In this document: piece after piece, positions 1 to 64,000 of the stretch
How the letters are laid out: every line of letters starts with the position of its first letter
Numbering within the stretch: the first letter of the stretch is position 1
Notes under the pieces: model-generated
What the model saw: only the letters and a program-made list of their open reading frames with translations
The model's database searches: none
Told to the model about the DNA's origin: nothing
Position numbers and translations under genes: made by a program
Assembly: GCF_900167055.1 (NCBI RefSeq)
Contig: NZ_FUXP01000002.1
Span: forward strand, 124,001 to 188,000
Direction of reading: 5' to 3'
From: Lysobacter spongiicola DSM 21749
Lineage (GTDB): Bacteria; Pseudomonadota; Gammaproteobacteria; Xanthomonadales; Xanthomonadaceae
DNA length: 64,000 bases

Positions 1-105
1 CGTCTTGGTGATGACGCTGACCACGGCGTCGACGGCATTGGCGGCGTCGGACTTGGACAGCTCTGCAGCGTCGGCGACGGCAGCAACAAAATCAGCCTTG
101 TTCAT
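1..105 (-). CDS. hupB: DNA-binding protein HU-beta, N-terminal part (cut by window edge)
   Basis: The first 35 codons of an HU-type nucleoid protein, read leftwards off the window. The start MNKADFVAAV and the helical segment ending VVSVITKT match the amino end of HU subunits, which form dimers that bend DNA. The ATG at 103-105 has a good ribosome site (AGGAG, about 113-117). The gene lies downstream of lon on the same strand, as in many Proteobacteria where clpX-lon-hupB are neighbours, and has its own sigma-70 promoter at 233-261. The DNA-contacting beta arms are outside the window, so HU-beta rather than HU-alpha rests on gene order. Confidence 0.9.
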   Translation of the reverse strand, partial: MNKADFVAAVADAAELSKSDAANAVDAVVSVITKT

Positions 106-156
106 TCGTATGGACTCCTGGGCGGTGGGAACCGCGGTGCTCTGAGAATCGGACGA

Positions 157-223
157 CCGCCGCGCACGGCGGCCCCCCGATCGACCTTGCCGCAAAGGCG
201 GCCCTTGCGGGGCCGCCCTGCGG
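157..223 (-). promoter_or_regulatory. structured 5' leader of hupB with two GC-rich hairpins
   Basis: Between the hupB promoter and its start codon lie two strong inverted repeats. One pairs 190-204 with 210-223 (arms ccgca..ggcggccc and gggccgcc..tgcgg). The other pairs ccgccg at 157-162 with cggcgg at 167-172. The first is followed on the minus strand only by TTTGC, so it is a weak terminator at best. It could end lon transcripts or shape the hupB leader RNA. The hairpins are visible; their role is inferred. Confidence 0.45.
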
Positions 224-232
224 TTGCCAGTT

Positions 233-261
233 GTTATACCAGCGGCATTTTGGTGGTGCAA
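233..261 (-). promoter_or_regulatory. sigma-70 promoter of hupB
   Basis: On the minus strand TTGCAC (256-261) and TATAAC (233-238) are separated by exactly 17 bases, close to the sigma-70 consensus. It lies 64 bases downstream of the lon stop and would start transcription near 226, giving a leader of about 120 nt before the hupB ATG. Confidence 0.7.
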
Positions 262-324
262 GACGGAAAGCTAGCAATGACGCGGGTTCCAGCGCATTTT
301 GCGTCATTTGCGGAAATCGAAGGC

Positions 325-2772
325 TCAATGCTTGACGTCAGGCTGCGCGGCAGGTTTGTTTTTGCCCCTGACGGGCAGGTCGCCCTGTCCCTGCGCGGGC
401 GTCGGCGTCACCGGCCGCTCCAGCGCCACGTCCAGCACCTCGTCGATCCACTTGGCAGTGACGATCTTCAGCCCCTGCGTCACGCTCTTGGGCAGATCGA
501 CCAGGTCCTTTTCGTTCTCCGCCGGGATGACCACCGTGGTGATGCCACCACGGAGCGCGGCGAGCAGCTTCTCCTTCAGGCCGCCGATCGGCAGGACGCG
601 TCCCCTGAGGGTGATCTCGCCGGTCATGGCGACCTCCGCGCGCACGGGGTTCTTCGTCAGCATCGAGACCAGCGCGGTCGCCATCGCAATGCCGGCGCTC
701 GGACCATCCTTCGGCGTCGCCCCTTCCGGCACGTGCACGTGGATGTCCTGCTTCTGCAGGAACTCCAGGTCAATGCCGAGCGCCTCGGTACGCGCACGCA
801 CCACCGACAACGCGGCCGAAGCGGACTCCTTCATCACGTCGCCCAATTGGCCGGTCAGCATCAACTGGCCCTTGCCCGGCACCATCGTGGTTTCGACCTG
901 CAGCAGGTCGCCGCCCACCTCCGTCCACGCCAGCCCGGTCACCAGGCCGATTTCGTTCTGCTCCTCGGCGCGTCCGAAATCGAAGCGGCGCACGCCCAGG
1001 TACCTGTCGAGGTTCTTCGCGCTCACCTGCACCGTCTTGGTCTTCTTCGCCTGCGGGCCCGCCAGTGCGATCTCCTTGACCACCTTGCGCGCGATCTTGG
1101 AGATCTCGCGCTCAAGGTTGCGCACGCCGGATTCGCGGGTGTAGTAGCGGATGATGTCGCGCACCGCGGCCTCGCCCACCTTCAACTCCTCCGGCTTCAG
1201 ACCGTTGTTCTTGATCTGCTTGGGCAGCAGGTAGCGCATGGCGATGTTGAGCTTCTCCTCCTCGGTGTAGCCCGGGATACGGATCACTTCCATCCGGTCC
1301 AGCAGCGGGCCCGGGATGTTCAGCGAATTGGAAGTCGCCACGAACATCACCTCCGACAGGTCGAGGTCGACCTCCAGGTAATGGTCGTTGAAGGAGTGGT
1401 TCTGCTCGGGATCCAGCACCTCCAGCAGCGCCGAAGACGGATCGCCGCGGAAATCCATCGACATCTTGTCGATCTCGTCCAGCACGAACAGCGGGTTCTT
1501 CGTGCCCGCCTTGTTGAGGTTCTGCACGATCCTGCCGGGCATGGACCCGACGTAGGTGCGGCGGTGTCCGCGGATCTCCGCCTCGTCGCGCACGCCGCCC
1601 AGGCTCATGCGGATGAACTTGCGGTTGGTGGCCTTCGCGATGGACTGGCCCAGCGAGGTCTTGCCGACGCCGGGCGGTCCCACCAGGCACAGGATCGGCG
1701 CCTTCATCTGCTTCACGCGGGTCTGCACGGCCAGGTATTCGAGGATGCGCTCCTTGACCTTCTCCAGGCCGAAGTGGTCCGCGTCCAGCACCTCCTGGGC
1801 CGCGCGAAGGTCCTTGCGTACCTTGCTGCGCTTCTTCCACGGCACGCCCAGCAGCCAGTCCAGGTAGTTGCGCACCACCGCGGCCTCGGCCGACATCGGC
1901 GACATCTGCTTGAGCTTGTTGAGCTCGGCCTTGGCCTTGGCTTCCACCGGCTTGGGCATGCCGGCGGTAGCGATCCGGCGGGTCAGGTCCTCGATGTCGT
2001 TGGGAGCGTCGTCGATGTCGCCCAGCTCCTTCTGGATCGCCTTCATCTGTTCGTTGAGGTAGTACTCGCGCTGGCTCTTCTCCATCTGCGACTTGACCCT
2101 GCCGCGGATGCGCTTTTCCAGCTGCTGGACGTCGATCTCACCGTCGACCAGGCCGACCAGCTGCTCCAGTCGCGCACCGATGCCCGGCGTTTCCAGCAAC
2201 TTCTGCTTATCGCCGATCCGCACCCCCAGATGGGCGGCGATGGTGTCGGCCAGCCGCCCCGGCTCCTCGATGCCCGACAACGTCTGCATCAGCTCCGGCG
2301 GCAGCTTGCGGTTGGTCTTGACGTACTGCTCGAACAGGCCAAGCAGCGAGCGGGTGATCGCGTGGATCTCGCGCTCCTCCCGGTCCACCTCCGGCTCAAG
2401 GGTCTCGGCGACGCCCACCAGGGCCCCGTCCTTCTCCTCCACCCCGGTCATGCGGACGCGGGCCACGCCCTCCACCAGGACCTTGATGGTGCCGTCGGGC
2501 AGCTTCAGCAGCTGCAGGACATGGGCCAGCGTGCCGACCTGGTAAAGGTCGTCGCCCGACGGGTCGTCGACTTCAGCCGACTTCTGGGCCACCAGGAGGA
2601 TCTGCTTATCCCCCTCCATGGCCGTGTCCAGCGCACGGATCGATTTGTCACGCCCCACGAACAGGGGGATGACCATGTGGGGAAAGACGACCACGTCGCG
2701 CAGCGGCAGGACCGGCAGCTCGCTCAGCTCGATGGCGTCGCTCTCGGCGGTGTCGCGGGTAGGTTCAGTCAT
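325..2772 (-). CDS. lon: ATP-dependent protease Lon (endopeptidase La)
   Basis: Cytoplasmic AAA+ serine protease of 815 residues that degrades misfolded and short-lived regulatory proteins. An N-terminal substrate-binding LON domain (about 15-210) precedes the AAA+ module with Walker A GPPGVGKT near residue 360 and Walker B FVLDEIDK. The C-terminal protease domain carries the catalytic serine in KDGPSAG (Ser692) and lysine in GGLKEK (Lys735), the 43-residue spacing of the E. coli enzyme. I chose the ATG at 2770-2772 (MTEPTRD) because GGAG stands just upstream; an in-frame ATG 45 bases earlier lacks this. Upstream is a heat-shock-like promoter, and clpX and clpP follow the usual Xanthomonadaceae order. 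Confidence 0.98.
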
Positions 2773-2859
2773 ATGTGCTCCGGGGCAATCAGGGTCGTTG
2801 GCGGACTCGTCGACCACTGCAAGTTCCAGGCCCGCGGGATGCAGGGGGCCTCGGCACGG

Positions 2860-2888
2860 TTATGGGGGTAGCCGGAAAAGGATGCAAG
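2860..2888 (-). promoter_or_regulatory. possible sigma-32 (heat-shock) promoter of lon
   Basis: On the minus strand CTTGCAT (2882-2888) and CCCATAA (2860-2866) stand 15 bases apart. This resembles the RpoH pattern CTTGAAA-N11-16-CCCATNT with a few mismatches. lon is a classical sigma-32 target in Gammaproteobacteria. The match is partial, so this is a candidate only. Confidence 0.4.
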
Positions 2889-2926
2889 GAACTGCGTTCA
2901 AGCGCCATGCATCACGAAATTATTCC

Positions 2927-2964
2927 CCAAAGAAATCAGCCGCTTGCAATCGCAAGCGGCTGAT
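2927..2964 (-). terminator. rho-independent terminator of clpX
   Basis: A perfect 13-bp inverted repeat (atcagccgcttgc at 2935-2947, partner 2952-2964, loop aatc) is followed on the minus strand by TTTCTTTGG. It sits 28 bases past the clpX stop. Confidence 0.8.
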
Positions 2965-2992
2965 CGGGGCAAAGCGGACGGGCGCTCGGCGT

Positions 2993-4285
2993 TCAGTCGC
3001 CGGATGCGGCCTTCTGCGGGGCCACGGGCGGCGTCTCGTAGATCAGATAAGGCTCGGTCTTATGGTCGATGACAGATTCGTCCACCACGACCTTGGAGAC
3101 GCTTTCCAGCGAGGGCAATTCATACATCGTGTCGAGCAGCACGGACTCCACGATCGTGCGCAGGCCGCGCGCGCCGGTCTTGCGCTTGAGCGCCTTCCGG
3201 GCGATGGCCGCCAATGCGTCGGTGCGGAACTCCAGTTCCACCCCTTCCATCTCGAACAGCTTGCGGAACTGCTTGGTGATGGCGTTGCGCGGCTCGGTCA
3301 GGATCGTGATCAGGGCGGCTTCATCGAGCTCCTCGAGCGTCGCCACCACCGGCAGGCGCCCCACGAACTCGGGAATCAACCCGAACTTGACCAGGTCCTC
3401 GGGCTCGACATCGGCCAGCACCTTGCCGATCTCCGCCTTGCGCTCGGCACTCTTCACCTTGGCTCCGAAGCCGATGCCACCCGCCTCCGTGCTGCGCTGC
3501 TGGATGATCTTGTCGAGCCCGGCAAATGCGCCGCCCACGATGAACAGGATGTTGCGGGTATCAACCTGCAGGAACTCCTGCTGCGGGTGCTTGCGCCCCC
3601 CCTGCGGCGGGACCGAGGCCACGGTGCCTTCGATCAGCTTCAGCAACGCCTGCTGCACCCCCTCACCCGAGACATCACGGGTGATGGACGGGTTGTCGGA
3701 TTTGCGCGAGATCTTGTCGATCTCGTCGATGTAGACGATGCCCTGCTGCGCCTTCTCGACGTCGTAGTCGCACTTCTGCAGCAGCTTCTGGATGATGTTC
3801 TCCACGTCCTCACCGACGTAACCGGCTTCGGTCAGCGTGGTGGCGTCGGCCATGGTGAACGGGACATTGAGCATGCGCGCCAGGGTCTCGGCGAGCAGGG
3901 TCTTACCGGAGCCGGTCGGGCCGACCAGCAGGATGTTGGACTTGGCGAGCTCGACGTCGTCGTTCTTCTGGCGGCTCTCGATGCGCTTGTAGTGGTTGTA
4001 GACCGCCACCGCCAGCGTGCGCTTCGCGCGCGCCTGCCCGATCACGTACTGGTCCAGGACCTCGAGGATCTCCTTGGGCTTGGGCAGGTGGCTGCGGCCG
4101 GACTGCGCCTTCTCCTCGAGCTCCTCGCGGATGATGTCGTTGCACAGTTCCACGCACTCATCGCAGATGAACACGCTCGGGCCCGCGATCAGCTTGCGGA
4201 CCTCGTGCTGGCTCTTCCCGCAGAACGAGCAGTACAGGATCTTGCTGCTGTCACTGGTGCTGCGGCTGTTTCGATCGTCGGTCAT
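2993..4285 (-). CDS. clpX: ClpX, ATPase and substrate-recognition subunit of ClpXP
   Basis: Unfoldase of 430 residues that recognises tagged or regulatory proteins and feeds them to ClpP. The N-terminal zinc-binding domain has four cysteines (Cys19, Cys22, Cys41, Cys44). The AAA+ domain has Walker A GPTGSGKT (122-129), Walker B VYIDEIDK and the pore-loop sequence GYVGED. Length and motifs match the family throughout. clpP lies 160 bases upstream on the same strand, so the pair may be co-transcribed, although the gap could hold a separate promoter. A strong terminator follows the stop. Confidence 0.98.
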
Positions 4286-4445
4286 GCGTGTGCCTGGCTC
4301 TTCGTTCCGGGGGCGTCGGCCGGGGGCCGCGCCCTGAGTGTCGCGATTTCGAGAATAGCACAGCGATCCCGGCCACCTCGATGGCAGCGGGAATCGCGCA
4401 AATGCTTGTTAATCAAGTACTTGGGTATACCGCAAAGACGTCCGG

Positions 4446-5072
4446 TCAGCTCGCCTGGATGGACTCTTCCGGCCGCCGCTCCAGGACTTCGTCCACCAGA
4501 CCGTACTCGCATGCCGCAGCGGCGCTCTTGAAGTTGTCGCGCTCGGTGTCGCGCGCGATGGTCTCCAGCGGCTGTCCTGTGTGGTGCGAAAGCACTTCGT
4601 TGAGCTTCTGCTTGAGCGCGAGGATCTCGCGGGCGTGGATCTCGATGTCGCTGGCCTGGCCCTGGAAGCCGCCCAGTGGCTGGTGGATCATCACGCGCGA
4701 GTTCGGCAGCGCATAGCGCTTGCCCTTGGTGCCGGCGGCGAGCAGCAGCGCGCCCATCGAAGCGGCCTGGCCCACGCAGATGGTGCTCACGTCCGGACGG
4801 ATGTACTGCATCGTGTCGTAGATCGCCATGCCCGCGGTGACGACACCACCCGGGGAGTTGATGTACAGGCTGATGTCCTTCTCCGGGTTCTCCGCCTCGA
4901 GGAACAGCATCTGCGCCACGATCACGTTGGCGACGTGGTCATCCACCGGCCCGACCAGGAAGATCACCCGCTCCTTGAGCAGGCGCGAGTAGATGTCATA
5001 GGCGCGCTCGCCGCGGCTGGTCTGCTCGACCACCATCGGGACGAGGTTCAGGGCTTGGGTCTGGTTATCCAT
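4446..5072 (-). CDS. clpP: ClpP, proteolytic subunit of ClpXP/ClpAP
   Basis: Serine peptidase of 208 residues that forms the double heptameric barrel. The catalytic triad is visible as Ser105 (GQAASMGA), His130 (MIHQP) and Asp179 (TERDN), with the same spacing as in E. coli ClpP. The oligomer-specific segment YINSPGG is present. The start MDNQTQALN at 5072 agrees with family length and has an AGGTG ribosome site about 12 bases upstream; the reading frame stays open another 24 codons without homology-like sequence. It is flanked by tig (upstream, 112-base gap) and clpX (downstream). Confidence 0.97.
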
Positions 5073-5184
5073 CGGGAGCGACACCTGTAGCTGCAAGGAG
5101 TGGGCGGGCACGACCAACGTGGGGCCGATGGCGCCTGCGCGCAAGTGGCAGCCGGCGCCACGGTGGGCGCCGGTTGTGGATCGG

Positions 5185-6477
5185 TTACTGGCGGATGGCT
5201 TCGGCGAAGGACATCGGCTTCTCGGTGTGCTGGGCGCGCTCGGCGATCCAGTCGATCACCTGCTCCTCCATCACCCTGCCCTGCAGTCCCTGCATCAGCT
5301 GCCGGTCGTTGCGGTAGAGATCGATGACCTGCTGCGGCTCCTCGTAGGTGGAGGCGATCAGGTTGAGGGTTTCATTGACCCGCTTCGGGTCGAGCTTGAG
5401 CTCGTTGCGACGGGCGACCTCGCCCACCAGCAATCCGACCAGCACCCGCTTGCGCGCGGCTTCCAGGAACTGCTCGTGCGCGTTCTCCGGCAGGTCGACC
5501 TTGCGGCCCTGGCGACGGGCCTGCTCCACCGCCTGGTTGGCCATGTCGCGTGCCTCGTTCTCGACCAGCTTCGGCGGCATTTCGACTTCGGCATAGGCGG
5601 CGATCAGCTGCTCGCCCACTTCGCGGCGCAGTCGCGACATCAGCGCGCCCTTGAGCTCGCGCTCCAGGTTGCTGCGGATGTCCTTGCGGAACTGCTCCGG
5701 CTCGCCACTCTTGATGCCGAAGCTGCGGATGAACTCGGCGTCGACCTCGGGCAGCACCGGCTCGGACACCTTCACCGGCTTGACGGTGACCTTGACCTTC
5801 TTGCCGGCGAACTGCTTGACCCGCCAGTCGGCCGGGAAATCGACCTCGACTTCCTTCTCCTCGCCCGCCTTCATGCCGACCAGCGCCGACTCGACCTCCG
5901 GGTACATGCCGCCGGTGCCGAGCACCGTGGTGCCGCGCTCGGCGCCCTCCGCCGGGAAACGCTCGCCGTCCACCTGCGACCAGGTCTCCAGCTCGACTGC
6001 ATCGCCGTTCTGGGCACCCCGGTCGACCGGATTCCAGGTGCGGCGCTGCAGCCGGAGGTTCTCGATCATCGCGTCGATGTCTTCGTCCTTCACCTCGGAG
6101 GTGTGGCGGACGACCTGCAGCTTGCCGACGTCGATGTCGCCAAAGTCCGGCACCACTTCGAAGGTGGCGACGTAGGCGAGCTCCTCGCCCTCGGCGGGCT
6201 CGATGCGGGGGTTGCCGGCGATCTGGAGCTCCTGCTCGCGCACGGCGTTGCCGAAGGTCTCGCGCAGCATGCCGTCGAGGATCTCCGAGCGGACCTGCTG
6301 GCCGAAGCGCTGCTCAATCACGCGGGTAGGCACCTTGCCCGGCCGGAAGCCCTTGATCTTGGCACCGCGCGCCATCTCGCGGAGACGGCCACCCACCTGG
6401 TCCTCCAGCCGATCGGCCGGGAGGCTGAAGGTCATGCGGCGTTCCAGGGTACCGAGCGATTCGACCGAGACTTGCAT
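5185..6477 (-). CDS. tig: Trigger factor, ribosome-associated chaperone and prolyl isomerase
   Basis: Protein of 430 residues, the normal length, that docks at the ribosome exit tunnel and folds nascent chains. The ribosome-binding signature GFRPGK is at residues 43-48. The FKBP-type isomerase domain lies roughly at 150-245 and the C-terminal chaperone arms follow. The ATG at 6477 is preceded by AGGAG, which fixes the start; the frame remains open far upstream but that part overlaps non-coding sequence near tRNA-Leu. The tig-clpP-clpX-lon order places folding and degradation of new proteins together. Confidence 0.98.
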
Positions 6478-6726
6478 ATCCACTCCTGCGACCGCGGCAC
6501 TGCCGCGGCAAGATGTTTGATGAACACTAGGGTTCGAGGGCTGTCGCCGCGACAACCATGCACCGCGGCGGAACGCACTAGTTTGGCGGATTCGGGCCGC
6601 GGCTGCCAGTGGGCGGGCTTGACAGCACGACAGGCTTCCGCGAAGCAGAAAAACCATCTCAACGGGCGGCGGCGACGCTCGCGAACGCTCGTTGAGCCCG
6701 CCGGGCTGTTCGTTCCCTGCCTGGGT

Positions 6727-6816
<90 letters not shown>

Positions 6817-6869
6817 CGCCGTGCGGCGGGAGCCGAATTCTAGCCCGACCCCGCCCCAGGGTGCCGGAC

Positions 6870-6900
6870 AAAAAAAAGCACCTGGCGCGAACCAGGTGCT
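6870..6900 (-). terminator. terminator of the four-tRNA transcript
   Basis: AGCACCTGG and CCAGGTGCT (6878-6886 and 6892-6900) form a 9-bp stem, followed on the minus strand by eight T residues. It closes the Pro-Arg-His-Lys tRNA operon before tRNA-Leu. Confidence 0.92.
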
Positions 6901-6909
6901 TCCCTTGTT

Positions 6910-6985
6910 TGGTGGGCCGTCAAGGATTCGAACCTTGGACCTATTGATTAAGAGTCAACTGCTCTACCAACTGAGCTAACGGCCC
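6910..6985 (-). tRNA. tRNA-Lys (anticodon CUU)
   Basis: A 76-nt cloverleaf with acceptor GGGCCGT, anticodon loop CTCTTAA (CTT at positions 34-36) and encoded CCA. Last gene of the tRNA operon before the terminator. Confidence 0.95.
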
Positions 6986-7044
6986 GCTAGCACTGAATTA
7001 TAGCAGGAAATTCCTGCCTGGAAACACCACCCGCTGACGCGGAA

Positions 7045-7121
<77 letters not shown>

Positions 7122-7150
7122 CACAGGTACCACTTGCTTCATCGTGTTGC

Positions 7151-7227
7151 TGGCGCGCCCGGCAGGACTCGAACCTGCAACCACCGGCTTAGAAGGCCGG
7201 TGCTCTATCCGGTTGAGCTACGGGCGC
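7151..7227 (-). tRNA. tRNA-Arg (anticodon UCU)
   Basis: A 77-nt cloverleaf with acceptor GCGCCCG/CGGGCGC, loop CTTCTAA giving TCT, and encoded CCA. It reads the rare arginine codons AGA/AGG. Confidence 0.96.
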
Positions 7228-7255
7228 CTTCGAACATCCTACTGGCGCCGCCGAA

Positions 7256-7332
<77 letters not shown>

Positions 7333-7375
7333 ATCCGGGCTCTCCGTTGCGCGCCTGCGCCGCGGAAGGCCGGCC

Positions 7376-7404
7376 ATTCTGGGCTGGCCGCAGCCCTCTG
7401 TCAA
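7376..7404 (-). promoter_or_regulatory. sigma-70 promoter of the tRNA Pro-Arg-His-Lys operon
   Basis: On the minus strand a perfect TTGACA (7399-7404) and CAGAAT (7376-7381) are 17 bases apart, about 44 bases before the first mature tRNA base. This strength fits a stable-RNA operon. Confidence 0.85.
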
Positions 7405-7461
7405 CGGCGCGCGGCTACCGCTATGCTTCCCGACATACCAAGACGGCCTTAGGGGGCATGC

Positions 7462-8217
7462 ATGATCCGCAGTGGCAATCCGGCATTGAAGCAGTCGACC
7501 TTCCTCGACTCCAGCAGCGGCGCCATCGTCCGCGGCGGCGACAACGTGATGACGCTCAACGGCACGGTCAACAAGACCGGCATGCTGCTGCTGATGTGCG
7601 TGCTCACCGCGGCGTTCGCCTGGGGCCAGGTCAGCACGCCCCAGGGCATCGTCGGTGCCGCGCCGTACATGTGGGGCGGCCTGATCGGCGGCTTCGTGCT
7701 GGCGATGGTCACCATCTTCAAGAAGACCTGGGCACCGATCACCGCGCCGATGTACGCGCTGGTGGAGGGCCTGTTCCTGGGTTCGGTCTCGGCCATGTTC
7801 GAGAGCATGTTCCCCGGCATCGTGATGCAGGCGGTCCTGCTGACCTTCGGCACCCTGTTCGCCCTGCTGTTCGCGTACCGGTCGGGCCTGATCAAGGCGA
7901 CCGAGAACTTCAAGCTCGGCGTCGCGGCGGCCACCGGTGGCATCTTCCTGGTCTACCTGGCCAGCATGGTGCTGGGCTTCTTCGGCATCCAGATCCCGCT
8001 GATCCACGAATCGGGCCTGGTCGGCATCGGCTTCAGCCTCTTCGTGGTGGTGATCGCGGCCCTGAACCTGGTGCTGGACTTCGACTTCATCGAAAGTGGC
8101 GTCGAGCAGCAGGCACCGAAGTACATGGAGTGGTACGGCGCGTTCGGCCTGATGGTGACCCTGGTGTGGCTCTACATCGAGTTCCTGCGGTTGCTCTCGA
8201 AGCTGCAGTCGCGCTGA
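7462..8217 (+). CDS. Bax inhibitor-1/YccA-family integral membrane protein
   Basis: Protein of 251 residues with a hydrophilic N-terminus (about 45 residues) followed by some seven hydrophobic helices and few charged residues between them. This is the layout of the BI-1/YccA/YbhL family. Such proteins are inner-membrane channels; YccA in E. coli modulates FtsH. The acidic pair near the last helix (VLDFDFIESG) resembles the family's conserved acidic residues. It is transcribed away from the tRNA operon and ends at a bidirectional terminator. Substrate or ion is not known from sequence. Confidence 0.85.
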   Translation: MIRSGNPALKQSTFLDSSSGAIVRGGDNVMTLNGTVNKTGMLLLMCVLTAAFAWGQVSTPQGIVGAAPYMWGGLIGGFVLAMVTIFKKTWAPITAPMYALVEGLFLGSVSAMFESMFPGIVMQAVLLTFGTLFALLFAYRSGLIKATENFKLGVAAATGGIFLVYLASMVLGFFGIQIPLIHESGLVGIGFSLFVVVIAALNLVLDFDFIESGVEQQAPKYMEWYGAFGLMVTLVWLYIEFLRLLSKLQSR

Positions 8218-8235
8218 GCTGCCGACGCATTTACG

Positions 8236-8262
8236 AAAAGGGGCGCTTCGGCGCCCTTTTTC
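8236..8262. terminator. bidirectional terminator between convergent genes
   Basis: GGGCGC-ttcg-GCGCCC (8241-8256) with a tetraloop is flanked by TTTTT on the plus strand and by CTTTTCG on the minus strand. It serves the BI-1-like gene and the convergent antiporter gene. Confidence 0.88.
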
Positions 8263-8284
8263 TTTGGCGCGGATCCCCCGCCTG

Positions 8285-9622
8285 TTACCCGGATACCGCG
8301 ACCCTTCGCCGTCCCGGCCAGAGCATGAACCCGATTGCGACGGCTGCCAGCAGCCAGCAATACCAGACCTTGCCGGCGATCAACAGCGGCGACAGGCCGG
8401 CCAGTGAGCCGGCCAGCAGGATCTGTGCGCCGTAGGGCAGCACGCCCTGCACGACGCAGGAGAAGATGTCGAGGATGCTGGCGGAGCGCCGGGCACTGAC
8501 CCCGTGGCGCTGGGCGATGTCCTTGGCCAGGCTTCCGCCCACCAGGATCGCCACCGTGTTGTTGGCCGTCAGCGCGTCGCCGCCTGCCGCCAGGGCGGCA
8601 ATGCTCACCTCGCCGGCGCGGCGCCCGGTGTGTCCGCGTGCGAAGCGCGCGATGGCGCCGGCCAGCCAGGCCAGACCACCGCTGGCCCCGATCAGCGCCG
8701 CCAGTCCGCCCACGAAAACGGACAACAGCGTGATCTCCACCATGCCCTCGAAGCCGGCGTAGATGTCACTGCCGAAACTTACGAGGTCATAACCGCCCCC
8801 GGCGAGCCAGCCCATCCCGCCCGCGAGCACCAGGCCCAGCGCAAGGACCAGCACGACGTTCATGCCGGTCAACGCGAGGACCAGAACCGCCACGTAGGGA
8901 AGCACCAGCCATGCCGGGACCGGGTCGGGCGCGGTGACAGGCGCGGCGTCGCCGGCGAATGCCAGCAACACCATGGTCACCAGCGCCGCCGGCAGCGCGA
9001 TCCGGAAATTCTCCCGGAACTTGTCGGCCATGCGGCAGCCCTGGCTGCGGGTGGCGGCAATGGTGGTATCGGAAATGATCGACAGGTTGTCGCCGAACAT
9101 CGCGCCGCCCACCACCGCCCCGAGCACCAACGCCCCGTCCAGGCCGGCGGCATCGGCAAGGCCCACCGATATCGGCACCACGGCCGCGATCGTACCCATC
9201 GAGGTACCAATCGACAGCGACACGAAGCCTGCGACCAGGAACAGGCCCGGGAGGATCAACGACGGCGGCAGCGCGCCCAGGCCGAGAGCGACGACGGCAT
9301 CGACGGCGCCGATCGACCTGGAGACGGCCGCGAATGCGCCGGCCATCAGGAACACCAGCACCATCAACATCACGTTCGGGTGGCCCATGCCCTGCAGCAG
9401 GGTGTCCAGCGCCCGGATGCCGCGGCGATGTGCCAGCCACGCCCCCAGCGCCAGCGCCGGCAGGATCGCCACCGGCGCACGCAACTGGTAGAAGCCCATG
9501 GCCTCGCCCTGGGCGGTGAAATACAGGCCCGCCCCGAAGAACAGCGCGAGGAACAACAGCAGGGGGGTCAGCGCCAAGGCGCTCGGCCGTGGCTCCGGCT
9601 CCGGAAGGCGCGGACTATTCAT
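8285..9622 (-). CDS. Na+/H+ antiporter, NhaC-type family
   Basis: Inner-membrane protein of 445 residues made almost wholly of hydrophobic helices (about 11). The conserved block VGGAMFGDNLSIISDTT, with TRSQGC shortly after, is typical of NhaC-like antiporters of the ion-transporter superfamily; in these the acidic and serine residues in GDNLS-ISDT are thought to bind the cation. Related proteins exchange malate and lactate, so Na+/H+ is the family default rather than proven. I chose the ATG at 9622 (MNSPRLP); an in-frame ATG lies 51 bases upstream and neither has a clear ribosome site. It is convergent with the BI-1-like gene. Confidence 0.8.
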   Translation of the reverse strand: MNSPRLPEPEPRPSALALTPLLLFLALFFGAGLYFTAQGEAMGFYQLRAPVAILPALALGAWLAHRRGIRALDTLLQGMGHPNVMLMVLVFLMAGAFAAVSRSIGAVDAVVALGLGALPPSLILPGLFLVAGFVSLSIGTSMGTIAAVVPISVGLADAAGLDGALVLGAVVGGAMFGDNLSIISDTTIAATRSQGCRMADKFRENFRIALPAALVTMVLLAFAGDAAPVTAPDPVPAWLVLPYVAVLVLALTGMNVVLVLALGLVLAGGMGWLAGGGYDLVSFGSDIYAGFEGMVEITLLSVFVGGLAALIGASGGLAWLAGAIARFARGHTGRRAGEVSIAALAAGGDALTANNTVAILVGGSLAKDIAQRHGVSARRSASILDIFSCVVQGVLPYGAQILLAGSLAGLSPLLIAGKVWYCWLLAAVAIGFMLWPGRRRVAVSG

Positions 9623-9715
9623 CGCTCTATTCGGATGGAAATAAACAGCCGCGAGTGTGCCGTGCGGATGCAAGCTTGTCGAGCGCCGCGAGCGGGCTGG
9701 TGCCGGCCGCCACCC

Positions 9716-9742
9716 AAAAAAAAGGGCGCCGCGAGGCGCCCT
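9716..9742 (-). terminator. terminator of the isocitrate dehydrogenase gene
   Basis: GGGCGCC and GGCGCCC around a four-base loop, followed on the minus strand by eight T residues (9716-9723). Confidence 0.92.
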
Positions 9743-9766
9743 TCTCCCGGGACCACCCGCCGGCGA

Positions 9767-10774
9767 TCAGAGCCGGCTGGCGATGGCCTTGGCAAAACCC
9801 ATGGTGGTGCCGCTGCCGCCCAGGTCGCCGGTGACGCCGTCACGGGCTTCCAGGGTGGCGACGATGGCCCCGCGCAGGCGGGTGGCCTTGTCGGCCATGC
9901 CGAGGTGGTCGAGCATCTGCGCCGCACCCAGCAGCAGTGCGCACGGGTTGGCCTTGCCCTGCCCGGCGATGTCCGGCGCCGTGCCATGCACGGCCTCGAA
10001 GATGGCCGCGTCGGTGCCGATGTTGGCACCCGGGGTCAGGCCGAGGCCGCCGATCAGGCCTGCGCACAGGTCCGAGATGATGTCGCCGAACAGGTTGGTG
10101 GTCACGATGACGTCGAACTGTTCGGGACGCATCACCAGCTGCATGCAGCAGTTGTCGACGATCATCTCCTCGCAGGCGATGTCCGGGTATTCGGCGGCCA
10201 CTTCGCGCGCGGTCTTCAGGAACAGGCCCGAGGTGGACTTCAGGATGTTGGCCTTGTGGACGACCGTGACCTTCTTGCGGCCGGTCTTGCGGGCCAGCTC
10301 GAAGGCGTAACGCACGATGCGCTCGGAACCGCGGCGCGTGGTGCGGGTGATCGAGGTGGCCGTCTCGCCATCCTCCGACACCGCCTGTCCCTCGGCGCTG
10401 TAGGCGCCTTCGGTGTTCTCGCGCACCGTCACCAGGTCCACGCCCGAATCGAACCGGGACTTGGTGTTGGGGAAGGACTTCGCCGGGCGGACGTTCGCGT
10501 ACAGGTCGAAACGCTTGCGCAGCTCGACGTTGATCGAGGAAAAGCCGCCACCGACCGGGGTGGTCAACGGGCTCTTGAGTGCCACGCGGTTCTTGCGGAT
10601 GGAATCCATGGTCGCGGCCGGCAGCAGCTCGCCGGACTGCTCCAGGGCCACCAGCCCCGCTTCCGCGAACTCGTACTGCAGCCCGGTATCGAGCGCATCG
10701 AGTACGTGCAGGGTGGCTTCCATGATCTCGGGGCCGATACCGTCGCCACGGATCACCGTAATGGTCTGGGTCAT
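9767..10774 (-). CDS. NAD-type isocitrate dehydrogenase (isocitrate/isopropylmalate dehydrogenase family)
   Basis: Protein of 335 residues that converts isocitrate to 2-oxoglutarate in the TCA cycle. The N-terminus ITVIRGDGIGPE, the signature NLFGDIISDLCAG and GTAPDIAGQGKANP define the beta-decarboxylating dehydrogenase family. The segment GGGFSSINVELRKRF carries the Ser-Asn arrangement of isocitrate enzymes instead of the proline-rich loop of LeuB. The short length and GTAPDIAG point to NAD rather than NADP, as known for Xanthomonas. The start MTQTITV at 10774 is preceded only by a weak site (GGAAG, 12 bases up). It has its own terminator. Confidence 0.9.
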   Translation of the reverse strand: MTQTITVIRGDGIGPEIMEATLHVLDALDTGLQYEFAEAGLVALEQSGELLPAATMDSIRKNRVALKSPLTTPVGGGFSSINVELRKRFDLYANVRPAKSFPNTKSRFDSGVDLVTVRENTEGAYSAEGQAVSEDGETATSITRTTRRGSERIVRYAFELARKTGRKKVTVVHKANILKSTSGLFLKTAREVAAEYPDIACEEMIVDNCCMQLVMRPEQFDVIVTTNLFGDIISDLCAGLIGGLGLTPGANIGTDAAIFEAVHGTAPDIAGQGKANPCALLLGAAQMLDHLGMADKATRLRGAIVATLEARDGVTGDLGGSGTTMGFAKAIASRL

Positions 10775-10907
10775 TTGAGGGGGTCTTCCAGCTGGGGGGC
10801 GCGGCACGCGGGAAACCCGTACGGCACCGTTCGTGAACCCGTCAATTATGCCAAAACCGTGCGGTTCCTGCAGTCGGCGCCCCGGTTCCGGAGCGCCTTC
10901 GGCACCC

Positions 10908-11309
10908 TCAGGCGTGGTCGTGCCCGGCAGGAGCGGTTGCGGCGCCCTGCTCAAGCTGGTCGAGGAAATCCACCGCCCGGCGCAGGTGCGGGATGACGAT
11001 GCTGCCCCCCACCACCAGCCCGACCGAGAACGTCTCGAACATCTCCTCCCGCGAAGCCCCCGCCTCGCGGCACTGGGCGACGTGGTAGCTGATGCAGTCG
11101 TCGCAACGCAGCACCAGCGACGCCACCAGGCCCAGCAACTCCTTGGTCTTCACGTCCAGCGCGCCGGCCTGGTAGGCCTGCGTGTCGAGGGCGAAGAACC
11201 GCCTCACCACCTGGTTCGGCTCGGCGAGGATCCGCTCGTTCATCCGCTTCCGGAACGCCGTGAATTCCGCGATGCGGTCGCCTTCGCCGGCTTCGGGTCC
11301 GGAGCTCAA
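10908..11309 (-). CDS. AhpD-like/carboxymuconolactone decarboxylase-family protein
   Basis: Protein of 133 residues with one alkylhydroperoxidase-like helical domain. The CxxCxxxH redox motif is visible as RCDDCISYH in the middle, so it may act as a small peroxidase or disulfide reductase rather than a decarboxylase. The likely start is TTG at 11309, which overlaps the stop of the upstream glutaredoxin as TTGA, with GGAG about ten bases before; the first ATG (MNERIL) would shorten it by 22 residues. Overlap with a glutaredoxin suggests translational coupling and a shared thiol-redox job. Substrate unknown. Confidence 0.82.
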   Translation of the reverse strand: MSSGPEAGEGDRIAEFTAFRKRMNERILAEPNQVVRRFFALDTQAYQAGALDVKTKELLGLVASLVLRCDDCISYHVAQCREAGASREEMFETFSVGLVVGGSIVIPHLRRAVDFLDQLEQGAATAPAGHDHA

Positions 11310-11596
11310 GCGCCTAACTCCAGCAGCGCCTCGAGGCGACCGTCGCGATGCATCGCGATCATGTCGTCGTAGCCGCCCACGTGCTCCTCTCCGATGAAGA
11401 TCTGCGGGACGCTGGTGCGCTTGGCGCGGGCCACCATGCGTTCGCGCTCGGCCGGGTCCAGGTCGATCCGGACCTCCCGCCACTTCTGTCCCTTGCTGGC
11501 CAGGAAGTTCTTCGCCGCCACGCAGTAGGGACAGGTGGCGGAGGTGTACATGACGATCTCCGGCTGGCCGGCGTTGTCGCTCTGGGTCGGGTTCAA
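11306..11596 (-). CDS. grxC: Glutaredoxin 3-type protein
   Basis: Small thioredoxin-fold protein of 96 residues with the dithiol active site TCPYC near residue 18-22 and the cis-proline segment TSVPQIFIGEEHVGG. It reduces protein and small-molecule disulfides with glutathione in the cytoplasm. No ATG lies at a sensible place; TTG at 11596 has AAGGAG eight bases upstream and gives the usual glutaredoxin length. It runs directly into the AhpD-like gene by a 4-base overlap, so the two are probably one operon. Confidence 0.92.
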   Translation of the reverse strand: MNPTQSDNAGQPEIVMYTSATCPYCVAAKNFLASKGQKWREVRIDLDPAERERMVARAKRTSVPQIFIGEEHVGGYDDMIAMHRDGRLEALLELGA

Positions 11597-11779
11597 GGCG
11601 TTCTCCTTCGGTGAACTCGAATGGCTGGATGTGGTCGAATGTCGCGTGGAAACATGTGGGTCCGCCCGGGCCGCATTTCCAGAGGGGGCGACCGGCCGGC
11701 CATTCAGGCGCGGTGCACGCCCCGGCGCCATTCTGCCAGTGACACCACTGCCTGCCTGCAGGCCCATCGGAGCAACCGC

Positions 11780-13363
11780 TTGCGCCGCATCGCCCTGATC
11801 ACCGCCGCCGCAGTCTTCGCCCTGGCCCATGCCACTGCCCCGGCCCAGGACTCCTTGCCCGACATCGGTTCTTCGGCCGGGCGCCTGCTGACCCCGCACC
11901 AGCAGGAGGAATACGGGTCGATGCTGCTGGCGCAACTGCGCCACTACGAATACGTGCTGGAGGATCCGCTGGTCGACGACTGGCTGGACACCCTCGGCAC
12001 CCGCCTCGCCGCCAACAGCGACAACCCCAAGCAGCCCTTCACCTTCTTCATGCTGCGCGAGCGGCAGGTCAACGCGTTCGCGACGCTTGGTGGCTACATC
12101 GGCGTCAACGCGGGACTGGTGCTGGCGGCCGAGCGCGAGGACGAGGTCGCGGCGGTGTTGTCACACGAGATCGCCCATGTCAGCCAGGAACACGTGCTTC
12201 GCGGCGTGGAGCGGGCGCAGCGCGACCAGTTGCCGATCCTGCTGGCGATGCTCGGCGCAGTGGTGGCCGCGCAATCCGCCGGGGGCAACTCCTCGGCCGA
12301 AGCCAGCCAGATCGCCATCTTCTCCGCCATGGGGCTGGCCCAGCAACGTCAGATCAACTACACGCGCTCCAACGAGCACGAGTCCGACCGCATCGGCATC
12401 CGCACCCTCGCCCGCAGCGGCTACGACCCGCAGGGCATGGCCGACTTCTTCGGCACGATGCTGGCGCGGTCACGGGCGGCGGGCGCCGGTGCCTACGATA
12501 CGCCGGACTACCTGATGACCCACCCGGTCAGCACCACCCGCATCAGCGAGGCCAAGGCACGTGCCGAACAGATCGCGCGCTCGCCCGGCGGCTTCGCCCC
12601 GTCGCCTTTCACCACGGACAACCCGCTACTGCCGGGCGGGCTGGACCTCTCGACCGGCGCCTCCTCCGGTGCAGGCGCCGGGACCGGGCATTTCGACCTT
12701 GCACGCGAGCGCATGCGGGTACTGAGTGCGGCCACGCCGGCCCAGGCGATCCGCGAGTATGAGCAGACGGCGCGCGCCGGCGAGCTCGACCCCGCGCAAC
12801 GCTACGGGCTTGCGATTGCACGGCTGAAAGCGAACGACGCGGCCGAGGCACGCAAAACCCTGGAAGACCTGGTGGCGGCGGAGCCGGGCAATATCTGGCT
12901 CGAACTGGGCCTGGCCGAGGCCGAGGCCCGCAGTGGCAGGCAGGCCGCCGCGGACGCGCGTTTCGAATCGCTGCTGCAGCGTGCGCCGCGCAACCGGCCG
13001 GTGGTCCTGACCTATGCCGGGCTGCTCTCGGAGCGCAACACCGTGGCTGCGGGACAGCGCGCGCAGGCGGTGCTCCGCCCACTGCTGTCCACCTCCGCCG
13101 ACGACCCCACTTTCCAGCGCACCTATGCACGTGCCAGCGAGATCGCCGGTGAACCGATCCGGGCGGGCGAGGCGTATGCCGAAGCGGCACTGCTGACCGG
13201 CCGGGCGGAGCAGGCGCTGGTCCAGCTCAACACCCTCAAGCGCCACCCGGACGTGGATTACTACGCCCGGGCCAGGATCGAGGCACGCATCGCCCGCATC
13301 ACCCCACTGGTGCTGGAACTCCACCGCCAAGGCATCCGCGACGATGCGCTCAACCGCAGGTAG
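11780..13363 (+). CDS. bepA: BepA-type periplasmic M48 metalloprotease with TPR repeats
   Basis: Protein of 527 residues. A signal peptide (about 1-23, ending HATAPAQ) leads to an M48 peptidase domain with the zinc motif HEIAH (129-133) and a third ligand in NEHESD near residue 201. The C-terminal half (about 320-520) is alanine-rich helical repeats with TPR character. E. coli BepA (YfgC) oversees assembly of LptD and other outer-membrane proteins. The start is TTG at 11780, with GGAG ten bases before and the signal peptide beginning right after it; no ATG fits. It stands alone between a divergent redox pair and phoB. Confidence 0.88.
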   Translation: MRRIALITAAAVFALAHATAPAQDSLPDIGSSAGRLLTPHQQEEYGSMLLAQLRHYEYVLEDPLVDDWLDTLGTRLAANSDNPKQPFTFFMLRERQVNAFATLGGYIGVNAGLVLAAEREDEVAAVLSHEIAHVSQEHVLRGVERAQRDQLPILLAMLGAVVAAQSAGGNSSAEASQIAIFSAMGLAQQRQINYTRSNEHESDRIGIRTLARSGYDPQGMADFFGTMLARSRAAGAGAYDTPDYLMTHPVSTTRISEAKARAEQIARSPGGFAPSPFTTDNPLLPGGLDLSTGASSGAGAGTGHFDLARERMRVLSAATPAQAIREYEQTARAGELDPAQRYGLAIARLKANDAAEARKTLEDLVAAEPGNIWLELGLAEAEARSGRQAAADARFESLLQRAPRNRPVVLTYAGLLSERNTVAAGQRAQAVLRPLLSTSADDPTFQRTYARASEIAGEPIRAGEAYAEAALLTGRAEQALVQLNTLKRHPDVDYYARARIEARIARITPLVLELHRQGIRDDALNRR

Positions 13364-13401
13364 CACGGGCTCTCCATCCTGCGCGCTTGCCGGGCATGAC
13401 A

Positions 13402-13430
13402 GCTGCCTGACGCTGTCACCGTCGTGTCAC
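13402..13430 (+). promoter_or_regulatory. Pho box in front of phoB
   Basis: Three heptamers in exact 11-base phase: GCTGCCT (13402), CTGTCAC (13413) and GTGTCAC (13424). The last two match the PhoB half-site CTGTCAT closely; the first is degenerate. The site lies 80 bases before the phoB start, so PhoB very likely activates its own operon. Confidence 0.75.
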
Positions 13431-13509
13431 AAAACGGTAGTGTACTGAGGCTGCTCCCGTCGCCGGCCCAATGGCAGACGGACATCCCGGTCCCTGCCCC
13501 TGGTGATAC

Positions 13510-14217
13510 GTGCAGAAGCGAATACTGATTGTCGAAGACGAGCCGGCCATCCGCGACATGGTGGCGTTCGCCCTGCGCAAGGGCGAGTACGAACCGAGCC
13601 ATGCGGGGGATGCCCGCGAGGCCCAGGCCTCCATCGCCGACCGTGTCCCCGACCTGATCCTGCTGGACTGGATGCTGCCGGGCACCAGCGGCCTCGAGCT
13701 GGCCCGGCGCTGGCGCAAGGATCCGCTGACGCGCGAGGTCCCGATCATCATGCTGACGGCCCGCGGAGAGGAAAACGATCGCGTGGGCGGCCTCGAGGCC
13801 GGGGTCGACGACTACGTGGTCAAGCCGTTCTCGGCGCGCGAGCTGCTGGCGCGGATCCGCGCGGTGCTGCGGCGCTCGCGGGAGGATGACGAGGACGGCA
13901 GCGTCGGCGCCGGCGGCCTTCGCATCGACGGCGCCGCCCACCGCGTCTTCGCCCGGGTCGACGGAGACGACCAGCCGATCCAGATCGGCCCCACCGAATA
14001 CCGCCTGCTGCACTTCTTCATGACCCATCCCGAACGCGTGTATTCGCGCTCGCAGCTGCTCGACCACGTATGGGGCGGCAGCGTCTACGTCGAAGAACGC
14101 ACCGTCGACGTGCACATCCGGCGTTTGCGCAAGACACTGGAACCGTACGCGCTCGACGGGATGATCCAGACCGTCAGGGGGAGTGGCTACCGCTTTTCCG
14201 CGGCGATGGATGCCTGA
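13510..14217 (+). CDS. phoB: PhoB, phosphate-regulon response regulator
   Basis: OmpR-family regulator of 235 residues. The receiver domain has the phospho-acceptor Asp53 (LLDWMLPG) with the acidic pair at 10-11 and the lysine in VVKPFS. The C-terminal winged helix ends in TVDVHIRRLRKTL and RGSGYRF, as in PhoB. It binds Pho boxes when phosphate is scarce. The start is GTG at 13510. phoR follows after 27 bases and ppk and ppx after that, so the signalling pair and the polyphosphate enzymes form one unit behind a Pho box. Confidence 0.97.
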   Translation: MQKRILIVEDEPAIRDMVAFALRKGEYEPSHAGDAREAQASIADRVPDLILLDWMLPGTSGLELARRWRKDPLTREVPIIMLTARGEENDRVGGLEAGVDDYVVKPFSARELLARIRAVLRRSREDDEDGSVGAGGLRIDGAAHRVFARVDGDDQPIQIGPTEYRLLHFFMTHPERVYSRSQLLDHVWGGSVYVEERTVDVHIRRLRKTLEPYALDGMIQTVRGSGYRFSAAMDA

Positions 14218-14244
14218 GCGCCGGCCCGCATCCATACTTGCCCC

Positions 14245-15579
14245 ATGTCCCCACGCGTCCGTACCGCCTGGCTTCGCACGCTTGGCCTGCTCATCCTTGT
14301 CCTGGCCGCTGCGACGGCGGTCGGCCTCCTGCTGGGCCACCCGTGGCCGGTCATCACCCTTACCGCACTCGGCATCCTGGCGTGGCACTACTGGCGGCTT
14401 CGTAAGCTGCTGGATCGCCTGACCAGCCGGCGCCGGGCCAAGGCACCGACGGGATCGGGTGTCTGGAATGAGCTCGATCGCCTGCTCCACCGGGGACAAT
14501 CCGAGATGCGCGGGCGCAAGCGCCGCCTGATCGAAATGTTGCGTGCCTATCGCGCCGTGGCTGCTGCGCTGCCGGACGCGGTCGTTGTGGTCGACAGGAA
14601 CACCCAGCGGATCCTGTGGTTCAACGAGTCCGGCGGGCCCCTGCTGGGGCTGCAGTATCCGCGTGATGTGGGGGCTTCGCTGGTGGAACGCCTGCAACCC
14701 TTGCCGCTGGCGCACTGGCTCGCAGCGGGGCGCAACGCCGAGCCACTGGAGATCGCGTCCCCGCTCGACCCGTCCGCAACGCTGAGCCTGCGCCTGATCC
14801 CGTACTCGGAGAACCTCTGGCTGCTGGTGGCCCGCGATGTCAGCCGGCTGCTCGCGCTGGAACAGATGCGCAGGGATTTCGTCGCCAATGTCTCGCACGA
14901 ACTGCGAACGCCGTTGACGGTGGTGCACGGCTACCTGGACATGATGGACGGCGACGAGCATCCGGAATGGAAGCCGATGCTGAAGGAAATGCAGACGCAG
15001 TCGCAGCGCATGGCCCAACTGGTGGAGGACTTGCTGACGCTGTCCCGGCTGGAATCCCAGGACGCACTGCCAGGCGCCGAGACCGTGGCGATGGCGCCGA
15101 TGCTGCATGCGCTGGGCCGGGAGGCCAACGCCCTGAGCCAGGGCCGGCACCAGGTCAGCATCGAGGACGAAGCGGCCGTGGACCTGTGGGGCTCGACCCG
15201 GGAACTGCACAGCGCGTTTTCCAACCTCGTCAGCAATGCGATCCGCTATACGCCAGCCGGCGGCACGATCAGGATCCGCCTGTGCCGCCTCCCCGGTGGA
15301 GGCGCCGCCCTGGAAGTGCAGGACAGCGGCTACGGCATTCCAGCGACCCACCTGCCCCGCCTGACCGAACGCTTCTACCGCGTGTCCACCAGCCGGTCGC
15401 GGGAAAGCGGCGGCACCGGCCTCGGGCTGGCGATCGTCAAGCACGTGCTCAACCTGCACCAGGCACGTCTCGAGGTCCGCAGCGAAGTCGGACGTGGCAG
15501 CATGTTCGCCTGCCATTTCACCGCCGATCGCGTTCGCACCCGCGAGAACGGCGGCCCAATGCTGGAGAAGCATGCATGA
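14245..15579 (+). CDS. phoR: PhoR, phosphate-sensing histidine kinase
   Basis: Inner-membrane kinase of 444 residues. Two hydrophobic segments at the N-terminus (about 10-50) are followed by a PAS-like region (about 105-210), the phospho-acceptor helix with His218 (NVSHELRTPL) and an ATPase domain with the N box (NLVSNAIRYT), GYGIP and GGTGLGLAIV. With the Pst transporter, PhoR-type kinases sense phosphate and control PhoB. It overlaps ppk by four bases (ATGA), so translation is coupled. The periplasmic part is very short, as is usual for PhoR. Confidence 0.97.
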   Translation: MSPRVRTAWLRTLGLLILVLAAATAVGLLLGHPWPVITLTALGILAWHYWRLRKLLDRLTSRRRAKAPTGSGVWNELDRLLHRGQSEMRGRKRRLIEMLRAYRAVAAALPDAVVVVDRNTQRILWFNESGGPLLGLQYPRDVGASLVERLQPLPLAHWLAAGRNAEPLEIASPLDPSATLSLRLIPYSENLWLLVARDVSRLLALEQMRRDFVANVSHELRTPLTVVHGYLDMMDGDEHPEWKPMLKEMQTQSQRMAQLVEDLLTLSRLESQDALPGAETVAMAPMLHALGREANALSQGRHQVSIEDEAAVDLWGSTRELHSAFSNLVSNAIRYTPAGGTIRIRLCRLPGGGAALEVQDSGYGIPATHLPRLTERFYRVSTSRSRESGGTGLGLAIVKHVLNLHQARLEVRSEVGRGSMFACHFTADRVRTRENGGPMLEKHA

Positions 15580-17720
15580 GCCCCCCTGTCGCACCCGGCA
15601 CGCCTTCCGCACCCCACACCGGCCCGGACCTGGCACCGCTGGACGCGGGGCTCTACAGCGACGGCACGAGGCAGGATCCGATTCGGGACCCGGCGCTCTA
15701 CTTCAACCGCGAGCTCTCGCAGCTGGATTTCAACTTCCGCGTGCTGGCCCAGGCGCAGGACGACAAGGTGCCGTTGCTGGAGCGCTTGCGATACCTGTGC
15801 ATCAGTTGCACCAACCTGGACGAGTTCTTCGAGATCCGCGCCGGTACCCTGCGACACGCGCAGGACCTCGGGCTGGTCCCCGGCGCCGACGGCCTCTCCC
15901 CTGCAACCGTGCTGTCGCGCATCCACGACCGCGCCGCCGAACTGGTCGAGGCGCAGTACCACTGCTGGAATGACGTACTGCGACCCAGGTTGAACGAGGC
16001 CGGCGTGCGGGTGCTCGGGCGCGACAGCTGGAATCCCGCGCAGACCGAGTGGCTGCGCACCTACTTCCGCGACGAGATCATGCCGGTGCTGTCGCCGCTG
16101 GGCCTGGATCCTGCGCACCCGTTCCCCAAGATCCTCAACAAGTCGCTGAACATCGTGGTGGTGCTGCATGGCCGCGACGCATTCGGCCGCAGCGGCAACC
16201 TGGCGATCGTCCGGGCACCACGCTCGCTGCCGCGGATCATCCCGATCCCCGAAGAGATCAGCGGCGGCCCGCACGACTTCGTATTCCTGTCCGCGGTGCT
16301 CTCGACCTTCGTGGACGAGTTGTTCCCCGGCATGGAGGTCAAGGGCGCATACCAGTTCCGCGTCACTCGGAACTCGGAGCTGCTGGTCGACGAGGAGGAG
16401 GTCGACAACATCGCCCTTGCGCTGCGCGACGAGCTGGTCGGGCGTGGCTACCTGCGTGCGGTGCGGCTGGAGATCGCCGAGCAGTGTCCGGATGCGATCG
16501 TGCGCACCCTGCTGGAGAACTTCGATCTCGGCGAGAACGCCGTCTATCGCATCAACGGGCCGGTGAACCTCAACCGCGTGATCCAGGTCTACGACCTGGT
16601 GCAGCGCGCGGACCTGAAGTTCCCGCCCTTCCAGCCCCGGCAACTGAAGGGCAGCGACGCGATGTTCGAGACCGTCGCCAAGGGCGACGTGCTGCTGCAC
16701 CACCCCTTCGACGGCTTCGCACCGGTGGTGGACATGCTGCGCCAGGCGGCGGAAGACCCGCACGTCCTCGCCATCAAGCAGACGCTCTACCGCTCCGGCA
16801 AGGATTCGCAGATCGTCGAGGCGCTCATCCAGGCCGCCCGCAACGGCAAGGACGTCACCGTGGTGGTCGAGCTGCGCGCGCGGTTCGACGAAGAGGCCAA
16901 CCTGGGCTTCGCAGACCGGCTGCAGGAGGCCGGCGTGCAGGTGGTGTACGGCGTCGTCGGCTACAAGACCCACGCCAAGATGTTGCTGGTGGTGCGGCGC
17001 GAGGGCAGCCGTTTGCGGCGCTACGTGCACTTGGGCACCGGCAACTACCACGCCGGCACCGCCCGGGCCTACACCGACCTGGGGTTGTTCACCGCCGATC
17101 CCGACATCGGCGACGACGTGCACCTGATCTTCCAGCAGTTGTCCGGGCTGGCGCCGCAACTGGGGCTCAAGCGCATGCTGCAGGCGCCTTTCACCCTGCA
17201 CGCCGGCGTGCTCCAACGGATCGACCGCGAAACCGCACTGGCGCGCGATGGGCGCCCGGGACGGATCGTGGCCAAGATGAATGCCCTGAACGAACCGCGT
17301 GTGATCCGCGCCCTCTACCGGGCTTCCCAGGCGGGGGTGGAGATCGACCTCATCGTGCGTGGCGCCTGCACCTTGCGGCCGGGCGTGGCGGGCATCAGCG
17401 AGAACATCCGCGTGCGCTCGATCGTCGGACGCTTCCTGGAGCACTCGCGCATCTACTGGTTCGGCAACGACGGGCGGCCGGAGATCTTCTGTGCCAGCGC
17501 GGACTGGTTGGAACGCAACCTGCTGCGCCGCGTGGAAACCTGCTTCCCGCTCCTGGACCCGGACGTGGCCGAGCGCGCCCACGACGAGGCCTTGTCCAAC
17601 TACCTCGACGACAACCTCAACGCCTGGATGCTGAAGGAGGATGGCCGCTACGAGCGCGTGCCGGAGGAGTCGGTACCGCATTCCGCCCAGGCGTCGTTGC
17701 TGGCGAAGCTGTGCGGATGA
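15576..17720 (+). CDS. ppk: Polyphosphate kinase 1
   Basis: Protein of 714 residues that makes polyphosphate from ATP reversibly. The start MSPPVAP overlaps the phoR stop. After a roughly 50-residue leader, the N and H domains begin at YFNRELSQLDFN. The two active-site histidines appear as His466 (YKTHAKM) and His485 (YVHLGTGNYH), 19 residues apart as in E. coli PPK1. Placement behind phoBR and the Pho box suggests induction in phosphate starvation. The partner exopolyphosphatase follows 13 bases downstream. Confidence 0.97.
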   Translation: MSPPVAPGTPSAPHTGPDLAPLDAGLYSDGTRQDPIRDPALYFNRELSQLDFNFRVLAQAQDDKVPLLERLRYLCISCTNLDEFFEIRAGTLRHAQDLGLVPGADGLSPATVLSRIHDRAAELVEAQYHCWNDVLRPRLNEAGVRVLGRDSWNPAQTEWLRTYFRDEIMPVLSPLGLDPAHPFPKILNKSLNIVVVLHGRDAFGRSGNLAIVRAPRSLPRIIPIPEEISGGPHDFVFLSAVLSTFVDELFPGMEVKGAYQFRVTRNSELLVDEEEVDNIALALRDELVGRGYLRAVRLEIAEQCPDAIVRTLLENFDLGENAVYRINGPVNLNRVIQVYDLVQRADLKFPPFQPRQLKGSDAMFETVAKGDVLLHHPFDGFAPVVDMLRQAAEDPHVLAIKQTLYRSGKDSQIVEALIQAARNGKDVTVVVELRARFDEEANLGFADRLQEAGVQVVYGVVGYKTHAKMLLVVRREGSRLRRYVHLGTGNYHAGTARAYTDLGLFTADPDIGDDVHLIFQQLSGLAPQLGLKRMLQAPFTLHAGVLQRIDRETALARDGRPGRIVAKMNALNEPRVIRALYRASQAGVEIDLIVRGACTLRPGVAGISENIRVRSIVGRFLEHSRIYWFGNDGRPEIFCASADWLERNLLRRVETCFPLLDPDVAERAHDEALSNYLDDNLNAWMLKEDGRYERVPEESVPHSAQASLLAKLCG

Positions 17721-17733
17721 GGCGCGCGCCACG

Positions 17734-19260
17734 ATGACCGACTTCCCCACCGCCGCCATGCCGCTGCAGGACGGCGACCTGCTCGCCGCCGTCGACCTGG
17801 GCTCCAACAGCTTCCACATGGTGGTGGCGCAATCGCTGCTGGGACAGTTGCGCGTGGTCGACAGGTTGCGCGAAACCGTGCGCCTGGCCGAGGGGCTGGA
17901 TGCGCGCGGGGGCCTGTCGGCCGAAGTGCGCCAACGCGCGTTCGAGTGCCTCGCCCGCTTCGGCCAGCGCATCCGTGACATCCCGCCACAACGGGTCCGC
18001 GCGTTGGCCACCAACACCGTGCGCCGGCTCGCCGCGCCGCAGGCGTTCCTGATGCCGGCCGAGAGCGCACTGGGGCACGGCATCGAAGTGGTTTCCGGCC
18101 GCGAGGAGGCGCGACTGGTCTACCTCGGGGTGGCCCATGCGCAACCGTCCAAGCCCGACCGCCTGCGCCTGGTCATCGACATCGGTGGCGGCTCCACCGA
18201 GTGCATCATCGGCAGCGGCTTCGATGCGATCGAACGCGAGAGCCTGCAACTGGGCTGTGTCGCCACCACCCGTCGTTTCTTTGGTGACGGCAAGCTCAGC
18301 CGCCGGCGCTGGGACGAGGCCCTGACCGAAGTCACTGCCGAATTCCAGCAGTTCGCAGCCGCCTATCGCGCACTCGGCTGGGACGACGCACTGGGGTCTT
18401 CGGGCACCAACAAGGCCATTGGTGAGATCTGCGCCGCCATGAAGCTCACCAAGGGCGCGGTCATCGCCGATGCCCTGCCGCACGTGCGCGACCGGCTGCT
18501 CCAGGCCCGCACCATCGAGCAGATCGACCTGCCCGGGCTCTCCGCCGACCGCAAACCGATCATTGCCGGTGGCCTGCTGATCCTCGAGGCCGCCTTCGAC
18601 GCGCTCGGTCTGCAGCGGCTCATGATCAGCAAGGCGGCAATGCGCGAAGGCGTGCTGTACGACATGCTCGGCCGGGGTGGCGCGGACGATCCGCGCGACG
18701 CGGCGGTCGCGGCGCTGATGCAGCGCTACGGCATCGACAAGGCGCAGGCCGAGCGTGTCGAGGTCACCGCGCTGCACCTGTTTGACCAGGTCGCCGAACC
18801 TTGGCAACTGGACGCCGACGACCGCCTGATGCTCGTGCGCGCTGCGAGATTGCACGAACTCGGCCTCACCATCGCCCACAGCCAGTACCAGGTGCATGGC
18901 GCGTACGTGGTGGAACACACCGACATCGAAGGGTTCTCCCGCCAGCAGCAACAGTTCCTCGCGGCACTCGTCCGCACCCATCGCCGGAAGGTCCCGAAGA
19001 CCGCCTTTGACGCGCTGCCCGACCGGTTGTTGCCATCGGCGCGGCATCTGTCGGCGCTGCTACGCCTGGCGGTACTGATGCACCGGGCCCACGAGGGCGA
19101 CCCGATCCCGCGGCTGGATGCCCGCGCCGGCGACGGCTCGCTGGCGCTGTTGCTCGATCGCCAGTGGCTTGAGGCGCGCCCCCTGCTTCGTGCCGACCTG
19201 GAAGGCGAGCCGCAGGGCATGGCGGCACTCGGCGTGCGCCTGCAGATCGGCACCGCCTGA
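17734..19260 (+). CDS. ppx: Exopolyphosphatase / guanosine pentaphosphatase family
   Basis: Protein of 508 residues of the actin/ASKHA fold. The N-terminal phosphate loop AAVDLGSNSFH and the second nucleotide loop DIGGGSTECII are present, and the C-terminal third has an HD-like helical domain (LHELGLTIAHS). It releases phosphate from the ends of polyphosphate, and some members convert pppGpp to ppGpp. The ATG at 17734 is the first after the ppk stop; GAGG is about 12 bases before it. Pairing with ppk is the standard arrangement. Confidence 0.95.
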   Translation: MTDFPTAAMPLQDGDLLAAVDLGSNSFHMVVAQSLLGQLRVVDRLRETVRLAEGLDARGGLSAEVRQRAFECLARFGQRIRDIPPQRVRALATNTVRRLAAPQAFLMPAESALGHGIEVVSGREEARLVYLGVAHAQPSKPDRLRLVIDIGGGSTECIIGSGFDAIERESLQLGCVATTRRFFGDGKLSRRRWDEALTEVTAEFQQFAAAYRALGWDDALGSSGTNKAIGEICAAMKLTKGAVIADALPHVRDRLLQARTIEQIDLPGLSADRKPIIAGGLLILEAAFDALGLQRLMISKAAMREGVLYDMLGRGGADDPRDAAVAALMQRYGIDKAQAERVEVTALHLFDQVAEPWQLDADDRLMLVRAARLHELGLTIAHSQYQVHGAYVVEHTDIEGFSRQQQQFLAALVRTHRRKVPKTAFDALPDRLLPSARHLSALLRLAVLMHRAHEGDPIPRLDARAGDGSLALLLDRQWLEARPLLRADLEGEPQGMAALGVRLQIGTA

Positions 19261-19304
19261 GTCCTGCCGGCACACGGCTGCCGGGGCACCTGCTGCCGGA
19301 GCAC

Positions 19305-19333
19305 GTGTCACCGCACCGTCATCGTCCTGTAAC
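19305..19333 (+). promoter_or_regulatory. Pho box in front of the glycosyltransferase-PAP2 pair
   Basis: Three heptamers in perfect 11-base phase: GTGTCAC (19305), CCGTCAT (19316) and CTGTAAC (19327), each close to the PhoB half-site CTGTCAT. The array lies 54 bases before the glycosyltransferase start, downstream of ppx. Confidence 0.75.
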
Positions 19334-19386
19334 CCGGCCTACACCCTGTCGCCGCACCCTGCGCATGACCACAAAGGGGTGCGTGC

Positions 19387-20565
19387 ATGCGCTACGCGAT
19401 CGTCACCGAAACCTACCCGCCGGAAGTCAACGGCGTCGCGTTGACGGTGCGTGCCCTGGAAACGGGTTTGCGGGCCCGTGGGCACGAAGTCGATCTGGTC
19501 CGGCCACGCCAGCAGACGGCGGATCGCGCAGCCGCGCATGAGTGGCTGACCAGGGGCTCCAGCCTGCCGCGCTACCCCGGCCTCCGGCTCGGATGGGTCC
19601 GGCCGGCCGCACTCCGGACGCACTGGCAGCGCGCGCGCCCCGATGCGATCTACATCGCCACTGAAGGGCCGCTGGGATGGGCGGCCCTGCGGGCGGCGCT
19701 GCGCCTGCGCATCCCGGTGGCAACCGGCTTCCACACCCGCTTCGATCGCTACATGCATGATTACGGCGCGCCCTTGCTCGCCCCGGTGGCGCTGGCATGG
19801 ATGCGGCGCTTCCACAACCGTGGCCAGGCCACCCTGGTACCGACGGTGGAGCTGTTGCACCAGCTCGACCAGGCAGGGTTCCGAAAGGTCCGGCGCCTGC
19901 CACGGGCGGTGGATTCGGCCGCGTTCCATCCCCGCCATCGCGACGCCACGCTGCGCGCCTGCTGGGGTGTCGGCCCGAGGGACCCGGTGGTGATTCATGT
20001 CGGCCGGCTCGCGGCGGAGAAGAACCTCGATCTCGCCGTGCGGAGTTTCCGGCGGATACAGCAGCGGCTGCCTTCCGCCCGGTTCGTCTGGGTCGGCGAT
20101 GGTCCCTCGCGTGCCGCACTGGAGACAGCCAATCCGGACTTCATCTTCTGCGGCGTGCAGCGTGGCGCGGAGCTTTCCAGGCACTACGCGAGCGCCGACC
20201 TGTTCCTGTTTCCCAGTGCCACCGAGACTTTCGGCAATGTCACCCTGGAGGCCCTTGCGAGCGGGGTGCCGACCGTGGCCTTCGACTACGGCGCCGCCGC
20301 GGAACACCTGCCGGAGGGGCCGGCTGGTGGCACGGCAGCGGTAGGCGACGAAGCCGGATTCCTGGCCATCGCCGAACGCAGTGCACTCGCCCTCGCTGCC
20401 ATGGACGGGCAACAGCGGGCGGCGCAGGTGGCCCTGTGCCGCGCCGCCGTCGCCGGGCTGGAACCCGCACGGGTGGCCGCGGACTTCGATGCGATCCTCT
20501 CCCACCTCCCCGGAGCCTGCCGTGAGCTACCGCATCCCGCTGCACAAGCGCTTCGTCGACGCTGA
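19387..20565 (+). CDS. GT4-family glycosyltransferase (MgtA/SqdX-like)
   Basis: Protein of 392 residues with the two Rossmann halves of GT-B enzymes. The N-terminus ends in the acceptor side (ETYPPEVNGVALT). The C-terminal half has HVGRLAAEKNLD and the retaining E-x7-E motif (Glu280, Glu288; ETFGNVTLE), which holds the nucleotide sugar. The nearest family flavour is the mannosyl, glucuronosyl or sulfoquinovosyl lipid transferases. A Pho box directly upstream and a PAP2-type phosphatase overlapping its 3' end suggest a membrane glycolipid made when phosphate is scarce. The exact sugar and acceptor cannot be read from sequence. Confidence 0.85.
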   Translation: MRYAIVTETYPPEVNGVALTVRALETGLRARGHEVDLVRPRQQTADRAAAHEWLTRGSSLPRYPGLRLGWVRPAALRTHWQRARPDAIYIATEGPLGWAALRAALRLRIPVATGFHTRFDRYMHDYGAPLLAPVALAWMRRFHNRGQATLVPTVELLHQLDQAGFRKVRRLPRAVDSAAFHPRHRDATLRACWGVGPRDPVVIHVGRLAAEKNLDLAVRSFRRIQQRLPSARFVWVGDGPSRAALETANPDFIFCGVQRGAELSRHYASADLFLFPSATETFGNVTLEALASGVPTVAFDYGAAAEHLPEGPAGGTAAVGDEAGFLAIAERSALALAAMDGQQRAAQVALCRAAVAGLEPARVAADFDAILSHLPGACRELPHPAAQALRRR

Positions 20566-21076
20566 GTCGGGCTGGTGCGTCCGGCTCAACCGGATCTGCC
20601 GGGGCCGCCCCACCCGTGGTTTTTTTGCCGTCGTCAGCCGCCTCGGCGACGGGATGTTCTGGTATGCACTGATGGCGGCGCTGGTCGTGCTGGAAGGCAT
20701 GGCAGGTCTGGTGGCCTCGGCACACCTCGCCGCTACCGGAGCCATCGCACTCGGTCTCTACAAGCTGCTCAAGCGGTGGACCCGGCGGCCCCGCCCGTTC
20801 GCCGCGGACCTCGGCATCCGGGCATGGGTGGCGCCGCTGGACGAGTTCAGTTTCCCCTCCGGGCATACGCTCCATGCAGTGGCCTTCAGCGTGGTCGCCG
20901 TTGCGCACGTGCCGTGGGTGGCCTGGCTGGTGTTGCCATTCACCGCCTGTGTGGCGGTGTCACGCGTGGTGCTGGGCCTGCACTATCCGAGCGACGTGCT
21001 GGCCGCGACCATCATCGGCTCGGCGTTGGCAGGCCTTTCGCTGTGGGTGGTCTCGCCGTGGTTGGCGCTCGCCTGA
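20522..21076 (+). CDS. PAP2-superfamily membrane phosphatase
   Basis: Protein of 184 residues with about five hydrophobic segments and all three PAP2 motifs: K-x6-RP (Lys84-Pro92), PSGH (112-115) and SR-x5-H-x3-D (Ser147, His154, Asp158). Such enzymes dephosphorylate phosphatidic acid, undecaprenyl pyrophosphate or similar lipid phosphates on the outer face of the inner membrane. The start is GTG at 20522, with GGAG before it; the gene overlaps the upstream glycosyltransferase by 44 bases, so the two are co-translated. With the Pho box it could supply diacylglycerol to the transferase and recover phosphate (inference). Confidence 0.87.
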   Translation: MSYRIPLHKRFVDAESGWCVRLNRICRGRPTRGFFAVVSRLGDGMFWYALMAALVVLEGMAGLVASAHLAATGAIALGLYKLLKRWTRRPRPFAADLGIRAWVAPLDEFSFPSGHTLHAVAFSVVAVAHVPWVAWLVLPFTACVAVSRVVLGLHYPSDVLAATIIGSALAGLSLWVVSPWLALA

Positions 21077-21096
21077 CGCAACGCCGACGGGATCTC

Positions 21097-21750
21097 TCAG
21101 CGCGCGCGCTCCAGCGGCCTGGCCCAGCAGGCCATCGGGTGCGCCACCACTCCAGCGCCCTCTTCGGACCAGCCGCGGTCCATCGCCATCCGTGGCCGCG
21201 GGGAATAACCGCGCTTGTGCCAGAAGCCATCGTGCCCGCGGCCGAACGGCGGCCTGCGCGGATGGTCGGGCTCACGTTCGACGGCCCAGAAGGCCGTCAG
21301 GTCGAACCCTCCGATGATGCGGGCGTGCGACTCCCGCTCGTCGAAGAAGCGATGTCCGAGTCCGCGGCCGCGGTAGGCCGGCAGCAGCACCGATCCGCTG
21401 AAGTGGAAGATGCGCGAGGGGTCGATCCCGGCCCCGAGCGCAGCCTCGCGCCACTCGCGGCCGTCATCGGCCAAGGGGAGCCCGGTGGCCGCGCCGACCA
21501 GCGTGTCCCCATCGAACGCGAGCACCGCCACGCTCCGCCAGGAGTCCAGGCATGCCTGCAGTGTCTGCGGACCTTCCAGCGGGCTGGCGCCATCCCACAG
21601 GTACGGCCAGCCGGCCAGCACCCGGGCGCGGAGCTCGAGGATGTCGTCTCGGAACTCGCCGATCGCAGTTCCGACCACGGTCCGGACCCCCACGATGCGG
21701 GTGGAGGGATGGCCGGCCCGGCGGTCCTCGGTCATCGTCAGGGGATTCAT
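21097..21750 (-). CDS. GNAT-family N-acetyltransferase
   Basis: Protein of about 217 residues with a single acetyltransferase-like core. A strand-rich centre (VAVLAFDGDTLVGAATG) is followed by the acetyl-CoA loop LPAYRGRGLGHRFFDERE. The substrate is unknown. Several ATGs cluster at the 5' end (21762, 21750, 21735) and none has a clear ribosome site, so the start is uncertain by a few residues. It is on the minus strand, downstream of creD and convergent with the PAP2 gene, 20 bases apart. Confidence 0.72.
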   Translation of the reverse strand: MNPLTMTEDRRAGHPSTRIVGVRTVVGTAIGEFRDDILELRARVLAGWPYLWDGASPLEGPQTLQACLDSWRSVAVLAFDGDTLVGAATGLPLADDGREWREAALGAGIDPSRIFHFSGSVLLPAYRGRGLGHRFFDERESHARIIGGFDLTAFWAVEREPDHPRRPPFGRGHDGFWHKRGYSPRPRMAMDRGWSEEGAGVVAHPMACWARPLERAR

Positions 21751-21838
21751 GGCGTGCTGCATCGTAGGTCGGGCGACATGGGCGCTGCTGGAGTCGATGA
21801 ACAGGATCAACGGGGTTAGCGCCCACTTCAGGACGCAG

Positions 21839-21868
21839 GGCCGCGACCACCGGAGGGTGGCCGCGGCC
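21839..21868 (-). terminator. strong hairpin after creD
   Basis: A 13-base arm (21839-21851) pairs with 21856-21868 around a ggag loop with one mismatch. It lies just beyond the creD stop on the minus strand but has no T run, so it may be a transcript stabiliser or a rho-aided stop. Confidence 0.4.
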
Positions 21869-21888
21869 GCATTCAAGCACCGTGATGG

Positions 21889-23232
21889 TCAGGCCGGCGG
21901 CGACACCGCCGGCCGTGCCGCTCCGATCCGGTACCAGTCGACCCGGCGCGTGATCGTCATCAGGCCTGCCAGGATCACGAACAGCAGGCCCGCGCCCAGC
22001 ACCAGTGCGTTGTCCTCCGAGACCAGCAATCCGTAGAGCGCCGCGTAGAGCATTGCCAGCATGCCGGCGAACCCCAGAGCTCGGCCCAGGCTCTGCAGCA
22101 CTGCCGTCAGGTAGAAGGCGATCAGCCCGATGCAGGCACCCGCTGCCACGAGGTAGGCCCAGCCGAAGTCGATGTGCTCGCTCAGGCTCAGCAGCAACAG
22201 GAAGAAGATCGCCAGCGCCAGGCCGACCAGGCCGTACTGGATCGGGTGGATCGGCAGTTGCTTGGTCAGCTCGAAGATGAAGAACCCGACGAAGGTCAGC
22301 AGCACGAACAGGATGCCGTACTTGCTGGCGCGGTCGGTCTTGGCATAGATGTCGACCGGCTCGACCAGCGACACGCTCAACGCATCTTCCGACAGCGGCG
22401 GCACCCCACTGGCGTCGGAGCGGGCGGTGAGCATCAGGAAGCGCTGCTGGGCGTTGCTCGCCAGGCCGGGGATCTCCCATTCCGCGCGGAACCCGTCGGC
22501 ACTGATGTCCCGGGTCCGGGGCGACGTGCCGCCGAAGCTGGGATGCGGCCAGCTGGACGACAGCGCGATGCGGTTCTGCGTGCCCAGCGGCAACACCTCC
22601 AGCCGTTCGGTCCCGGCCAGGGTGAACTGCAAACGGGTGTCGATGCGGTGGGTACGCCCGGCAGCCAGTCCGGGGAGGAGGACGTGCACGCCCTCGGCGT
22701 TGCGGTAGCCCTGCCCCTGCTCGAGCGCGACCGGGCGGCCGTCCACCTCGAGCTTTGAACCGATCAGCCCGCGGACGTCGCCGATCGCGTAGCTCAGGTA
22801 CGGCACGCCCACCCGCCGCGTCGCCGAGGGATCGGTCTCGGAAGGAATGGCGATTTCGAAGGTGGCCTGCGCCACCGCTTCCCATTCGTAGACGGGCACC
22901 TCGTATAGGCCACTGCGCCTCATGCCCGGCTCCAGGTCACCGGTGACCGCGAGTTCGTCGGGGAAGAACGTCCATCGGTCGTCGCGCACGCGCTTGACCG
23001 TGCGCAGGACACCATTGGCGTCGGCTTCCTCGACCTCCACCGTCTCCCGGAACGGCACCACCAGCACCGGGCCGGCGAACGACTGCTGCCCCGCGTTGCT
23101 GCGCGCGACCGTCGCCACTGCTTCGGCGCGGTACTGCTGTCGTTCGTTGATCACGCCACGCACCATCGTCAGCGGAACCAGCACCGCCAACGTCATTCCC
23201 AGTACCACCAGCACCTTCAGCCAAAGCCGCAT
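21889..23232 (-). CDS. creD: CreD, Cre-regulated inner-membrane protein
   Basis: Protein of 447 residues. An N-terminal membrane anchor (about 5-25) precedes a large extracytoplasmic domain (about 30-310), then five or six hydrophobic helices in the C-terminal 140 residues (YGILFVLLTFVGFFIFEL, then IHPIQYGLVGLALAIFFLLL). That order and the PIQYGLVG motif identify CreD. Its biochemical role is unknown; in several Gammaproteobacteria it affects envelope integrity and beta-lactam response. A CreB-type direct repeat lies about 70 bases upstream, and creC ends 92 bases upstream. Confidence 0.93.
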   Translation of the reverse strand: MRLWLKVLVVLGMTLAVLVPLTMVRGVINERQQYRAEAVATVARSNAGQQSFAGPVLVVPFRETVEVEEADANGVLRTVKRVRDDRWTFFPDELAVTGDLEPGMRRSGLYEVPVYEWEAVAQATFEIAIPSETDPSATRRVGVPYLSYAIGDVRGLIGSKLEVDGRPVALEQGQGYRNAEGVHVLLPGLAAGRTHRIDTRLQFTLAGTERLEVLPLGTQNRIALSSSWPHPSFGGTSPRTRDISADGFRAEWEIPGLASNAQQRFLMLTARSDASGVPPLSEDALSVSLVEPVDIYAKTDRASKYGILFVLLTFVGFFIFELTKQLPIHPIQYGLVGLALAIFFLLLLSLSEHIDFGWAYLVAAGACIGLIAFYLTAVLQSLGRALGFAGMLAMLYAALYGLLVSEDNALVLGAGLLFVILAGLMTITRRVDWYRIGAARPAVSPPA

Positions 23233-23299
23233 TTCATACTCCTGTCAGGGCAACGGCCGACAGGATCGCCAGCCGGGGTGCGGCGACGATGGCGCGACG

Positions 23300-23315
23300 G
23301 TGAAGCGGGGGTGAA
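23300..23315 (-). promoter_or_regulatory. cre tag (CreB-binding direct repeat) upstream of creD
   Basis: On the minus strand TTCAC-CCCCGC-TTCAC, an exact match to the published E. coli consensus TTCACN6TTCAC for the CreB regulator. It stands between creC and creD, 68 bases before the creD start. Confidence 0.8.
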
Positions 23316-23324
23316 GCGCGCGGA

Positions 23325-24761
23325 CTACGCGTGGAGTGGCAGGTGCAGGCGGGCCACCGCCCCGCCGCCATCGCGGTTTCCGAGCGTGGCCCGCCCACCG
23401 TGCAGGGCCGCCACTTCGGCGACGAAGCACAGTCCAAGCCCGCTGCTCCGGCTGCCCCCGCGTGGGCGAGGCAATGAGAAAAAGCGCTCGAAGACGCGCG
23501 GCAAGGCATAGTCGGGCACACCGGGGCCTTCATCGGCGACTTCCAGCACCACTTCGCCCTCGCCATCCGCGGTCGCCGATGACAGCTCGACCTTCACCTT
23601 GCTCCCGGCAGGCGCGAAATCGATTGCATTCTCGACCAGGTTGGCGATCGCCTGGCGCAGCAGGAAGGCGTCGCCGGCGACGACCGGTGCATCCGTGATC
23701 TTCGACTCGAGCCGCACCGAGGCCGCCTCCAGCCGCGGCTCGCACAGCGCCTCCACCTCCCGGACCAGCAGGTCGAGCCTGAGTGGAATGGCGTCGATGC
23801 GCTGGCGGTGTTCGACGGCAGCGAGCGCCAGCAGCTTGTCGATCATCTGGGCAAGACGCTCACTCTGGGTCCGGATGCTGCCCGCGAAGTGCCTGCGGTC
23901 GGCCTCGGGCAGGGGCGACTCCAGCAGTTCCGCACTTCCGCGGATTGCCGCCAGCGGGCTCTTCATCTCGTGCGTCAACGTGTGCACGTACTGCTCGACG
24001 TACTGCTTGCCTTCCAGGCGCGTGCGCATCGTCTCCAATGCGCGGCCGAGCTCGCCGAATTCGCCGGCCGCACGTGGCGCGTCCGCCCGCTCGCCCGCGG
24101 TGACGGCGTGGGCATACTGGCGCAGCCTGCCGATCTGTCGCGACAGCCACCACGCCACCAGCAGGCCCACCAGCAGCGACACCCCCATCAGCACCATGCC
24201 CCATCGAAGCACCACCGCCTGGCTGCGCTCGATGAAGGGACTGATCGCGCTGTTCGGCTTGGCCACCGTCAGCACCCCGATGACCGCCCCTGCATCGTCG
24301 AGGATCGGCGCCGCGACGTGCATCACCGTCGACTCCGGATTGCGCGGATCCGGACTGGACCGGGCGCCATAACGGCCACGCAGGGTCAGGTGGACGTCGT
24401 TCCACTGCGAATAGTCGGCTCCGACGTCCCGGCCGCTGCTGTCGAACCGGACAATGCCCTGCGCGTCGGTCACGTAGACGCGGTAGCTGGCGGCACGTTT
24501 GCCAAATCCCCAGACCTCGGCACCGAAGTCCCGCTCGGCGAGCGCACGCACGCGGTGGGCAAAGCGGCCGTCGTCGATCCGACCCGCCTCGAAGTCATCG
24601 GTCGCCAGCTCCGCCAGCACGTTGGCGGTATCCACCAGGGTGTCTTCCATCGCCTGCCGCACGCCCGGCTTCACCTGGGCCAGGAATACCTGGGCCAGCA
24701 GCAGGGCAGCCAGCGCCACGATCAGGAAATAGCCCAGGAAGATGCGCAGCCCGATCCTCAC
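23325..24761 (-). CDS. creC: CreC, sensor histidine kinase
   Basis: Inner-membrane kinase of 478 residues. An N-terminal membrane helix (about 7-27), a periplasmic sensor of about 150 residues with a PDC/CACHE-like look (RVYVTDAQGIVRFDSSGRD), a second helix (about 180-205), HAMP-like linker, the phospho-acceptor His264 (THEMKSPLAA) and the ATPase domain (NLVENAIDFA, GLGLCFVAEV). It works with CreB, which it follows with a 4-base overlap. The signal it senses is not known; E. coli CreC responds to carbon source and envelope stress. Confidence 0.93.
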   Translation of the reverse strand: MRIGLRIFLGYFLIVALAALLLAQVFLAQVKPGVRQAMEDTLVDTANVLAELATDDFEAGRIDDGRFAHRVRALAERDFGAEVWGFGKRAASYRVYVTDAQGIVRFDSSGRDVGADYSQWNDVHLTLRGRYGARSSPDPRNPESTVMHVAAPILDDAGAVIGVLTVAKPNSAISPFIERSQAVVLRWGMVLMGVSLLVGLLVAWWLSRQIGRLRQYAHAVTAGERADAPRAAGEFGELGRALETMRTRLEGKQYVEQYVHTLTHEMKSPLAAIRGSAELLESPLPEADRRHFAGSIRTQSERLAQMIDKLLALAAVEHRQRIDAIPLRLDLLVREVEALCEPRLEAASVRLESKITDAPVVAGDAFLLRQAIANLVENAIDFAPAGSKVKVELSSATADGEGEVVLEVADEGPGVPDYALPRVFERFFSLPRPRGGSRSSGLGLCFVAEVAALHGGRATLGNRDGGGAVARLHLPLHA

Positions 24762-25441
24762 GCCGCGCCGCCCTCCGCGTCGACCGAATAGCCCAGCCCC
24801 CGGTGGGTGCGCAGGAATTCGGCGGCCGGATCGACTTCGCGCAGCTTGGCGCGGATCGTCTTGACGTGCGTATCGACGGTGCGGTCGCCGCTCTCGAGCG
24901 CGTCGCCCCAGACGCGATCCATCAACTGCGCGCGCGACAGTACAGCGCCGGGGCGGTGCAGCAGCGCCGCCAACACGCCGTATTCGTAGCGGGTCAGGTC
25001 CAGCAGTTGGCCGCGGAAGCGGATGCGTCGACCTTCCACGTCATGTTCGAAACATCCCCGCATCGCCCCACGTTCGGTGCGCTGTCCCCGCCGCAACACC
25101 ACCCGGACACGGGCCACCAGTTCGCGTGGCGAGAAGGGCTTGGTGACGTAGTCGTCCGCACCGATCTCCAGCCCGAGGATGCGATCGGCCTCCGCGCCCT
25201 GCGCCGTGAGGAAGATCACCGGCAGGCCATCGTCGCGCCGCAGTTCCCGGCACAGGGCGAAGCCGCCCATGTCGGGCAGCCCGACGTCCAGCACCGCGAG
25301 GTCGAAGCCGCCGCGTGCCGCTTCGTCCAGCGCAGCCCGCCCGGTCAGGCAGTGCACCGCTTCGAAGCCTTCGGCGCGCAGCGCATACACCACGGTTTCG
25401 GCGATGGCCGGTTCGTCTTCGACCAGCAGGATTCGGGGCAT
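24758..25441 (-). CDS. creB: CreB, response regulator
   Basis: OmpR-family regulator of 227 residues. Receiver domain with Asp52 (VLDVGLPD), acidic residues at 9-10 and the lysine in VTKPFS; C-terminal winged helix ending DRTVDTHVKTIRAKL. Identity as CreB comes from the creB-creC-creD order and the cre tag before creD. It lies 58 bases after opgH on the same strand, so read-through from the glucan operon is possible. Confidence 0.93.
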   Translation of the reverse strand: MPRILLVEDEPAIAETVVYALRAEGFEAVHCLTGRAALDEAARGGFDLAVLDVGLPDMGGFALCRELRRDDGLPVIFLTAQGAEADRILGLEIGADDYVTKPFSPRELVARVRVVLRRGQRTERGAMRGCFEHDVEGRRIRFRGQLLDLTRYEYGVLAALLHRPGAVLSRAQLMDRVWGDALESGDRTVDTHVKTIRAKLREVDPAAEFLRTHRGLGYSVDAEGGAA

Positions 25442-25499
25442 GGGCGGTTACCTGCCACTTGTGTGGGCGACAGGATAAGCGAGGCGGCGGGTACGACCG

Positions 25500-27491
25500 C
25501 TACCGCGCCGCCTGCAGCCGTGCCCGCAGTGCCATGCCCCGCTCCATCGCCCACGCGAACACCTGGCACGTGGCTGACGAAAGCCATGGCAACGGCACTT
25601 CGGGCGGCGGCGACCACGGCGTGCCGCGCAACATCTGCGCCCGGGCCAGCACCGGAGGCGGCAGCGTTTCTTCCGGGGTCCGGAACACACCGACGTCGCG
25701 TAGCCATCGACCGGCGTCCGGCGCCGAGGTCAGCGCCACGATCGGCATCGAGAGCACCATGCCGAGCAGGACCGGCAACATCCACAGCGCGAGCGCGGGC
25801 GAGATGGCATAGCTGCAGACCGCCCCGGCCAGCCCCCAGGCGGTCACGCCGCCGTAGCGCTGCAGCAGCCCCGACAGTGGCAGGGTGCCGTCGTCGCGCC
25901 GCTGGCTCTCCCAGCCGGAGTCGCGTCCGGCCAGGACCTCGGCGACGCCGCGCGATTGCACATACATCGTCACCGGCGCCATCAGCGTGGTCAGCAGGGT
26001 CTCCAGCAGCAGGCCCAGCGTCAGGCGCACGGCGCCGCCACAGCTGCGACGCGCCCACGGGTCGACCAGGGTCAACACGAAACCCAGCAGCTTCGGCCCC
26101 AACAGCAGGAGCATGGTCAGCATGAACACCCAGAGGAACCGGCCGGTCTCATCCGGCACCTGCCATCCCGCCGGTACCGTGCCCGAGTTGGCCATCGTCA
26201 TGAACAGGCCGATGACCATCAACATGCCCCACAGCGGCGCGGTGGCGTAGTGGCCGATGCCGGTCATCAGGTGCCAGCGGCTGATCCAGTGCAGGCCCTT
26301 CGCGGGCAGCACGCCCGCGTGCTGGAGGTTGCCCTGGCACCAGCGGCGATCCCGCACCAGCATGTCGGTCAAAGACGGCGGACCCTCCTCATAGCTGCCG
26401 CCGAGGCCGGGCACCAGGTGCAGCGCCCAACCGCCGCGCCGCATCAGCGCCGCCTCCACGAAGTCATGGCTCAAAACGCTGCCGCCGAACGGTTTTCGCC
26501 CCGGCAACTTCGGCAGGCCCGCATGGGCGGCGAACGCGGCGGTGCGGATGATCGCGTTATGACCCCAGTAGTTGCCCTCGGTGCCGTGCCACCAGGCGTT
26601 GCCATAGGCCAGCACCGGGCCGTACACGCGCCCGGCGAATTGCTGCATCCGTGCGAACACGGTACTGCCGTTGACCACCACCGGCAGCGTCTGGATCAGC
26701 GCGACCCGCGGATTGCGCTCCATCGCCATCGCCAGCCGCACCACCGCCTTGCCGGTCATCAGGCTGTCCGCGTCCAGTATCAGCATGTGCGGATAGGCAC
26801 CACCGAACCGGCGCACCCAGTCGGCGATGTTCCCGGCCTTGCGTTCGGTGTTGTCCTTGCGATGGCGATAGAACAGCCGCCCGTGGCCACCGACCCGCTC
26901 GCGCAGTGCGAGGAAGGCGGCAAGCTCGCGATCCCGGATATCCGGCTTGTTGGTATCGCTCAGGACGAAGAAATCGAACGCTTCCGGCTGCCGGGTGGCC
27001 TCGACGGATTCGTAGATCGCCTGCACGCCGGCCATGAGGCGTTCGGGGTCCTCGTTGTACGTCGGCACCAGCAGCGCCGTGCGCGTGGCAAGCGGCGGCA
27101 GCGGCCCGGCGTCGATCACCCCGAGCCGGCCCGGACGGCGATAGCCGTGCACGATCAGCGCGAAACCGGCCAGCGCACTGACGAAGCTCTGTGCGACCCA
27201 GACGAACAGCAGCGCGAACAGGACCAGCCCGATCCAGTCCAGGATCCCCACGCCACCCGCGCGCAGCGCCCACCACAACTGCCCCGTGGCCAGCAGGGTG
27301 AGGCCGGCGGTCCCGCCGAATACCCACGCCCTTCGCAGCTCGATACCGGCGGGCCTGCCAGGCAAGCGCATCGGGGCCGGCGCAGCCTCTTCGAAGGACT
27401 GCACCGGCATTGCCAGCGGCGTCTCCGGCGGGAGCAGGGGCACACCGGCGCCTGGCGCCGGCGGAGGGGTCGAAGCTGTCATCGCGTCCAT
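25500..27491 (-). CDS. opgH: OpgH (MdoH), membrane glucosyltransferase of osmoregulated periplasmic glucans
   Basis: Protein of 663 residues. Two membrane helices (about 55-105) precede a cytoplasmic GT2 domain with the D,D,D,(Q/R)-x-x-RW pattern ([30 protein letters not shown]), then several helices at the C-terminus. It polymerises UDP-glucose into the beta-glucan backbone and passes it to the periplasm. The start overlaps the 3' end of the upstream periplasmic glucan gene by 13 bases, so the two are coupled. It is somewhat shorter than E. coli OpgH (about 850 residues), as usual in Xanthomonadaceae. Confidence 0.93.
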
Positions 27492-29005
27492 CGATACAAC
27501 CAGTTTTCGGATAAGGGTCGGCCATCGGCCGTGGCCAGGCGGGCCCGCATCTCGACCACGTCGGCATCGCCCGGCTGCATTTCAAAGCTGATCCGCCAAC
27601 GGCCTTCGCCCGGCATCGGGTGGGCAACCACGTTGGCGACGTGCCCGGTGTCGGCGACGACCTGCGCGACCGGCTCCGGAGCCGCCGCCAGCGCGGTGCC
27701 GCCTTCCAGGTCGACCGCCACCCGTCGCGCCCCGTCGGGCGCGGCGCCGATGCGCGTGCGCACCACGCGGGCCAGTGCGGGATTCCAGCGGTGCCGATCG
27801 GTCCAGTGCAGGCGGTAGTCGAAGCGGTGTTCACGGCCGGCACGGAGAGGCCGCAGCGGGCGCCAGAAGGCGACGATGTTGTCCTGGTACTCGTCGGCAG
27901 TCGGGATCTCGACCAGATGCACCCGGCCCTGCCCCCAGTCATCCAGCGGCTCGACCCACAGGCTCGGTCGCCGGTCGTACCGCGCCTCCGCATCACCGTA
28001 GTCGGAGAACCCGCGCTTGCGCTGCATGAGCCCGAACCCGCGGGGTGTCCCGCCATCGAAGGTGCTGTGCTGGAGCGACGCGGGATTGTGCAGCGCCCGC
28101 CAGGAGACATCACCGGAGGCATCATGGATCGCCAGACCGTCGGAATCGTGCACGGCATCGCGGTAGTCATCGATGCCGGCTCGGTCGGCGGCGTCGAACT
28201 GGAACATGCTGGTCAGCGGTGCGATGCCCGCCGCGTCCAGGTGGACGCGCGGGAACACCCGCGCGGTGACATCGATGAGGGTCTCTTCCCCGGGCCTGAT
28301 CACGAAGCGGAACGCACCCGCGGCACTCGGGCCGTCCATCAAGGCGTGGACCACGATCGAATCCGCTCCGGGAGCCGGGCGCTCCATCCAGAACGTTTTG
28401 AAACGGGGGAACTCTTCCCCTCGCGGATCAGCCGTGCGCAGGGCAAGCCCACGTGCCGACAATCCGTAGACCTGCCCCTTGGCCACCGCCCGGAAGTAGC
28501 TGGCGCCCAGGAACGCGCAGACCTCGTCGAAGTAGTCGGGGCGATTCAACGGAGCATGCAGCCGGAAACCGGCGAACCCGGCGCCGGCGGCACGCGTACC
28601 CGCATCGGCCACGGCCGGACCGAAATCGAACATCTCCGGACGGTATCCGACGGCGGTGGTCACTCCGCCGTCGACCTCGTACATGTCGACCGGTTCGCGG
28701 AACAGGAACCCCTGATGGAAAAACTGGGCCTGGAACGGGAGCCCCGTGTCGCGCCACAGCGCCTGCGCAGGATCGAAGCGGATGTCCCGATAGGCGTCGT
28801 AGCCGATCCCTTCCAGCCAGGCGGGGGCGCGCCGTGGATCGGGCACGAACGCCTGCTCCGCCAGTGCGCGCGCCATCGCTGGCACCGTGCCCGGGTTGAA
28901 TGGAACGGGCCGCTCCCGTGCCGACGCCGACCAAGGCAGCGCCACACCCGCCAGCAAGGCGATCGGCGCGGATACTCCGGCGATGAGCAGTTCTCGGCGC
29001 TTCAT
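27479..29005 (-). CDS. opgD: Periplasmic glucan biosynthesis protein, OpgD/OpgG family
   Basis: Protein of 508 residues whose body matches MdoG/OpgG ([21 protein letters not shown]). OpgG and OpgD are beta-glucan-handling enzymes of the periplasm. The N-terminus KRRELLIAG followed by a hydrophobic stretch and an alanine-rich cleavage region looks like a twin-arginine signal, which is a mark of OpgD rather than the Sec-exported OpgG. I chose ATG 29005, the start that begins the signal peptide; another ATG lies 33 bases earlier. It is first in an operon with opgH. Confidence 0.87.
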
Positions 29006-29107
29006 GGGAATGGTCGGGGTTGCCGGCAAACCGGCCATTCTAGGAATGCCCCGTTAGCGCCAGATAAACAGGCCCCTGCCGGGTGTCGATGCCGGTAACC
29101 TGTCGCC

Positions 29108-29965
29108 ATGAACTATCGCCACGCCTTCCACGCCGGCAACCACGCCGACGTGCTCAAGCACATCGTGCTGCTCGCGACCTGCGATGCCCTGACCGCCAAA
29201 CCGGCGCCCGTATTCGCACTGGACACGCACGCTGGCCGTGGCTTGTACGCGCTCGACGGGAACTCCGCCCAGCGTACCGGCGAAGCCGAGGGTGGCATCG
29301 GCCGGCTGCTCGCCGAGGCACCGAAGCACCCGCTGGTCGCCCGCTATCTCTCCGCCATCCGGGCCTGCCGGGCAACGCACGGGCAGGCCAGCTACCCCGG
29401 TTCGCCGTGGCTGCTGGCGCATGCGCTGCGCGAAGACGACCGCATCGCCACCTGCGAGTTGCTGCCGGAGGAAGCGGCGCAACTGAAATCGAACTTCGCC
29501 GACGAGCCGCGGGTCGCCGTGCACGCGCGCGACGGCTATGAAGCGATGAAGGCCCTTCTGCCGCCGCGCATCGGCACGACCCGGTTCAACCGTGGACTGG
29601 TGCTGATCGATCCGCCCTACGAAGCACAGCTGGAAGAATTCGACCGGATCATCGGCGCAATACGCGATGCGCTGACGCGCTGGCCCCAGGCCTGTTACCT
29701 GGTCTGGTACCCGATCAAGCGGCGGCGGTCCCTGCAGCCGTTCTTCCGGCGCGTGGCGACGCTCCCCGTCAAGGGCGCGCTGCTGGCGGAACTCATGGTG
29801 CACCCCGACGACTCGCCACTGCGGATGAATGGCAGCGGCATGGTGGTGCTCAATCCACCGTGGCAACTCAACCAGTCCATTGGCGGCGTGCTGCCGGCGT
29901 TGCGTGACGTGCTCGGCGAGGCAGGTGCGTCGTCACGGATCGAGTGGCTGGCGGAACCGCGCTGA
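29108..29965 (+). CDS. rlmJ: RlmJ, 23S rRNA adenine-2030 N6-methyltransferase
   Basis: Protein of 285 residues. The opening MNYRHAFHAGNHADVLKH is the family hallmark, DTHAGRG forms the SAM loop and IDPPYE (Asp168-Glu172) is the N6-adenine catalytic motif. It methylates A2030 of 23S rRNA before ribosome assembly. It is divergent from opgD and followed 64 bases later by an acetyltransferase gene on the same strand. Confidence 0.95.
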   Translation: MNYRHAFHAGNHADVLKHIVLLATCDALTAKPAPVFALDTHAGRGLYALDGNSAQRTGEAEGGIGRLLAEAPKHPLVARYLSAIRACRATHGQASYPGSPWLLAHALREDDRIATCELLPEEAAQLKSNFADEPRVAVHARDGYEAMKALLPPRIGTTRFNRGLVLIDPPYEAQLEEFDRIIGAIRDALTRWPQACYLVWYPIKRRRSLQPFFRRVATLPVKGALLAELMVHPDDSPLRMNGSGMVVLNPPWQLNQSIGGVLPALRDVLGEAGASSRIEWLAEPR

Positions 29966-30029
29966 CGGCTTCGGCGTACGGCCGGCAGATGAAGAAAGCC
30001 TTTACATTTGCTGTGCCAGTATCCCGGCC

Positions 30030-30575
30030 ATGGCACGCGAACGTCTTCCGCCCTGGCACGAGCGCCAACGCTTGCCCAACGGCCGTGAACTCCTGATCCG
30101 TCCGATCCGTCCCGAGGATGCCGAGCCCCTGCGCGCCGGCTTCCCGTTGTTGCAGCCCGAAGAGGTGCGGCAAAGGTTCCTGCACGCGATGCGGGATCTC
30201 ACGCCGGAGATGGCCGAACGCTTCAGCAAGGTCAACCCGAAAACGGAGTTCGCACTCGTCGCCGCGGAGCCGCTGCCCCCGGGCGAGGCACTGGTCGGTG
30301 CGGTCGCACGGGTGCTGGTCGACCCGGACGGGCGTGGTGGCGAGTTCGCCATCCTGGTGAGCCGCTACATCGCCGGCATGGGATTGGGGCGCTACCTGAT
30401 GACCCGGCTGGTCAAGTGGGCGCGCAGCCGCAAGCTCGAGTACCTCTACGGCGATGTCTTCGAGCACAACCAGCCGATGCTGTCGCTGGCGCAGTCGCTG
30501 GGCTTCGAGCGCGAATCCCAGAGCGACGGCCTGGTCCGGGTGGTGCTGAAACTGGACGGCAAGCCCGGCGGCTGA
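30030..30575 (+). CDS. GNAT-family N-acetyltransferase (Pat-type domain)
   Basis: Protein of 181 residues with one acetyltransferase domain. The first strand LLIRPIRPEDAEPLRAGF, the strand FAILVSRYIAGMGLGRYLM (acetyl-CoA loop GMGLGRYL) and YLYGDVFEHNQPMLSLAQSLGF at the end resemble the catalytic domain of the protein acetyltransferase Pat (YfiQ), but the large CoA-ligase-like part is absent. Lysine acetylation of a protein is possible, not shown. The ATG at 30030 gives the full domain. mfd follows 51 bases on. Confidence 0.83.
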   Translation: MARERLPPWHERQRLPNGRELLIRPIRPEDAEPLRAGFPLLQPEEVRQRFLHAMRDLTPEMAERFSKVNPKTEFALVAAEPLPPGEALVGAVARVLVDPDGRGGEFAILVSRYIAGMGLGRYLMTRLVKWARSRKLEYLYGDVFEHNQPMLSLAQSLGFERESQSDGLVRVVLKLDGKPGG

Positions 30576-30626
30576 GGTCGACGGGTCCGGCGACCTCCCA
30601 CCTTCGCCTGCTAAAATCGCGGTTCC

Positions 30627-33600
30627 ATGCCATCCCCCACCTTCCCCTCCCCGCCGCTGCCAAAGGCCGGCCAGCAGCGCGCCTGGTGGCGTGCGCCCGC
30701 CTCGCCCTCCGCACTCGCCTTCCACGTTGCCGGCGCCGCTGCCCACCACGCCGGGCCCGTGCTCGCGATCGCGAAGGCCAACCACGCCGCCCACCAGCTT
30801 GAATCCGACCTGCGCACGCTGATCGGCGCGGGCGGCGCGACTGGCCTGCCGGTGCTGCCGTTTCCCGATTGGGAGACGCTCCCCTACGACCACTTCAGCC
30901 CCCACCCCGACATCGTCAGCCAGCGGCTCGCCGCCCTGCACCGGTTGCCGGCGCTCGGGCGCGGCATCGTCGTGGTACCGGTGCAGACGCTGTTGCAGCG
31001 CCTGGCACCCCTGCGCCACGTCGTCGGAGGGAGCTTCGACGTGCGCGTGGGACAGCGGCTGGACCTGGAAGCGGAGAAGCGGCGGCTGGAGTCGGCCGGC
31101 TACCGCAACGTGCCACAGGTGCTCGACCCCGGCGACTTCGCGGTCCGAGGTGGCCTGCTGGATGTCTTTCCGATGGGCGCGGAACAGCCGTTCCGGGTCG
31201 AACTGCTCGACGACGAGATCGACACCATCCGTGGCTTCGACCCTGAGACGCAGCGCTCTTCGGACAAGCTCCAGGAAGTCCACCTGCTCCCCGGGCGCGA
31301 AGTCCCGCTGGACGAGGCATCGCTTAAGCGGGCGCTGGATGCATTGCGCGAGCGCTTCGACCTCGACATCCGTCGCAGCTCGCTCTACCAGGACCTGAAG
31401 TCGGGCATCGCGCCTTCCGGCATCGAGTACTACCTGCCGCTGTTCTTCGAGGACACCTCGACCCTGTTCGACTATCTCGCGACGGACACCTTGCCGATCC
31501 TTGGCGAGGGCGTGTTCGAGGCGGCCGAGCACTTCTGGACCCACACCGGCGACCGCTACGAGCAGCGCCGGCATGACCTCGAACGCCCCCTGCTGTCTCC
31601 CGAGGCGCTGTACCTGTCCCCGGCGTCCCTGCGCGAACGGCTGAACCAGGGCGTTCGGGTGGAGGTGTGCGGCGAAGGGCATCCGCAGCGCGAACGTGCC
31701 GAGGTACTGGCCAGCCAGCCGGCACCGTCGCTGCCGATCGCCGCACGTGACCAGGTACCGGCGCAGGAGCTCAAGTCGTTCCTGGAGCACTACCCGGGCC
31801 GCGTCCTGTTCGCGGCGGACTCCGCGGGCCGACGCGAAGCCCTGCTGGAGATACTGCAGGCGGCAGGCCTGCAACCCGCTATCGTTGCCGACTGGCCGAG
31901 CTTCGCCTTCGCCCCCGATGCCCCCGCCTTCGCCCTGGCCGTCGCTCCACTGGACGACGGATTCGCGCTCGACCAGCCACGGGTCACCATCCTCACCGAG
32001 CGCCAGTTGTTCCCGGAGCGCGCCAGCCAACCGCGTCGCAGGCGCCGGGCCGGGCGCGAGCCCGAGAGCATCATCCGTGAGCTGGGCGAGCTGTCCGAAG
32101 GCGCGCCGATCGTGCACGAGGACCACGGCGTCGGTCGCTACCGCGGCCTGGTGGTGCTGGAGGCCGGCGGCGAGAAGAACGAATTCCTCGAGATCGAATA
32201 CGCCAAGGGCGACCGCCTGTACGTGCCGGTCGGCCAGTTGCACCTCATCAACCGCTACTCCGGCGCCTCGCCGGAGACCGCGCCGCTGCATTCGCTGGGT
32301 GGCGAGCAATGGACCAAGGCCAAGCGCAAGGCCGCCGAGAAGGTGCGCGACGTCGCCGCCGAACTGCTGGAGATCCAGGCCAAGCGCCAGGCGCGGGCCG
32401 GGCTGGCGGTGGATGTCGACCGGTCGATGTACGAGCCGTTCGCCGCCGCCTTCCCGTTCGAGGAAACGCCCGACCAGCACGCCGCCATCGAGGCGGTGCT
32501 GCGCGACCTGCAGTCCAGCCAGCCGATGGACCGGGTGGTCTGCGGCGACGTCGGCTTCGGCAAGACCGAGGTGGCCGTGCGCGCCGCATTCGCCACGGCG
32601 GTGGCCGGCAAGCAGGTCGCGGTGCTGGTGCCGACCACGCTGCTGGCCGAGCAGCACTACCGCACCATGCGCGACCGCTTCGCCGACTGGCCGCTCAAGG
32701 TCGAGGTGCTGTCGCGGTTCAAGAGCACCAAGGAGATCAAGGCCGAGCTGGAGAAGGCCGCCGAGGGCACCATCGACGTCATCGTCGGCACCCACCGGCT
32801 GCTGCAGAAGGACGTGCGTTTCAAGGACCTCGGCCTGGTGATCGTCGACGAGGAGCAGCGATTCGGCGTGCGCCAGAAGGAAGCGCTCAAGGCCCTGCGC
32901 GCGAACGTGCACCTGCTGACCCTCACCGCCACCCCGATCCCGCGCACGCTCAACATGGCAATGGCCGGGCTGCGCGACCTTTCGATCATCGCCACCCCGC
33001 CCGCCCACCGCCTGGCAGTGCAGACCTTCGTCGTGCCCTGGGACGATGCGCAACTGCGCGAGGCCTTCCAGCGCGAGCTCTCGCGTGGCGGCCAGGTGTA
33101 CTTCCTGCACAACGACGTCGAGAGCATCGGCCGAATGGAGCGCGAGCTGTCCGAGCTGGTGCCGGAAGCGCGCATCGGCGTCGCCCACGGGCAGATGCCC
33201 GAACGCGAGCTCGAGCGGGTGATGCTCGACTTCCACAAGCAGCGCTTCAACGTCCTGCTCAGTACCACGATCATCGAGTCGGGCATCGACATCCCGAACG
33301 CCAACACCATCATCATCAATCGTGCCGACAGGTTCGGGCTGGCGCAGTTGCACCAGCTGCGAGGCCGCGTCGGTCGCAGCCACCACCGCGCGTATGCGTA
33401 CCTGGTGGTCCCCGACAAGCGCAGCATCACCGCCGACGCCCGCAAGCGCCTGGACGCCATCGAGGCGATGGACGAACTCGGCGCCGGCTTCACCCTGGCC
33501 ACCCATGACCTGGAGATCCGCGGCGCCGGCGAGCTGCTGGGCGAGGACCAGAGCGGCCAGATGACCGAGGTCGGCTTCAGCCTCTACACCGAGCTGCTCG

Positions 33601-34100
33601 AGCGCGCGGTGCGCAGCATCCGCCAGGGCAAGCTGCCCGATGCAGACGCCGCCGAAGAACGTGGCGCCGAGGTCGAGCTGCACGTGCCCGCGCTGATCCC
33701 GGACGATTACCTGCCCGACGTGCACACGCGGCTGACGCTGTACAAGCGCATCTCCGGCGCGCGCGATGCCGACCAGCTGCGCGAGCTGCAGGTGGAAATG
33801 ATCGACCGCTTCGGCCTGTTGCCGGACGCCGCCAAGCACCTGTTCGCGATCGCGGAGCTCAAGCTGGAGTCCACCCGCCTGGGCATCCGCAAGATCGATC
33901 TCGGGCCCACCGGCGGCCGCGTGGAGTTCATCGAGAAACCGAACGTGGACCCGATGTCGATCATCAAGCTGATCCAGGGGCAGCCCAAGCTCTACCAGAT
34001 GGACGGGCCGGACCGGCTCCGCCTGAAGCTGGAGCTGCCCGACGCGGCTGCCCGCCTCGCCGCTGCCCGCGGCCTTCTGGCAATGCTTGCCAAGGGCTGA
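30627..34100 (+). CDS. mfd: Mfd, transcription-repair coupling factor
   Basis: Protein of 1157 residues that removes RNA polymerase stalled at DNA lesions and recruits UvrAB. The N-terminal third resembles UvrB (ALAFHVAG at the start), a CarD-like RNA-polymerase-interacting domain lies near 480-560 (HEDHGVGRYRGLV), and the translocase module has Walker A GDVGFGKT (640-647), the VDEEQRFGV box and the helicase motif GRVGRS. A C-terminal TRCF domain closes it. Length is normal. uvrB lies elsewhere in this window. Confidence 0.98.
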   Translation: MPSPTFPSPPLPKAGQQRAWWRAPASPSALAFHVAGAAAHHAGPVLAIAKANHAAHQLESDLRTLIGAGGATGLPVLPFPDWETLPYDHFSPHPDIVSQRLAALHRLPALGRGIVVVPVQTLLQRLAPLRHVVGGSFDVRVGQRLDLEAEKRRLESAGYRNVPQVLDPGDFAVRGGLLDVFPMGAEQPFRVELLDDEIDTIRGFDPETQRSSDKLQEVHLLPGREVPLDEASLKRALDALRERFDLDIRRSSLYQDLKSGIAPSGIEYYLPLFFEDTSTLFDYLATDTLPILGEGVFEAAEHFWTHTGDRYEQRRHDLERPLLSPEALYLSPASLRERLNQGVRVEVCGEGHPQRERAEVLASQPAPSLPIAARDQVPAQELKSFLEHYPGRVLFAADSAGRREALLEILQAAGLQPAIVADWPSFAFAPDAPAFALAVAPLDDGFALDQPRVTILTERQLFPERASQPRRRRRAGREPESIIRELGELSEGAPIVHEDHGVGRYRGLVVLEAGGEKNEFLEIEYAKGDRLYVPVGQLHLINRYSGASPETAPLHSLGGEQWTKAKRKAAEKVRDVAAELLEIQAKRQARAGLAVDVDRSMYEPFAAAFPFEETPDQHAAIEAVLRDLQSSQPMDRVVCGDVGFGKTEVAVRAAFATAVAGKQVAVLVPTTLLAEQHYRTMRDRFADWPLKVEVLSRFKSTKEIKAELEKAAEGTIDVIVGTHRLLQKDVRFKDLGLVIVDEEQRFGVRQKEALKALRANVHLLTLTATPIPRTLNMAMAGLRDLSIIATPPAHRLAVQTFVVPWDDAQLREAFQRELSRGGQVYFLHNDVESIGRMERELSELVPEARIGVAHGQMPERELERVMLDFHKQRFNVLLSTTIIESGIDIPNANTIIINRADRFGLAQLHQLRGRVGRSHHRAYAYLVVPDKRSITADARKRLDAIEAMDELGAGFTLATHDLEIRGAGELLGEDQSGQMTEVGFSLYTELLERAVRSIRQGKLPDADAAEERGAEVELHVPALIPDDYLPDVHTRLTLYKRISGARDADQLRELQVEMIDRFGLLPDAAKHLFAIAELKLESTRLGIRKIDLGPTGGRVEFIEKPNVDPMSIIKLIQGQPKLYQMDGPDRLRLKLELPDAAARLAAARGLLAMLAKG

Positions 34101-34163
34101 TCGGCGGTCGACACATTGCGGCGGGCCGAGCATCATCGGCGCTCCACCAAGTTGGGGCTGCCG

Positions 34164-34685
34164 ATGAACCCGCCACGGATGCTGCACCGCCTGCTCATCG
34201 CAACGACGCTCACGGTGATGTCGGCTTGCTCGACCTCTCCGGTTGCCGAACCGGCGGGTGCCACCTTCGTGGTGGTCCGCCACGCGGAGAAGGCCGACGA
34301 CGGCTCCAAGGATCCGCCGCTGACCGGTGCAGGTGAGGAACGGGCGCGCCGGCTGGCCGCGTCGCTTGCCGATGCCCCAGTGGTGGCCGTGTACTCGACC
34401 CACCTGCACCGCACCACCCGCACCGCCGAGCCCACCGCGCGCTTGCACGGACTGCCGGTAACGACCTACGACCCCGCCGAGCCCGCCGTGGACCTTGCGG
34501 CACGCCTGCGGTCGGCCCACCGGGCCGGGACGGTACTGGTGGTCGGGCACAGCAACACCGCACCCGCCATCGCGTCCGCGCTCTGCGAATGCGAGGTACC
34601 GCCCATGGACGAGCAGGAATACGGGCGGACGCTGACCATTTCCCCTGGTAGCGACGGAGCGCCAAGGCTCTCCCTCGGACACTGA
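34164..34685 (+). CDS. Histidine-phosphatase-family lipoprotein
   Basis: Protein of 173 residues. An N-terminal hydrophobic segment ends in a lipobox (TVMSAC, Cys22), so it is likely lipid-anchored. The phosphatase signature RHAE begins at Arg39-His40 and the second histidine is in VVGHSNTA, as in the phosphoglycerate-mutase-like superfamily. It is short for this superfamily and its substrate is not predictable. GGGG lies shortly before the ATG at 34164. It stands between mfd and two small exported proteins. Confidence 0.82.
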   Translation: MNPPRMLHRLLIATTLTVMSACSTSPVAEPAGATFVVVRHAEKADDGSKDPPLTGAGEERARRLAASLADAPVVAVYSTHLHRTTRTAEPTARLHGLPVTTYDPAEPAVDLAARLRSAHRAGTVLVVGHSNTAPAIASALCECEVPPMDEQEYGRTLTISPGSDGAPRLSLGH

Positions 34686-34779
34686 AGCCTGACCGGCCCA
34701 GGCCGCGTGCGCACCTGGCGGTCACGCCCCGGGCACTACGGTCGAAACCCGATCCCGACCATTCCGAAGGAGCCGCCCG

Positions 34780-35157
34780 ATGAGCCGATCCCTGCTAGTT
34801 GCCACCTTGCTTGCCATGACGGCGCCGGGCTGCGCCAGCGGCGGCGAGGATCCAGCCGCCGGTGCGCCGGGTGGCGAATACACGCTGCAACCGGGCGAAC
34901 GGGTCGGCCTCGCTGACGACACCGCACTTCGCTATGTCGGGGTGATGTCGGATTCACGCTGCCCGCCCGGGGCCAAGTGCATCCGCGCCGGGGAGGCCGA
35001 GGTCCGTTTCGAGCTCACGCCCCAGGGCGGCCCCCCCACCACCGTGGATGTCATCACGCCCGACGCGCCCACCGCGAGCGGAGCCGGGTGGCGCCTGGAG
35101 TTGATTTCGCTGGAGTTTGGCGACGCACCGGCGGCACGGGTCCGCCTCGATCGCTGA
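34780..35157 (+). CDS. Small lipoprotein of unknown function
   Basis: Protein of 125 residues. A signal peptide of about 17 residues ends in TAPGC, a lipobox. The mature part has one conserved-looking motif, DSRCPPGAKCIRAGEA, with two cysteines that may form a disulfide, and otherwise beta-type sequence. Short bacterial lipoproteins with a DSRCP..C..AG motif are widespread and uncharacterised. AAGGAG lies eight bases before the ATG, so translation is well supported. No function is proposed. Confidence 0.78.
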   Translation: MSRSLLVATLLAMTAPGCASGGEDPAAGAPGGEYTLQPGERVGLADDTALRYVGVMSDSRCPPGAKCIRAGEAEVRFELTPQGGPPTTVDVITPDAPTASGAGWRLELISLEFGDAPAARVRLDR

Positions 35158-35283
35158 GATCCATCGGGCCCCAGCGGATTCGGTTCGGAACATGAATCCG
35201 CGGGATTTGTCAACGCCCCCGAACTGCACTATTGTCGGAGCGTGGCCGGATCGGTTTCCGGCTGCGCACCAGGGGGAATACCG

Positions 35284-35754
35284 ATGAGAAAGACGGCACT
35301 ATGCCTGCCGTTCCTGCTGTTGGCGGCCGGGGCGGCGCATTCGCAAGACGTACAGGACCAGAGCGCCTGTCCACGCCTGCCGGCCGACGCCGGCCTGAGC
35401 TGGGAACACCTCAGCACCGGGGATGCCGACATCTGTCGGGCATTGCGCGAAGACGGCAGCGAAGCCTTCGGGCTCTACATCGCGGCGGACTCGCCGTTCG
35501 AACCCAACCGCCGGAACCGCGAAGAAGAAGGCAGCGTGGCGGGCCAGGAAGTGCTCTGGTATCGCGCGGAGCTGGCGAACAATCCCGACATCGAAGCCCG
35601 CGAAACGCTGATCGAACTCGACGACGGCCGCGTGGCCCATGTGTGGCTGCAGGCCCAGTCGGGCGACCAGTTGCAACAGGTGTTCGGGATCACCCGCGAC
35701 CTGCGCTTCGGCGCTTCTCCGTTGCTGGAAACCCAGATCGCCGCGGGGCAGTAG
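35284..35754 (+). CDS. Exported protein of unknown function
   Basis: Protein of 156 residues with a clear signal peptide (MRKTALCLPFLLLAAGAAHS, about 1-20). Two cysteines near positions 29 and 50 of the frame may form a disulfide. The mature part is rich in acidic residues and polar strands and I recognise no family. The ATG at 35284 has GGGGGAA just upstream. It follows the small lipoprotein by 126 bases and precedes the convergent pirin gene. Confidence 0.72.
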   Translation: MRKTALCLPFLLLAAGAAHSQDVQDQSACPRLPADAGLSWEHLSTGDADICRALREDGSEAFGLYIAADSPFEPNRRNREEEGSVAGQEVLWYRAELANNPDIEARETLIELDDGRVAHVWLQAQSGDQLQQVFGITRDLRFGASPLLETQIAAGQ

Positions 35755-35843
35755 CGGACGCCGGCGGGCGTCATTGATCCTGCAGGCAGAACCGATCGAT
35801 TGCAGGGGAAGGCCAAGGCCTTCCCCTGCTCATTTCAGAACCT

Positions 35844-36710
35844 TCAGAACCTGCCGGCCCTGAGGTCTTCGAAAGCCTGCATGAGTTCTTCGCGGGTGTT
35901 CATGACGAATGGCCCGTGGCGCGCCACCGGCTCCCGCAGCGGGCGCCCCGCCACCAGGATCAATCGCGCTCCGCTGGCGCCAGCGCGGACCGCCAATCGC
36001 CGTCCACCGTCCAATACACCCAGTTGCCGCGTGGCCAGCTCCCGGGCGCCGACGCTATCCGCGCCCACCTGCACGGACCCTTCGAAGACATACGCGAAGG
36101 CGTTGTGCCCTTCCGGCAGCTCATGTTCCCAGGCGGCACCGGCCGCCATCGACACGTCCAGGTAGACCGGCCGGGTGGCGGGCTGGCTGATGGGGCCTTG
36201 CGCCTCGCCGACACGGCCCGCGATGACCTTGATCTCCACCCCGTCCGAGACCCTTACGCTCGGGATGCTTGCGGGGGAAAACTCCTGGTAGCGCGGCTCG
36301 CACATCTTTTCGCTGGCCGGGAGGTTGACCCACAACTGGAAGCCGCGCATCCGGCCCTCCAGTTGCTCCGGCATCTCCGAGTGGACCAGGCCACGGCCGG
36401 CCGTCATCCACTGGACGCTGCCGGGCACCAGCACACCCTCGTTGCCATGGTTGTCCCGATGCCGCATGCGGCCATCCAGCATGTAGGTGACGGTCTCGAA
36501 CCCGCGGTGCGGATGGTCGGGAAATCCGGCCAGGTAGTCCTCGGGCCGGTCGGTGCCGAATTCATCAAGCAGCAGGAACGGATCCAGGTCGGGCAGCGAC
36601 GCGCCGCCGATCACCCGGATCAGCCGCACGCCTGCGCCGTCGGACGCGGCCTGCCCGCTGACGATGCGATCGATCCGGACCTCGTGGGTATCGCTGGTGC
36701 TATGGGACAT
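35844..36710 (-). CDS. Pirin-family protein (bicupin)
   Basis: Protein of 288 residues with the two cupin halves of pirins. The N-terminal half has DPFLLLDEFGTD, FPDHPHRGFETVTY and the metal-binding histidines HPHRG and HRDNHG, plus GLVHSEMPE. Some bacterial pirins oxidise quercetin, others regulate metabolism; the role here is not predictable. The ATG at 36710 has a strong GGAGG ribosome site. An in-frame ATG 54 bases earlier lacks one. It is convergent with the exported protein gene. Confidence 0.9.
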   Translation of the reverse strand: MSHSTSDTHEVRIDRIVSGQAASDGAGVRLIRVIGGASLPDLDPFLLLDEFGTDRPEDYLAGFPDHPHRGFETVTYMLDGRMRHRDNHGNEGVLVPGSVQWMTAGRGLVHSEMPEQLEGRMRGFQLWVNLPASEKMCEPRYQEFSPASIPSVRVSDGVEIKVIAGRVGEAQGPISQPATRPVYLDVSMAAGAAWEHELPEGHNAFAYVFEGSVQVGADSVGARELATRQLGVLDGGRRLAVRAGASGARLILVAGRPLREPVARHGPFVMNTREELMQAFEDLRAGRF

Positions 36711-36815
36711 GGGGACCTCCTGCGTTCGATGGACAGGATCTGGTGGCCGCCGCGCCCCTTGCACAGGGCCGCGCCTGCAAACCTGCGTTCCAGCAGTGCA
36801 GCGAAAGCCCCGGCG

Positions 36816-38969
36816 TCAGCGTCGCCGCAGCTTCCAGCAACGATGGATCCGGGCATCCCTGGCAAAGTCCGGCGGGATCGTTTCGGCCGAGATCTCCTCG
36901 CACTCCGCGAATTCCGAAATCGCCGCCTCGTCCAGCTTGAAGCGGCGGAAGTTGTTGGAGAAGTACAGCACGCCGTCGCGCGCCAGCCTCGCCACCGCCG
37001 CCCGAAGCAGCCGCACGTGTTCGGCCTGGATATCGAAGTCTCCGGCGCGCTTGGAGTTGGAGAAGGTCGGTGGATCGCAGAACACCAGGTCGTACTCGCC
37101 CCCGTCGGCCTCCAGCCAGGCCATGGCATCGGCCTGCACCAGGCGGTGGCGGGCACCGGAAATGCCGTTGGCCTCCAGGTTGTCCGCGCACCACTGCAGG
37201 TAGGTCCCCGAGAGGTCGACCGTGGTCGTTGCACGCGCCCGCCCCACCGCGGCATGCACGGTGGCGGCGCCGGTATAGCCGAACAGGTTGAGGAAGCGCG
37301 TGTCCTCGGCTTCCGCCGCGATGCGCAGGCGCATCGGCCGGTGGTCGAGGAACAGGCCGGTGTCCAGGTAATCGAACAGGTTCACCCGCAGGCGCGCGTC
37401 ACCCTCGGAAACGGTGATGAACTCGCCGCGCTGGTCGAACCGGCCGTACTTCGAACCGCCCTTGCCGCGCATGCGCGTCTTCAGGGCCACCTGTTCACGA
37501 GGAACGCCGAACACCTCGCGCGCAGCGGCCATCAACTCGTTGAGCCGTCGGCGCTGCACCGGCTCCGGGATGTCGGCCGGCGCGGCGTACTCCTGCACGT
37601 GCAGGAAAATGCGGGGATGGACCTCATCGGTCTGGTAGACGTCGATCGCCGCCGAGTACTCCGGCAGGTCGGCGTCGTAGGCACGGAAGCAGGTCACGCC
37701 TTCGCGCTGGCGCCACGCCTTCAGCTTGCGCAGGTTCTTGCGCAGGCGGTTGGCCACCATTTGCGCGCCTTCACCCAGCGCCGCTTGCGCCGGCTCGCCC
37801 TCGGCGCCTTCGCGCGCCGGCGGCGCCACCGGGTCGGCGACGATCAGGGTGCACTCGATCGCGCCGTTGAACACCTGGTACTTCTTGCGCGCGCGCAGGC
37901 CGGTGGCGTGTGCCAGCTCGGTATCGCCGCACAGCAGGCTGGCACGCCAAGCCGGCACGGCGCGCTTCAGCGCAGTGCCGAGTTCGCGATACAACGCCGG
38001 GTCGGCGGCCAGCCGGACGTCGTAGGGCGGGTTGCAGACCACCAGCCCCGTCTCCAGTCGGATATCACCGGCGGCCAATGCCTCGATTGCTGCCACCTGC
38101 AGGTCGATCAGGCCGGCCAGGCCTGCCATGACCTCGTTGTCGCGCGCAGCGCGGGTCGCGTGGGGATCGCTGTCGCGCCCGTAGAACACCGGGCGTAGCG
38201 CTTCGCGGCCGACCAGCTCGCGCTTGCGGGCGTCGTCGCACAGCGCTTCCCAGCCTGCCACGTCGAAGCCCTTCCACCGGCTGGGCAGGAAGCTGCCGTG
38301 GCGCAGCAGTCCAGGCGCAACGTCCGCGGCCATCAGCGCGCCTTCGATCAGCAGCGTGCCGCTACCGCACATGGGATCCAGCAGGCCGCCACCCTCCGCA
38401 TAGATCCGGGGCCAGCCGCCGCGCATCAACACCGCAGCGGCGATGTTCTCCTTCAGCGGGGCCTCGCCCTGCTGCTGTCGCCAGCCGCGCCGGTGCAGGG
38501 GCCCGCCGCCGAGGTCGATCGAGATGATCGCCCGCCCCTTGCGCACCACGAGGTTCAGGCGCAGGTCCGGATGCTCGACATCGACGTCGGGGCGCTCGCC
38601 GGTGGCGTCGCGCATCACGTCCACCACGGCGTCCTTGACCCGCTGCGCGGCGAACCGGGCATGGGTCAGGGCGTCGCCGGACACGTGCGCGTCGACGGAA
38701 ATGGTATCGCCCGGCGCCAGGTGCTCCGGCCAGGGCACCGCCGCCACGCCGGCGTACAGCGCCTGCTCGTCCGGGCATTCGAATTCGGTGATCGGCCACA
38801 ATATGCGGCTCGCCAGCCGCGACCACAGCACCGCCCGTTGGGCATCGAGCAGGCTGCCCTCGACGTTGGCCCCGGCCATCGCTGCGGTGGCCCGGGTGCA
38901 GCCGAGCGCGACCAGCTCCTCGGCAAGCAGGTATTCGAGCCCCTTGCCGCAACTGGCGAAGAACTTCAT
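36816..38969 (-). CDS. rlmL: RlmKL, bifunctional 23S rRNA methyltransferase (G2445 N2 and G2069 m7)
   Basis: Protein of 717 residues. An N-terminal THUMP region (about 45-155) precedes the RlmL methyltransferase with [12 protein letters not shown] and NPPYDVR, and the C-terminal half is the RlmK methyltransferase with [15 protein letters not shown] and [11 protein letters not shown]. Both guanines are modified in domain V of 23S rRNA. It overlaps the upstream alpha/beta-hydrolase gene by four bases (ATGA). Length is as in E. coli RlmKL (702). Confidence 0.97.
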
Positions 38970-39505
38970 GCCGTGGCTCCGGCAACCCGCTGCAACAGCT
39001 CGGAGAAGGCGGCGGCGCTGGCACGGACATGGCCCGAGAGGCGGTGCGAATCATCCACCAGCAACAGCCGGGCCCGTCGCGCGCTCGCCCACTCCACCAC
39101 TTCGGGCGCGCCAATGAGTTCGTCGTCCCAGCCGTGCACGATGCTGATGGGCACGTGCGCCGCCTGCAACGGGTGCGCGGTGCCCATCCGGATCGGTGGC
39201 GCCATCAGGAACAGCCCGGCGACAGGCACCTGGAGCGAGGCCAGCCCGGAGACGTAGGCTCCAAGGCTGGATCCGGCGAGCACCAGTGGCCCGCGGGCCG
39301 CCGCTTTGGAGGCGATCGCCAGCAGGCGCTCCAGGCGTGCCGGCACGTCGCCCAGGTCGCTGACTTCGCGGCGGGCGTCGAGATCGGTGTAGTCGGGACG
39401 CTCGCAGGTCCAGCCGAGTTGCCCGGCCGCCTCGGCCAGTGCGGTGACCTTGGTCGCGTCGGGGCCGCTCTCGAAGCCGTGGGAGAGGATGCAGTGGCCG
39501 CTCAT
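38966..39505 (-). CDS. Alpha/beta-hydrolase-like protein (YcfP/RBBP9-type)
   Basis: Protein of 179 residues with the small alpha/beta-hydrolase fold. The N-terminal strand and loop [15 protein letters not shown], the nucleophile elbow GSSLGAY, and the acid and histidine regions HGWDDELI and DDSHRLSG give a full Ser-Asp-His set. The substrate is unknown. It is translationally coupled to rlmKL by an ATGA overlap and divergent from the amidase gene with 42 bases between starts. The start is ATG 39505 without a clear ribosome site. Confidence 0.83.
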
Positions 39506-39547
39506 GGTCAATCCGGAAAGCTCGGGACGCGATGCTAGCATCGGCGG

Positions 39548-40168
39548 ATGCCGCCCGACCCCACGCCGCCTGTACCGGCCGCTGCGCCAAGCATCCGGAT
39601 CCAGCCCCTGCCCTACGAGGCGCTGCTCGAGGCGCGCCCGCTGGCGGCCATCGATCTGGTGGTGGTGCACTGTACGGAGCTGCCGGACCTGGCCATGGCC
39701 CGCGAGTACGGCGAGCGCGTGCTGCACCCCTCGGGAACCGGCAACAGCGGGCACTTCTACATCGACCGCGACGGCTCGGTGCTGCAGTACGTCGAGCCCG
39801 GACGCATCGCCCACCACGTGCGCGGCTACAACCCCCGCTCCATCGGAATCGAGCTGGTGAACACCGGCCGCTATCCGGACTGGCTGCACGCCCGGCACCA
39901 GGCGATGGACGAGGCCTACCCGCCCGTCCAGGTACAGGCGCTGGTCGACCTTGCCTTGCATCTGCGGCGAACCCTCCCGTCTCTGCGCCATATCGCGGGC
40001 CACGAGGACCTGGACACGGAACAGGTGCCGGCCAGCGACGATCCTTCGCTGAACGTGGCCCGCAAGCGCGACCCCGGCCCGTTGTTCCCGTGGGCGCAGG
40101 TTCTCCGGGCAACCGGGCTGGAACGCCTGGCCGGCGAAGCCCGGGAAGCCGTGCCCCCGCCGCTATAA
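39548..40168 (+). CDS. N-acetylmuramoyl-L-alanine amidase (amidase_2/AmpD family)
   Basis: Protein of 206 residues with the zinc amidase fold shared with AmpD. VVVHCTELP gives the first histidine ligand, GHFYIDRDGSVLQYV and HHVRGYNPRSIGIELVN the core, and ARKRDPGPLFPW the last ligand with its lysine and aspartate. There is no signal peptide, so it should act in the cytoplasm on imported muropeptides, or be exported in an unknown way. In related bacteria AmpD links wall recycling to beta-lactamase. This gene is not next to ampE. Confidence 0.87.
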   Translation: MPPDPTPPVPAAAPSIRIQPLPYEALLEARPLAAIDLVVVHCTELPDLAMAREYGERVLHPSGTGNSGHFYIDRDGSVLQYVEPGRIAHHVRGYNPRSIGIELVNTGRYPDWLHARHQAMDEAYPPVQVQALVDLALHLRRTLPSLRHIAGHEDLDTEQVPASDDPSLNVARKRDPGPLFPWAQVLRATGLERLAGEAREAVPPPL

Positions 40169-40198
40169 TTGCCCGCTATCCCCACCGGCTGGCCCTGC

Positions 40199-41095
40199 AT
40201 GACCCCCCCCGTATCAGAGCTGATCGACCTGCTGTCGCTCGAGCGCCTGGAGGACAACCTCTTCCGCGGGCAGAGCCGCGACATCGGCACCAAGTATGTG
40301 TTCGGCGGACAGGTGCTGGGCCAGGCACTGTCGGCCAGCCAGGCGACGCTGAAGGAAGGCCGCACCGCCCATTCGCTGCATGCCTACTTCCTGCGCGCCG
40401 GCGACATCGACGCGCCGATCGTCTACCAGATCGACCGCACCCGCGACGGCGGCAGCTTCTCCGTGCGCAGGGTGACGGCGATCCAGCACGGGCAGGTGAT
40501 CTTCTTCATGGCGGCCTCGTTCCAGCAGGACGAGGGCGGCGCCGAGCACCAGCTGTCGATGCCCCAGGTCCCGATGCCGGAGGACATCGAGCCCGCCCCG
40601 GCGGTGCCGCAGAAGGTGCTGTCGACGTTACCGATCAAGGTCCAGCGCTGGTTGTCGCGACAGGGGCCGTTCGAGTTCCGCCACGTGTATCCGCGCGATG
40701 AGCTCAATCCGCCCAAGCGTCCGCCCTACCAGCAGGTCTGGTTCCGTCTCAACGAACGGGTGGGCGATGCGCCGGAACTCCACCGCGCCCTGCTCGCCTA
40801 TGCCTCGGATTTCCACCTGCTCGGTACCGCCACGTTCCCGCACGGCATCAGCTACTACCAGCCGAACGTGCAGATGGCCTCGCTCGACCACGCACTGTGG
40901 TTCCACCGTCCGTTCCGCGCGGACGAGTGGCTGCTGTACTCGATCGACGCACCGAGCGCGCAGGACTCCCGCGGCCTTGCACGCGGCCAGATCTACGACC
41001 GGCAAGGCCGACTCGTCGCCAGCACGGCCCAGGAGGGGCTGATCCGCGTGGTCGGGGATGCCGGCTCGGCGTCCCACGTCCCCGCAAAGGGCTGA
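40199..41095 (+). CDS. tesB: Acyl-CoA thioesterase II
   Basis: Protein of 298 residues with two hot-dog domains in one chain, as in E. coli TesB (286). The N-terminus ELIDLLSLERLEDNLFRG, then VFGGQVLGQAL and SLHAYFLRAGD, are typical. The catalytic Asp, Thr and Gln of the C-terminal domain are in the region MASLDHALWFHRP onward. It hydrolyses medium- and long-chain acyl-CoA. The ATG at 40199 is family-consistent; an ATG 30 bases upstream overlaps the amidase end. The next gene starts seven bases after its stop. Confidence 0.94.
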   Translation: MTPPVSELIDLLSLERLEDNLFRGQSRDIGTKYVFGGQVLGQALSASQATLKEGRTAHSLHAYFLRAGDIDAPIVYQIDRTRDGGSFSVRRVTAIQHGQVIFFMAASFQQDEGGAEHQLSMPQVPMPEDIEPAPAVPQKVLSTLPIKVQRWLSRQGPFEFRHVYPRDELNPPKRPPYQQVWFRLNERVGDAPELHRALLAYASDFHLLGTATFPHGISYYQPNVQMASLDHALWFHRPFRADEWLLYSIDAPSAQDSRGLARGQIYDRQGRLVASTAQEGLIRVVGDAGSASHVPAKG

Positions 41096-41101
41096 CCTGT
41101 C

Positions 41102-41938
41102 GTGCGCAAGGTCTTCAGCAGCCGACGGCTGGAAAACGCGGAGGGTGTGGCCGAGCTGTTGCGCAAGGCCGGGATCGAGGTGCGCATCACCAACGGACGC
41201 TCCTACCGGGGCAACCGTCGCGGCACCTTCAGCTATTCCGATCCGACTGCACCCGAGTCCGAGGTCTGGGTGGTCCGGTCCGAGCAGCAGTTGCCGGCGC
41301 GCGAGCTGCTCCGGGAAGCCGGGTTGATCGACTCCACCCGGCCCGGCGAAGGCTACAGCTTCCGTGCGCCGTTGGACGGCACGGCCGCGCGCACGCCGGC
41401 CAACCGGCGCCTGCTGCGCATCAAGCTCGGCCTGCTGGCCCTGATCGCCTTGGCGGTGGTACTGGCCGGCATCCACACCCTCAACCGCGTGGACCCGGAG
41501 CCGCAACTGGCGTCGCCGCCCTTCGACGGCAGCACCGCCGCCACCTTGCCGCCGGTCGCCCGCGCGGTCTTCGCCAGTGACGTCGTGGTCATCGACACCC
41601 CCGTCGCCTGCCTGGGCATCGACGGCGGCGATGCGAGCGAGCATTTGATCGAGACGCTGCCGCGCCAGGAGGCACTCCTGGTCCCGGCGACCTGGTGCGT
41701 CGAAGTCGCCGACGAAGCCCGCGGCAGCTTCCATCGCGCTTCGGGTAGTGAAGCCACCATCGTCGACGTGCATGCCTTCCGGCCTACCGCTCCCGACCGC
41801 GGCACGGTCGAAGTCAGCGCCTACCACCACCGGTCGTGGGCCAGCTACAAGACCCTGGAGGTGGCCCGCATCGAAGGCGAGTGGCAGGTCGTGGACGTGG
41901 TGAAGCACGTCGAAAGCCGCGGTTTGATGGGGTTCTGA
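41102..41938 (+). CDS. Membrane-anchored protein of unknown function with DUF2007-like N-terminus
   Basis: Protein of 278 residues starting at GTG (41102), six bases after the tesB stop. Residues 1-80 (VFSSRRLENAEGVAELLRKAG and VWVVRSEQQLPARELL) look like the small putative signal-transducing DUF2007 domain, which often sits at membrane proteins. One transmembrane helix lies at about 105-125, followed by an extracytoplasmic domain of 150 residues with two cysteines. I know no function for this architecture. It lies just upstream of the membrane-fused sigma factor gene, 67 bases apart. Confidence 0.72.
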   Translation: MRKVFSSRRLENAEGVAELLRKAGIEVRITNGRSYRGNRRGTFSYSDPTAPESEVWVVRSEQQLPARELLREAGLIDSTRPGEGYSFRAPLDGTAARTPANRRLLRIKLGLLALIALAVVLAGIHTLNRVDPEPQLASPPFDGSTAATLPPVARAVFASDVVVIDTPVACLGIDGGDASEHLIETLPRQEALLVPATWCVEVADEARGSFHRASGSEATIVDVHAFRPTAPDRGTVEVSAYHHRSWASYKTLEVARIEGEWQVVDVVKHVESRGLMGF

Positions 41939-42005
41939 GCGCGCGAGGGGTTCGCGGTCACGTTTCGGGCGGCTGGGCGTCCCTGGAGCAAAAGGAGGAC
42001 ACGCC

Positions 42006-43169
42006 ATGCTTTCCGATTCCATCGCCCCGCCCCGACCCCTCGACAGCTTGATCGAAGCCCAGCTGCCTGCTGCGGCCTCCGGAGACAGCGCGGCCTACGG
42101 CCGGATCGTCGCAGCGTGCCAGAACTCCGTTACCGCCATCGCCCTGGCCATCGTGCGCGACGTACCAGCCAGCGAGGACATTGCGCAGGAGGCCTTCCTC
42201 AGTGCCTGGCAGAACCTCAGGCGCCTGCAGAACCCTTCCAGCTTCCTGCCGTGGCTGCGGCAGATCACCCGGAACCTCGCGCGCGACCACCTGCGCGCCC
42301 GCGGACGCTCCCCCAGGACCATCCAGGACGCCGATGCAGCCATCGCAATGGCGGCCGATCCCGATCCCTGCCCTGCGCAACGGGCGCTGGACGAGGAACG
42401 GAACGCAGTGGCCAGAGAGCTGATTTCCGCCCTGCCCGAGGACAGTCGCGAAACACTGCTGCTGTACTACCGCGAAGGCCAGAGCAGCCGGCAGGTTGCG
42501 GTCCTGCTGGGATTGTCGGACGAGGCGGTGCGAAAGCGGTTGTCCCGCGCCCGGGCCTCGGTCCGCGCGGCCCTGCTGGATCGCTTCGGCGAGTTCGCAC
42601 GCGGGTCGGCGCCATCGGCCGCATTCGCTTCGATGGTGGCCACGGCGGTTGCGGTCGCCAGCCCACCCGCAGCTGCATCCGGCATTCTCACGGCTGCGGC
42701 AGCCACGGCCGGCGCAAAGACATTCGGACAGGTGTTGCTGGGTGCGGCAGGCAGCATCGGCTTCGCGCTGGTCGGCGGCTTCGCCGGCATCTGGTTGGGC
42801 CTGCGCAGCCAGCTCAAGGGTGCGCTCGACGATGCGGAACGGCTGGCCCTTGTGCGCAGTGCAGTCGTGTCCGCGCTCGCGTCCGTCGCATTCGTCGTCG
42901 CCCTGGTGTTCATCAGCCGGTATGACCAGGACTGGGAGTGGCCCTTGCTTGCCACGCTCGCTTTCATGGGCGTGGTGTTCTACCAGGCCCTCGTGGTGCA
43001 GCCACGCGTAATGGCAAGGCGCCACGCCATGGAGGCCAGGCGGGATCCCGCCGCGGCCGCGGCGCGCAGGCGGAAGGAGAGGTGGACCTGCAGGATCGGC
43101 GCGACTCTGGGTTTCATCGCCGCCATCAGCGGACTGTTGGCGGGGTTGATCAGTTCCGGACGCCTTTGA
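42006..43169 (+). CDS. ECF sigma factor fused to a C-terminal membrane domain
   Basis: Protein of 387 residues. Sigma region 2 (about 26-100; DIAQEAFLSAWQNL, the -10-contacting helix) and region 4 (about 134-192; SSRQVAVLLGLSDEAVRKRLSRA) are complete. The rest, about 200-387, holds four likely transmembrane helices (near 244-266, 284-304, 312-332 and 363-383) with short loops. The sigma is thus tied to the membrane by its own chain instead of an anti-sigma factor. The ATG has a very strong ribosome site (AAAGGAGGACA). No anti-sigma gene is adjacent. Extended ECF sigmas with membrane tails are known, but their signals are not. Confidence 0.85.
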   Translation: MLSDSIAPPRPLDSLIEAQLPAAASGDSAAYGRIVAACQNSVTAIALAIVRDVPASEDIAQEAFLSAWQNLRRLQNPSSFLPWLRQITRNLARDHLRARGRSPRTIQDADAAIAMAADPDPCPAQRALDEERNAVARELISALPEDSRETLLLYYREGQSSRQVAVLLGLSDEAVRKRLSRARASVRAALLDRFGEFARGSAPSAAFASMVATAVAVASPPAAASGILTAAAATAGAKTFGQVLLGAAGSIGFALVGGFAGIWLGLRSQLKGALDDAERLALVRSAVVSALASVAFVVALVFISRYDQDWEWPLLATLAFMGVVFYQALVVQPRVMARRHAMEARRDPAAAAARRRKERWTCRIGATLGFIAAISGLLAGLISSGRL

Positions 43170-43178
43170 CGGCGGGGC

Positions 43179-43217
43179 AAAAAAAGAAGACCCGTGCCGC
43201 GGAGACTGCGGCACGGG
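43179..43217 (-). terminator. terminator of the EF-hand gene
   Basis: A 10-bp stem (43191-43200 with 43208-43217, arms cccgtgccgc and gcggcacggg) is followed on the minus strand by TCTTCTTTTTTT. It also lies just after the sigma-factor gene and could stop that transcript in reverse less well. Confidence 0.88.
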
Positions 43218-43249
43218 CCAAGCGGTTCCACCCGATCTTGCTCTGGCGG

Positions 43250-43894
43250 TCAGCGATGCCGCGGAGCCAGGTCGCTGCGCGTGAGGTAGCCGTCGCGGTC
43301 CTCGTCGAGGAAAGCGAAGGCCTTGGCCTTGTGCTCCCAGCCCGCCTCGACTTCGGCGCGGCTCAACCGGCCGTCGCCATTCGCATCGGCCTGCTTGAAG
43401 CGGGTTTCGAAGCGTTCGGCCGCCTTGGCCCGGTGTTCGCTCCGGCGTTGATCCGCCGAGGCCATCAATTCGCTGCGGACCAGGTAGCCATCGCGGTTGC
43501 CGTCGATCTGGTCGAAGCGTCCGGCGAGGCGGGAATCCTCCGCTTCGGCCTTGCTGATCCGGCCATCGCCATCGGTGTCCATGGCGATGATGTGTCCGAA
43601 CGGTCCGGAGCCGCGACGTCCCATGCCCTTGTGCCGGCTGCCGTGGCCGCGACCGAACTCGCCGCGTTCCAGGCGACCATTGCCGTCCGCGTCGAGTTCG
43701 GCGAAACGCGCCGCGAGGCGCGGATGGGCTGCCGCCTCGGCGGCGTCGACGGCGCCGTCGCCATTGGTGTCCAGTTGGAACTTGCCATCCGCCTTGCCGC
43801 GATGCCCGTCGGCGGACGGCGGCGCGGCAAAGGCAGCACCGGCCATTGCGATGGATGCCGCGAGGATGGAAAGGCGGACCAGGGAGATATTCAT
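43250..43894 (-). CDS. Exported EF-hand calcium-binding protein with six loops
   Basis: Protein of 214 residues. A signal peptide of about 23 residues (ends AAFA) precedes six canonical D-x-D/N-x-D/N-G loops, starting at residues 42, 68, 106, 131, 170 and 197 (for example DTNGDGAVDAAE and DTDGDGRISKAE). They come as pairs with basic linkers in between, so the protein is likely a periplasmic calcium sensor or buffer. Exported EF-hand proteins are common in Xanthomonadaceae and mostly unstudied. It has its own terminator and is divergent from bpt. Confidence 0.88.
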   Translation of the reverse strand: MNISLVRLSILAASIAMAGAAFAAPPSADGHRGKADGKFQLDTNGDGAVDAAEAAAHPRLAARFAELDADGNGRLERGEFGRGHGSRHKGMGRRGSGPFGHIIAMDTDGDGRISKAEAEDSRLAGRFDQIDGNRDGYLVRSELMASADQRRSEHRAKAAERFETRFKQADANGDGRLSRAEVEAGWEHKAKAFAFLDEDRDGYLTRSDLAPRHR

Positions 43895-44044
43895 GCGGGA
43901 GCTCCTGCGTTGGCACCGACGTGGCGCGCGTGATGGGGTAAACGACCACCGCGCGTAGCGGTTGACGCCACCGCCGATCCGTTCAGTTGACTTTCACCGA
44001 ACTGGCATCACCGGCATCACGCTGGCCGGCGCTATGCTGGTGCC

Positions 44045-44797
44045 ATGGGCAACACCCCTAGCCAGGACACCGAAGAGCTGCGCCTGTTCCACACCGGGGA
44101 GCACCCGTGCGGTTATTGGCCCGACCGCCTGGCGCGGGACCTCGTGCTGGACCCGCGGGACCCGCGACTGGCCGAGCGCTACGCCATGGCGCTGGGGTGG
44201 GGCTTCCGGCGCTCCGGCGACATCGTCTACCGGCCGCATTGCCACGGCTGCCGCGCCTGCGTGGCGGTCCGCATCCCGGTGGCGCGGTTCCGGCCGGACC
44301 GGAGCCAGCGTCGCTGCCTCGTCCGCAACGCCGCTGTCGAAATGCGGATACAGCCGGCACGGCGCACGGAAGAGCAACTGGCCCTGTACCGCCGCTACCT
44401 GAAAACCCGGCATCGGGACGGCGGCATGGACGACCATGGCGCCCGCGAGTTCGAACAGTTCCTCATCGGGCGCTGGAGCGAGGGACGTTTCCTCGAACTT
44501 CGGGAGCGCTCCAAGGAAGGGCCCGGCCGATTGCTCGCGGTGGCGGTGACCGATGTCGTGGAAGACGCGCTGTCCGCAGTCTATACCTTCTACGAGCCCG
44601 AGGCCGCCTTCCGCGGGCTGGGCACGCTGGCGATCCTCAAGCAGATCGAATGGGCGCGCCGGGAAGGGCGCGACCACCTGTACCTGGGCTACTGGATTGG
44701 CGGACACGGCAAGATGGATTACAAGAAGCGGTTCCGCCCGCTGGAGGGCTTTGACGGCCGTGCCTGGCGCGACCTCGATTTCGGAGACACTGCATGA
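44045..44797 (+). CDS. bpt: Aspartate/glutamate leucyltransferase (Bpt), N-end rule
   Basis: Protein of 250 residues that transfers leucine from Leu-tRNA to N-terminal Asp or Glu of proteins, marking them for ClpS-ClpAP. The conserved cysteine cluster [12 protein letters not shown], the segment [12 protein letters not shown], and [19 protein letters not shown] are family marks. The start MGNTPSQ is preceded by no strong ribosome site; the gene begins 150 bases from the divergent EF-hand gene. A lipoprotein gene overlaps its end by four bases. Confidence 0.93.
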
Positions 44798-46074
44798 AGC
44801 TGCCGCTTCGTCCGCCTTGCCTGGCCCCGTCGAACACCCGGTTCCGGAAGGCACTCGCCCCGCTGGCCATGCTGGTGGGGACGGTACTCCTGTCGGGCTG
44901 CCTGCGGGTGGCGGTGCACGGCGACCCGGAGGCCTACATGGACAATGCCGACAGCCCCCCCGGACAGGCCCTGCGCGTGGCGACCTACAACACGTCGCTG
45001 TATGAGAATGAGGCCGGCGGCCTGGTGCGCCGGCTTGCCGCACAGGATCCGGAGGCGCGCCGCATCGCGGCCCTCCTGCAGCGCACGCGGCCGGACGTCG
45101 TGCTGCTCAACGAATTCGACTACGACGCCAATGGGCGGGCGGCCGACCTGTTCCAGCGCGACTACCTCGAAGTCGCCCAACCGGGAGGCGGAGAACCACT
45201 GAGTTACCGGTATCGCTACCTCGCCCCCGTCAACACCGGCGTGCCCAGCGGGCTCGACCTGGACGGCAACGGCGAGGTCGGCGGCGCCGGTCGCGAACGT
45301 GGCAACGATGCCTGGGGCTACGGGTTGCACCCGGGGCAATACGGCATGCTGGTGCTATCGCGCCATCCGATCGACGAAGCGGGAGTTCGCACCTTCCAGC
45401 AGCTTCGCTGGAGTGCCATGCCTGGCGCACGTCGCCCGGTGGATCCGGTGACGGGCGCATCTTGGTATCCGGAACCGGTGTGGAGCCAGCTGAGGCTGTC
45501 GTCGAAATCACACTGGGACGTGCCGATCCGCAGTCCCTTGGGCACGGTGCACCTGCTGGCCGCCCACCCGACGCCGCCGGTCTTCGATGGTCCCGAGAAC
45601 CGCAATGGCCTGCGCAACGCGGACGAGATCCGCCTGTGGGCCGAGTACATCGATCCCGCCCCGGCCCCGTGGATCTGCGACGACCGGGGACGCTGCGGTG
45701 GACTGGCGGAAGACGCGTCGTTCGTGGTGGCGGGTGACTACAACGCCGACCCCTCCGACGGCGACGGCGTAGCCGGTGCGATGGCCCAGCTGCTCGATCA
45801 CCCTCGGGTCAATGCCGGCTTCGTGCCGCGCAGCGAGGGTGCGGTGCAGCGGGCAGCCGAACGGAGCGTGCCCCGGGACGGTGACGTGGCCGCCCATACC
45901 GGGGATTTCGGGCCGAAGGCAGGCACCCTGCGGCTGGACTACGTGCTGCCCTCGGCGGATCTGCAGGTGGTCGACGGCGGCGTTTTCTGGCCGCGCCCGG
46001 ACCAACCAGAGGCCGCGATCGCCGGTGCCAGCGACCACCACCTGGTCTGGCTGGACCTCAAGCGCCCGGAGTAG
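44794..46074 (+). CDS. Endonuclease/exonuclease/phosphatase-family lipoprotein
   Basis: Protein of 426 residues. A signal region ends in a lipobox (LLSGC, about residue 33), so it should be anchored outside the inner membrane. The body has the metal-dependent phosphoesterase marks [35 protein letters not shown] and [12 protein letters not shown] loop DLDGNGEVG looks like a calcium site. Substrate may be a nucleic acid or lipid phosphate. It is translated through an ATGA overlap with bpt. Its 3' end overlaps the convergent gene at 46058 by 17 bases. Confidence 0.83.
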
Positions 46075-46402
46075 CCTCGGGGTCCGGCACCACGGGCTTG
46101 CCGTCCGAAGCCTGTCGGGTCGACTCCACCGCGATGCGCGGGCCGAAGCCGAACGACTCGTCGCTGCGCGCGGACACCACCATGCGCACCATGCTGGTGG
46201 GTACCATCAGCTCGAGCTCGACCGCGGCACCGGAGGTGGTGCGGCCGTCCAGGACCATCTTCGCCAGTGCACCGCCGGTGTCGACGTTGCGGCAGATCAC
46301 GTGGGCGCCGTCTCCTTCGCCCTGGAGGTAGGGCTTGATCGCCTCCCCCAACGCTTCGATGGCCTGGGGGAAAAAGAAGATCGCGTAACCGTTGTTGTCC
46401 AT
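46058..46402 (-). CDS. Small conserved protein of unknown function
   Basis: Protein of 114 residues with no signal peptide. The sequence begins MDNNGYAIFFFPQAIEALGE, followed by a beta-rich region (AAVELELMVPTSMVRMVVSA). The ATG at 46402 has GGAG nine bases upstream. Its end overlaps the convergent lipoprotein gene. purT begins upstream on the same strand and ends at 46426, so the two are probably co-transcribed. I recognise no domain. Confidence 0.66.
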   Translation of the reverse strand: MDNNGYAIFFFPQAIEALGEAIKPYLQGEGDGAHVICRNVDTGGALAKMVLDGRTTSGAAVELELMVPTSMVRMVVSARSDESFGFGPRIAVESTRQASDGKPVVPDPEATPGA

Positions 46403-46425
46403 CAATGACTCCGTGTGGGGCTGCG

Positions 46426-47625
46426 CTATCGCAGCTCGATGTGCAGGCATGCGGCGGCGTCACGCGCTTTCCGCCTGGCCTGCTCGATGTCGTCGCCCAG
46501 CGCCAGCGTCACCGCGACCCGGCGCTGCCCGTCGACGCCAGGCTTCCCGAACAGGCGCAGTTGCGTATCGGGCTCCTGCAGCGCGGCATCCACGCCCGAG
46601 AAGATGGGCACCCCTTGGCCGCGGGCCAGTACCGCACAGGAGGCGGCCGGGCCGAGCGAGCGAATCGCCGGGATCGGCAGCCCGAGGATCGCGCGGGCAT
46701 GCAGTGCGAACTCGCTCAGGTCCTGCCCCGCCAGGGTCACCAGGCCGGTGTCATGCGGCCGGGGCGATACCTCGCTGAACCAGACCTCGTCGCCGCGGAT
46801 GAAGAACTCCATCCCGAACACGCCCCAGCCGCCGAGATCATCGGCCACCCGGCGCGCAATGTCGCGGGCCCGTTCCAACGCCAGGGCGGACATCGGTTGC
46901 GGCTGCCAGCTCTCGCGGTAGTCACCGTCTTCCTGGGTATGGCCGATGGGTTCGCAGAAGCTGGTGCCGCCAGCGTGGCGCACGGTGAGCAGGGTGATCT
47001 CGTAGTCGAAGTCCACGAAACCTTCGACGATGGCCCGGCCCGCGCCGGCCCGCCCCCCGCTCTGCGCGTACGCCCAGGCCGCATCGATCTCTCCACTGCT
47101 TCGCACCGTCGACTGGCCCTTGCCCGACGAGGACATCACCGGCTTGACCACGCAGGGCAGGCCGATCGCCTCGACCGCTTCGCGGTAGTCCTCCAGCGTG
47201 TCCACGAACCGGTACGGGGAAGTCGGCAGCCCCAGCGTCTCCGCGACCAGCCGCCGGATCCCTTCACGATCCATGGTCAGGCGGGCTGCACGCGCGGTGG
47301 GGATGATCCGGACATCGCTGCCACGCTGGGCGAATTCACGCTCCAGTGCCACCAGGGTCTCGGTATGGATGGCTTCGATCTCGGGCACGATCAGCGCGGG
47401 CCGCTCGGCGGCGACCAAAGCACGCACCGCTGCACCGTCGAGCATGTCGAGCACGTGGCTACGGTGGGCAACCTGCATCGCAGGGGCATTGGCGTAGCGA
47501 TCGGCCGCGATCACTTCGGCGCCGAAACGCTGCAGCTCCAGCGCGACTTCCTTGCCGAGCTCGCCCGAGCCGAGCAGCAATACGCGGAAGCCATGGGGAG
47601 ACAGTGGAGTGCCGATGGTGACCAT
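46426..47625 (-). CDS. purT: PurT, formate-dependent GAR transformylase
   Basis: ATP-grasp enzyme of 399 residues that uses formate and ATP to formylate glycinamide ribonucleotide in purine synthesis. The N-terminal preATP-grasp fold ([22 protein letters not shown]), the ATP-lysine loop [12 protein letters not shown] and the metal-binding VSPRPHDTG region are clear. The ATG at 47625 gives the family length, but no ribosome site is visible. It is divergent from the lipoprotein gene at 47719. Confidence 0.96.
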
Positions 47626-47718
47626 GGAGCGCCGGAGGATGAAGGAAGCCCACAGTCTAACTTCCGTGCCCGCACCGGCGGCTGTCCATGCACGGCGACC
47701 CCGTGCCATCCTTCCGCC

Positions 47719-48666
47719 ATGCTCCGCTCCAACCACCCGGTGATCCGCTCTGCTGGCCGCGCCATGGCCACGGGCCTGTTGATCCTGGCGGCCGCCTGCA
47801 CGCAGCCGGTCGAGGAGGAGCGCCTGCCCGAACCCCGCCTGGAGGGCGTGCTGCTGGACATGCAGCTCAGCGAGGTCAGCGGGCTTGCCGCCTCCCGGCA
47901 ACATGAAGGCATCGTCTGGCTGCACGACGATGGCGACAACCCTGCGCGGCTTTTCGCGGTGAATACCTCCGGACGCCGCGTCGCCACTTTCGGCATCGAC
48001 GGCGTCACCAAGACGGATTGGGAAGACATCGCAGCGTTCGAGCTTGAGGGCCGTCATTACCTGCTGCTGGCCGACACTGGCGACAACGGCGGACTCCGGC
48101 GCACCCTGCAACTGCACGTGATCGAAGAGCCCGGCAGCTTGACCAATGCCCGCCTCACGCCGGCCTGGTCGCTTGCTTTCCGCTGGCCGGACGGTGCCCG
48201 CGACTGCGAAGCCGTGGCGGTCGATGCCGAACGGGGCGAAATCCTGCTGGTATCCAAGAAACGCGAGCCACCGGAGCTGTTCACGCTCCCCCTGCGCCCC
48301 GGGAGCCAGCGATTGCTGACCGCGCGCCCTGCAGGCTTGCTCGCGGGTGTGCCCAACCCAACACCGGGGCCGGACGGCGGGCAGCCATCCGGCCGCTCCC
48401 GCTACGATGCCCAGGTGACCGCCGCGTCGGTCTCGCCGGATCGTCTTACGCTCGCGGTGATGACCTATCGGCACCTGCTGCTCTATTCCCGCGAACCGGG
48501 CGCGAACTGGACCTCCGCCGTCGAGTCGCAACCGGCCACCAGCGAGCTGCCCTGGCTCCCCCAGGCCGAGGCGCTGGGCTGGTCCGCCGACGGTAGTGCC
48601 CTGTACGCCACCGGCGAGTTCATCCCGGCACCGCTGTATCGGATACCGGCGCAGCCAGCCGACTGA
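47719..48666 (+). CDS. Beta-propeller-like lipoprotein of unknown function
   Basis: Protein of 315 residues. A signal segment ends in LAAACT with a lipobox cysteine, so it is probably lipid-anchored. The body has repeating short strands with D-D-G and D-T-G-D-N turns ([27 protein letters not shown]), which suggests a beta-propeller of the SdiA-regulated/esterase-like phytase kind. Catalysis is not shown. The ATG at 47719 lacks a strong ribosome site; a second ATG (MATGLLIL) is 42 bases later and would also leave a signal peptide. Confidence 0.73.
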
Positions 48667-48734
48667 ACGGCGTCTCCTTGCTCCGCCTGCGCGCGAGCGG
48701 GACAATGGCCCACTTGCCGTCCGATGCCGTATTG

Positions 48735-50642
48735 ATGATCGATCCGCAACAATTCCCCCGCCTGTCCCGCATCGATCTGCCGGCCGACCTGCGCCAGTTC
48801 CCGCAGGAGGAGCTGACCGCCGTCGCCGACGAGCTGCGTGGATACCTGATCGAACAGGTCGCCCAGTCCGGCGGCCATTTCGGCGCGGGCCTGGGCGTGA
48901 TCGAGTTGACGGTCGCACTGCACTGGCTTTACGAGACCCCCCGCGATCGCCTGGTCTGGGATGTCGGCCACCAGACCTATCCGCACAAGATCCTCACCGG
49001 ACGCCGCGACACCATCCGCACCGTCAAGCAGAAGGACGGCGTCGCCCCGTTCCCCAAGCGGGAAGAATCCGAATACGACACCTTCGGCGTCGGCCACAGC
49101 TCCACCAGCATCTCCGCCGCGCTCGGCATGGCCATTGCCAGCGCACGCGCCGGCGACGACCGCAAGGTGGTGGCGGTGATCGGCGACGGCGCAATGACCG
49201 CCGGCATGGCGTTCGAGGCGCTGAACCACGCAGGTGGCATGGATCCGGAGCCGAACCTGCTGGTGGTCCTCAACGACAACCAGATGTCGATTTCCGAGAA
49301 CGTTGGCGGGTTGACCCAGATGCTCGGACGCCTCACCGGGAGCCGCACCCTCAACGCGCTGCGCGAAGGGGGCAAGAAGCTGCTGGGCGACAAGAACAAG
49401 CCCGCGGCCCGGTTCGTGCGGCGCTGGGAGGAGCACTGGAAGGGCATGTTCGTGCCCTCCACCCTGTTCGAAGAGATGGGCTTCCACTACACCGGTCCCA
49501 TCGACGGGCATGACATGGACGCGCTCGTCGCAACGCTCAAGACCCTGAAGGGACTGGGCGGACCGCAGCTGCTCCACATCATCACCACCAAGGGCAAGGG
49601 CTACGAGCTGGCCGAGGGGGACCAGATCGGCTACCACGCCGTGGGTCCGTTCGACCCCACCCGTGGACTGGTCAGCAAGCCGAGCGTCAAGAAACCCACC
49701 TACACCGATGTCTTCGGCGATTGGCTCTGTGACATGGCCGCGGCGGACGAGACGCTGCTGGGCATCACCCCGGCCATGCGCGAGGGCTCGGGCCTGGTGC
49801 GCTTCAGCCGGGAATACCCGGATCGCTATTTCGACGTCGCCATTGCCGAACAGCACGCGGTGACGCTGGCGGCCGGCATGGCTTGCGAGGGCGCCAAGCC
49901 GGTCTGCGCGATCTACTCGACCTTCCTGCAGCGCGGTTACGACCAGCTGGTCCACGACGTGGCCCTGCAGGAGCTCGACGTCCTGTTCGCGATCGACCGC
50001 GGCGGCGTGGTGGGGCCCGATGGCGCGACCCACGCCGGCAACCTCGACCTCAGCTACCTGCGCTGCGTCCCCAACATGGTGGTCATGGCCCCGGCGGACG
50101 AGAACGAATGCAGGCAGATGCTGTCCACCGGCTTCCGGTTCAACGGCCCGGCGGCAGTGCGCTATCCCCGCGGAACCGGCCCGGGCGTTGAGGTCCGGCC
50201 TGCGCTGGACGTACTGCCCATCGGCAAGGCGGAGGTCCGCCGATCCGGCGGCCCGATCGCCCTGCTCGCCTTCGGCGCGCTGGTGCCGGCTGCCGAACAG
50301 GTCGCCGAGGAACTCGGGCTGACGGTGGTCAACATGCGCTTCGTCAAGCCGCTGGATCGGGAGTTGCTGTTGGAGCTGGCGAAGAGCCACGAGGGTTTCG
50401 CGACGCTCGAAGACAATGTCGTCGCCGGTGGCGCGGGCTCGGGCGTCGCCGAGCTGCTGTCGGCGGAAGGCATCGTGCTGCCAGTCCTGCACCTGGGCCT
50501 GCCAGATGTATTCCAGCACCATGGCAGCCGGGAACAACTGCTGGCAGAGGCAGGCCTGGACGCAGCAGGCATCCGGGCGTCGCTGGTGGCGCGCTGGCCG
50601 CGGCTGCTCGAGTCCCCGACGACGCGAAGCGTCGCCAGCTGA
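48735..50642 (+). CDS. dxs: 1-Deoxy-D-xylulose-5-phosphate synthase
   Basis: Protein of 635 residues that joins pyruvate and glyceraldehyde-3-phosphate, the first step of the MEP isoprenoid pathway, with thiamine diphosphate. The TPP motif [10 protein letters not shown] (Asp151) and NDNQMS, the histidine in [12 protein letters not shown], and the transketolase middle domain ([17 protein letters not shown]) are all present. I chose ATG 48735 (MIDPQQFP) from family length; the frame is open 19 codons earlier and no ribosome site helps. It ends in front of a hairpin and tRNA-Pro. Confidence 0.96.
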
Positions 50643-50670
50643 GACCGCCATCGCGTACAGCCGTGGCGCC

Positions 50671-50705
50671 ACAAACAGAAACGCCTGGCTTGGAGGCCAG
50701 GCGTT
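50671..50705 (-). terminator. terminator of tRNA-Pro (GGG), also after dxs
   Basis: A 10-bp stem (aacgcctggc at 50680-50689 with 50696-50705) is followed on the minus strand by TTTCTGTTTGT. It lies between dxs and the convergent tRNA gene and may work in both directions. Confidence 0.75.
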
Positions 50706-50717
50706 CTGCATCTTGAT

Positions 50718-50797
<80 letters not shown>

Positions 50798-50827
50798 GTC
50801 TTGCTGCCCACCTTGCGGCGGGCGGTG

Positions 50828-50856
50828 AGTATAGCCGACTTGCGCGCCGACCGGCA
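50828..50856 (-). promoter_or_regulatory. promoter of tRNA-Pro (GGG)
   Basis: On the minus strand TATACT (50828-50833) is a near-perfect -10, with a weak -35 TGCCGG 17 bases upstream. The mature tRNA begins 34 bases downstream. Confidence 0.55.
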
Positions 50857-50875
50857 CCTGCCGGACGGCCGTTTT

Positions 50876-51247
50876 CTATCGCTTGAGCAACTGCAGGACT
50901 TCTTCCAGCTCCATGCGCACCTGCTTGATGATCTGCGAGCTCAGGGCCGATTCGTCACGGCCCGCCTCGCCCTCCAGCCGCAGGCGCGCGCCACCGATGG
51001 TGTAGCCCTGCTCGTACAGCAGTCCGCGGATCTGGCGCACCATCAACACCTCGTGGCGCTGGTAGTAGCGTCGGTTGCCGCGTCGCTTGACCGGGTTGAG
51101 CGTCGGGAACTCCGTCTCCCAGTAGCGGAGCACGTGCGGCTTGACGTCGCACAGCTCACTGACTTCACCGATGGTGAAATAGCGTTTGGCCGGGATCGGC
51201 GGAAGCTCGCGGTTGCTGCCGGGATCAAGCATGTCCGGCACCGCCAT
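50876..51247 (-). CDS. MerR-family transcriptional regulator next to ihfA
   Basis: Protein of 123 residues. The N-terminal MerR winged helix ([21 protein letters not shown]) with the wing RRGNRRYY is complete; a short coiled coil follows and no metal-binding cysteine ligands are seen at the C-terminus. This small MerR homologue next to ihfA is conserved in many Gammaproteobacteria; its target is unknown. GGAAG lies just before the ATG at 51247, which overlaps the ihfA 3' end by 23 bases. Confidence 0.85.
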
Positions 51248-51527
51248 AGGCTTCCACGCGTTCCTTCAGCTTCTGGCCCGGACGAAAGGTCACCACCGTG
51301 CGCGCGGAAATCGGGATTTCCTCGCCGGTCTTGGGGTTACGGCCGGGGCGCTGGTTCTTGCGACGCAGGTCGAAGTTGCCGAACCCCGACAGTTTCACCT
51401 GACGGCCGCTCTCCAGCGCCTGGCGCAGGGAGTCGAAAAACGCATCGACGAATTCCTTCGCCTCGCGCTTGTTCAGCCCTACTTCGTCGAAAAGTCGCTC
51501 GGCCATCTCGGCCTTGGTCAATGCCAT
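51225..51527 (-). CDS. ihfA: Integration host factor, alpha subunit
   Basis: Protein of 100 residues of the HU/IHF family that bends DNA with the IHF beta chain. [12 protein letters not shown] at the start and [26 protein letters not shown] in the DNA arm (seen in pieces) match IHF alpha. The proline at the tip of the arm is present. Start at ATG 51527 with AAGGAA upstream; an in-frame ATG 21 bases earlier is less likely. It follows pheT by 57 bases, as in E. coli. Confidence 0.95.
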
Positions 51528-51584
51528 CGCCCTGTTCCTTCCATCCACTACGTGCCGACCCGGTCTAGCAGGCCGGTCGCCCTG

Positions 51585-53969
51585 TCATCCGCGGATCGTA
51601 GCCCCGTGCTCGCGCTGCAACGCGGCGGTCACCGAGGCCACCACCGCATCCACATCGGCGTCGGTCAGGGTGCGCGATTCTTCCTGCAGAATCAAGCCCA
51701 TAGCGAGACTCTTGCACCCGGTTTCCACGCCTTTACCCTGGTACACGTCGAACAGCACCAGGTCGCGCAGGATCGATCCGGCGGCGCCTCGTACGCAGCC
51801 TGCGAGCTGCCCCCAGGACACCGCCTGCGGCACCACGAAGGCGAGGTCGCGCCGCACCGAAGGATATTTGGAACGGTTCCCGGCCTTCGGCAGCGGACGC
51901 GCCAGAAGCGGCACGAGGTCCGCTTCGAACACCACCACCCCGGTGTCGATCTCCAGTGCCTTCAGCAGGCGCGGGTGCAGCTCCGCCACCCACCCAATCC
52001 GGACCTCCTGACCGCCATCCACCCGGAACACCTCCGCGCACCGCCCCGGATGCGCCCACGGCGCCTGCGCCGGGCGACACTCCAGTTCGGCGCGGGCAAG
52101 CGCGGCCAGGCTGGACAGGTCGCCCAGCAGGTCGTGGAAGCCGACCGAGCGCTCGTCGCCGTCCCACTGCTCGCCCCTGGCAGTGCCGCTGGCCACCGCG
52201 GCGACCCGCGGAACATGGCTGAACCCATCCGCGGTACGGGCGAAGACATTACCGAGCTCGAACAGCCGCACCCGGGACTGCTGGCGAGCTGCATTGCGGC
52301 CGAGTGCGGCGACCAGGCCCGGCAACAGCGACGTGCGCATCACCCCGAGTTCCGCACTGAGCGGATTCGCCAGTGGCACCACGCCCTTCTCCAGCCCCCA
52401 ATCGGCCAGCAGCGCGCTGTCGACGAACGCGTAATTGATGGTTTCCAGGAAGCCTCGGGAGGCGAGGTGGCGGCGGGCAGTGCCTTCCCCGACCCGGGTC
52501 TCGCTGGGCACCTGCAACGGCGCCGCCCCGGCCGGGAGCTGGACCGGGATCGCGTCGTAACCGTGGATGCGGGCGACCTCCTCGATCAGGTCCTCCTCGA
52601 TCGCCAGGTCGAAGCGGCGGCTGGGAGGCGTGACCAGCCAACCGTCGGCGTTGGTCTCCACCGCCAGGCCGAGCGCGCCGAGGATGCGGGAAATATCCGC
52701 ATCAGCGATCGTCATCCCGAGCACACGCGCCACGCGGGCCCGGCGCAGCAGGATCGGCGCGGGCGCCGACAGGTGTTCCGCCAGCTCCGTTTCGACCACA
52801 GGACCTGGCAGGCCACCAGCGGCCTCCATGATCAACCGGGTGGCATATTCGATCGCTTCGCGCGGCAGCCTGGGATCCACCCCGCGTTCGAAGCGGTGGG
52901 CGGCGTCGGTATGCAAGCCGAGCCGGCGGCTGCGGCCGGCGATCGCGGCCGGCGCGAAATGCGCCGCTTCCAGGAAGATGTCGCGGCTTTCGCCGGTCAC
53001 CCGCGTGTCGAACCCGCCCATGATGCCCGCGAGCGCGACCGGCCGGTCGGCATCGGTGACCAGCAGGAACTGCTCGTCCAGCGCCACCTCGCGCCCGTCC
53101 AGCAACTTCAGCGATTCGCCTGCGCGTGCGCGGCGTACGCCGACCGGACCGGAAAGCGCTGCCCTGTCAAAGGCGTGCATCGGCTGGCCCAGCTCGAGCA
53201 TCACGTACTGGGTCACATCGACAAGCAGCGAAACCGGCCGGACGCCACTGCGGCGCAGGCGTTCGGCCATCCAGGCGGGAGTCGCCGCGGCAGCGTCCAC
53301 GCCCTGGATCACACGCCCGCAGTACCGAGGCGCATCGACGCCGGCAGACAACTCGATCGCCAGTGCGGCATCGTTGGCAGGCGCCACGGGCTCCACCTCG
53401 AACGGCACCACGGCACCTCCAGTCGCCGCAGCCACGTCGAAAGCGATGCCGCGGATCCCGAAGCAGTCGGCGCGGTTGGGGGTGAGCTTGATCTCGATGC
53501 TGGCATCCGGGAGCCCGAGCACCTCGACCACCGGTTGCCCCGCGGCGGCATCGGCCGGGAGTTCGAGCAATCCCGAACCATCGCTGTCGATGCCCAGTTC
53601 ACGGGCCGAACAGAGCATGCCGAAGGACTCGACGCCGCGGAGCTTGGCCGGCTTGATCTTCATGCCGCCCGGGAGCACCGCGCCCACGGTGGCCAATGGC
53701 GCTACCAGCCCGGCACGGGCGTTCGGCGCCCCGCATACGATCTGGACGGTGCCCGCCGCGCCGGCATCGACCTCGCAGATCTGCAGGCGGTCCGCTTCCG
53801 GATGCGGCGAGGCCTTGATGATCCGGCCCGCGACGACGCCATCCAGGGACTCGCCCAGTGCGGTGACCTCTTCGACCTCGAGGCCGATGGCCGTGAGGGT
53901 GGCGACCAGTTGGTCGCGGCTGGCGGCGGTCGGGATGTGCTGGCGAAGCCAGTTCTCTGAAAACTTCAT
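51585..53969 (-). CDS. pheT: Phenylalanyl-tRNA synthetase, beta subunit
   Basis: Protein of 794 residues, the normal length. The order is a tRNA-binding (EMAP-like) domain near residues 40-150 (VVAGRIIKASPHPEADRLQ), a B3/B4 editing domain, a B5 region, the catalytic-like core, and a C-terminal ferredoxin-fold anticodon-binding domain (KYPSVRRDLAFVVP). It pairs with PheS as an alpha2-beta2 enzyme. It follows pheS by 18 bases. Confidence 0.97.
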   Translation of the reverse strand: MKFSENWLRQHIPTAASRDQLVATLTAIGLEVEEVTALGESLDGVVAGRIIKASPHPEADRLQICEVDAGAAGTVQIVCGAPNARAGLVAPLATVGAVLPGGMKIKPAKLRGVESFGMLCSARELGIDSDGSGLLELPADAAAGQPVVEVLGLPDASIEIKLTPNRADCFGIRGIAFDVAAATGGAVVPFEVEPVAPANDAALAIELSAGVDAPRYCGRVIQGVDAAAATPAWMAERLRRSGVRPVSLLVDVTQYVMLELGQPMHAFDRAALSGPVGVRRARAGESLKLLDGREVALDEQFLLVTDADRPVALAGIMGGFDTRVTGESRDIFLEAAHFAPAAIAGRSRRLGLHTDAAHRFERGVDPRLPREAIEYATRLIMEAAGGLPGPVVETELAEHLSAPAPILLRRARVARVLGMTIADADISRILGALGLAVETNADGWLVTPPSRRFDLAIEEDLIEEVARIHGYDAIPVQLPAGAAPLQVPSETRVGEGTARRHLASRGFLETINYAFVDSALLADWGLEKGVVPLANPLSAELGVMRTSLLPGLVAALGRNAARQQSRVRLFELGNVFARTADGFSHVPRVAAVASGTARGEQWDGDERSVGFHDLLGDLSSLAALARAELECRPAQAPWAHPGRCAEVFRVDGGQEVRIGWVAELHPRLLKALEIDTGVVVFEADLVPLLARPLPKAGNRSKYPSVRRDLAFVVPQAVSWGQLAGCVRGAAGSILRDLVLFDVYQGKGVETGCKSLAMGLILQEESRTLTDADVDAVVASVTAALQREHGATIRG

Positions 53970-53987
53970 CTGTTCGGTCCAGGCAGG

Positions 53988-55138
<1,151 letters not shown>

Positions 55139-55158
55139 GATGCAGATCTGCTGGCCCC

Positions 55159-55197
55159 AAAAACGAACATGGGGAAGGACTTGCGCCCTTCCCCATG
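55159..55197 (-). terminator. terminator hairpin after rplT
   Basis: An 11-bp perfect stem (catggggaagg at 55168-55178 with 55187-55197) is followed on the minus strand by TTCGTTTTTGG. It lies 60 bases past the rplT stop and upstream of pheS, so it either ends the infC/rpmI/rplT message or attenuates pheST. Confidence 0.75.
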
Positions 55198-55256
55198 CGT
55201 GTACTTCGTTGTCCGACCGCGATCCGCCGGGAAACCGGCGGCCGCGATGCGACACC

Positions 55257-55616
55257 TTACGCTGCGAGCGCGCCCTTGGCCTTTTCGGTCAGCGCGGCAA
55301 AACCCGCCGCATCGTGCACGGCGATATCCGCCAGCACCTTGCGGTCCAGGGTGATGCCGGCCTTCATCAGGCCGTTCATGAAGCGGCTGTAGCTGATGCC
55401 GTTGGCGCGGGATGCGGCGTTGATACGCGCGATCCACAGCGAACGGAAATTGCGCTTCTTCTGCTTGCGGCCGATGTAGGCGTACTGCAACGCCTTCGTG
55501 ACCGCCTGCTTGGCGACGCGGAAGACCTTGCGACGGGCGTGGTAGTAGCCCTTGGCCTGCTTCAGGATCTTCTTGTGGCGCCGACGCGCCTGTACACCAC
55601 GTTTGACTCGTGCCAT
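55257..55616 (-). CDS. rplT: Ribosomal protein L20
   Basis: Protein of 119 residues, very basic, starting [20 protein letters not shown]. It binds 23S rRNA early in assembly, and in E. coli and Bacillus it represses its own operon by binding the rpmI leader. The gene lies 13 bases after rpmI. The terminator and REP pair A follow. Confidence 0.98.
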
Positions 55617-55629
55617 GTCTCAGTCCTCC

Positions 55630-55827
55630 TCAGGCGTACGGCAGCATGCGGGCGATACGGCCTGCATCCTCGGGACGGACGTGGTTCGTCTGCCGGAGGT
55701 TGCGCTTCCGCTTGGTCGCCTTCTTGGTGAGGATGTGGCTACGGTTGGCGTGGCCGCACTTGAACTTGCCGGATGCGGTCTTGCGAAAACGCTTGGCCGC
55801 CCCGCGATGGGTCTTGATCTTGGGCAT
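55630..55827 (-). CDS. rpmI: Ribosomal protein L35
   Basis: Protein of 65 residues, starting [20 protein letters not shown], typical of L35. It lies after infC but 391 bases downstream of it, an unusually wide gap that holds a terminator and a REP pair. It is followed 13 bases on by rplT. Confidence 0.98.
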
Positions 55828-56218
55828 TGCGAATGTCCTTTCGGGTTCTTGTCACTGGCCTGGGCGGTGGCTGCGCCACACTTTCCGTCCTGCCCGTGCC
55901 GGCTTGTAAGTCGTTGATCCAGAAGGAATCCGCGACAGGTCCTGGCAATACGTGAAACACCCCGGCGAACCGGGCCGGCCATTATGCCGGTGCGGGAGGG
56001 CTGCGTGCAACTCGTTGGCTCGGGCGCGCTGTGGCGTTGCGTCCCCGGCTGCCGTTGTAGGAGCGGCTTCAGCCGCGATCGTGGAGCCGGCGCGAGCGAC
56101 CGGTCATATGTTCGCGGCTGAAGCCGCTCCTACAAAAGCATGGGGAGGCGCGGCAAAGCCTCCCACATGGAAAAGGCGCCTTTCGGCGCCTTTCCGGGAC
56201 TGCGCGCAAAACGGGCAC
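55828..56218 (-). other. 391-base gap between infC and rpmI with terminator and REP pair B
   Basis: No gene is seen here. On the minus strand, right after the infC stop, GGCGCC-GAAA-GGCGCC ending in TTTT (56171-56193) looks like an intrinsic terminator. REP pair B follows, with arms at 56056-56078 and 56112-56134 (same 23-base sequence as pair A, spacer 33). The remaining 228 bases before rpmI (55828-56055) may hold a rpmI promoter and the L20-binding leader; I did not find a convincing -35/-10. Confidence 0.7.
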
Positions 56219-56743
56219 TCAGGTCTTCTTCTTCGGGGCGATCATCATCACCATCTGCCGCCCTTCCAGGCGCGGGCGGGACTCGATGACGATGTCTTCG
56301 CCAAGGTCGGCCTCGATCCGGCCGGCCATCTCGCGACCCAGCTCCTGGTGGCTCATCTCGCGGCCACGGAAGCGGATGTTGACCTTGATCTTGTCGCCTT
56401 CCTCCAGGAAGCCGCGCATCTTGCGCAGCTTGATCTGGTAGTCGCCCTCATCAGTGACGGGACGGAACTTCACTTCCTTGATCTCGACCTGCTTCTGCTT
56501 CTTCTTGGCCGCATTGGCCTTCTTCTGCAGGTCGAAGATGTACTTGCCGAAGTCCATCACCCGGCAGACCGGCGGGTCGCCATGGGGCTGGATTTCGACC
56601 AGGTCGAGTCCTTCTTCCTGGGCAAGGCTCAGGGCTTCGTCGCGGGACAGTACGCCGACCATCTCGCCGTCGCTGCCGATCACGCGCACCTTGGGTACAC
56701 GGATCTCCTGATTCTTGCGGTTCCGCTTTTCGGGGGTACTGAT
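56219..56743 (-). CDS. infC: Translation initiation factor IF-3, AUC start codon
   Basis: Protein of 174 residues. IF-3 binds the 30S subunit and rejects non-canonical start codons. The frame before the first GTG already reads STPEKRNRKNQEIRVPKVRV, the normal N-terminus of this family in Xanthomonadaceae, and opens with ATC at 56741-56743 behind GGAG (8 bases between). IF-3 genes often use AUU; AUC here serves the same feedback, since high IF-3 suppresses its own start. The N- and C-domains (GEMVGVLSRDEAL; KIKVNIRFRGREM) are complete. Confidence 0.93.
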   Translation of the reverse strand: MSTPEKRNRKNQEIRVPKVRVIGSDGEMVGVLSRDEALSLAQEEGLDLVEIQPHGDPPVCRVMDFGKYIFDLQKKANAAKKKQKQVEIKEVKFRPVTDEGDYQIKLRKMRGFLEEGDKIKVNIRFRGREMSHQELGREMAGRIEADLGEDIVIESRPRLEGRQMVMMIAPKKKT

Positions 56744-56827
56744 ATTGCAATCTCCGTTGTCGAACGTGCCGCCCGCTGGGCGCGGACGGGGCTGTATCTA
56801 ACCTGCTTGATCTGGACCTACATTGCC

Positions 56828-58729
56828 TCAGGCGGCGTTTTCATCGCGTAAACGCGTGGCGAATTCCGAGACCGGCATCGATCCGAGATCCTCCCCTCCA
56901 CGCGAACGCACCGCCACGTGCCCGTTTTCCTTCTCGCGGTCACCGACCACCAGCAGGTACGGCACGCGCTGAAGCGTGTGCTCGCGAATCTTATAGCCGA
57001 TCTTTTCGTTGCGCAAATCAGCCTGGACCCGGAACCCTTGATCTGCAAGGGATTTCCGCACCTGCTCCACCCAGTCGGCCTGCGCATCGGTGATGTTGGC
57101 CACCACCGCCTGCACCGGCGCCAGCCAGGCCGGGAACTGGCCGGCGTGGTGCTCGATCAGGATGCCGATGAAACGCTCCATGGAGCCAACGATGGCGCGG
57201 TGCAGCATGACGGGGTGGCGCTTCTGGCTGTGCTCGTCCACGTATTCCGCGCCCAGCCGGCCCGGCATCATGAAATCGACCTGCATCGTGCCCAGCTGCC
57301 ACGTACGTCCGATCGCGTCGCGCAGGTGGTACTCGATCTTGGGGCCATAGAAGGCACCCTCGCCCGGCAGCTCTTCCCATTCCACGCCCGCCGACCGGAG
57401 GGCCGACCGCAAGGCGTCCTCGGCCTTGTCCCAGGTGGCGTCGTCGCCCAGGCGGGGCTCGGGGCGCAGCGCCAGCTTGACCTGCACGTCGGTGAACCCG
57501 AAATCGGCGTACACCTTCATCGCCTGCTGGTGGAAGGCGGTGACCTCCGGCTCCACCTGCCCTTCCGTGCAGAACACGTGGCCGTCGTCCTGGGTGAAGC
57601 CGCGCACGCGCAGGATGCCGTGCAGCGCGCCCGACGGCTCGTTGCGATGGCAGGCGCCGAACTCGCCATAGCGAATGGGGAGATCGCGGTAGCTGTGCAG
57701 GCCGTGGTTGAACACCTGCACATGGCCCGGGCAGTTCATCGGCTTCAGCGCGTAGGTGCGCTTCTCCGACTCGGTGAAGAACATGTTCTCCTTGTAGTTG
57801 TCCCAGTGGCCGGACTTCTGCCACAGGGTCACGTCGAGGATCTGCGGGCAGCGCACCTCGTCGTAGCCGGAGTCGCGGTAGACCTTGCGCATGTACTGCT
57901 CGACCACCTGCCAGATCGACCACCCTTTCGGGTGCCAGAAGATCAGGCCCGGGGCTTCTTCCTGCAGGTGGAAGAGATCCTGCTGCTTGGCGATCTTGCG
58001 ATGGTCGCGCTTCTCGGCCTCCTCCAGCTGGTTCAGGTAGGCCTTCAACTCCTTGTCGTTGAGCCAGGCGGTGCCATAGATGCGGCTGAGCATCTGGTTG
58101 TTGTGATCGCCTCGCCAATAGGCGCCGGCGACCTTCATCAGCTTGAAGGCGCGAAGTTTGTCGGTGGAAGGCACGTGCGGTCCGCGGCACAGGTCGGTGA
58201 ACTCGCCCTGGCTGTACAGCGACAGGTCCTCGTCGGCCGGGATCGACTCGATGATCTCGGCCTTGTAGTGCTCGCCGATGCCCTTGAAGAATTTCACCGC
58301 CTCGTCGCGCGATTTGACGCTGCGGCTGACCGGCTGGGCTTCCTTGACGATCTTCTTCATCTCTTCTTCGATCGCCGGCAGGTCCTCGGGTGTGAAGGGA
58401 CGCTCGAAGGCGAAGTCGTAGTAGAAGCCGTTGTCGATCACCGGGCCGATCGTGACCTGGGCCGCGGGATGCAGGCGCTGCACGGCCTGGGCCAGCAGGT
58501 GCGCGGTGGAATGGCGCAGGACCTCCAGCGCGTCGGGGTGCTTGTCGGTGACGATCTCGAGCGAAACGTCGCGATCGATGCGGAAGCCGGTGTCCACGAG
58601 CTTGCCGTCGACCTTGCCCGCCAGCGCGGCCTTGGCGAGGCCGGGACCGATCGAGGCGGCGACCTCGCCGACGGAGACGGGGGCTTCGAATTCACGGCGG
58701 GAGCCGTCGGGAAGGGTGATCGCGATCAT
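56828..58729 (-). CDS. thrS: Threonyl-tRNA synthetase
   Basis: Class II synthetase of 633 residues. The TGS domain (about 1-60), an editing domain with [11 protein letters not shown] and the zinc-site histidines (about 70-240), the catalytic core with motif 2 ([11 protein letters not shown]) and the zinc ligands, and the anticodon-binding domain are all present. The start [13 protein letters not shown] is family-typical. The leader upstream holds a threonine-rich mini frame, an antiterminator/terminator pair and REP pair C, so expression is likely under attenuation by threonine supply (see the leader entries). Confidence 0.97.
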
Positions 58730-58751
58730 GGGCGTGGTGTCTTGGCTTTAC

Positions 58752-58828
58752 GTAGGAGCGGCTTCAGCCGCGATTGGATAATCGGTCGCTTGTACGGCCC
58801 ACGGATCGCGGCTGAAGCCGCTCCTACA
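58752..58828. repeat. REP pair C (thrS leader)
   Basis: Arms at 58752-58773 and 58806-58828 carry the same sequence as pairs A and B (22-23 bases), with a 32-base unrelated spacer. It lies between the attenuator and the thrS start codon, so it is part of the leader RNA and can fold as a long hairpin. Confidence 0.9.
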
Positions 58829-58850
58829 AGGAAAAGAAGAAGCGCGGGCT

Positions 58851-58902
58851 GCACAAACAAAGGCGCCACGAGGGCGCCTGCGCAATGCGGAAGCCTCGGG
58901 CG
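58851..58902 (-). terminator. attenuator of thrS: terminator with competing antiterminator
   Basis: On the minus strand AGGCGCC-CTCGT-GGCGCCT (58861-58879) forms an intrinsic terminator followed by TTGTTTGT. Nine bases just after the leader stop codon, CGCCCGAGG (58894-58902), can instead pair with CCTCG-T-GGCG (58864-58873, one bulged T), which removes the terminator stem and loop. The two foldings exclude each other. A ribosome at the leader stop codon would cover CGCCCGAGG and let the terminator form; one stalled at the threonine codons leaves it free. Confidence 0.7.
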
Positions 58903-58905
58903 GAG

Positions 58906-58932
58906 TCAGCGATGGGCGGTGGTAGTGTCCAT
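58906..58932 (-). CDS. putative thrS leader peptide MDTTTAHR
   Basis: A nine-codon frame ATG-GAC-ACT-ACC-ACC-GCC-CAT-CGC-TGA with three threonine codons in a row, placed between the thrS promoter and the attenuator. No protein function is meant: the codons would measure charged Thr-tRNA. A GTG further upstream in the same frame would give a 20-residue version with a fourth threonine. The ribosome site is weak (GAG nearby), the main reservation. The arrangement is that of trp-, his- or thr-type leader peptides. Confidence 0.55.
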   Translation of the reverse strand: MDTTTAHR

Positions 58933-59008
58933 GTCGCACGCTCGGCCGGCGGTGTTGCCGCGGGCCACCTCGGGTTTCAGGCCCAGCCGGTTGCTGCGCC
59001 ACGTGGCC

Positions 59009-59039
59009 ATAATAGTGGACCAGCGGGATGCGAAGTCAA
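59009..59039 (-). promoter_or_regulatory. likely promoter of the thrS operon
   Basis: On the minus strand TTGACT (59034-59039) and TATTAT (59009-59014) are 19 bases apart, a wide spacing for sigma-70; a shifted -10 (CACTAT) would give 16. It lies 14 bases beyond the stop of the small gene at 59053 and gives a leader of about 275 nt before thrS. Confidence 0.55.
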
Positions 59040-59052
59040 TTCGGGTGGCGTC

Positions 59053-59334
59053 CTAGTCCCGCTCCACCATCTTGAAGAAGCGGCTGCGTTTTCCGTCGGC
59101 AGTCTGCTCCTGGTACAGGAACGCCAGGTCGTCGTCCTCGAACCTCTCGAAGAACTCGTCCCAGCTGATTCGCTTCAGGGCCGGGTCGTCGCGGAACGAA
59201 ATCCGCAACAGCGCGATTTCGTCACCATCTTCATCCACGCCCTTGGCGCTCACGGGGACACCGTCGCGGGCCTCGGCCCAACGCCGGATCTCCTCATGGT
59301 TGATCGTCGTTTTCGCTTCGTGCTTCGCTGTCAT
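59053..59334 (-). CDS. Small conserved protein of unknown function
   Basis: Protein of 93 residues with no signal peptide. Conserved-looking elements are NHEEIRRWAEARDGVPV at the start and ISWDEFFERF...LAFLYQEQTADG...SRFFK at the end. Similar proteins in other bacteria are often labelled branching enzyme by mistaken transfer; nothing here looks like an enzyme active site. GGAGG lies close before the ATG at 59334. It sits between tRNA-Val and the thrS promoter. Confidence 0.75.
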   Translation of the reverse strand: MTAKHEAKTTINHEEIRRWAEARDGVPVSAKGVDEDGDEIALLRISFRDDPALKRISWDEFFERFEDDDLAFLYQEQTADGKRSRFFKMVERD

Positions 59335-59449
59335 CCGCCGCCTCCGGAGCCCATCGCCGGGCTGATTGTTTCACAGCGGATTCCGGCGGCGCATGCATTT
59401 CCGTGACGAGGGCACACCGTACATGGTGGACGGTCGCACCGGTTACCGC

Positions 59450-59482
59450 AAAAGCAAACGGCGGGACCCGAAGGCCCCGCCG
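59450..59482 (-). terminator. terminator of tRNA-Val
   Basis: CGGCGGG (59459-59465) pairs with CCCGCCG (59476-59482) around an inner loop; on the minus strand TTTGCTTTTG follows. It lies 12 bases past the tRNA CCA. Confidence 0.75.
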
Positions 59483-59494
59483 CTGGCGTGGATG

Positions 59495-59569
59495 TGGTGG
59501 GCGGTACAGGGTTCGAACCTGTGACCCCTACCATGTCAAGGTAGTGCTCTACCGCTGAGCTAACCGCCC
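59495..59569 (-). tRNA. tRNA-Val (anticodon GAC)
   Basis: A 75-nt cloverleaf with acceptor GGGCGGT, anticodon loop TTGACAT giving GAC, T arm CAGGTTCGAACCCTG and encoded CCA. Confidence 0.96.
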
Positions 59570-59601
59570 TTTCGCCATGACAACCCGGCGAGAGGCCGCG
59601 C

Positions 59602-59630
59602 AGTTTATCCCGGCACGGGGCCGCCGGCAA
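59602..59630 (-). promoter_or_regulatory. promoter of tRNA-Val
   Basis: On the minus strand TTGCCG (59625-59630) and TAAACT (59602-59607) are 17 bases apart, starting transcription a few tens of bases before the tRNA. It lies directly behind the uvrB stop. Confidence 0.6.
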
Positions 59631-59638
59631 TAGCCGGG

Positions 59639-61684
<2,046 letters not shown>

Positions 61685-61839
61685 CGGGTCGCGGCGGGGG
61701 CAGAACCCCCAGTGTAGGGCGACTGGGTGGATGGGGGCGCGCGTGGGGAAACCCTACCCCCGCGCGGGCCGTTGGCGGATCGCCGTTCATCGCGCGTGCG
61801 GCCAAGCTGCGCCGGTCCCGAAAGGAATCGGAGTCATCC

Positions 61840-62373
61840 ATGCCCACGCCCCGGCGCCACGGCTTCACCCTGGTCGAGCTCATGGCCACCCTCGCGGTCC
61901 TGGTGACCCTGCTCACCCTCGGAGTGCCGGCGTTTGCCGGTCTCCAGCAACGCATCCGCGTGGCCACGACCTTCCACCTGTTGAGCGCCTCCCTCGCCAG
62001 CGCCCGGATCGCGGCGGTGAAGCACGGAGGCGCCGTGGCCGTCTGTCCCAGCAGCGATGGCCGGACCTGCCGCGGAAATACCATCTGGGACGACGGCTGG
62101 ATCCTGTTCCGGGACCCTGCCAACGCTGGCCGGCCCTTGGCCGCCGACGATGTACTGCAGGTGTTCGACGGGGTCGGGGGCGGCCTGGCCCTCCGCAGCA
62201 CCCGCGGTCGCGTCCGGGTGAGGTTCACCCCCGACGGATGGGCCTACGGCAGCAACATCAGCATCCGCCTGTGCGACGTACGGGGCGAGCGGCGGCATCT
62301 GGGCAGCGTCGTGGTCAACAATGCGGGCCGCACCCGCAGCGAGCGCCTGGAGGCTACGGCCTGCCCGTTCTGA
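61840..62373 (+). CDS. fimT: FimT/GspH-type minor pilin
   Basis: Protein of 177 residues with a type IV prepilin N-terminus. The leader MPTPRRHG is cut between Gly8 and Phe9, and Glu at position +5 (FTLVELMA) is present, followed by the hydrophobic helix. The C-terminal beta-rich domain (CPSSDGRTC) holds a cysteine pair typical of the GspH/FimT family. Minor pilins of this class prime the pilus. It is divergent from uvrB and lies just before tRNA-Asn. Confidence 0.88.
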   Translation: MPTPRRHGFTLVELMATLAVLVTLLTLGVPAFAGLQQRIRVATTFHLLSASLASARIAAVKHGGAVAVCPSSDGRTCRGNTIWDDGWILFRDPANAGRPLAADDVLQVFDGVGGGLALRSTRGRVRVRFTPDGWAYGSNISIRLCDVRGERRHLGSVVVNNAGRTRSERLEATACPF

Positions 62374-62385
62374 TGCGCTGGAGGC

Positions 62386-62413
62386 TTGACCGGGCCGCCC
62401 CAGCGCTTACAAT
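62386..62413 (+). promoter_or_regulatory. promoter of tRNA-Asn
   Basis: TTGACC (62386-62391) and TACAAT (62408-62413) are 16 bases apart; the mature tRNA begins 11 bases after the -10. Confidence 0.7.
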
Positions 62414-62423
62414 GCGCATCCCC

Positions 62424-62500
62424 GCCCGAATAGCTCAGCTGGTTAGAGCACTTGACTGTTAATCAGGGGGTCGTTGGTTCGAGTCCAACTTCGGGCGCCA
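62424..62500 (+). tRNA. tRNA-Asn (anticodon GUU)
   Basis: A 77-nt cloverleaf with acceptor GCCCGAA, loop giving GTT and encoded CCA. tRNA-Asn genes are common integration targets, but I see no attachment repeat or integrase here. Confidence 0.96.
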
Positions 62501-62510
62501 AGATCATAAG

Positions 62511-62540
62511 AAAAAGGCCTGCATCGCTGCAGGCCTTTTT
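62511..62540. terminator. bidirectional terminator between tRNA-Asn and pilE
   Basis: AAAAAGGCCTGCA (62511-62523) pairs with TGCAGGCCTTTTT (62528-62540) around tcgc. The T run on the plus strand and the A run on the minus strand make it work both ways. Confidence 0.93.
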
Positions 62541-62560
62541 TGTTATGCCGGATTCTTTCC

Positions 62561-62995
62561 CTACCAGCACTCGCTAGCCGTGCCGACAGAATCCTTCGCG
62601 CCTGTGTGGGTAAGGGTCATCGCCCCGCATTTATCACTCGCTTGCGGCCCACCGGCCACTGGGGTTGCCGTAATCGTATAGGTGCGGGCAGCTTGGTTAG
62701 CCAGCCCGAATGCGTAATGAGGAGCCAAATCTCCTGTGCATTCGGTCTGGGGCAGGCCCGTCCCAGCATACGTCAGGTTAGTGGTGTAGAAGCGCTCCAT
62801 GAACTGGGCCATCTCGATCGCACACCCGGCCGCCGCATTGCGCCGCGTCTTCATCACGTGGTTCTGGTAGCTCGGGATCGCGATGGCCGCGAGGATCGCG
62901 ACCACGGCGACCACGATCATCAGCTCGATGAGCGTGAAGCCCCGCGCGACAGGGTGGCGCGGGTAAAAGGTGGGCGCAGCGGGATTGGTCATCAT
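62561..62995 (-). CDS. pilE: Type IV pilin (PilE-like)
   Basis: Protein of 144 residues. The prepilin site is [13 protein letters not shown] with a leader of 19 residues, and Glu at +5 is conserved. The C-terminal domain has four cysteines; two near the end (SDKCGAM, ASECW) could form the usual D-region disulfide. It is a minor or major pilin of the PilE class. Two neighbouring ATGs (62995, 62992) share the AGGAA ribosome site. It lies 15 bases after pilY1 in an operon typical of Xanthomonadaceae. Confidence 0.88.
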
Positions 62996-63010
62996 CTGGT
63001 TCCTCATTGT

Positions 63011-64000
63011 TCATCGCCTCTGCATTTCGCGCCACGAGATGCGCCCGGATGCGCTGGGAACGCCTGTCGGGGTGTCCTCGGGAGGACCACCAGCCGAACC
63101 GCCAGCAGCGAGATAACCGGTTCCTGCGCCATTATCGATTAGGACCGCATCGGTCACCATGCCCAATCCCAGATCGATGGAGCCGACAGGATTGCCACCA
63201 ACCTGGTCGTTGCTGGGATTACCATCACCATCGAGGTCGAAAAAGTGCTCACCCACACTCGCGCCGGTGAATGCATTGAGCGCGTTGATGTAGCCACGTC
63301 CTCCGGGTACGCAGGGGTCTTGGCTTGGGATGATGCTCGATGTGAGCAGCACCGAAGCCATTACCTGTGGGTTACCGATCACGCGCTCGCCTTCCGCCTG
63401 ACTCGACGGTGGCGTGAGCATATCGATGAACCAGCCACGCTTGTTTACCCCAATACTGTCCACGGCGGTCTCAAAGCTCCGCACCGGGGTGCCATCCGCG
63501 GCCGCACCAGTGGTCTCGATAGATCGCTCCACCAGCCCATTGGCATCACCTTGGCCGTCGTTCTGGGCACGGGTGCCGATGGCAGCGTTATCGTCGATGA
63601 TGCCGTACATGGATTGGATGCTGAGGTTTGGCGAACCATCGTTGTTCCACAGGTCGTCTTCGTTGAGCAAGCGACCAGTGCCGAAGAATATCCAGCGGCG
63701 GTAGGTCACTGGATCGATACCAATCGACACTCCACCCGTGATCGGCTGGGGGTTGCCCGAGGCATCCGTGGCCGTGAACAGCGGTTGGGGATTGTTGCCA
63801 CCAATCGCGACGTCCCATTGGCTCTTGTTGGTATGTGACAGGTCGAACTTCCACAGATTCCCCTTCTGGTCGCCGGCGTAAAGCAGGTCAACATCCCCGT
63901 CGCCATCGGAGTCCCAACCACGGGGTGCGGACAAGCCGTTGTCGCCGCCGACCCCGGTGTCGACCTTCTTGACTGCGCCATTGTCCACATTGATAACCCA
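63011..64000 (-). CDS. pilY1: PilY1-family pilus assembly/adhesion protein, C-terminal part (cut by window edge)
   Basis: The last 329 residues of a PilY1-like beta-propeller protein. The calcium-site motif DSDGDGDVDLLYAGDQKGNLWKFD (seen in parts), the blade turn WIFFGTGRLL and strand repeats (GGRGYINALNAFTG) match PilY1 of the Pseudomonas type, which controls pilus extension and retraction and adhesion in response to calcium. The N-terminal region is outside the window. pilE follows in the same operon. Confidence 0.92.
   Translation of the reverse strand, partial: WVINVDNGAVKKVDTGVGGDNGLSAPRGWDSDGDGDVDLLYAGDQKGNLWKFDLSHTNKSQWDVAIGGNNPQPLFTATDASGNPQPITGGVSIGIDPVTYRRWIFFGTGRLLNEDDLWNNDGSPNLSIQSMYGIIDDNAAIGTRAQNDGQGDANGLVERSIETTGAAADGTPVRSFETAVDSIGVNKRGWFIDMLTPPSSQAEGERVIGNPQVMASVLLTSSIIPSQDPCVPGGRGYINALNAFTGASVGEHFFDLDGDGNPSNDQVGGNPVGSIDLGLGMVTDAVLIDNGAGTGYLAAGGSAGGPPEDTPTGVPSASGRISWREMQRR

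Follow-up and report, generated by a model that had tools for sequence, protein, structure and literature searches.

How is the gene for threonyl-tRNA synthetase, thrS, controlled in Lysobacter spongiicola? The question is raised by the region upstream of this gene in the window analyzed here, that is, the whole stretch of 64,000 nucleotides to which all positions below refer. A sequence-only reading of this DNA had proposed a transcription attenuator composed of a short frame rich in threonine codons (MDTTTAHR), a strand behind its stop codon and an intrinsic terminator. Direct reading of the letters locates all three elements exactly where they had been placed. The region comprises the following features:

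59011..59039, minus strand: probable promoter, by direct sequence reading; TTGACT (59039-59034), 17 nt, ACTATT (59016-59011)
58965..58979, minus strand: strand 1, the Shine-Dalgarno-like AGGTGG (58970-58965) with its upstream flank, able to pair with strand 2
58944..58966, minus strand: hairpin H1, GGCC-C-GCGG-loop-CCGC-C-GGCC, in the interval from AGGTGG to the start codon
58930..58943, minus strand: conserved initiation region GAGCGTGCGACATG, with GAGYGTGYGACATG near-invariant in the copies
58906..58932, minus strand: leader ORF MDTTTAHR (ATG GAC ACT ACC ACC GCC CAT CGC TGA), with Thr codons 3-5 at 58926-58918 and TGA at 58908-58906
58894..58902, minus strand: strand 2, the putative antiterminator arm CGCCCGAGG, 3 nt past the stop codon
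58854..58879, minus strand: intrinsic terminator (strands 3 and 4) with a U-rich tail; stem-loop AGGCGCC-CTCGT-GGCGCCT at 58879-58861, tail TTGTTTG at 58860-58854
56828..58729, minus strand: thrS, threonyl-tRNA synthetase, 633 aa, the presumed regulated gene

The ribosome site of the frame had been described as poor, and it is indeed weak directly before the ATG; the AGGTGG strand and the conserved hairpin upstream of the frame had been overlooked. The promoter had been noted as widely spaced. TTGACT is present, and the -10 box could be either ACTATT, 17 nt from TTGACT, or TATTAT at 19 nt; if it is ACTATT, the spacing is not wide. A consensus promoter scan did not report the TTGACT promoter. 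Among the 130 copies of the leader described below, 82 contain TTGAC 15-90 nt before AGGTGG, compared with 3.9% of letter shuffles.

Downstream of thrS, the same strand carries infC-, rpmI-, rplT- and pheS-like ORFs (all gene names at this locus, including thrS, are presumed from the respective families), so that a switch in the leader may tie these translation-factor, ribosomal and pheS-like genes to threonine supply. Between the terminator and thrS, the window contains a REP-like inverted repeat, TAGGAGCGGCTTCAGCCGCGA ... TCGCGGCTGAAGCCGCTCCTA (58750-58829, minus strand), and similar repeats occupy the equivalent place before thrS in loci L083 and L084. On the other side of the leader, a 93-aa ORF (59053-59334, minus strand) is flanked by the leader promoter and a tRNA-Val gene (59495-59569).

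The terminator stem (-12.5 kcal/mol) was also found by a terminator scan. CGCC and GAGG of strand 2 are complementary to GGCG and CCTC of the terminator, and the duplex of the post-stop region with the terminator reaches -18.8 kcal/mol, bearing out the pairing proposed from the sequence. The folding energy of the 148-nt leader is close to that of dinucleotide shuffles (z 0.21); given this ordinary energy, the window sequence alone would prove nothing. A scan of the 64 kb for ORFs of 4-12 codons with ATG, GTG or TTG starts and three consecutive Thr codons returned two, the MDTTTAHR leader and a GTG frame at 45734. The leader stands above chance because it is conserved among relatives.

Conservation of the leader among relatives

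We derived a consensus of the element from the DNA preceding thrS in ten congeneric genomes and in named Lysobacterales loci. It consists of AGGTGGCCCGC, a variable hairpin, GGYCGAGYGTGYGACATG, NNN ACT ACC, and a stop codon after a few further codons. The element is present in nine of the ten genus members; the exception, L089, keeps the promoter and the terminator and has lost the leader and the element, so that thrS would sit there behind a constant terminator. A covariance model, R1, matches 244 of the 398 genomes of the order, spanning 56 of its 98 genera. Nearly all matches (242) fall within two families, f1 (127) and f12 (115), the other two being in f3, one of them weak (E 0.0076). Among the unmatched genomes listed, the f1 members are G009 and G341; the Thr leader of G341 is of another type (L245). 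R1 was also run on 274 genomes drawn from the class and matched 11, three from the order and eight outside it. These eight were set aside after tblastn detected no thrS in their loci; the best of them, in G446 (E 3.7e-7), has 29 nt against the model's 2 and lacks the ATG. Across 38 chosen genomes, every strong full-length match is single in its genome, and the additional matches are weak, mostly hairpin fragments.

Altogether, 145 loci fit a loose pattern of the element, and 142 of these have an ATG and at most six mismatches (L015, L204 and L212 were dropped), yielding 130 distinct copies, 102 of them found with R1 and 28 via thrS itself. Two loci matched by R1 but missed by the loose pattern, L004 and L005, both have ACT at codon 3; in L004, over 600 nt, including a repeat-rich stretch, separate the variant element (1323-1392) from thrS. 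The sample of copies leans to high-scoring matches, because only the best places among the R1 matches were fetched; to these, 30 loci were added from genomes with lower scores or double matches. In all 130 copies, the distance from the leader ATG to thrS is 93-282 nt; this proximity holds by construction for the 28 copies fetched through thrS. A tRNA T-arm pattern occurs within 140 nt of the element in 14 copies, where a tRNA directly precedes the leader.

The earlier reading had emphasized the run of three Thr codons. Its first two members are conserved (codon 3 in 130/130 copies, codon 4 in 118/130), and the third is not (codon 5 in 55/130). The frame has eight codons in 111 copies and 5 to 9 in the remainder; thus, at the sequence level, a short frame with cognate codons is kept together with its length and its stop. 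In 125 of the 130 copies codon 3 reads ACT, although ACT accounts for only 1 of the 84 Thr codons in thrS, infC, rplT, pheS and uvrB of the window. The triplet itself is therefore kept, beyond the amino acid it encodes, perhaps for its rarity or to satisfy a requirement of the RNA; R1, trained on copies nearly all of which contain ACTAC, could favor copies with Thr codons. A GTG frame through the element was considered but discarded, as its register against the ATG varies among the copies. The comparative check that had been suggested for this locus thus came out in favor of the attenuator: relatives keep the Thr codons, the complementary arm and, mostly, the terminator.

Terminator, antiterminator and the predicted switch

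An intrinsic terminator lies between the frame and the gene in the window and in most copies; a loose test finds it in 123 of 130 and a stricter one in 23 of 28. We compared pairing energies in the 120 copies that have a terminator and at least 12 nt from the stop codon to it. The post-stop strand pairs with its own terminator at a mean of -17.5 kcal/mol, against -15.8 kcal/mol with the terminators of other copies (own better in 92/120, p 9e-12) and -14.5 kcal/mol after shuffling of the strand (own better in 108/120, p 2e-19; these and the other p values treat related sequences as independent). The antiterminator, which pairs with the 5' arm and the loop of the terminator, is exclusive with the terminator and is matched to it across the copies. 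The median distance from the stop codon to its 5' end is 3 nt, within reach of a ribosome positioned at that codon.

According to the earlier proposal, the two folds exclude each other, and a ribosome finishing the frame hides strand 2 and lets the terminator form. Masking of the 12 nt directly behind the stop codon, which mimics a ribosome at that codon, reproduces both parts in silico: the mean probability that the 5' arm of the terminator pairs inside the terminator is 0.24 in the free RNA and 0.82 under the mask, flipping the predicted fold to the terminator, compared with 0.64 and 0.78, respectively, in shuffled-strand controls. The mask raises this pairing by more than 0.1 in 98 of the 120 copies (31% of controls) and lowers it in two. 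Thus, the stop-codon half of the attenuator logic is well supported by folding models. The stall half depends, in the window, on assumptions about the ribosome, namely whether pairing across it is allowed and where the free RNA starts. With a simple mask and cross-ribosome pairing allowed, the equilibrium fold gives 0.52 for the pairing of strands 2 and 3 and 0.40 for the terminator when the ribosome stalls at codon 4, 0.02 and 0.97 when it stalls at codon 3, and a terminator probability of 0.98 for a ribosome at the stop codon and 0.86 for no ribosome. With cross-ribosome pairing forbidden, the 2:3 pairing has a probability of 0.73-0.83 for RNAs ending at 58865-58861; for RNA that includes the U-tract, the value is 0.78 with free RNA from 58908 onwards, and 0.33 (terminator 0.63) with free RNA from 58911 onwards.

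It could be asked whether the leader peptide senses Thr-tRNA but delivers its output mostly through translation or Rho rather than through the intrinsic terminator. Such an output may apply to terminator-poor copies, that is, the 7 of 130 (loose test) or 5 of 28 (stricter test) that have no terminator. It also accords with 15 Xanthomonas-type loci (g6; some near-identical) that keep the element and the Thr leader and in which, by eye, the U-tract has decayed (L022, named Xanthomonas hortorum, L149, L151, L152 and L223-L233). For the leader as a whole, this explanation appears quite unlikely, considering that the window and 123 of the copies have a terminator-like hairpin which is, on average, the best match to their own strand 2. 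The Xanthomonas-type peptide is MSTTTAHR in 11 of the 15 loci, and in L231 the frame runs on. Directly before the thrS start, these loci share, by eye, a conserved stretch with the hairpins CTGTCC..GGGCAG and GCAGC..GCTGC.

Upstream of the frame, AGGTGG is nearly invariant among the copies and complementary to the 16S tail found in the genome from which the window comes. H1 has a loop variable in length and sequence, and in a set of 31 sequences, four of its seven pairs show changes on both sides in at least one sequence. In three relatives that lack the hairpin (L014, L252 and L253), AGGTGG directly precedes the ATG (AGGTGGCACATG). AGGTGG is presumably a Shine-Dalgarno sequence that H1 bridges to the start codon.

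The same strand is also able to pair with strand 2. The per-nucleotide pairing probability between AGGTG and strand 2 is 0.48, against 0.24 in the shuffled control, and the duplex of AGGTGG and its flank with strand 2 has -12.2 kcal/mol, compared with -11.0 kcal/mol for the strands of other copies (own better in 77/130, p 5e-4) and -10.0 kcal/mol for shuffled strand 2 (own better in 94/130, p 8e-10). In 31 copies from Rhodanobacteraceae, 83% of the cells of the 1:2 helix pair, and in their alignment, A2, pairing over the whole structure reaches 89%, compared with 32-53% for slid versions; A2 contains 31 of 39 listed loci, and leaving out the 8 more divergent ones, a matter of choice, favors the 1:2 helix. 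Covariation in this helix was not above shuffles in the 31 copies. These comparisons lend moderate support to a role of AGGTGG as a protector strand that would pair with the antiterminator strand.

Taken together, it is highly probable, from conservation and folding models, that the leader is a ribosome-mediated transcription attenuator that gauges the supply of Thr-tRNA and controls thrS; that thrS is the regulated gene we infer from the sequence. When charged tRNA-Thr is ample, the ribosome would reach the stop codon and cover strand 2, the terminator would form and transcription would stop before thrS. Under a shortage of charged tRNA-Thr, the ribosome would wait at codons 3-5, leaving strand 2 to pair with strand 3, and the polymerase would enter thrS. 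On a leader devoid of ribosomes, strand 1 (AGGTGG with its flank) would hold strand 2 and the terminator would form. H1 would serve to bring the Shine-Dalgarno AGGTGG towards the start codon.

Other thrS leaders and known systems

Threonine leaders are not limited to the element. A terminator is present in 19 of 22 thrS loci of the order that lack it, and in 18 of the 19 a short ORF containing two or more Thr lies upstream of the terminator; Ser, the runner-up residue, attains this level in 26%. Such loci best address the possible bias of R1 towards copies with Thr codons. The encoded peptides (MTRTGTPD, MRTTTMAIH, MNVSFRTTT, MCQQATTTTTP, MKTTTKN and others) differ in sequence, and the antiterminators of the 18 leaders are better than shuffled (p 7e-5) and exchanged (p 1e-4) ones. 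In six of the leaders (L256, L257, L258, L259, L261 and L262), a -10-like box ends 6-7 nt upstream of the ATG, and these frames seem to be leaderless. Further families of the order and G341 share another conserved leader, near GTCGTAGTYCGAACGRACACGATCACCATG and encoding MTR(T/V/G).. (L007, L023 and L245-L250).

In Burkholderiales, the leaders before thrS include MTPRTTTKLWE, MTPRTLTETTSERR, MIQAPRTTTASERQ and MFFPPARTTTRNFRPMSR; those of L028-L063 encode Arg-Thr-Thr-Thr or Arg-Thr-Leu/Phe-Thr, and several of them carry TAGTCGAGG at the stop codon. Among 42 regions from betaproteobacteria and other gammaproteobacteria that have a terminator, 27 contain an ORF with at least two Thr, and as many contain one with at least two Arg; in the residue scan of the f1/f12 and betaproteobacterial sets, Arg is almost as frequent as Thr. 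The antiterminators of 18 betaproteobacterial leaders are no better than shuffled ones (-17.1 vs -17.2), so that Thr codons are supported in this group but the switch is not.

These loci also bear on whether the leader could instead be an RNA operator bound by ThrRS, similar to that of E. coli, with an incidental short frame. The conservation of nucleotides around the start codon beyond the needs of the leader frame would fit such an operator, and the prevalence of ACT at codon 3 hints at a constraint at the RNA level. The variable loop of H1 and the Thr codons in leaders of other RNA sequence speak against it, as does the distribution of hairpins resembling the tRNA-Thr anticodon in the last 120 nt before thrS: there are none in 28 f1/f12 loci and none in 23 other loci of the order, compared with 8 in a set of 14 loci that are unplaced or from other gammaproteobacteria (hand-picked, the hairpin rule having been written after such hairpins were seen) and a single one among 21 Thr-leader loci from betaproteobacteria. 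On balance, an operator of this kind is very unlikely. A plain terminator of the upstream tRNA-Val region or 93-aa ORF accompanied by a chance ORF, as the upstream tRNA-Val and the 14 copies with a nearby T-arm might suggest, is contradicted by the conserved codons, position, antiterminator and adjacency to thrS and can be dismissed as extremely improbable.

Returning to the attenuator, a leader-peptide device for thrS thus appears to be widely kept in two families, with other Thr leaders in most of the other loci of the order examined, and it has an unusual hairpin and a probable protector strand upstream. The order neighboring that of E. coli appears to control thrS by reading threonine codons, and its bacteria probably raise thrS when threonine is short, unlike the E. 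coli mode. The two devices, Thr leader and ThrRS operator, hardly overlap in the loci examined, which would amount to a clean regulatory replacement at an essential gene, and natural variants are at hand in the form of Shine-Dalgarno-led, hairpin-led and apparently leaderless leaders. A broader scenario can be offered tentatively, its chances falling a little short of even: attenuation by Thr-codon leaders would be the general mode of thrS control in Lysobacterales and in a large part of Burkholderiales, the Arg-Thr-Thr/Phe leaders sharing a common origin, and other gammaproteobacteria would use the ThrRS operator; in Xanthomonadaceae and Rhodanobacteraceae a second layer would have been added, a Shine-Dalgarno strand that is bridged by the hairpin and for which 16S rRNA and the antiterminator compete. 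If this is true, initiation on the leader in these two families would itself be part of the switch.

Two other modes of thrS control are known. In E. coli, ThrRS represses the translation of its own gene via an operator that contains a mimic of the tRNA-Thr anticodon, the textbook case of such control. The target gene is the same as in the leader analyzed here, but the E. coli operator is translational and relies on the mimic, which was not found in the 51 loci of the order scanned for it. In Bacillus, thrS is preceded by a T-box riboswitch that senses tRNA charging and acts by antitermination; these two properties are shared with the proposed attenuator, in which, however, sensing would be performed by a translated frame. 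The Rfam T-box model had no match in our analysis at the gathering threshold and none at E values up to 5, and a T-box-like reading of GGTGG..CCGCGG was rejected on this ground. At the gathering threshold, the Rfam matches were tRNAs, and the leader region yielded sub-threshold matches only.

In searches of the open-access PubMed Central literature, we found no account of this proteobacterial thrS leader. thrS is not mentioned in the available portion of the main text of PMC2965389, nor named in that of PMC3039613 or in PMC4603805. The attenuated short 5'UTRs of Burkholderia cenocepacia include two tRNA synthetases, given by locus tag only in the accessible part of the report (PMC5688073). The earlier statement that no peptide-type thrS attenuator had been described needs to be amended: in Streptomyces lividans, a thrL leader peptide, MKRVRPFLETTPGFVPAR, has been proposed before thrS and is described, in the accessible part of the source, as leaderless, with two Thr among 18 residues and without a clear terminator (PMC8079986). 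Both systems thus feature a proposed Thr leader peptide before thrS; judging from that partial description, the Streptomyces one is set apart as actinobacterial, leaderless and devoid of a clear terminator.

The closest parallels are the leader-peptide attenuators of E. coli, namely thrL and trpL of amino acid operons and pheM of pheST. The leader analyzed here resembles them in its short frame with cognate codons, in an antiterminator that excludes the terminator, and in a predicted logic by which a ribosome at the stop codon permits the terminator to form. It differs from them in its target, thrS, in the position of the Thr codons at 3-5, in the proposed protector strand, which lies upstream of the frame and overlaps the Shine-Dalgarno-like sequence, and in the conserved hairpin that separates this sequence from the start codon.
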